From a virus, in the IMG/VR virus record IMGVR_UViG_3300028550_000640, positions 1 through 23,873 of that record: DNA of 23,873 bases. One strand, 5' to 3'. The notes below the pieces were generated by a model. It did not search any database. It saw nothing but the letters and a program-made list of their open reading frames with translations, and was not told the DNA's origin. Numbering within the stretch: the first letter of the stretch is position 1; each line of letters begins with the position of its first letter. The position numbers were made by a program, and so were the translations under genes. Below are positions 1 through 23,873 of this stretch, piece by piece.

Positions 1-1
1 A

Positions 2-148
2 AGCTCGTCTAAGGACTTTATTCTTATTTCTGTGGCCGATGTAGGGGTAGAGATAGGAAGTACGCTTACAAGTGAACAGGAGGTGTTTTACTTAGAATTG
101 GCAAAAACACTTGTAATGAGAGATTGGTTAGGAGAAGATGGGGAATGA
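2..148 (+). CDS. 3' end of an unrecognised gene (partial)
   Basis: Reading frame 2 is open from the window edge to a TGA at 146-148 and gives the last 48 residues of a protein whose start lies outside the window. The tail is acidic and ends in LVMRDWLGEDGE. I do not recognise the family. The stop overlaps the ATG of the next gene as ATGA, which supports this frame being coding and translationally coupled to its neighbour. Its place just before the terminase could suit a small terminase subunit or a late regulator, but nothing in the visible residues shows this. Confidence 0.6.
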   Translation, partial: SSSKDFILISVADVGVEIGSTLTSEQEVFYLELAKTLVMRDWLGEDGE

Positions 149-327
149 TTAGTTTAAATACAGATGAAGTAGTAAGTGATTCCGATTACGAATTAATAGA
201 AGCCTTTTGTTTAGCTTTAATTGATAAGGATTTGTATTCGATGAATGAAGTCTTATATCTTGTTAACGAGAAGATGTCTGTAGAGTGTTCCTGCTTAGAA
301 GAGGATTGTATTTGTGGCAAATGGTAA
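145..327 (+). CDS. Small acidic protein with a C-terminal CxC-x4-CxC cluster
   Basis: This is a 60-residue protein of unknown function. The ATG at 145 is preferred over the in-frame TTG at 124 because it overlaps the upstream stop as ATGA and has a purine-rich GGAGAAG at 131-137 upstream. The body is acidic and probably helical. The end carries four cysteines, C48, C50, C55 and C57, spaced CxC-x4-CxC, which could bind a metal ion such as zinc; that is inference from spacing only. The 3' end overlaps the next gene by 14 bases, so the small genes before the terminase look like one translationally coupled run. Confidence 0.65.
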   Translation: MISLNTDEVVSDSDYELIEAFCLALIDKDLYSMNEVLYLVNEKMSVECSCLEEDCICGKW

Positions 328-517
328 AAATTTGATTCATAAGTTAGACAAAGAGACTCGTAATAGACATTTTCCTGAGTCTAATGGTGGTAAGGGTAGT
401 CATGCTAGAAAGTCTACAGTAGAGAGTAGAACAGTATACAAGTCTAATTACGATGCTATTGATTGGTCGTATTCGCCATCTTCCTCCGGTAAGAGTTATA
501 TAAAATCAGGTAATTAA
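314..517 (+). CDS. Small basic hypothetical protein before the terminase
   Basis: This 67-residue protein starts with GTG at 314, inside the end of the previous gene, with AGAGG at 299-303 as a probable ribosome binding site. It is rich in Lys, Arg, Ser and Asn, has no predicted membrane segment and looks disordered. I do not recognise the family. Its place directly upstream of the large terminase is where a small terminase subunit often sits, but it has no clear helix-turn-helix and is shorter than most of that family, so I do not assign that role. The stop codon lies in the first copy of a 13-bp tandem repeat. Confidence 0.6.
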   Translation: MANGKNLIHKLDKETRNRHFPESNGGKGSHARKSTVESRTVYKSNYDAIDWSYSPSSSGKSYIKSGN

Positions 518-530
518 GTCAGGTAATTAA
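506..530 (+). repeat. Tandem 13-bp repeat at the stop/start junction before the terminase
   Basis: Two near-identical copies of TCAGGTAATTAA(G/A) lie head to tail at 506-518 and 519-530, the second merging into the ATG at 531. The first copy contains the stop of the upstream gene; the second supplies the AGG that serves as ribosome binding site for the terminase. It looks like a slippage duplication that separated two genes which may once have overlapped. Confidence 0.85.
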
Positions 531-1988
531 ATGCAGATTGAATACAACTTAATGGCCCAAGGCCAAGTTCTTCAGGATTTTAACGATTGTAGAGAAAGAA
601 ACTCTTTCATCATGGGGCCTCTAGGTTCTGGTAAGACTGTTCAGTGTATTCTAAAATTGTTTGACCTGATGTGTGAGCAAGAGCCTGTCCAAGATAAACA
701 ACATAAGAACTATGGTGTTCGCTTATCTCGTATTATTGCCGCTCGTAATACTTATTCCGAACTGTTCTCTACGACAATTAAAGATTGGTTGGAGATACAT
801 GGAGAGTTAGGTGATTTCAAACAAGGTAACAAAGAGCCTCCTACGCACTTTATCCGCTTTAAACTAGAAGATGGTACTAGGGTAGAGTGTGACATTGTAT
901 TCATTGCCTTTGACCGCCCTGAACACGTTAAAAAAGCGCGTGGTATCCAGACTACATGGGTATGGTTAAACGAAACTAAAGAACATTCTAAAGCTGTCCT
1001 TGATATGCTTGATCTACGTCATGGTCGCTATCCGTCTAACAAGGAAGGTGCGCGTCCTACACATCATGGAATAATAGGCGATAGTAATGCTCCTGATGAA
1101 GACCATTGGTATTTTAAACTAGCAGAGATAGAGCGTCCTGAAGATTGGGCTTTCTATCGTCAAGCTGGTGGTGTGATTAAAGACGGTGAGAACTGGATAG
1201 TAAACGAAAAAGCTGAGAATCTTTTTAATCTACCTGAAGGTTATTATCGTAGGGGCTTACAAGGAAAGACTGATGATTGGATTAAGGTTAATCTAGCGAA
1301 TGAATACGGATTTGTATCTAACGGTAAACCTGTCCATCCCATGTATACTGATTCTGTCCACTGTCAACACTTGGAATTTAAACCTGCTACTGACACTCCT
1401 ATTGTGCTTGGCTTTGACTTTGGACGAACCCCTGCGTGTGCCTTCCTACAACGTACCTCGATTGGACGTTGGGTATGCTTTGATGAAGTAGTATTAACTG
1501 ACTCTGGTGCTGTTGACTTTGCGCCTAGTTTAAAAAGATACATTGAAGAGATGTACCCTAACCACCATTTTAAAGGATGGGGAGATCCGTCTGGTAACAA
1601 CAAGAACCAATCTAACTCTGAGACTCCATTCCAAATTATGCGAGCCGCTGGCATTCCTTGTCAACCTACAGTGTCTAACGATCCTATGAAACGTAGGGCC
1701 GCCTTAGAAGTCCCTATGAAAGAAATGTGTATGGACGGTAAGCCTAGATTTATTGTCCTGCCTAAAGCCTCTATGATCCGCAAAGGTCTACAGGGTGGCT
1801 TCTGTTATCGTCGTGTACAGACTACAGGCGAAAGATACACTGATGAACCAGATAAGAATGAATACTCTCACCCAGTAGAAGCCCTAGAATATGCTTTACA
1901 GGGAGAAGGAGAAGGTCGTTCTGCATTAGCTCGCGCTGGTGGGTTTGATAAGACTCACACTGCAAAGATAAAAGTTAATGTCTTCTAA
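531..1988 (+). CDS. Terminase large subunit (DNA packaging ATPase/nuclease)
   Basis: This is the packaging motor, which pumps phage DNA into the prohead through the portal and cuts the concatemer. The 485 residues have the usual two-part layout. The N-terminal ATPase has a Walker A motif GPLGSGKT at 29-36, a Walker B-like TTWVWLNE at 141-148 with E148 as likely catalytic carboxylate, and an IIGDSNAPDE coupling motif near 181-190. The C-terminal RNase H-like nuclease has acidic residues at D296 (FDFGRT) and D352 (GDPSG), and a late EYSHPVEAL motif near 444. The length fits the family. The ATG at 531 follows AGG at 521-523. The gene leads the head block, unlike T7, where terminase genes lie at the far right end. 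Its last 11 bases overlap the next gene. Confidence 0.95.
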   Translation: MQIEYNLMAQGQVLQDFNDCRERNSFIMGPLGSGKTVQCILKLFDLMCEQEPVQDKQHKNYGVRLSRIIAARNTYSELFSTTIKDWLEIHGELGDFKQGNKEPPTHFIRFKLEDGTRVECDIVFIAFDRPEHVKKARGIQTTWVWLNETKEHSKAVLDMLDLRHGRYPSNKEGARPTHHGIIGDSNAPDEDHWYFKLAEIERPEDWAFYRQAGGVIKDGENWIVNEKAENLFNLPEGYYRRGLQGKTDDWIKVNLANEYGFVSNGKPVHPMYTDSVHCQHLEFKPATDTPIVLGFDFGRTPACAFLQRTSIGRWVCFDEVVLTDSGAVDFAPSLKRYIEEMYPNHHFKGWGDPSGNNKNQSNSETPFQIMRAAGIPCQPTVSNDPMKRRAALEVPMKEMCMDGKPRFIVLPKASMIRKGLQGGFCYRRVQTTGERYTDEPDKNEYSHPVEALEYALQGEGEGRSALARAGGFDKTHTAKIKVNVF

Positions 1989-2328
1989 AACACCTACTAA
2001 AGTCTATGTTGTCTTTGAGGATGATGAAAACAGGTGGTGGTCTTTTTTCTTAAAAAAGGGAATTAGACACTGTTATTTGATAAAACCTACACCAAATGAC
2101 TACATTGTGTACGGAAAAAGTGCAAAAGGGTTTGATTTGTTTACGGTTAAAGACGAAAAGAGTATAATCGACGACATATATGCGATAAAAAGTTATATTC
2201 CTAAAGAATGTAAACGGTCATTGTTTATGCTGAATACTTGTGTAGGCCATACTAAACAAATACTAGGTATTAACAATCCTTTTATCTTAACTCCATACCA
2301 ACTATTAAAACATCTGAGGAAACAATAA
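1978..2328 (+). CDS. Small protein with conserved-looking His and Cys, possible papain-like fold
   Basis: This is a 116-residue protein that starts inside the end of the terminase gene. Proteins ending in a motif like NTCVGxxKxxLGIxxPFxxTPYQL occur beside the terminase or portal in other phages, as far as I recall; here the motif spans about 86-109. H31, in a short beta-rich stretch (RHCYLI), and C88, at the start of a predicted helix, have the order expected of circularly permuted papain-like (NlpC/P60-type) hydrolases. That fold and any peptidase or amidase activity are inference, and a structural role is equally possible. The stop shares a base with the next start (TAATG), so it is co-translated with head genes. 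Confidence 0.7.
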   Translation: MSSKTPTKVYVVFEDDENRWWSFFLKKGIRHCYLIKPTPNDYIVYGKSAKGFDLFTVKDEKSIIDDIYAIKSYIPKECKRSLFMLNTCVGHTKQILGINNPFILTPYQLLKHLRKQ

Positions 2329-2648
2329 TGGGATTTATGAAGCGACCTAAAGCCCCCGAACCAACAGCACAAGAGTTAGCTGGTGTAGCTCGTCAGTCTC
2401 GTATGATTGATGAAGAAACCGAAGAGATGGAAAAGAGATTAAAGGCCGGGGCTAGAGGTAAAAGAGGCTCTAGTTCACTACTTGCTAAAGCTGGTAAGGC
2501 ATCTGTTGGTATGAGTAGAGGAAGCATGGTTGGTGGCAGTTACGGAGGAGCAGGAGGTAGCCGTAGAGGTTCAGCTAGTGGCGGTGGCGGTTACAGTGGA
2601 ACGTCTTCTCCTAATAGCCCTGCACCATCTACCTTTAAAACAAAATAG
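2328..2648 (+). CDS. Gly/Ser-rich basic protein, possible minor head protein
   Basis: This is a 106-residue protein. Residues about 13-45 form a charged, probably coiled helix, and the remainder is Gly/Ser-rich with scattered Lys and Arg. There are no cysteines and no membrane segment. Small proteins with a helical start and a basic, disordered Gly/Ser tail are common just before the portal gene of podoviruses, and T7 gp6.7, a minor ejected head protein, has a similar character. The likeness is one of composition and place, not a demonstrated homology. The start overlaps the previous stop (TAATG). The Gly/Ser-coding stretch around 2520-2600 is repetitive. Confidence 0.7.
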   Translation: MGFMKRPKAPEPTAQELAGVARQSRMIDEETEEMEKRLKAGARGKRGSSSLLAKAGKASVGMSRGSMVGGSYGGAGGSRRGSASGGGGYSGTSSPNSPAPSTFKTK

Positions 2649-2656
2649 GCTACAAC

Positions 2657-4228
2657 ATGAAACTGCCAAAAGAACTAGGCTCGCTACAAGATTTAAAAAC
2701 AAGAGAACAGCAAGCATTTCAGAAGATGGCTTTATGGCATGATCTTCTTGATGACTGCTATGAGTATTTCCTGCCTAACAGAAATCTATTTGATGACTTT
2801 GCTACTGGTCAGAAGAAGATGGACAGGATATTTGACTCTACTGCTATCGAAGCTATCCAACAAGGCGCAAGCAAACTACAAGAGAACATTGCTCCTATCT
2901 GGGGTAACTGGGCTACCTTTGCACCGTCTGTAAGTGTTCTTAACATGCTAGACTCTGGTGATTACGATGTATCAGAAGAAGAGATTAGAGCTAACCTAGA
3001 ACAGCAAGCAACGATTGTTTTTGATTACATTAACCGTTCTAACTTTGGCACACAGTTCTTTGAACATGCCCTAGACCTTTTGATTGGTACAGGTACGTTG
3101 AGAATTGATGAAGATGAAAGCGATGACATGCCGATTATCTTTAATGCTATTCCGCAGAAAGGCATTGCGTTTGAGGAAGGGCCACATGGTTCTATTGAAA
3201 CTCATTGGCGTAGATTCACGGTCAAAGCTCGTAACCTAAAGCGAATGTGGAAAGGCTTTAAGCCCTCTGAAAGCATTAAGAGTAAGATAGAGAATCAACC
3301 TGACGCTGATGTAGAAGTCAGTGAAGGTGTTGTATACATGCCTAAGTCTAAGACTTACTACGGTTGTGTATGGGTAACTAGCGAAGATAGAATTAGCTGG
3401 ACTCAAGACTTTGGTAAATCTAGCCCTTGGGTAACTGGTCGTTACTCTAAAGTAGCTGGTGAGATTCGTGGTCGTGGCCCTGCTGTCCAAGCATTGCCTG
3501 ATGTTCGATCACTAAACAAAGTTAAAGAGTTTGTCCTACAGAAAGCCGCTATCGACTTGTCTGGTATGTACACTGCAACCGATGATGGTGTAACTAATCC
3601 CTACAATATAGTTATAAGCCCCGGAGTTGTTATTCCAGTTGGTTCTAATAACTCGTCTAATCCGTCTATACAGCGTTTAGACACTGGCACTAATCTTTCA
3701 TTAGCGCAATTTGAGATGAATGAGCTACAGAATTCTATCAAACGTGCCTTGTTTAACGATCTGCGTGATCCTACTGGCCCTGTTCGCTCTGCTACTGAGA
3801 TCGCTATTGACTCAAGAGAGCTAGCCAAGCGTATTGGTTCTGCCTTTGGACGACTACAGACAGAAGTTCTTGTGCCTATCCTCAAGCGTGTTGTTTATAT
3901 CCTGACTCGTCGTGGATTATTACAGCCTATCCAGTTAGATGGTCGTGACATTGAGATTAAATTCTTATCACCTTTGGCAAAAGCACAAGACGGTGAGGAC
4001 ATTATCAACGTCCAGCAAGCCGTTCAGTTTGTATTGCAAAATGCTGGCCCAGATCAGGCTAAGATTGGCTTTAAGCTAGAAGACTTTGGTACATGGGTAG
4101 CCGCTAAGACAGGTATGCCTGCCGAGTTAGTCCGTTCTGACACAGAAAAAGCCCAGATCATTCAGGCTGGTGCTGAAGCGGCACAACAAGGCATTAAACC
4201 TTCACAAGCTCCGGTGCAAGCTCAATGA
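2657..4228 (+). CDS. Portal protein (T7 gp8-type head-tail connector)
   Basis: This protein forms the dodecameric ring at the unique vertex through which DNA enters and leaves the head. At 523 residues it is close to T7 gp8 (536), and the sequence follows that family: a helical start with YFLPNR at 37-42, the IFDSTAIEAIQQGASKL stretch near 58-75, and a later RSATEIAIDSRELAKRIGSAFG helix region near 377-398 that fits the stem/crown part. The C-terminal tail is rich in Gln and Ala. The ATG at 2657 follows AGG at 2646-2648 in the previous stop. The end overlaps the next gene as ATGA. It should work with the terminase (531-1988) and tubular protein A (6580-7137). Confidence 0.95.
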   Translation: MKLPKELGSLQDLKTREQQAFQKMALWHDLLDDCYEYFLPNRNLFDDFATGQKKMDRIFDSTAIEAIQQGASKLQENIAPIWGNWATFAPSVSVLNMLDSGDYDVSEEEIRANLEQQATIVFDYINRSNFGTQFFEHALDLLIGTGTLRIDEDESDDMPIIFNAIPQKGIAFEEGPHGSIETHWRRFTVKARNLKRMWKGFKPSESIKSKIENQPDADVEVSEGVVYMPKSKTYYGCVWVTSEDRISWTQDFGKSSPWVTGRYSKVAGEIRGRGPAVQALPDVRSLNKVKEFVLQKAAIDLSGMYTATDDGVTNPYNIVISPGVVIPVGSNNSSNPSIQRLDTGTNLSLAQFEMNELQNSIKRALFNDLRDPTGPVRSATEIAIDSRELAKRIGSAFGRLQTEVLVPILKRVVYILTRRGLLQPIQLDGRDIEIKFLSPLAKAQDGEDIINVQQAVQFVLQNAGPDQAKIGFKLEDFGTWVAAKTGMPAELVRSDTEKAQIIQAGAEAAQQGIKPSQAPVQAQ

Positions 4229-4506
4229 GTTGGTCAGAAATTAACCAATCTGCTGACCCTGATGTGGCTAAGAAACAAGCTGGAATACGCAAGCAAAATG
4301 CGGCTGACTTGGCTAAATCTTACCACAGGGTCTTTACAACTGATGACGGTCAGCGTATCTTGTCTGACCTGACTAGAAGATTTGTCTACGATAATGATAC
4401 TTCTTTTGGATCAGCAAACATTGATTATGAGGCCGCGTACCATAATGGGGAGGCTGGAGTAATTAAGTTTTTAATTAACCAAATGAAACAAGCTGAAATA
4501 TTATAG
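4225..4506 (+). CDS. Bbp19-like head-region protein
   Basis: This is a 93-residue protein whose ATG overlaps the portal stop as ATGA. The central stretch YHRVFTTDDGQRILSDLTRRF (33-53), followed by a glycine-containing Tyr-rich segment and the end GVIKFLINQM (78-87), matches my memory of the Bbp19-like phage family (a short helical protein with the pattern F-x-x-x-x-G-Q-x-x-L-x-D-L). Members lie between portal and scaffold or capsid genes. Their function is not established; location suggests a part in head assembly. No catalytic residues are visible. The family call is from pattern memory and needs a profile search. Confidence 0.75.
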   Translation: MSWSEINQSADPDVAKKQAGIRKQNAADLAKSYHRVFTTDDGQRILSDLTRRFVYDNDTSFGSANIDYEAAYHNGEAGVIKFLINQMKQAEIL

Positions 4507-4515
4507 GACTACACT

Positions 4516-5241
4516 ATGTTAGATGAACAGGCCGCACAAGAAAAACAAGAAGTACCAAAAAGCGATACCCTGCTAGATCAAGCACAGCCAACTTTAGAAG
4601 CTGGAGAATACTTTCTTTCTGATGGCATTAAAGGTACAGGTGAAGCACCAGAGTGGTTAAACACTGAAAAATATAAATCTGTTGCCGAACAAGCTAAAGG
4701 ATATGCTGAATTATCCAAAAGGTTTGGTGGATTTAAAGGCGCACCAAAAGATGGTTACGCAATCCCTGAAGGTGTTGAAACAGACGATGCTCTATACCAA
4801 GAGTTAGAAGCCTTTGCTACTAAGACTAATATGAACGGTGATGCTTTCCAAGAAGCGTGGGAACTACTGTCCACACAAGGTGAAGTAGCAGAAGAGTACA
4901 ATCAAGAAGTTGAGTTAAGTAAGCTAGGCGACAATGCTCAAGAGCGTATTAAGACTGTTGAAAGTTTTATGAAGAACAATCTTGACTCAGATACTTACGA
5001 GCAAGCTAGAGGATTGGTTACTAATGCCGATACTATTGAACTTGTCGAGTTACTTGTTAGAGCTACTGCACCTGCTAAGTTACCAAGTGAGGGTGGTCAC
5101 AATCCTGAAGGTTTATCTAAAGAAGCCATTGAAGCAGAAATGTTTAGAAAGGATGAAAACGGTAATCTACTACGAAGTGTAAACCCAGAGCATGATGCTA
5201 AAATTAAGAGAATGTGGGAAGCATGGGGCGGCAACCAGTAG
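4516..5241 (+). CDS. Scaffolding (capsid assembly) protein
   Basis: This is an acidic, Glu/Gln/Ala-rich, helical protein of 241 residues, placed directly between the portal block and the major capsid gene, which is the usual site for a scaffolding protein. Such proteins guide assembly of the prohead shell and leave before or during packaging. The first 40 residues look disordered; the central part carries predicted helices (about 70-180); the last 35 residues, ending in KIKRMWEAWGGNQ, contain a short basic helix of the kind that binds coat protein in other scaffolds. T7 gp9 (about 307 residues) is the functional counterpart. The call rests on composition and position more than on detailed sequence match. 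Confidence 0.8.
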   Translation: MLDEQAAQEKQEVPKSDTLLDQAQPTLEAGEYFLSDGIKGTGEAPEWLNTEKYKSVAEQAKGYAELSKRFGGFKGAPKDGYAIPEGVETDDALYQELEAFATKTNMNGDAFQEAWELLSTQGEVAEEYNQEVELSKLGDNAQERIKTVESFMKNNLDSDTYEQARGLVTNADTIELVELLVRATAPAKLPSEGGHNPEGLSKEAIEAEMFRKDENGNLLRSVNPEHDAKIKRMWEAWGGNQ

Positions 5242-5245
5242 TCAT

Positions 5246-5275
5246 TTGATTTCTATAGGGTAAAAGGTGTATAAT
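5246..5275 (+). promoter_or_regulatory. Sigma70-type promoter for the major capsid gene
   Basis: A TTGATT box at 5246-5251 is followed after 18 bases by a perfect TATAAT at 5270-5275. Transcription would start near 5282, giving a leader of about 120 bases before the capsid start codon. The promoter lies in the largest gap of the head block, exactly where extra capsid mRNA would be needed. It implies use of host RNA polymerase. Confidence 0.7.
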
Positions 5276-5290
5276 CCGTACACTGGATAC

Positions 5291-5343
5291 CCTTTTCCCA
5301 AAGGCCCAGTAAATTTAGGTTGAATGCTGACCAATTTACTGGG
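5291..5343 (+). promoter_or_regulatory. Two adjacent hairpins in the capsid mRNA leader
   Basis: Hairpin 1 pairs CCTTT (5291-5295) with AAAGG (5300-5304) around a 4-base loop. Hairpin 2 starts at the very next base and pairs CCCAGTAAATT (5305-5315) with AATTTACTGGG (5333-5343), a perfect 11-bp stem with a 17-base loop that can add a GGT/ACC pair. No T-tract follows directly, so this does not look like a simple terminator. Possible roles are protection of the 5' end, an RNase-processing site or control of translation; all are inference. Confidence 0.75.
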
Positions 5344-5400
5344 TACTCAGCTTAAACCTTGAAAAACTTTTTTTAATTACTCTTTTTCGAGGAACTTCTT

Positions 5401-6237
5401 ATGAGTAAGACTCTCTCATCTGTTGCAGTCACAGAATTTGACTCAATGGTAAAACATGCCTATCAAGGCGTTGGGCTATTAAAGCCTGCTGTTACTATCC
5501 GTAACAACGTAGTTGGTGACACTTACAAATTCCGTCGTATGGGCAAAGGCCTAGCTAACCAGAAGTCTACTTCTGATTTGGTTACTCCTATGAACGTAGC
5601 GCACGAATTTAAAACTGCTTCTCTTAGCAACTGGAATGCTCCAGAGTACACCGATATCTTTGACCAAGCAGACGTAAACTTCGACGAGAAGCAAGAGCTT
5701 GCAAGCACTATCGCGGCCGCTATTGGTCGTCGTTGTGATCAGCTTGTTATTGATGCAATGGACGCGTCTAATCCAGATGCTACTGATATTGCCGCTGGAA
5801 CTACTGGCCTTACTATGGCTAAAGTTATTGCCGCACAAGTAGCTTTGCGTGGACAAAATGTACAGAACCAAAACCTTTATGCTGTTGTAAATGCTGATGG
5901 TCTTCGTGGCCTTTTGAATGACGAGCTGGCTACATCTTCTGACTATCAGACAATTAAAGCTCTTGTTTCTGGTGACATTAACAGTCTAGCTGGATTTCAG
6001 TTTATCATTCTGGGTAATCGTACAGAAGGTGGATTGAATATCTCAGCCGCTAATACTGTTGATTCTTGGTTCTTCCAGCGCGATGCTGTTGGCCTTGCTA
6101 TCGGTATTGACATGAAGACTTCTGTAGATTATGTTCCTGAGCGAACTTCATATCTATGTAACGGCATGCTTAAAGCAGGTTCTGTTGTTCGTGACAACGG
6201 TGGTCTGGTTAAAGTTTTGTACAAAGACAACGTATAA
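5401..6237 (+). CDS. Major capsid protein
   Basis: This is the shell protein of the head. At 278 residues it is shorter than T7 gp10A (345), and the sequence is not closely T7-like. It resembles the compact HK97-fold capsid proteins of other environmental podoviruses: an N-terminal arm, beta-rich segments with VGDTYKFRR near 38-46, a long acidic helix with FDEKQELASTIAAAIGRRCDQLV (about 94-116), and a C-terminal domain with LAGFQFIILGN. The assignment to the HK97 fold is inference from family knowledge. Start ATG 5401 follows GAGGA at 5389-5393. The gene has its own promoter (5246-5275) and is the best candidate for the most highly expressed gene here, with the terminator at 6537-6562 ending the unit after the next gene. 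Confidence 0.9.
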   Translation: MSKTLSSVAVTEFDSMVKHAYQGVGLLKPAVTIRNNVVGDTYKFRRMGKGLANQKSTSDLVTPMNVAHEFKTASLSNWNAPEYTDIFDQADVNFDEKQELASTIAAAIGRRCDQLVIDAMDASNPDATDIAAGTTGLTMAKVIAAQVALRGQNVQNQNLYAVVNADGLRGLLNDELATSSDYQTIKALVSGDINSLAGFQFIILGNRTEGGLNISAANTVDSWFFQRDAVGLAIGIDMKTSVDYVPERTSYLCNGMLKAGSVVRDNGGLVKVLYKDNV

Positions 6238-6248
6238 GGAGAATCATC

Positions 6249-6512
6249 ATGGCTTTTGCAAGATCAGGTTTATGCCGCATTGGCGGTTCAGGAAATGGCG
6301 GTAGCACTTGGCAGTATACTTCTGCTGACGCTAAGGCAGTAGTTGATAACGCAGATTATTTTCTTGCGGCTATCAGTGAATTAGAGATTGGTGATTTAAT
6401 TATTTGTAAAGATACCAGTACTCCAACTGCACCAGTAGTCCACTTAACTTACATTAAGACACTTACAGCTACAAGCATTACTGCGGCTGGCGGTATAGTA
6501 GTCACAGCGTAA
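6249..6512 (+). CDS. Probable head decoration protein
   Basis: This is an 87-residue protein made 11 bases after the capsid stop, with AAGGAGA at 6236-6242 as a strong ribosome binding site. It starts with a Gly/Ser-rich arm (RIGGSGNGG), then shows alternating hydrophobic residues that suggest a small beta domain (about 20-87) ending in TSITAAGGIVVTA. Proteins of this kind directly follow the capsid gene in many environmental phages and are thought to bind the outside of the shell; that role is inferred from position, size and shared expression with the capsid gene. It has no membrane segment or enzyme motif. A terminator lies 24 bases after its stop. Confidence 0.75.
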   Translation: MAFARSGLCRIGGSGNGGSTWQYTSADAKAVVDNADYFLAAISELEIGDLIICKDTSTPTAPVVHLTYIKTLTATSITAAGGIVVTA

Positions 6513-6536
6513 AGTAAGTAGTAAAGTAAAACGTCT

Positions 6537-6562
6537 GGGGGGTTCGCCCCCCTTTCTTTCTT
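6537..6562 (+). terminator. Strong rho-independent terminator after the capsid unit
   Basis: GGGGGG (6537-6542), a TTCG loop and CCCCCC (6547-6552) form a perfect six-pair GC stem, followed by TTTCTTTCTT. It ends the capsid/decoration transcript, so the tail genes downstream must depend on read-through or on another promoter; I see no convincing promoter between it and 6580. Confidence 0.92.
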
Positions 6563-6579
6563 AATTCTAAGGTAGCGTT

Positions 6580-7137
6580 ATGGCTAGTAAAATCCAATTA
6601 ATCTCTAATGCATTAATTTTAATTGGCGATTTGCCTATCACTTCTTTAGAGGGCAATTCTCGCGCACAAACTGTAGCTAACAATCTGTATGACAACATTG
6701 TACAGAATGAGATAACCAAGTTTCGCTGGGGATTTGCTAGGAAAAAAGCACAGTTAGACCTAACAGTTGAAACACCAGTAGGCACTGAATGGCAATCCAT
6801 TTACCAACTTCCTGCTGATCTATTATTCCTCATTAAAGTTAATCCTCAAGTCCCCTACGGACTATACGGTGACAAGCTGTATTGCAATGCAAGTGATGCA
6901 ATATACGTTGATTACATCTATAACGCTCCAGAATCTACATGGCCTGTTTACTTTTCTAAGATGATTGAGTACGCACTTGCTATGGACTTTGCACCTTCTA
7001 TTCGTGACAGCGCGGCTTCTATGGATGCTAACGCTAGACAGTATCTTAATGCCTCTCGCATGGCAAGATTTACAGATTCTCAACAATATCCTGTAGTGCC
7101 TATAACTGATCGTCCCTTTATTAACGTAAGGCGCTAG
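6580..7137 (+). CDS. Tail tubular protein A (T7 gp11-type)
   Basis: This is the adaptor ring between portal and nozzle of the short tail. At 185 residues it is close to T7 gp11 (196). The start, with ISNALILIGDLPITSLEGNS near 8-27 followed by a run of helix ending in FRWGFARKKAQLDL, is the family signature. The rest gives short beta strands and a C-terminal helix. ATG 6580 is preceded by AAGG at 6569-6572. The gene lies just after the terminator at 6537-6562 and two bases before tubular protein B, with which it should be translated and assembled. Confidence is high from the N-terminal pattern and gene order. Confidence 0.92.
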   Translation: MASKIQLISNALILIGDLPITSLEGNSRAQTVANNLYDNIVQNEITKFRWGFARKKAQLDLTVETPVGTEWQSIYQLPADLLFLIKVNPQVPYGLYGDKLYCNASDAIYVDYIYNAPESTWPVYFSKMIEYALAMDFAPSIRDSAASMDANARQYLNASRMARFTDSQQYPVVPITDRPFINVRR

Positions 7138-7139
7138 TT

Positions 7140-9764
7140 ATGCCAAAGTCTAAGTTCATGCAAAGCTCGTTTGTAAGTGGAGAGCTATCGCCCCTGCTTA
7201 AAGGTCGTGTAGACCTAGATCAATACTATCAGGGTATGGAGACAGCCGAGAACGTTTTAATCGTACCACAAGGCGGTTTAAAGCGTAGAGCAGGCACTCA
7301 GCATGTAGACACAGCAGAAAATATTATTAAGCCTTTTGTTAGTTCTGAAATAACCGCCACTATGCCCAGAGTTACCCCAACTTCGGCAGAAGAAACTGCA
7401 ATAGCTAATATTAATGACTTTAACCCTGCTACTGTAGGACTAACAACAACTAACATTGGCGTGTTGGGTACTGGAGCTAATGCAGATTATGTAGTTGCGT
7501 TATATAATATTTCTGGCGAAAGCAATCTTGGTAAATTTATTGATGTAAAAAACATTAAGTTAAGTGGCACTGGTTCTGGCGCATTTAAAATACAGGCATC
7601 TTTAGATAACGTATCTTGGTCTACTCGTCAGACTATGACTGTTACTGAAATAGAGCAATCAATTCGCATTAGGGTAACTGATACATTTGATTACAAATAT
7701 TTTAGGATTGTTCGCACCGGAGACACTGGCGACTTAGGCACACTTAAAATACAATTAAGTGAATTTAATATCTTGTACCCAACAGCTACTGCCTCAGATG
7801 TTAAGACCTTTGATTTTAGTATTGAGACAAACAGGCACTATCTATGCGTTGTAACTGGAGGTGCTGAGACTACACCTTCTTACGGAAATATGTCTATCTA
7901 CAGAGTAACAGACCAAACGTCTAACTTTACGCCTGTAGCTTATTTACCGTTGCCTTTTAGGTCTTCTGAGGTAGCTACAGTACGCGATGTGCAGACTGAA
8001 AACGTCATGTTAATGTTCCATGAAGATCATGCGTCTAAAAGAATTATAAACACAAGTGGTAATGTGTTTGTTATTGATGACATTCCGTTTCTTAATGTTC
8101 CTCAATATGACTATGATGATTCACAAAGCCCTACACCTACAGACTATATAACAACACTTACATTAGGTCATTTTTCTGTAGGCGATAGATTTCAAATAGA
8201 TGTAGAGGGTGTGTTAAGTAAAAACATTACTTTAACTGGTGGAGCTTCATCGTCTGCGGCTAACATACAACGTAACTTGCAAGAAATGCCTATTTTTGGT
8301 GATACAGGCGTTGCTGTTACAGGTGGAAACTCTGTATTTACAATTACTGTTTCTGGCGAATCTACAAAATCTTTTGAGTTGTGGTCAGGGTTTGCAACCT
8401 CAGATAGTGGTGGCACTGCAAATACAGTAGCTTTTGTTTTAAATCAACAAGGATCACCTCGTAAAGAAGATGTATGGTCTACGACTAGAGGATTTCCTAA
8501 GACTGCCGCGTTCCATGAAGGGCGGTTATGGTTTGGTGGTACAAAATCTAAACTGCAAAGTTTGTTTGCTTCTAGGTCTAGTTCGTTTTTTGATTTCTAT
8601 ACTGAAGAGGGCGATGCTGACGAGGGTATATTTACAACAATATCGTCAAGACAGCTTACAGAAATTATTGATATTAATCCTGATCGCGGCTTGCAAGTAT
8701 TTACTGCTGGTGCGGAGTTTGTAGTCAATGGCTCTACTCCTGCTGACATTTCTATTCAAGCACAGACACAGCATGGCGCGGCTACTTTAGAAGTTAAATC
8801 AGTAGATGGCGCTACATTATTTGTTGACCAAAATGGTAGGACATTACGATCATACTTGTACAACTTTAATGAAGATGCTTATAACAGTACGGACATATCT
8901 GTATTGTCTTCACAACTTATAGATAACCCAGCAGACTTAGGTATTTTAGCAGGGTCATTATCAGAAGATGCTAACTGGGTATTTATTGTTAATCAAGATG
9001 GTACTTCAGCAATTCTTAATACGCTTAGATCACAAGACATTAATGGCTTTACTAAATGGATTAATGGGGACACTAACACTGTATACCCTCTTAAAACTGT
9101 ATCGGTGTCTGTTGTTAATAATGATTTGTTTTTAGTCAACAAAAGAACTACTGATACTACTACTACCTACACAGTAGAAAAGTGGGATTTTGATTACTTG
9201 ATGGATTCTTCTGTTAAGCTGGAAAGCTCAACAAGCATGATAGGTAATAATTTATTTTTAGCTACAAACCATTTAGACGGAGAAACAGTTAGTGTAGTGG
9301 CAAGAGGAACGCCATTACCAAAACGTGTAGTACAAACAGGTTCTGGTTCAGGATACATTGTTTTAACTAATGGTGAAAAATCATTTATCCTTGAGCAAGA
9401 CCCTGCTACTGGCGTTATAGACGTAGAGGTAGGGTATAACTTTATACCTAAGATTAAGAGTATGCCTTTAAATACTGCGGCTCCTGCTGGTCAGAACCAG
9501 ATGCGACAAAAGAAGATTACTCGTATTAACCTAAGAGTTTACAAGAGTTCTGGGGTGTACATTGATGACAATCCTGTTGCTATTAGACAGTTTGGTAGCG
9601 CGGCTGATTCTCCATTAAACGAAAACTTGCCTGAACAGACAGGTGTTATACAAGGTGAGAACAGTGGCAATGGCTGGAACATAGAAGTACAGCCTATAAT
9701 TACTGTACCTGAACCTACGCCATTCCACATACAGGCTATTGAATACGAGGTAGAGTCTTCTTGA
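7140..9764 (+). CDS. Tail tubular protein B (T7 gp12-type nozzle) with inserted discoidin-like domain
   Basis: This is the nozzle of the short tail. The start (SFVSGELSPLLKGRVDLDQYYQG, 10-32, then IVPQGGLKRRAGTQHV to 56) is the family signature. In T7-type relatives this leads straight into the strand here read as KTFDFSIETNRHYLCVV (222-238). Here about 150 residues (about 66-215) lie between. They contain FKIQASLDNVSWS (149-161) and YKYFRIVRTG (185-194), the typical strands of an F5/8 type C (discoidin) galactose-binding fold, which suggests a sugar-binding domain on the tail surface. The total of 874 residues exceeds T7 gp12 (794). Later EGRLWFGGTKSKLQSLFASRS (about 460-480) is again family-typical. 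The stop overlaps the next TTG start. Confidence 0.93.
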   Translation: MPKSKFMQSSFVSGELSPLLKGRVDLDQYYQGMETAENVLIVPQGGLKRRAGTQHVDTAENIIKPFVSSEITATMPRVTPTSAEETAIANINDFNPATVGLTTTNIGVLGTGANADYVVALYNISGESNLGKFIDVKNIKLSGTGSGAFKIQASLDNVSWSTRQTMTVTEIEQSIRIRVTDTFDYKYFRIVRTGDTGDLGTLKIQLSEFNILYPTATASDVKTFDFSIETNRHYLCVVTGGAETTPSYGNMSIYRVTDQTSNFTPVAYLPLPFRSSEVATVRDVQTENVMLMFHEDHASKRIINTSGNVFVIDDIPFLNVPQYDYDDSQSPTPTDYITTLTLGHFSVGDRFQIDVEGVLSKNITLTGGASSSAANIQRNLQEMPIFGDTGVAVTGGNSVFTITVSGESTKSFELWSGFATSDSGGTANTVAFVLNQQGSPRKEDVWSTTRGFPKTAAFHEGRLWFGGTKSKLQSLFASRSSSFFDFYTEEGDADEGIFTTISSRQLTEIIDINPDRGLQVFTAGAEFVVNGSTPADISIQAQTQHGAATLEVKSVDGATLFVDQNGRTLRSYLYNFNEDAYNSTDISVLSSQLIDNPADLGILAGSLSEDANWVFIVNQDGTSAILNTLRSQDINGFTKWINGDTNTVYPLKTVSVSVVNNDLFLVNKRTTDTTTTYTVEKWDFDYLMDSSVKLESSTSMIGNNLFLATNHLDGETVSVVARGTPLPKRVVQTGSGSGYIVLTNGEKSFILEQDPATGVIDVEVGYNFIPKIKSMPLNTAAPAGQNQMRQKKITRINLRVYKSSGVYIDDNPVAIRQFGSAADSPLNENLPEQTGVIQGENSGNGWNIEVQPIITVPEPTPFHIQAIEYEVESS

Positions 9765-10138
9765 ATCAAGTAACAACACAAGACGACATAGTAAAGCTAC
9801 AGACTTTAATGCTAAAAGGCGATACACTAGAGCTAGAAACAAAGCATCACTTTAGTGATGGGTTATATGCAAGAGAGTTGTTTATTCCAGCAGGCGTTGT
9901 TCTGGTGGGTGCTACGCATAAGACTACGCACTTGTACACAGTAGTAAAGGGTAGATGTAAGGTATCAAGCCAGTTTGGTAATTTAGATATTGAAGCACCG
10001 TTTATGGGAGAAACTATTCCACAAACTAAGCGTGTTATATACGCTGAAACAGATTGTGTATGGGTTACATACCACCCTACACATTTAACTGATATTGAAG
10101 AAATAGAAAAGGCTTTATTAGAGCCAGAGGATATTTAA
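9761..10138 (+). CDS. Cupin-like small protein of the tail block
   Basis: This 125-residue protein appears to start with TTG at 9761, overlapping the previous stop as TTGA, with GAGG at 9747-9750 upstream. An ATG at 9809 would give 109 residues, and this alternative cannot be excluded. Residues about 35-108 alternate beta strands in the order of a cupin-like jelly roll, with G50-x-x-H53-x-x-x-H57 where cupins carry their first metal-binding motif and a Tyr-His pair near 104-105. Small cupin-like proteins of unknown role lie between tubular protein B and the internal proteins in other podoviruses, as far as I recall. No enzyme function can be claimed. It ends directly before the next ATG. Confidence 0.75.
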   Translation: MNQVTTQDDIVKLQTLMLKGDTLELETKHHFSDGLYARELFIPAGVVLVGATHKTTHLYTVVKGRCKVSSQFGNLDIEAPFMGETIPQTKRVIYAETDCVWVTYHPTHLTDIEEIEKALLEPEDI

Positions 10139-10564
10139 ATGTCATTTTGGATTGTAGCCGCAATTGCCACAAGCACAGCGGTAAGTGTTTATGGTCAAGT
10201 TGAATCTGGTAAAATGCAACAAGATGAACTTGAACGCCAAGCTGAAGAAGAAAAGATTGCGGCTGAAGGTCGGGAGCTACAGCGTAAACAAGAGCTTAAT
10301 AAGGTTCTTGCCGCTAATGAAGTTAGTGCGTCTATGTCTGGTCAAACTGGTGAAGGTACTCCTGCAAGTATTGCTCTTGAAAGCGCAAAGCAAATAGGCT
10401 CTAGTGAAGGCATGATTAATCTATCTGAAAAGCTAAAACGCGCACAGTTACGAAGACAAGGCGCTAATGCTCGATCAATAGCTAATATTGGTGCTACATC
10501 TACTTTGCTTAAAGGTGGCGCAAGTGTTTATAAGCAAGGCGAATCAACTAACTGGACAGCATAA
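10139..10564 (+). CDS. Internal virion protein, T7 gp14-like
   Basis: In T7 the counterpart (196 residues) is the first ejection protein and forms a pore in the outer membrane. This version has 141 residues. Residues about 3-19 are hydrophobic (WIVAAIATSTAVSVYG), followed by a Glu/Gln/Lys-rich helix (20-60) likely to form a coiled coil, then Gly/Ser and a second Ala/Arg-rich helix (95-130). This hydrophobic start plus long helix, placed directly before two long ejection proteins, is the pattern of gp14-type proteins. The start follows the previous stop without a gap, and the stop shares a base with the next ATG (TAATG). Confidence 0.82.
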   Translation: MSFWIVAAIATSTAVSVYGQVESGKMQQDELERQAEEEKIAAEGRELQRKQELNKVLAANEVSASMSGQTGEGTPASIALESAKQIGSSEGMINLSEKLKRAQLRRQGANARSIANIGATSTLLKGGASVYKQGESTNWTA

Positions 10565-12597
10565 TGGCTAAACAACCTAGACAAGAGCGCATTGGCTTTT
10601 ACGGTAAGTTCCAACCTACTGGTGTAGATCAGTCTGGTGCAAAACGTATGCAAGCTCTAGCAGGATTAGCAGAGCAAGTAGGCGGTGTTGCTGAACAGTT
10701 TGGTATTGCTAAGGCAGAGCGTGAGGCTCCTGAAGAAGCATTGCTGGCTGTTGAAGAGGCTCGTATAGTTGATGAAGAAGGTAAAGTATCTTACGGAGAG
10801 ATAGAAGAGCGTCGAGGTTATGGCGCTGACGTTTATCAGAATACCGTAATTAATGCACAGCTTTCTCAGCGCAACACTGATTCAAAAGTACGTTTAATAG
10901 AGCTTGCAACAGAATTTGCAGATGATCCTGTTGGCTACGAAAATGCTTCTAAAGCATATTTTGATGCAACAATTAACTCTGCTCCTATAGAATTAAGGCA
11001 AGACCTTATATCCGCAATAGCTCCAAGAATTGCAACCACTACTGCAAACATAAGCAAAGCGTTTGAAGTATCTACTCAAAATCAAAGCATTGATACATTG
11101 TCTAATGGCGTTGATGTCGGTGTTATTGATATTGAAAACTTAGCTCGAAACGGTGACGCAGAACTTGTTAGTGTAGAAAAAGAAATATTATTTGCAGAGA
11201 TGGATGCTTTGGCTGAAGCTTCTCCTAAATACGCTTCTAACCTTGAGGCTGAAAAGCGCAAAGTTGAAAGTTCAATTATGCTTCAAACTGAAATTGGCAA
11301 TGTTGATAGGGCTGTCTTTAATGAAGATTTGTCTAATGAAGAAAAGCTTATTAGTGGCGCAAAATTCCTCGAAGATTTTAGAACGTCTGAAATTGAAGGT
11401 ATAAGCCCTACAGAAAAAGATCAAATGCTAGGCTTGATTAGCCAAAGATTAAATGGTGTTAGACAAGCATATAAAGCAGAATTAGCGGAAGTTAAAAAAG
11501 ATCAAGGAATGATTCGCGTTGGAAATGTAATGGACAGCGTTACACCTGTTGGCGATCAAATTCCAATTACGCAAAAAGATGCAAATGATTATTATGCGGA
11601 AGTTACGTTCCAAGAATTACCATCTGATAACCCTGATGCTAGAGGTGCAAAGCAAACAGATTTTGTAGCAAAGACTGGCCTTATTCCTGCAATGTTAAAG
11701 CAAGAGCTAACTAATGATTTAATGTCGCAAGATGTAAACAGAATACAAGCGGCTTCAGAAACTATTGGAAGATTAACCGAAATTCCGGGAATTGGACAAA
11801 CAGTTCTTACTGAACAACAACGCGCTTTTGCTACAGAAGTTAATTCTTTAAGTCAGTTTATGGGTGCAGACCTTGCCACACAGCAAGCAATTAAGAACAC
11901 TGACCCAACTAATAAGGCAAGAATTGAAGCTAGAACAGCCGAAATTAAGTCTACAGAAGGTAAGAAAACTTTTAGTGGGTCTTATAGAAACGAAATGCTT
12001 GAAGAATATGGCTCAGGATATTTTGAGAAATTTAATGTAAATGATATCGCGCAATATGACTTAATTAAAGACTACGGAACTTTAGTTGAAAGCTATTACA
12101 TTTCCGGTATGTCTGTAGATAATGCTAAAGAACAGGCTATAAAAAACATTCAGACTAATTACAAAGAAAGCGAGTTTGGATTTATGAAGTTTCGCCCTGA
12201 AGATTATTATGGGCTTGGAGTTACTGACAGCGTAAATTATATTAGAGAAGATATTTATAATGAGCTAACTGGCCCTTCTGGAATTTTTGGCCTTGAGTTA
12301 GATAAAAAAGATATTGTTTTAGTCTCTGATTCAATTACTGCAAGGCAAGCATCTACAGGGAATCCTTCTTATACTGTAATGTATCGGGAGAATAATGGCA
12401 CTTTAAATACTGCTGTGTTTGCTGGGCAAGATGAAAATGGTAACGAAGTAATGTTAAACAGATATATGCCTGACATTTTAACTGCTGAAGAAGAAGAAAT
12501 GGCTATAATTAAAGATACGGCAGAACGAGAAATGAGAGCCGCGCAAAGTGGACAAATTTATGCATCTACTCCAGATTTAAGAGCCATATCTAAATAG
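10564..12597 (+). CDS. Internal virion protein, T7 gp15-like
   Basis: This 677-residue protein is somewhat shorter than T7 gp15 (747), which helps form the periplasmic tunnel for DNA ejection. The start, RIGFYGKFQPTGVDQSGAKR followed by MQALAGLAEQVGGVAEQFG, is characteristic of the family. The rest is rich in Glu, Ala and Gln, is mostly helical and lacks membrane segments or catalytic motifs. It lies between the gp14-like and gp16-like genes in the T7 order and is coupled to the former by a one-base overlap. The call combines N-terminal pattern, length, helical composition and order. Confidence 0.85.
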   Translation: MAKQPRQERIGFYGKFQPTGVDQSGAKRMQALAGLAEQVGGVAEQFGIAKAEREAPEEALLAVEEARIVDEEGKVSYGEIEERRGYGADVYQNTVINAQLSQRNTDSKVRLIELATEFADDPVGYENASKAYFDATINSAPIELRQDLISAIAPRIATTTANISKAFEVSTQNQSIDTLSNGVDVGVIDIENLARNGDAELVSVEKEILFAEMDALAEASPKYASNLEAEKRKVESSIMLQTEIGNVDRAVFNEDLSNEEKLISGAKFLEDFRTSEIEGISPTEKDQMLGLISQRLNGVRQAYKAELAEVKKDQGMIRVGNVMDSVTPVGDQIPITQKDANDYYAEVTFQELPSDNPDARGAKQTDFVAKTGLIPAMLKQELTNDLMSQDVNRIQAASETIGRLTEIPGIGQTVLTEQQRAFATEVNSLSQFMGADLATQQAIKNTDPTNKARIEARTAEIKSTEGKKTFSGSYRNEMLEEYGSGYFEKFNVNDIAQYDLIKDYGTLVESYYISGMSVDNAKEQAIKNIQTNYKESEFGFMKFRPEDYYGLGVTDSVNYIREDIYNELTGPSGIFGLELDKKDIVLVSDSITARQASTGNPSYTVMYRENNGTLNTAVFAGQDENGNEVMLNRYMPDILTAEEEEMAIIKDTAEREMRAAQSGQIYASTPDLRAISK

Positions 12598-12605
12598 GAA
12601 ATAAA

Positions 12606-15600
12606 ATGGGTTTTGTTGCATCGCCAGATCAAGAGTTAATAGCTCCAAAATTAGTTCCTCTTGCTTTAGAAGAAGATGAGCGTCCTTCAGTTGGTGAAAT
12701 TGCCAAGGCGTTTTATCGACAAGAAAATATTATTGGATCATTTGTTTCTGAAGAATCTGGCTTACCTGATTCTACAAAAGATAACCCAGATTACGACCCT
12801 TATGGATTATTTACCGAAGATGAAAGACTAGATCAGGCTTTTGTTAGCAATGCGCTGTATGCGGATAATGATGAAGAGTTAGAAGCTGTACGTCGCCAAA
12901 TGACTAGAGAAAAAACCGACAGAGAAACAATGGCTCAAGGTGGAGCTACTTCTTTTATTGTTGGCTTGCCTGTAATGATGGCTGACCCTATTTCTTTATT
13001 GTCTATAGGCGGTGTTGCACTAAATACTTATAGAGCAGGAAAAGGCATTCTAAAGGGCGCGGCTGTAATGGGTTCGGTTGTTGGTGTTGACACAGCTATC
13101 CAAGAAGCGGCTTTACACACGCAACAGCTTACTAGAACTTACGGAGAGTCTGCTACTAACATTTCCGCTGGAATGCTCTTAGGTGGCGTTTTAGGAGGCA
13201 CAGCGGCTAAGTTAGCAACGTATGGTGTTGATGCTAAAATGATCGACGCATACGAAAATGTTATGAATGTTGAGCCTAAGATTGCAGAAGGTATTAATCC
13301 TACTATTGACGCTGTTACTAAGCCTGTAGGTTCGGGCAGTGTTGGCGCACAGCAAGTTCTTGGTGACACTCAAGTTTCGGGAAAGATAGCTAAAAAACTA
13401 GTAAAGTTATTAGGCTTTGATCCGTTGTCTCGCACAATCACAAGTGAGAATCCAACAACTAGATTAATTGCTACTATGATGGCTGAGAACCCCATAAAAA
13501 TGGATGGCAATGTTCTTCAAGCGGCTGAGTCTTTAGCTAAAGCTCATTCAGGAAAATTAGGCACATCATTGCAAAACAATGCTAATCTTTTTGCAGAGTA
13601 TAAAAGTGCTGGTGGAAAGATGAATCGAAAGCAGTTTAATGAAGCTGTATCTACTGCAATTAGAAAAGGCGATAGCGACATACCTCAAGTCAAGGCTTCC
13701 GCTGATTACTGGAATAAAGAATTATACACTCCTCTTAAAGATGAAATGGTAGCCTTAAAATTACTTCCTGAAGATGTAGATGTTAAAACAGCTAATAACT
13801 ATCTAAATCGTGTGTGGAACAAAAATAAAATTTCAGCTAACTTTCCTCAGTTTGTTAATAAAGTTTCTAACTGGCTTGCAGAAAAAGACGTAAAGTTATT
13901 TGAAGATGCTAAGGCGGCTTCTGAGAAAATTGCTACAGCAACAGGAAAAGAAAAAGATAATCTTCAAGCTATCATAGATAAAGCTGAGTTTAAGAAAGGC
14001 ATGGATTTTGAGCGTCAAGATTATGAGTCTCTTTCTGAAGAAATAGCACAAAGAATACAAGGCAGTCCAGATGGTAGACTTCCTTATGATTGGAAGTTAG
14101 GTAGCGGTTCACCTACAGGCGGTGTAAATAACAAAGGCATTAAAGGCACTACATTACGTGGCCCATTAAGAAATCGTGTATTTCAAATTGACGATGAAAT
14201 AGTTGAAGAGTTTTTAGAGAATGACATTGAGACATTAGGCGCTAGGTATCTTCAAAATGTAGCTGGAGATATTGAGTTAGTTAGAAAGTTTGATGATGTT
14301 AATATGACCGATCAACTTAAAGATATTAACACATGGTATGCCAAGAAAAAAAATGACAAATCACTTACTCCAAAGCAACAAGAAAAGTTAGAAAAGCAAC
14401 GAGAAAGTGACGTTAGAGACATTGCAGGAATGCGTGATCGTATTCGTGGTGTCTACGGATTTTCTGAAGATAATATCTGGACTCGTATGGCTAGGTCTTC
14501 AAGAGACTTAAACTATTTGCGCTTGCTTGGTGGTGTAACTGTTTCTAGTTTACCTGATGTTTCTCGTGTATTTATGGCTGAAGGTTTTGCTAAAACATTT
14601 AAGAGTGGTCTTGGGCCGTTAATTAAAAACACAAAACAATTTAAAGAAGCGGCTTCTGAGTTAAAGCGTTATGGTGTTGGCACTGATGCCATTATGTCAG
14701 GCAAGTCAGAAATTATTGCTGATGTTGGCGATTACGCTCAAGGCGGTACAGCTATCGAAAGAGGGTTGCGATCTGCTTCTAGCAAGTTTGGAAAGATAAA
14801 CTTCTTAGATCATTGGACAGCAGGAATGAAGCAACTTCACGCTGTTACTATGCAAACATCTATCTTTGATGGATTAAAAAAAGGAGTTTATGACAAGCGC
14901 CTAGCTCGATTAGGTATTGACGAGCAATCAGCAAAGGACATGTACAAACAAGTAGTAAAGCATGGCAAGAATGAAGATGGTGTGTGGCTGACTAATGCTA
15001 AGAATTGGGATAGACCAGACCTAGAAAGAATGTGGGGCGCGGCTGTACGCAAAGAAAGTGATCGCGTAATCCTAATTCCCGGACAAGAAAAGCCATTGTT
15101 TATGTCTACTGAAATGGGTAAAACTGTTGGTCAGTTTAGATCGTTTATATTGTCTGCTACCCAGCGAGTCTTTATTGCCGCATTGCAGAATCAGGATCAC
15201 AATGCAGTGGGCGGTCTTGCTTCACTTGTTGGTATGGGAATGTTTACTTATTATCTTAAACAGAAAATTGCAGGAAGAGATGTTAGCGATGATCCTGCTG
15301 TATGGGTTACAGAAGGAATTGATAGATCGGGCGCTATAGGTGTTATTGGAGAAATTACTAACACAATAGAAAAGATATCAGGAAACTCTTTAGGGTTAAG
15401 GCCGTTACTAGGAATTGATGCCCCTGCTTCTAAGCAAGTAGCTCGCACTGTTTCTGAGTCTTTGTTGGGGCCAACTTTTGGTAGCTTGTTAAGCACTACT
15501 GTAGCGGCAACCAATGCAATTACATCTGAAGGTGAAATGACTGAATCAGACATAAGAACACTTAGAAGACTTATACCTTTGCAGAATTTATTTTATATAA

Positions 15601-15644
15601 GACATGGACTAGATGAAGTTCAAAAAGCATCGAGTGATTTATAA
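12606..15644 (+). CDS. Internal virion protein, T7 gp16-like, without a transglycosylase domain
   Basis: This is the largest ejection protein, 1012 residues against 1318 in T7 gp16. T7 gp16 starts with a lytic transglycosylase domain of about 150 residues that opens peptidoglycan; I see no such domain here. The N-terminal part contains Gly/Ala-rich hydrophobic helices (about 116-150 and 180-205) that could cross a membrane during ejection. A long Lys/Glu-rich helical middle follows, then a hydrophobic segment GGLASLVGMGMFTYYLKQK near 865-883. The C-terminus, with LRRLIPLQNLFYI, matches the gp16 end pattern. AGGA at 12597-12600 precedes ATG 12606. How the phage cuts the cell wall at entry is then open. 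Confidence 0.85.
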   Translation: MGFVASPDQELIAPKLVPLALEEDERPSVGEIAKAFYRQENIIGSFVSEESGLPDSTKDNPDYDPYGLFTEDERLDQAFVSNALYADNDEELEAVRRQMTREKTDRETMAQGGATSFIVGLPVMMADPISLLSIGGVALNTYRAGKGILKGAAVMGSVVGVDTAIQEAALHTQQLTRTYGESATNISAGMLLGGVLGGTAAKLATYGVDAKMIDAYENVMNVEPKIAEGINPTIDAVTKPVGSGSVGAQQVLGDTQVSGKIAKKLVKLLGFDPLSRTITSENPTTRLIATMMAENPIKMDGNVLQAAESLAKAHSGKLGTSLQNNANLFAEYKSAGGKMNRKQFNEAVSTAIRKGDSDIPQVKASADYWNKELYTPLKDEMVALKLLPEDVDVKTANNYLNRVWNKNKISANFPQFVNKVSNWLAEKDVKLFEDAKAASEKIATATGKEKDNLQAIIDKAEFKKGMDFERQDYESLSEEIAQRIQGSPDGRLPYDWKLGSGSPTGGVNNKGIKGTTLRGPLRNRVFQIDDEIVEEFLENDIETLGARYLQNVAGDIELVRKFDDVNMTDQLKDINTWYAKKKNDKSLTPKQQEKLEKQRESDVRDIAGMRDRIRGVYGFSEDNIWTRMARSSRDLNYLRLLGGVTVSSLPDVSRVFMAEGFAKTFKSGLGPLIKNTKQFKEAASELKRYGVGTDAIMSGKSEIIADVGDYAQGGTAIERGLRSASSKFGKINFLDHWTAGMKQLHAVTMQTSIFDGLKKGVYDKRLARLGIDEQSAKDMYKQVVKHGKNEDGVWLTNAKNWDRPDLERMWGAAVRKESDRVILIPGQEKPLFMSTEMGKTVGQFRSFILSATQRVFIAALQNQDHNAVGGLASLVGMGMFTYYLKQKIAGRDVSDDPAVWVTEGIDRSGAIGVIGEITNTIEKISGNSLGLRPLLGIDAPASKQVARTVSESLLGPTFGSLLSTTVAATNAITSEGEMTESDIRTLRRLIPLQNLFYIRHGLDEVQKASSDL

Positions 15645-15662
15645 CGCTAAAAATAGTATAAT
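15634..15662 (+). promoter_or_regulatory. Probable promoter for the tailspike block
   Basis: A perfect TATAAT at 15657-15662 lies in the short gap before the tailspike, with a weak GTGATT (15634-15639) 17 bases upstream overlapping the end of the previous gene. The layout resembles the capsid promoter (TTGATT, 18 bases, TATAAT). Transcription would start near 15669, only about 20 bases before the ATG. Confidence 0.5.
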
Positions 15663-15688
15663 TGGCACACTTAACATAGGACAAGATA

Positions 15689-18148
15689 ATGACCGTATCG
15701 GCATTAATTACAAGAAATGACATAACGGCTACAGCTAGTCAGACAAGTTTTGCCTATACCTTTAGGGTTCTGGTTGCTACTGACATGGCTGTATACCAGA
15801 ATGGGGTCTTATTGTCCTCTGGTTACACTGTAAACAACGTTAACAATACAACTGGTGGAACAGTAGTCCTAGACACTGGAGCCTCTGTAGGGCAGATTGT
15901 GAGCCTTGTATTGGCTATGCCGTTAGACCGTACTACTAACTACCAGAACAGTGGTAAGTTTCTTGCCGATGATGTTAACGAAGACTTTGATAAAATCTAT
16001 ATTGGTGCTATTCAGAACGAAAACTTAAATGACCGTAGTCTAAGACTTCAGGATGTAGAGCCGCCTACTACTGGGGTAGACATGACTATCCCTTTAAAGG
16101 CAGATCGTAAAGGTAAATATTTATCGTTTAATTCGGTTACTGGCGCGCCAGAAGTAGTTGCAGGAACAGGTGGCAGTGTAACTGACGCTTCTCTTGTTAA
16201 TTATACTCCTGCTGGTACTGGCGCGGTTGTTACTACTGTTCAAACTAAGTTACGCGAGTCTGTCAGTGTTGAAGACTTTGGTGCAGTGGGCGATGGAGTT
16301 ACAGATGATACTGCGGCATGGTTGGCGTTAAGTACATTTTTGCAAAATACCCCTACTGCTGTTGTGGCAAACGCTAATGACATTTATAAAATAACATCTT
16401 CAATAGAAATTAAATCAGATTTTAATTTTGAGGCAAATGGCGCGACCATTAAACCTGTCGGTTGTTCTGGCTTGATTGTTGCCAAAACTCAAGTAGGAAC
16501 ATCGACAACTGCTAGTGCAAATATAGCCGTAAATACAAACTTTATAACGGTTGCAGATGCTTCTGCTTTTGCGGTTGGAAACTTGGTTAAAATAAAAAGC
16601 ACTTTAGCATGGATGCTTGACCCCACTCCAACTGAGTCGATAAAAAAAGGATCAATAAATAAAATTAACCGCGTATCTGGAAACGTAATTTATTTTGAAA
16701 AATTATTAACAGATAACTATCTTATTGCATCCGAAACTATAACGCTTACAAAAATAGACAGCGTTAAAGTACATATTAACAATCTTAACATTGATTTTGG
16801 CCCGTCAGAAGCAAAAGTTGGAATCCAAATTAAAGGTGATGACGGAGGAGTAATTCAAAATTGCACTATTAATAAAGCGCAAATACAAGGGTTTAATTTA
16901 ATTAATTGTTATAAAACAAAAATGGTTAATCATGTAATTCACGAGTCTAATAACGTTGGATTAGGGTATGGCATACAAATTAATGCATGCACAGATATAA
17001 AGGTACATTGCAGTTCGTTTAGTGGTTGCCGCAGAGGAGTTGATTTGTCAGGAGATATTCCTACGCGTGGTTGCGATATTGCTTTTAACAGCGCTGACGG
17101 TTCTGGCTTGGATAATCTTGGAAATAATTTGTCAGCTAATACTGGATCAAGTGGATTTGGTTCTCACGAAGGTTCTGAATTTAACAACTACCGAAATAAT
17201 CAAGTGTCAGGATCAAGATTTGGTATTCTTCTTAGAGGAAAAGATGAGGTTGTTTCTGGTAATTATTTTTATCAAGACATTATTATTGCTTGTGTACAAT
17301 GCTCAAAATCAATTAATTTTACGGTTCAAGCAAACCAATATACCGCAGGATTGAGACCGGGAAAAACACTAGTTAGTAGTGATAACCAACAAAAAACTCC
17401 TTACTTTGTTTCTATGACAGACCCAGCAGTAAATGGCGGGTTTTATAAAATACTAGACAATGCGTTTAGCGATTTAAAAAACGCTTTTCTTGCGGTTACA
17501 TTAACTACCTCCGCTTCTTTTTCTACACTAACCAATGTCACTATTACTGGCAATTCTGGGAAGATAGTAGGCATTGGTTCTGGAACGGTTTTCTTTGTCG
17601 AAAGTGTTGATCAAGCATTTACAATCTCTGATTCTGTTTTAATTAATAATGATGTAAGCGAGGAGTCTGGACAGCAACTAAAACTCTACAGCGCAGGAAT
17701 TACTCTTGATTATATAAATACGGTTGACATTGATAACTTAAATTTTGGCGCTTCGGACGGAATACTTGCCGCTTCGGGTGGAACTATGACCATTAATAAG
17801 TTCCAAATTAATATGTGTATTAAACATGGTGAGGTTTCTATTACTGGATATGCCGATTTTAATATCACTGGCTCAAGCGCAATAGTTAAACTCCAAAATA
17901 TACCATCAAAACTAACCGTAGGTGGAAGTTACGGCCCAAGCTACTCATTTCCTTTTGTTGCAAGTCTTACTACTTCAAGCGCAGGATCGCAAGGCATGAT
18001 AGCTATGCCGTCTGGTACAAGTGGATCAATTCCCACATCCGCATGGTTAAGCTCTAATTTAACGCAATATAACGGTTCTTGGGCTGTAGGAAATAACTAT
18101 AAAGTACCTTTGAATTTTAAATATTTTACTGAGCGGCGGTTAGTATAA
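15689..18148 (+). CDS. Tailspike: T7 gp17-type anchor plus beta-helix domain
   Basis: This is the receptor-binding spike of 819 residues. Residues 1 to about 150 match the N-terminal anchor of T7 gp17, which fixes the fibre to the tail (YTFRVLVATDMAVYQNG at 23-39; DVNEDFDKIY at 95-104). After a linker, VEDFGAVGDGVTDDTAA at 194-210 is the hallmark of the pectate-lyase-3 type right-handed beta-helix, and the following 500 residues carry short strand repeats with many Asn and Gly turns. Such spikes often degrade or bind surface polysaccharide; no specific catalytic residues can be named from sequence. The C-terminus may be a trimerisation or receptor tip. AGGA at 15678-15681 serves ATG 15689. 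DNA after about 16.33 kb looks more AT-rich than the anchor part. Confidence 0.9.
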   Translation: MTVSALITRNDITATASQTSFAYTFRVLVATDMAVYQNGVLLSSGYTVNNVNNTTGGTVVLDTGASVGQIVSLVLAMPLDRTTNYQNSGKFLADDVNEDFDKIYIGAIQNENLNDRSLRLQDVEPPTTGVDMTIPLKADRKGKYLSFNSVTGAPEVVAGTGGSVTDASLVNYTPAGTGAVVTTVQTKLRESVSVEDFGAVGDGVTDDTAAWLALSTFLQNTPTAVVANANDIYKITSSIEIKSDFNFEANGATIKPVGCSGLIVAKTQVGTSTTASANIAVNTNFITVADASAFAVGNLVKIKSTLAWMLDPTPTESIKKGSINKINRVSGNVIYFEKLLTDNYLIASETITLTKIDSVKVHINNLNIDFGPSEAKVGIQIKGDDGGVIQNCTINKAQIQGFNLINCYKTKMVNHVIHESNNVGLGYGIQINACTDIKVHCSSFSGCRRGVDLSGDIPTRGCDIAFNSADGSGLDNLGNNLSANTGSSGFGSHEGSEFNNYRNNQVSGSRFGILLRGKDEVVSGNYFYQDIIIACVQCSKSINFTVQANQYTAGLRPGKTLVSSDNQQKTPYFVSMTDPAVNGGFYKILDNAFSDLKNAFLAVTLTTSASFSTLTNVTITGNSGKIVGIGSGTVFFVESVDQAFTISDSVLINNDVSEESGQQLKLYSAGITLDYINTVDIDNLNFGASDGILAASGGTMTINKFQINMCIKHGEVSITGYADFNITGSSAIVKLQNIPSKLTVGGSYGPSYSFPFVASLTTSSAGSQGMIAMPSGTSGSIPTSAWLSSNLTQYNGSWAVGNNYKVPLNFKYFTERRLV

Positions 18149-18195
18149 AAGACAGCAGTGGAGTTAACTAAAATACAAAACAACAGGACAATATT

Positions 18196-19044
18196 ATGAG
18201 CATTAAACAAAATGGTGGAGTTTTTGGCCGAAACCCAACATTCAACGATGTCACTATTGAAGGGCAACTAACCTTTGATGGTGACATTGATATTAACTCT
18301 GACCTTAAAGTTGATGGCGATCTTGATGTTACAGGGTCTTCATCAGTTTTAGGGAGCATGGCTATTGGTTCTGGAACTCCTTCTGTTAAATTCCATGTAA
18401 ACGGTGGGACAGCCAATCAAATTGGTCTTTTTGAATCAACAGATGCTAATGTAAAAATAGGATTTAAAGATAGCGCAACCACTAATAACTACTCAGTAAC
18501 TATTGGTGCAGTTGGTGACGAAATGACGTTTTCTAGCGGTAGTGGCGGCACAGAACGCATCCGCGTCAATTCCGTAGGGAATGTAACTGTCAGCACTGGC
18601 AACCTAGTAATAGGCACATCTGGCAAAGGCATAGACTTCTCTGCTACCTCTGGCACTGGCACCTCTGAGCTTTTTTCGGATTACGAAGAGGGTTCATGGA
18701 CGTCATTAGTTGGGGGTACAGCCACTTATGGCGCTAATAGTGGAAGATATACAAAAATTGGCCGACAAGTTATGGCCACCTTTGACTTAAATATTACTTT
18801 AATTGGGACAGGTTCTACTTCTACCATTACAGGATTACCTTTTGCTACAGCCGATGCGATTGCTGAAGGTGTGTCCGTTAACTTTTTTGATGGATTAACG
18901 TCAAGTGTAGTTGAGCTAAATGCTTATGTTATAAATTCAGAAATTAGATTTAGATCATTAACAGCGGCTGGCACAGGATTATCAAATGTTGCTGTTCTTG
19001 GAGATAGTTGTCGGGTAACTGGCACAGCAATATATACTGTTTAA
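18196..19044 (+). CDS. Second tail fibre or spike-associated protein
   Basis: This 282-residue protein begins with GRNPTFNDVTIEG and then short Asp/Gly strand repeats of the kind I-D-I-N-S-D-L-K-V-D-G-D-L (about 16-48), a pattern seen in trimeric fibres of many environmental phages. The centre has Gly/Ser/Thr-rich strands. The end, with DYEEGSWTSLVGG near 160 and GRYTKIGRQVMATFDLNITL, resembles a common fibre-tip domain. It has no enzyme motif. It lies after the tailspike and before two small beta proteins, so it is probably a second adsorption protein. The start ATG has AGGA at 18184-18187. Confidence 0.82.
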   Translation: MSIKQNGGVFGRNPTFNDVTIEGQLTFDGDIDINSDLKVDGDLDVTGSSSVLGSMAIGSGTPSVKFHVNGGTANQIGLFESTDANVKIGFKDSATTNNYSVTIGAVGDEMTFSSGSGGTERIRVNSVGNVTVSTGNLVIGTSGKGIDFSATSGTGTSELFSDYEEGSWTSLVGGTATYGANSGRYTKIGRQVMATFDLNITLIGTGSTSTITGLPFATADAIAEGVSVNFFDGLTSSVVELNAYVINSEIRFRSLTAAGTGLSNVAVLGDSCRVTGTAIYTV

Positions 19045-19058
19045 CATAGGAAAAGAAA

Positions 19059-19319
19059 ATGGCACTTTCAGAAGCAACAATAAACGACAAGATAGAAGTA
19101 TTACATTTAGCCGCAGGATACCCAGTAGTACAGGTACGCACTGCAAATATTATTAGCAAAGACGATGTAGAGATTAGCAGAAACTTCCATCGTCATATTC
19201 TTACACCTGATGCAGACCTTTCTAGTGAAGATGCTGATGTTGTAGCAATTGCTGGTGTTGTATTTACAGACGAAGCTAAAGCCGCATATCAAACTCACTT
19301 AGACGCGCAAGGAGAATAA
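19059..19319 (+). CDS. Small hypothetical protein of the fibre block
   Basis: This 86-residue protein contains V-V-Q-V-R-T-A-N-I-I (23-32) and FHRHILTPDADLSSEDADVVA (43-63). Similar short proteins follow fibre genes in other marine phage genomes as far as I recall, but I know of no function. It is acidic, with no membrane segment or cysteines, and is predicted to be a short beta meander followed by a C-terminal helix. AGGAAA at 19047-19052 precedes the ATG, and only one base separates its stop from the next start, so the pair is coupled. A part in fibre assembly is possible but unproved. Confidence 0.75.
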   Translation: MALSEATINDKIEVLHLAAGYPVVQVRTANIISKDDVEISRNFHRHILTPDADLSSEDADVVAIAGVVFTDEAKAAYQTHLDAQGE

Positions 19320-19320
19320 G

Positions 19321-19623
19321 ATGACTACTTACGTTACTAAGACTATTACTGCGGAAAACACTTTTACTGATACAGTATTCTTTGACGGAAACTTTAACTT
19401 CTCTGTCTCTGGTACGTTTGCTAACAGTGCAATCATTACTGTTCAGCGAAGCACTGATGGATCTTCATGGGTAGACGTAGATACCTTTACTGCTAATGGT
19501 GAGTTTGTAGGCTTTGAGCCAGAACCCAATATGTATTATCGTGCAGGATGCAAAGCAGGTCAGTTTGGTGCTACCTCTAGCATTGTCTTGCGTATCGGTG
19601 GCAATTGGCGATCTCCTGTTTAA
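19321..19623 (+). CDS. Small beta-sandwich virion protein (hypothetical)
   Basis: This protein of 100 residues has alternating strands: NFSVSGTFANSAIITVQRSTDGSS (26-49) and VDTFTANGEFVGFEPEPNMYYRAG (54-77). The S-x-D-G-x-S-W pattern and overall strand order suggest an Ig-like or jelly-roll domain, found in small phage proteins encoded next to fibres. A structural or accessory adsorption role fits but is inference. The start has AGGAG at 19310-19314, within the end of the previous gene. The stop is followed by a promoter-like, repeat-containing gap that opens the lysis block. Confidence 0.75.
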   Translation: MTTYVTKTITAENTFTDTVFFDGNFNFSVSGTFANSAIITVQRSTDGSSWVDVDTFTANGEFVGFEPEPNMYYRAGCKAGQFGATSSIVLRIGGNWRSPV

Positions 19624-19633
19624 ATAATATACA
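19605..19633 (+). promoter_or_regulatory. Possible promoter for the lysis block
   Basis: TTGGCG at 19605-19610 and TATACA at 19628-19633 are separated by 17 bases. Each matches the sigma70 consensus at about four of six positions, so this is a weak candidate. The -10 box is the first unit of the 12-bp repeat at 19628-19663. Confidence 0.3.
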
Positions 19634-19663
19634 CTACAATATACATTGGAGTATACAATGGAA
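19628..19663 (+). repeat. Three tandem 12-bp units with TATACA at the lysis-block start
   Basis: TATACA occurs at 19628, 19640 and 19652, exactly 12 bp apart. The units are TATACACTACAA, TATACATTGGAG and TATACAATGGAA; units 2 and 3 agree at 10 of 12 positions. Unit 2 provides the TTGGAG ribosome binding site and unit 3 contains the ATG start codon of the next gene. Confidence 0.8.
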
Positions 19664-19819
19664 TACTTAATTGATTTATATGTACTTGCTACGTCTGTAG
19701 TAACCATAGCTAGTGTTATCTGTAACTATACTGACACCCCCAAAGACGATGCGTTTGTAGCTAAAGCGTATAAAATCTTAGAGCAATTTGCTTTTCTAGG
19801 CGGTAAAGCTAAACAATAA
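19658..19819 (+). CDS. Short single-TM protein at the head of the lysis block
   Basis: This 53-residue protein is easily missed because of its size. It starts MEYLIDLYVLATSVVTIASVI, so residues about 4-21 can form one membrane helix, followed by CNYTDTPKDDAFVAKAYKIL and an end with Gly and Lys (GGKAKQ). TGGAG at 19647-19651 lies at good distance from the ATG, and the stop is 19 bases before the next gene, which supports coding. It could be a small holin, antiholin or membrane accessory protein of lysis; position and topology are the only basis. Twelve-bp repeats overlap its start. Confidence 0.7.
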   Translation: MEYLIDLYVLATSVVTIASVICNYTDTPKDDAFVAKAYKILEQFAFLGGKAKQ

Positions 19820-19838
19820 TATTCAAGGATGAACAAAA

Positions 19839-20021
19839 ATGGCTACTGTTAAAGAGGCTCTGTTAAAGCTAGAGGCGCATGAAAGAGAGTGCGCTGTAAG
19901 AATGAAGAACATTGAAGAACGCCTTGATGACGGTTCGGAAAGATTTAAAAAGTCTGAGATGATGTTGTGGGGAATGTACCCACTCATCATTGGATTGTTT
20001 CTAATTGAAAGGTTAGCTTGA
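19839..20021 (+). CDS. XhlA-like coiled-coil plus single-TM lysis accessory protein
   Basis: This protein of 60 residues has a charged N-terminal helix (about 4-38, with EALLKLEAHERECAVRMKNI) and a C-terminal membrane helix (MLWGMYPLIIGLFLIERL, 42-59). This short coiled-coil plus TM layout recalls haemolysin XhlA-type proteins, which assist holin-endolysin lysis in some phages. The likeness is in architecture, and homology is not shown. AAGGA at 19825-19829 precedes the ATG. The TGA shares its last base with the ATG of the holin, so the two are made together. Confidence 0.75.
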   Translation: MATVKEALLKLEAHERECAVRMKNIEERLDDGSERFKKSEMMLWGMYPLIIGLFLIERLA

Positions 20022-20392
20022 TGTTAGAGTCTTTGATTGCCCCTATTACTGGTCTACTGGATAAATGGATACCCGATGCCGACACCAAGCAGGAGATTGC
20101 ATTTGAACTTGCAACGATGTCAGAACGCCACGCGCAGGAACTCGCAGTCGCTCAGATTAAACTCAACACCGCAGAAGCTAAAGGAAACTGGTTCCAAAGT
20201 TCTTGGCGACCAGCAACTGGCTGGGTTTGTGTCCTTGGATTCGCAGTCAACTTCTTAGTATCTCCCATAGCCGCAGGATTTAGTGTGGTTATTCCTCAAG
20301 CAGACACCTCTGTAATGATGCCTGTTCTTATGGGTCTATTAGGACTTGGTGGTATGCGATCATTTGAACGATCTAAAGGTATAGGTAAATGA
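20021..20392 (+). CDS. Holin, GTA 3TM type
   Basis: The holin permeabilises the inner membrane and times release of the endolysin. ATG 20021 is preferred over the TTG three bases before it because it overlaps the upstream stop (TGATG). The protein has 123 residues. After a helical, charged start comes WRPATGWVCVLGFAVNF (about 62-78) and, further on, VMMPVLMGLLGLGGMRSFE (about 98-116). The pattern S-W-R-P-x-T-G-W followed by G-L-L-G-L-G-G-x-R is that of the GTA_holin_3TM family. The stop overlaps the endolysin start as ATGA, so the pair is translationally coupled. Confidence 0.9.
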   Translation: MLESLIAPITGLLDKWIPDADTKQEIAFELATMSERHAQELAVAQIKLNTAEAKGNWFQSSWRPATGWVCVLGFAVNFLVSPIAAGFSVVIPQADTSVMMPVLMGLLGLGGMRSFERSKGIGK

Positions 20393-20730
20393 GATACTTT
20401 AAACTGTCAGACTTTGATTGTCAGGAAACAGGCAACAATGAAATGTCAGAAGAGTTCCTTGAGAAACTGGATGATCTTAGGCATGTCTGTGGCTTCCCAT
20501 TCATAATTACCAGTGGTTACAGGGATCCAAGCCATAGCATTGAGGCAAGAAAGGCAAAAGCAGGAACCCATGCTAGAGGAATTGCTAGTGACATACGAAT
20601 CAATAACGGAAATGAAGCCTACCAGATCATTAAACACGCGCAGTCAATGGGATTTAATGGCATAGGTGTGGCTAAAAGCTTTATCCATGTAGACATTAGA
20701 AAGGGAATGCCTGTTGTCTGGAGCTACTGA
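20389..20730 (+). CDS. Endolysin, M15-type peptidase
   Basis: This is a zinc peptidase expected to cut peptide cross-links in peptidoglycan at lysis. It has 113 residues, the single-domain size usual for M15 endolysins and related D-Ala-D-Ala carboxypeptidases. SGYRDPSHS at 42-50 and GTHARGIASDIR at 60-70 hold probable zinc ligands H61 and D68, and FIHVDIR at 99-104 holds the third ligand H100 with D102 beside it. It lacks a signal peptide, so release should depend on the holin coded just before. It is the last plus-strand gene; the convergent terminator follows. Confidence 0.93.
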   Translation: MRYFKLSDFDCQETGNNEMSEEFLEKLDDLRHVCGFPFIITSGYRDPSHSIEARKAKAGTHARGIASDIRINNGNEAYQIIKHAQSMGFNGIGVAKSFIHVDIRKGMPVVWSY

Positions 20731-20753
20731 TAAATTATAAGCAAAACGAATAG

Positions 20754-20806
20754 ACGAAAAAAAACGTCCAACTGCTTGAACAGGAGGACGCTTAGAACTT
20801 TTTCGT
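20754..20806. terminator. Convergent hairpin terminator between plus and minus blocks
   Basis: CGTCC (20765-20769) pairs with GGACG (20786-20790), continued after an AA/GA mismatch by CTG/CAG around a 6-base loop. On the minus strand eight T residues (20764-20757) follow the stem directly, a good terminator for the basic-protein operon. On the plus strand a T5 run (20799-20803) lies eight bases beyond the stem, so termination of the lysis transcript is plausible but weaker. ACGAAAAA and TTTTTCGT (20754-20761, 20799-20806) can pair as outer arms. Confidence 0.75.
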
Positions 20807-20860
20807 TGAGTGGAAGTACCTCGAAGAAACCCCACCAACTGTGGATATTATACTTGGTTA

Positions 20861-21013
20861 CTACTGACTAAGCAAACTCTTAGCAGTCTTCTTTGATTGC
20901 TTAAATGCTTTAGCTGTAGGTGCGCCTTTAGACCCAACCTTACGCATTTTCTCACCAGAGCCAGCCGCTATTCTTTTCTTCTTAGCGTGTATGTTAGCGT
21001 ATAAACCTTTCAC
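20861..21013 (-). CDS. Basic small protein 3 (GLYANIHAKKKRIAAGSGEK type)
   Basis: This 50-residue protein starts at a GTG (21013) that overlaps the previous stop (TAGTG). It has 14 Lys/Arg and one acidic residue. GLYANIHAKKKRIAAGSGEK (3-22) and GSKGAPTAKAFKQSKKTAK (27-45) match a small phage protein that I have seen repeatedly in environmental phage genomes; no function is known to me. The strong positive charge suggests binding to nucleic acid or to another acidic partner. It is the third and last gene of a three-gene operon that ends at the terminator 20754-20806. Its shortness means automatic gene calls can miss it. Confidence 0.8.
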   Translation of the reverse strand: MKGLYANIHAKKKRIAAGSGEKMRKVGSKGAPTAKAFKQSKKTAKSLLSQ

Positions 21014-21141
21014 TATTTCTTCAACATAGATTTTTTCTTGCCTTTATGTTTAGCGCCTTTCATAACGCTACCATCTGGCATGACATGGGTTTTCTTTGGC
21101 CGACCAGCTTTACTACCGTATGTACCTTTACCTTGTGGCAT
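21013..21141 (-). CDS. Basic small protein 2 with AT-hook-like GRPKK
   Basis: This 42-residue protein reads MPQGKGTYGSKAGRPKKTHV at the start and ends GAKHKGKKKSMLKK. It has 13 Lys/Arg and one Asp. G13-R14-P15 flanked by lysines resembles an AT-hook core, which binds the minor groove of AT-rich DNA; with so short a motif this is suggestive only. AGGAGAA at 21152-21146 is a strong ribosome binding site that overlaps the stop of the preceding gene. I recall the MPQGKGTYGSK start from other phages without a known function. It overlaps basic protein 3 by one base. Confidence 0.8.
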   Translation of the reverse strand: MPQGKGTYGSKAGRPKKTHVMPDGSVMKGAKHKGKKKSMLKK

Positions 21142-21150
21142 TCTATTCTC

Positions 21151-21429
21151 CTACCATTTTGATTTGTTAGCCCAGTATGCCGCAGACATTTTACCTTTGG
21201 CAATGTTTTTAGCGTGACGAGCTTTGAATGATTTGCGTCTAGCCTTTTGCTTTTCAGTAGTAGGATTAGACCCTGCACCAGATACGCCTTGTTGACCATA
21301 CCGGATAGTTTTAACTTGATCGCCAGACTTGGCAACAACAACGTGAGATTTTGTTGGGTGGCTAGGTGTGCGTTTTGGTTTATTGTAACCAGAGACACCA
21401 ATTCGTTTTAATAAGCTCTTATCTTTCAT
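21151..21429 (-). CDS. Basic small protein 1 (KSHVVVAKSGDQVKTIRYGQQG type)
   Basis: This is a 92-residue protein with 23 Lys/Arg and three acidic residues. The conserved-looking core runs from KSHVVVAKSGDQVKTIRYGQ (27-46) to KARRKSFKARHAKNIAKGKM (61-80), then SAAYWANKSKW. I recall this pattern from many phage genomes as an uncharacterised family. The ATG at 21429 is chosen over upstream in-frame starts because those lie inside the terminator hairpin. It sits six bases after a TATAAT box and has no clear ribosome binding site, which would fit a leaderless message. It leads the operon with the 42- and 50-residue basic proteins. Confidence 0.85.
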   Translation of the reverse strand: MKDKSLLKRIGVSGYNKPKRTPSHPTKSHVVVAKSGDQVKTIRYGQQGVSGAGSNPTTEKQKARRKSFKARHAKNIAKGKMSAAYWANKSKW

Positions 21430-21435
21430 AGCTGT

Positions 21436-21466
21436 ATTATAACAAAAAAAGCCCCCGAAAGGGCAA
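21436..21466 (-). promoter_or_regulatory. Promoter of the basic-protein operon
   Basis: On the minus strand a perfect TATAAT occupies 21441-21436, and TTGCCC (21466-21461) lies 19 bases upstream, a weak -35. The start codon begins six bases after the TATAAT, so transcription would start at or very near the ATG. The spacer is formed by the terminator hairpin and its T-tract. Confidence 0.55.
21444..21464 (-). terminator. Terminator of the upstream minus-strand operon
   Basis: On the minus strand GCCC (21464-21461) pairs with GGGC (21454-21451) around a 6-base loop and is followed by seven T residues (21450-21444). The stem is short but GC-rich. It would end the transcript coming from 23.9 kb and overlaps the spacer of the next promoter. 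Confidence 0.7.
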
Positions 21467-21509
21467 AACAACAGAGAGTAATATAAATAACGATTTAAAC
21501 TTTTAGTTT

Positions 21510-21536
21510 GATAGAAGTTGTTAGCGCAACCCTATC
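21510..21536 (-). promoter_or_regulatory. Imperfect hairpin downstream of the minus-strand operon genes
   Basis: On the minus strand GATAG (21536-21532) pairs with CTATC (21514-21510), and inside it GTTG pairs with CAAC around a 6-base loop, with a G-T wobble and one bulge between. No T-tract follows, so it is not a simple terminator. It lies in the non-coding gap of about 140 bases at 21430-21571; its purpose is unknown, perhaps protection of the 3' end of the transcript. Confidence 0.5.
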
Positions 21537-21571
21537 AAGATGTTTTGACCAAGGAGATCATCACCCAGCTA

Positions 21572-21805
21572 TTATACATCAAAGTTAGGGTGGAGCAACT
21601 TTAATTCTTCTTCTGTTGGTGGTTCTAACCAAGCCTCTTCTTCTGCCTCTACCTCTAGCCAGATTAAATCTAATTCTTCTCTAGCATAAGCAGGGAGTGC
21701 GTGGCCGTAGATAACTGACTCAACAATAGAATCCATCTTGGCAGGGATTTCACTCATTCCAAATTTAATTGCTCTTGCTCTTAGCTCCTGTAAATATCCA
21801 GTCAT
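21572..21805 (-). CDS. Small acidic hypothetical protein
   Basis: This 77-residue protein starts at ATG 21805, which has AGGTGA upstream at 21815-21810; the GTG at 21814 lies within that site and is less likely. It is strongly acidic towards the end (LEVEAEEEAWLEPPTEEELK), helical, with no cysteines or membrane segments. I do not recognise a family. It is the last gene of the minus-strand operon containing the Nin-like genes, 12 bases after the preceding stop. Its acidity contrasts with the basic-protein operon next to it; an interaction is imaginable but nothing shows it. Confidence 0.65.
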   Translation of the reverse strand: MTGYLQELRARAIKFGMSEIPAKMDSIVESVIYGHALPAYAREELDLIWLEVEAEEEAWLEPPTEEELKLLHPNFDV

Positions 21806-21817
21806 AATAGTCACCTA

Positions 21818-22030
21818 TTAATGTTTAGTTTTATCTTCCGAATTAGTATCAATGCTGATGGATAATTCATCTAATAAGATTCTTGCAAGTTGTGAGTGAC
21901 CAGCAAAAGACGCACCTATTGCTTCATAAAAATCATCTGTACGTTTTTCAAAAATTTCTTCGCTTTCTGCGTATTCATGTATCTTTGAGTAGATGTTCAT
22001 TACGTATGTTTTGTATTCTGTTCTATTCAT
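21818..22030 (-). CDS. Small hypothetical protein after the NinG-like gene
   Basis: This 70-residue protein's ATG overlaps the stop of the NinG-like gene (22027-22030, ATGA), with AGGAGAG shortly upstream. It is acidic, with helical stretches (TEYKTYVMNIYSKIHEYAE, 4-22; then SFAGHSQLARILLDELSI near 41-58). No motif or family is recognised. Translational coupling suggests a shared role or at least shared expression with the recombination genes. Confidence 0.7.
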   Translation of the reverse strand: MNRTEYKTYVMNIYSKIHEYAESEEIFEKRTDDFYEAIGASFAGHSQLARILLDELSISIDTNSEDKTKH

Positions 22031-22431
22031 TGTAGTCTCTCCTCATGGTATTTAATTAAGTCATTGAACTCTTTTAGCATTTCTCTGTAGTCAGCAGTGT
22101 ATAACTTTTTGATCTTGCGCTTGTCTCTATGCATTTCTCTAACAAAGTCTTCACCGTACATATCAATCATCCATAGCGTGTACTGACCTTCTGCACTGCC
22201 ATGCTTCATACCGAAACCGTTACATCCTTTGCACTGGGGGTGTACGCACTCCATCTCAAGTGCCCAGTAAGACGAGCTACCTTTGGCTATGTAGTGACCA
22301 CCGTCACACTCCTTCCAGTGCATTCTCTTATCACAAGAAACACATTCAACCATGCCATATTCATCTGCGGCTGATATTCGTGCTAACTTTTGTATCGCAG
22401 TTAAACATTTAGAACGCAGTGTTACGGCCAT
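22027..22431 (-). CDS. ninG: NinG-like recombination protein
   Basis: In lambda, NinG (Rap) is a structure-specific DNA endonuclease that resolves branched recombination intermediates. This 134-residue protein, shorter than lambda NinG (about 200), has the expected zinc-finger/HNH-like pattern: C30-x-x-C33 followed by HWKECDGGHYIAKG (38-51) and HPQCKGCN at 64-71, with C67 and C70. A charged helical tail follows. The missing length is mostly at the N-terminus, which begins directly with a short basic helix. GGAGAG precedes ATG 22431. Neighbours are a nuclease-like gene upstream and a NinB-like gene further up, so the block resembles part of a lambdoid nin region. Confidence 0.88.
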   Translation of the reverse strand: MAVTLRSKCLTAIQKLARISAADEYGMVECVSCDKRMHWKECDGGHYIAKGSSSYWALEMECVHPQCKGCNGFGMKHGSAEGQYTLWMIDMYGEDFVREMHRDKRKIKKLYTADYREMLKEFNDLIKYHEERLQ

Positions 22432-22445
22432 AAATACTCTCCATT

Positions 22446-22997
22446 TTAAATAAAAGCCTTTTCATATAAATGAGTTTCTAATCCCAAAAAAAGATCAGAC
22501 ATAGGTAGCATTTGGTGGTACTTCATTTTGCCTACATCTTCACGTTCATTTAAACCATTACTATTTTGTCCTTTTAGCTTTATTTCGCATTCGTCCCAAT
22601 AATCTTTTTTTCTGTGCCAGCCCATAAACTCGACACTCTTTGCTTGCGTTTCCCCTTTTGGGATTAGCACACTACTAAACACATAGTAATGGCAGGGACT
22701 TTTCTTTTGGTACAAGGCGACATGAGTATCATAATCACGCTGACATTTAACAGTTCTTTGTTTGGCTTTAATATCTAACGTTGCATCACCAACCTTAAAG
22801 TCATAATGATAAGAAGTCTTTGCTGTATAATCATGCTCTAACATCAATTCATTTAAATAATCTCGAAAAATTATTTCAGCTAAATTACCCACATATTGAC
22901 CAGTTCCACTTTTAAGAATGGTTTTACTATTAAATGCTGACCCAGATGATTCTTGCCTAGCTTCAGCGTCTTGTTTTTGTGTTGGGAAAAACAACAT
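22446..22997 (-). CDS. Possible PD-(D/E)XK nuclease between NinB-like and NinG-like genes
   Basis: This is a 183-residue protein of no recognised named family. GQYVGNLAEIIFRDYL (33-48) contains E41; YHYDFKVGDATLDIKAKQR (63-81) has D66 and then D75-I-K77. The order Glu, Asp, D-x-K fits the core of PD-(D/E)XK nucleases, where a helix glutamate and a D...DxK pair bind metal, so a DNA-cutting role is a reasonable guess. GGAGG at 23006-23002 precedes ATG 22997. The gap of about 100 bases upstream contains an inverted repeat, so expression may be separately set. It ends 14 bases before the NinG-like gene. Confidence 0.75.
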   Translation of the reverse strand: MLFFPTQKQDAEARQESSGSAFNSKTILKSGTGQYVGNLAEIIFRDYLNELMLEHDYTAKTSYHYDFKVGDATLDIKAKQRTVKCQRDYDTHVALYQKKSPCHYYVFSSVLIPKGETQAKSVEFMGWHRKKDYWDECEIKLKGQNSNGLNEREDVGKMKYHQMLPMSDLFLGLETHLYEKAFI

Positions 22998-23025
22998 TTA
23001 AACCTCCATTATTTTTTATTTTACC

Positions 23026-23041
23026 ATACCATGTAGGGTAT
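23026..23041. repeat. Short inverted repeat ATACC-N6-GGTAT, possible operator
   Basis: ATACC (23026-23030) and GGTAT (23037-23041) form a symmetric site with a 6-base centre, in the only non-coding gap of about 100 bases between the NinB-like and nuclease-like genes. AT-rich sequence with promoter-like elements lies beside it, but no convincing -35/-10 pair. A repressor site or a weak RNA hairpin are both possible. Confidence 0.35.
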
Positions 23042-23098
23042 ATCATAATTTTCGTTAAACGCTCTGAAATAGCCCTTAGAATGCCTTTAAACAGCATC

Positions 23099-23533
23099 CT
23101 AGACACCCTTGTCCATAGCTTGCTTGGCAAACAATACACCAATGCCATGAGTCTCACCTAAATGTCTTGTTAAAGTTTCAGCTACAGGTGCTACTTCCCA
23201 AGTATCTAACTCGCTACTGCTTTCTGGTTTGTTAGGATACATTGCTTTTTGTACTGCCATCCACAATTTATCCATAACACTGCGAGAAGTCCACGGAGTT
23301 TCTATTGGATTCTTTAACAGTGGGCTAGTCGTTTGCATTTCAAACCCTGCATTGTTGCACTTGTTTGCTATGTCTTTACAGAAAGCCCAGATAGCGTCAT
23401 TTTGTTTTATGGTTCTTGGCTTGCCTAACTTGTAATTGAACGTAACGTACTTCTTTTTCTCGTATAGTTCAGTTGCAAACTTAACATAGCTTTCCAAACG
23501 CGAGTCACTGTTTACTGTATAACCTTCAGGCAT
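23099..23533 (-). CDS. ninB: NinB-like recombination protein
   Basis: Lambda NinB (Orf) is a recombination mediator that binds single-stranded DNA and SSB and helps load strand-annealing protein. This protein has 144 residues, the usual size. The stretch RTIKQNDAIWAFCKDIANKC (40-59) matches the hallmark R-x-x-x-Q-N-x-x-x-W-A of NinB proteins, and a following Trp- and Lys-rich part (81-100) and TWEVAPVAETLTRHLGE (111-127) keep the family order. The match is from memory of the lambda protein, so moderate certainty. AGAGGAG precedes ATG 23533, and the start overlaps the end of the upstream gene. Confidence 0.72.
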   Translation of the reverse strand: MPEGYTVNSDSRLESYVKFATELYEKKKYVTFNYKLGKPRTIKQNDAIWAFCKDIANKCNNAGFEMQTTSPLLKNPIETPWTSRSVMDKLWMAVQKAMYPNKPESSSELDTWEVAPVAETLTRHLGETHGIGVLFAKQAMDKGV

Positions 23534-23855
23534 TTAAAATACTCCTCTTTAGCCAATTGGCGCTGATTACTTCTGCGTAAGAGTCAAATTGAGTTACGCG
23601 GTGTCCGTCTGTTTTTACTAATTGGTTAACAGCTTTGCTTCTTATTTGTTTTGCACCAAAAACAAGATCAGTTCCAATACGTTTGTTTAAATTATTGATT
23701 TTAATTCCAGACAATGCTGATATTTCTTTGTACGTGTATTTTTTATAAGTCTTAAACCCATTTGTTTCTTCGCCCATATAAGTCATTAACTTTTCCGGCA
23801 CTGATTTTTTGTGGTATTTTTGTGGTTGCAATAAAATCAAGTCATTATCGACCAT
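23526..23855 (-). CDS. Hypothetical protein with possible helix-turn-helix
   Basis: This 109-residue protein starts near the window edge (ATG 23855) and overlaps the NinB-like start by eight bases. The stretch Y-T-Y-K-E-I-S-A-L-S-G-I-K-I-N-N-L-N-K-R-I (about 40-60) has the spacing of a helix-turn-helix: a helix with EIS, a turn at SG and a second helix. The overall charge is basic (LKR, RSKAVNQLVK). It might be a DNA-binding regulator or recombination accessory protein. No family name is justified. A real start further upstream outside the window cannot be ruled out, although the frame reads through the last 18 bases without a clear start. Confidence 0.65.
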   Translation of the reverse strand: MVDNDLILLQPQKYHKKSVPEKLMTYMGEETNGFKTYKKYTYKEISALSGIKINNLNKRIGTDLVFGAKQIRSKAVNQLVKTDGHRVTQFDSYAEVISANWLKRSILNA

Positions 23856-23873
23856 TATTGTCTTGCCTTTGAG

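Follow-up and report, generated by a model that had tools for sequence, protein, structure and literature searches.

A conserved structured leader RNA upstream of the capsid gene of podovirus-like phages and its possible role in gating translation

The capsid gene and its promoter

The DNA analyzed here (the window) is a 23.9-kb virus record from a podovirus-like phage, in which portal, capsid and tail genes follow a T7-like order; a comparison with 50,697 phage records found no close DNA relative. A gap of 159 bases separates the gene in the scaffold position, which ends at 5241, from the major capsid gene and holds a promoter and a series of hairpins, which are listed together with the downstream genes in Table 1. 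The capsid unit usually ends at a terminator: in 81 of the 95 distinct relatives, a crude test detected a terminator-like hairpin 3' of either the capsid gene or its downstream neighbor. One relative (L388) also has a strong terminator hairpin at 2260-2319, in the interval between the scaffold gene and the capsid promoter, where Rfam matches are sub-threshold (SorX, 35.4 bits against a cut-off of 46.6); this suggests that the capsid unit of that phage is insulated upstream too. Elsewhere in the window, a block of minus-strand genes (21060-23855) faces the structural genes and includes a NinB-like recombination mediator (23099-23533).

Table 1. Features of the capsid-gene leader and the capsid transcription unit, in window coordinates.
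Feature	Coordinates	Strand	Basis
Sigma70-type promoter	5246-5275	+	-35 TTGATT 5246-5251, 18-nt spacer, -10 TATAAT 5270-5275
Predicted transcript start and 5'-terminal conserved stretch, ACU-GGAUACCC (last two C part of P1)	5282-5292	+	Start from -10 spacing; GGAYACC near-invariant
P1 hairpin, CCUUU-UCCC-AAAGG (strands 5291-5295/5300-5304, exact)	5291-5304	+	Sequence; compensated stems in relatives
P2 hairpin, 11 bp, 17-nt loop (strands CCCAGTAAATT/AATTTACTGGG, 5305-5315/5333-5343, exact)	5305-5343	+	Sequence; covariation
P3a helix, GCUGA 5326-5330 with UCAGC 5347-5351	5326-5351	+	Covarying junction pair
P3b helix (putative), AGGUU 5317-5321 with AACCU 5355-5359	5317-5359	+	Able to pair in 95 of 95 distinct sequences; excludes P4
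P4, anti-Shine-Dalgarno CCUUGAAAAA 5357-5366 with UUUUUCGAGG 5383-5392	5357-5392	+	Folding; strand permutation test
Major capsid protein gene	5401-6237	+	phrog_3437 major head protein, E 5.5e-51
Small gene of the capsid unit	6249-6512	+	phrog_18004
Intrinsic terminator, end of capsid unit	6537-6560	+	Sequence prediction

The promoter matches the sigma70 consensus at 10 of 12 positions, which is by itself unremarkable, as 8 promoter-like sites occur in 3.5 kb against 6.8 expected; it is credible because it is conserved in relatives. Among 103 distinct upstream sequences, a -10 hexamer (TATAAT, TATCAT or TATTAT) lies 9 nt before the motif GGAYACC in 97 and 10 nt before it in 6, and this spacing is fixed although the upstream sequence varies between groups of relatives. 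A -35 match of at least 4/6 is present in 83 of the 103, against 15 of 103 shuffles, with a TTG-type box in most. The predicted start of the transcript at about 5282 fits the fixed -10 spacing, and the sequence is best explained if host RNA polymerase makes a capsid mRNA whose 5' leader spans 5282-5400. A search for T7-type RNA polymerase (PF00940), which recovered the T7 enzyme as a positive control, found none in 14 related records; these include the complete 34.8-kb genome of MEP301, while the window and several of the other records are fragments. The published account of MEP301 reports neither an RNA nor a DNA polymerase (PMC8024684).

Two further signals in the gap were considered and set aside. 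The T7-like promoter that could be read from CTATAGGG at 5253 is the sole exact copy in the window, has near matches at chance level, is not kept in relatives and has no phage polymerase found to go with it. A leader peptide starting AUGCUGACC is not conserved: only 55 of 103 variants have its start, and the length of the loop shifts by 1-2 bases. An imperfect DNA palindrome spans the -10 box at 5257-5293 (AGGGTAAAAGGTGTA/TACACTGGATACCCT); in one clade GGGTA occurs together with GGATACC and GGGTG with GGACACC in 49 of 52 sequences, and it may be either an operator or a hairpin that hides the 5' end of the element in read-through transcripts.

Conservation and fold of the leader RNA

A search of IMG/VR with the capsid protein, which made no use of the leader sequence, returned 80 loci, and nearly all of them carry the same leader upstream of the capsid gene. 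Two DNA-pattern scans added further loci; because such scans favor the bases given in the pattern, our statements on invariance also rest on the capsid-derived set. In total the element was found at 233 places, in 95 distinct sequences, each directly upstream of the same capsid gene family, and a search with a capsid alignment mostly recovered loci that were already known. The relatives form three groups, whose capsids are 78-92% identical to that of the window. Each genome has one copy at confident scores; a weak second match in one relative (L213, 10002-10070, 18 bits) lies inside the tail tubular B coding sequence and is probably due to chance. No cultured phage in the isolate collection carries the element, and no phage record has a similar leader or similar genome DNA. 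A pattern scan of genome contigs found no host or provirus copy apart from a match in Pseudomonas batumici, which has the short pattern only, without P2 or a capsid context, and which we take as chance.

The two hairpins that follow the predicted start, P1 and P2, are directly adjacent. An earlier note on this DNA had described a sigma70 promoter and back-to-back hairpins of 5 and 11 bp before the capsid gene, all of which are present exactly as it said, and had held a perfect 11-bp stem to be unlikely by chance; when the 155 bases were shuffled 2000 times, perfect stems of 11 bp or longer arose in 8 cases, and P2 is the only such stem in the window. The whole leader folds with -29.8 kcal/mol (z = -3.1). 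The compensatory changes that the same note proposed to look for in relatives proved strong. A covariance model aligned 69 distinct matches; its fitting to P1 and P2 biases the alignment towards them, and P3a lay outside the model. Across P1, P2 and P3a, 96.3% of cells are paired and 9 pairs have changed on both sides, giving 123 both-side-changed cells against 38 in shuffles, while slid controls are 21-51% paired. In P2 alone, 99.8% of cells are paired and 4 pairs have changed on both sides; its G-U wobble pairs indicate that the pairing acts at the level of RNA. When mapped on the capsid-gene tree, pair states are seen to change repeatedly: two P2 pairs, for example, each changed 7 times, and one P4 pair changed 8 times.

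The columns of the MAFFT and model alignments misplaced one P3 base in one clade and shifted P1 by one base in some sequences, and P3 and P1 were therefore also counted sequence by sequence. Direct parsing of relatives led to the same conclusion as the alignment and gave P1 stems of CCUU/AAGG, CCCA/UGGG, CCG/CGG, CUAU/AUAG and CCUC/GAGG. P3 is a pseudoknot that joins the P2 loop to bases just downstream, with P3a as its inner and P3b as its outer half. The variable junction pair of P3a is G-C in 54, A-U in 32 and G-U in 9 of the 95 distinct sequences, with zero mismatches. P3b varies by wobble only, never by a change on both sides; from its sequence we infer that it forms, and its conservation could partly reflect P4, described below. 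A linker of 3 nt connects P2 to the downstream strand of P3, a short distance for spanning a stem of 8-11 bp, so that P2 may need to open partially, or P3b may not form alongside a complete P2.

Several stretches of unpaired bases (the 5' GGAYACC, GGGYACUCAG and those in the P2 loop) are near-invariant, which would be expected if the RNA folded into a binding site; the leader thus has a structured domain with invariant unpaired bases, as in a riboswitch receptor. Taken together, we regard it as nearly certain that a conserved leader RNA exists and has this fold. Rfam 15 contains no match to the element, even at relaxed thresholds, and the best weak match in the leader is Teg49 at 20.6 bits against a cut-off of 186. 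We found no account of this leader in the mainly open-access literature that we covered, and an earlier description may exist.

Sequence comparison shows a structured leader 5' of the capsid gene to be a wider feature of these phages. The MEP301 group, at about 44% capsid identity, has a different conserved leader of about 115 nt at the same place, after a promoter-like site and directly upstream of the capsid gene (L142 2887-3003, L322-L401); 18 of its 24 predicted pairs have changes on both sides, and it has no match in Rfam. A function shared by the two leaders is putative. Just upstream of the capsid gene in two Vibrio podoviruses (L145 and L146), TAAAAT immediately precedes an inverted repeat (GGTGGGGCGGTACTTTACCCCGCCA in L145), a simple hairpin at the expected start of the transcript.

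The Shine-Dalgarno hairpin and the proposed switch

Neither P4 nor the pseudoknot between the P2 loop and the downstream bases figured in the earlier note. P4 covers the Shine-Dalgarno sequence of the capsid gene (GAGGA, 5389-5393), which is paired in all 88 whole leaders that were folded, with a median probability of 0.997. The two strands of P4 co-evolve: 0 of 2000 permutations pair as well as the native combination; the permutations ignore relatedness, and this zero is not to be read as a probability. Among 71 distinct 3' parts, the first three pairs of P4 are always possible and the fifth is G-C, A-U or U-A in most, while in some relatives the P4 loop contains additional, inserted hairpins and the closing helix is intact. 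P4 probably controls capsid translation.

P3b and P4 are mutually exclusive because both need the CCU at 5357-5359. Nested folding of the window gives about -27 kcal/mol for P1, P2 and P4 with its apical extension, a rough value since P1 was one base out of register in the evaluation, which affects every absolute value with P1 in it; the free P3 duplex gives -11.7 kcal/mol. These models favor the form with P4 for the window.

We propose that the element is a new cis-regulatory leader RNA that gates capsid translation by exchange of P3b and P4, a reading to which we assign a probability of about 0.55. By default P4 would form, bury the Shine-Dalgarno sequence and keep capsid translation low (the OFF state). 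On formation of the full pseudoknot, P3b would capture the CCU that P4 needs, P4 would open and capsid translation would begin. The trigger could be a phage or host protein, a metabolite or the speed of folding; only one gene is ever found under the element, which is unusual for a metabolite riboswitch. Comparison of relatives establishes, at the level of sequence, the helices P1, P2, P3a and P4, the constant distance from the promoter and the occurrence of the element with capsid genes only, whereas the direction of the switch and the existence of a trigger are what we infer from them. More broadly, and tentatively, the element may represent an RNA switch of a new class, responsive to a ligand or a protein, through which phages that depend on the host's RNA polymerase set the timing of capsid synthesis; in sister phages, at least one other structured RNA, unrelated to it, would fill the same role.

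The earlier note had suggested that a host-type promoter and a structured leader might do here what phage-specific promoters and RNase III sites do in T7, namely raise capsid expression. Its outline holds insofar as the capsid gene has its own promoter, a structured leader and a layout like that of T7 gene 10, with no T7-type polymerase found. The idea that the leader simply raises expression is unsupported: the default fold buries the Shine-Dalgarno sequence, and a regulatory gate on translation therefore fits better. Processing of the leader by RNase III is likewise unsupported; its longest helix is 11 bp.

Other readings and known systems

The identity of the trigger is where autoregulation enters, as one possibility within the switch model and not as a full alternative to it. 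A phage protein (capsid, scaffold or other) may bind the pseudoknot and set P3 against P4, by analogy with gp32 of T4, whose gene 32 mRNA has a pseudoknot leader that acts on translation and is bound by its own product (PMC535899). The restriction of the element to this capsid gene and its single confident copy per genome are in keeping with such a circuit, but relatives whose homologous capsids are 44% identical have an unrelated leader, and we regard autoregulation as possible though doubtful.

A role in stabilizing the mRNA, with no switching, is unlikely. The 5' structure would shield the capsid mRNA from RppH and RNase E, and the U-rich P4 loop would serve as a ribosome standby site; the element does lie no more than about 3 nt from the predicted start, at a fixed spacing, capsid mRNA must be abundant, and the Vibrio relatives have their simple hairpin just after a -10-like box. 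Protection of an end, however, requires neither near-invariant unpaired bases nor a pseudoknot, and a conserved helix that buries the Shine-Dalgarno sequence should lower rather than raise expression.

Antitermination of the kind seen with the put RNA of phage HK022 is disfavored, and we consider it improbable. In such a mechanism the nascent RNA would bind host RNA polymerase and suppress termination; put RNA is about 70 nt long, with two stem-loops near the promoter start, and the leader resembles putL in its two adjacent stem-loops just after a promoter (PMC9378689), and the phages that have this leader appear to depend on the host for RNA polymerase. The terminators found after the capsid gene or its neighbor would be odd if the leader abolished termination, and the tail of the element is tied to the Shine-Dalgarno sequence. 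Least probable is a signal in the DNA, with the repeats as operators for a regulator of the capsid promoter: the palindrome over the -10 box in one clade (5257-5271/5279-5293) has matched A/T and G/C changes in 36 and 13 of 52 sequences, but G-U pairs in P2 (columns 28-72, 29-70, 30-69 and 31-68) break DNA symmetry while keeping RNA pairing, and P3 and P4 lie far from the promoter.

If the P3b/P4 switch is correct, a podovirus in which no RNA polymerase gene can be detected uses an RNA fold at the head of a message made by the host, and not a phage polymerase, to control the late protein that it makes in the largest amount. The switch makes a prediction that can be tested with reporters, for an RNA family that Rfam 15 lacks and that is common in marine viral contigs, and it suggests that further unlisted structured RNAs are present in the capsid leaders of related phages.

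The translational riboswitches SAM-II, SAM-V and preQ1-II place a compact pseudoknot beside an element that controls access to the Shine-Dalgarno sequence, and the leader probably has a similar arrangement. It differs from them in having no Rfam match, in its restriction to one phage structural gene and in the prediction that it is ON upon formation of the pseudoknot. Riboswitches of the glutamine class do occur in marine phages (PMC9004378). With the T4 gene 32 leader the element shares a pseudoknot in a phage mRNA leader; we saw no relation between the two, and the gene here encodes the capsid. The resemblance to HK022 put lies in the element's length of about 75 nt and its two promoter-proximal stem-loops, P1 and P2, whereas here a pseudoknot and a Shine-Dalgarno hairpin are added and the unit ends in a terminator. 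The nearest parallel in layout is the gene 10 unit of T7 (phi10 promoter, leader, gene 10 and Tphi), which likewise has its own promoter directly 5' of the capsid gene and a terminator before the tail tubular A gene; in the phages described here, a host sigma70 promoter stands in place of the phage-polymerase promoter, and the leader is predicted to be pseudoknotted with its Shine-Dalgarno sequence buried.
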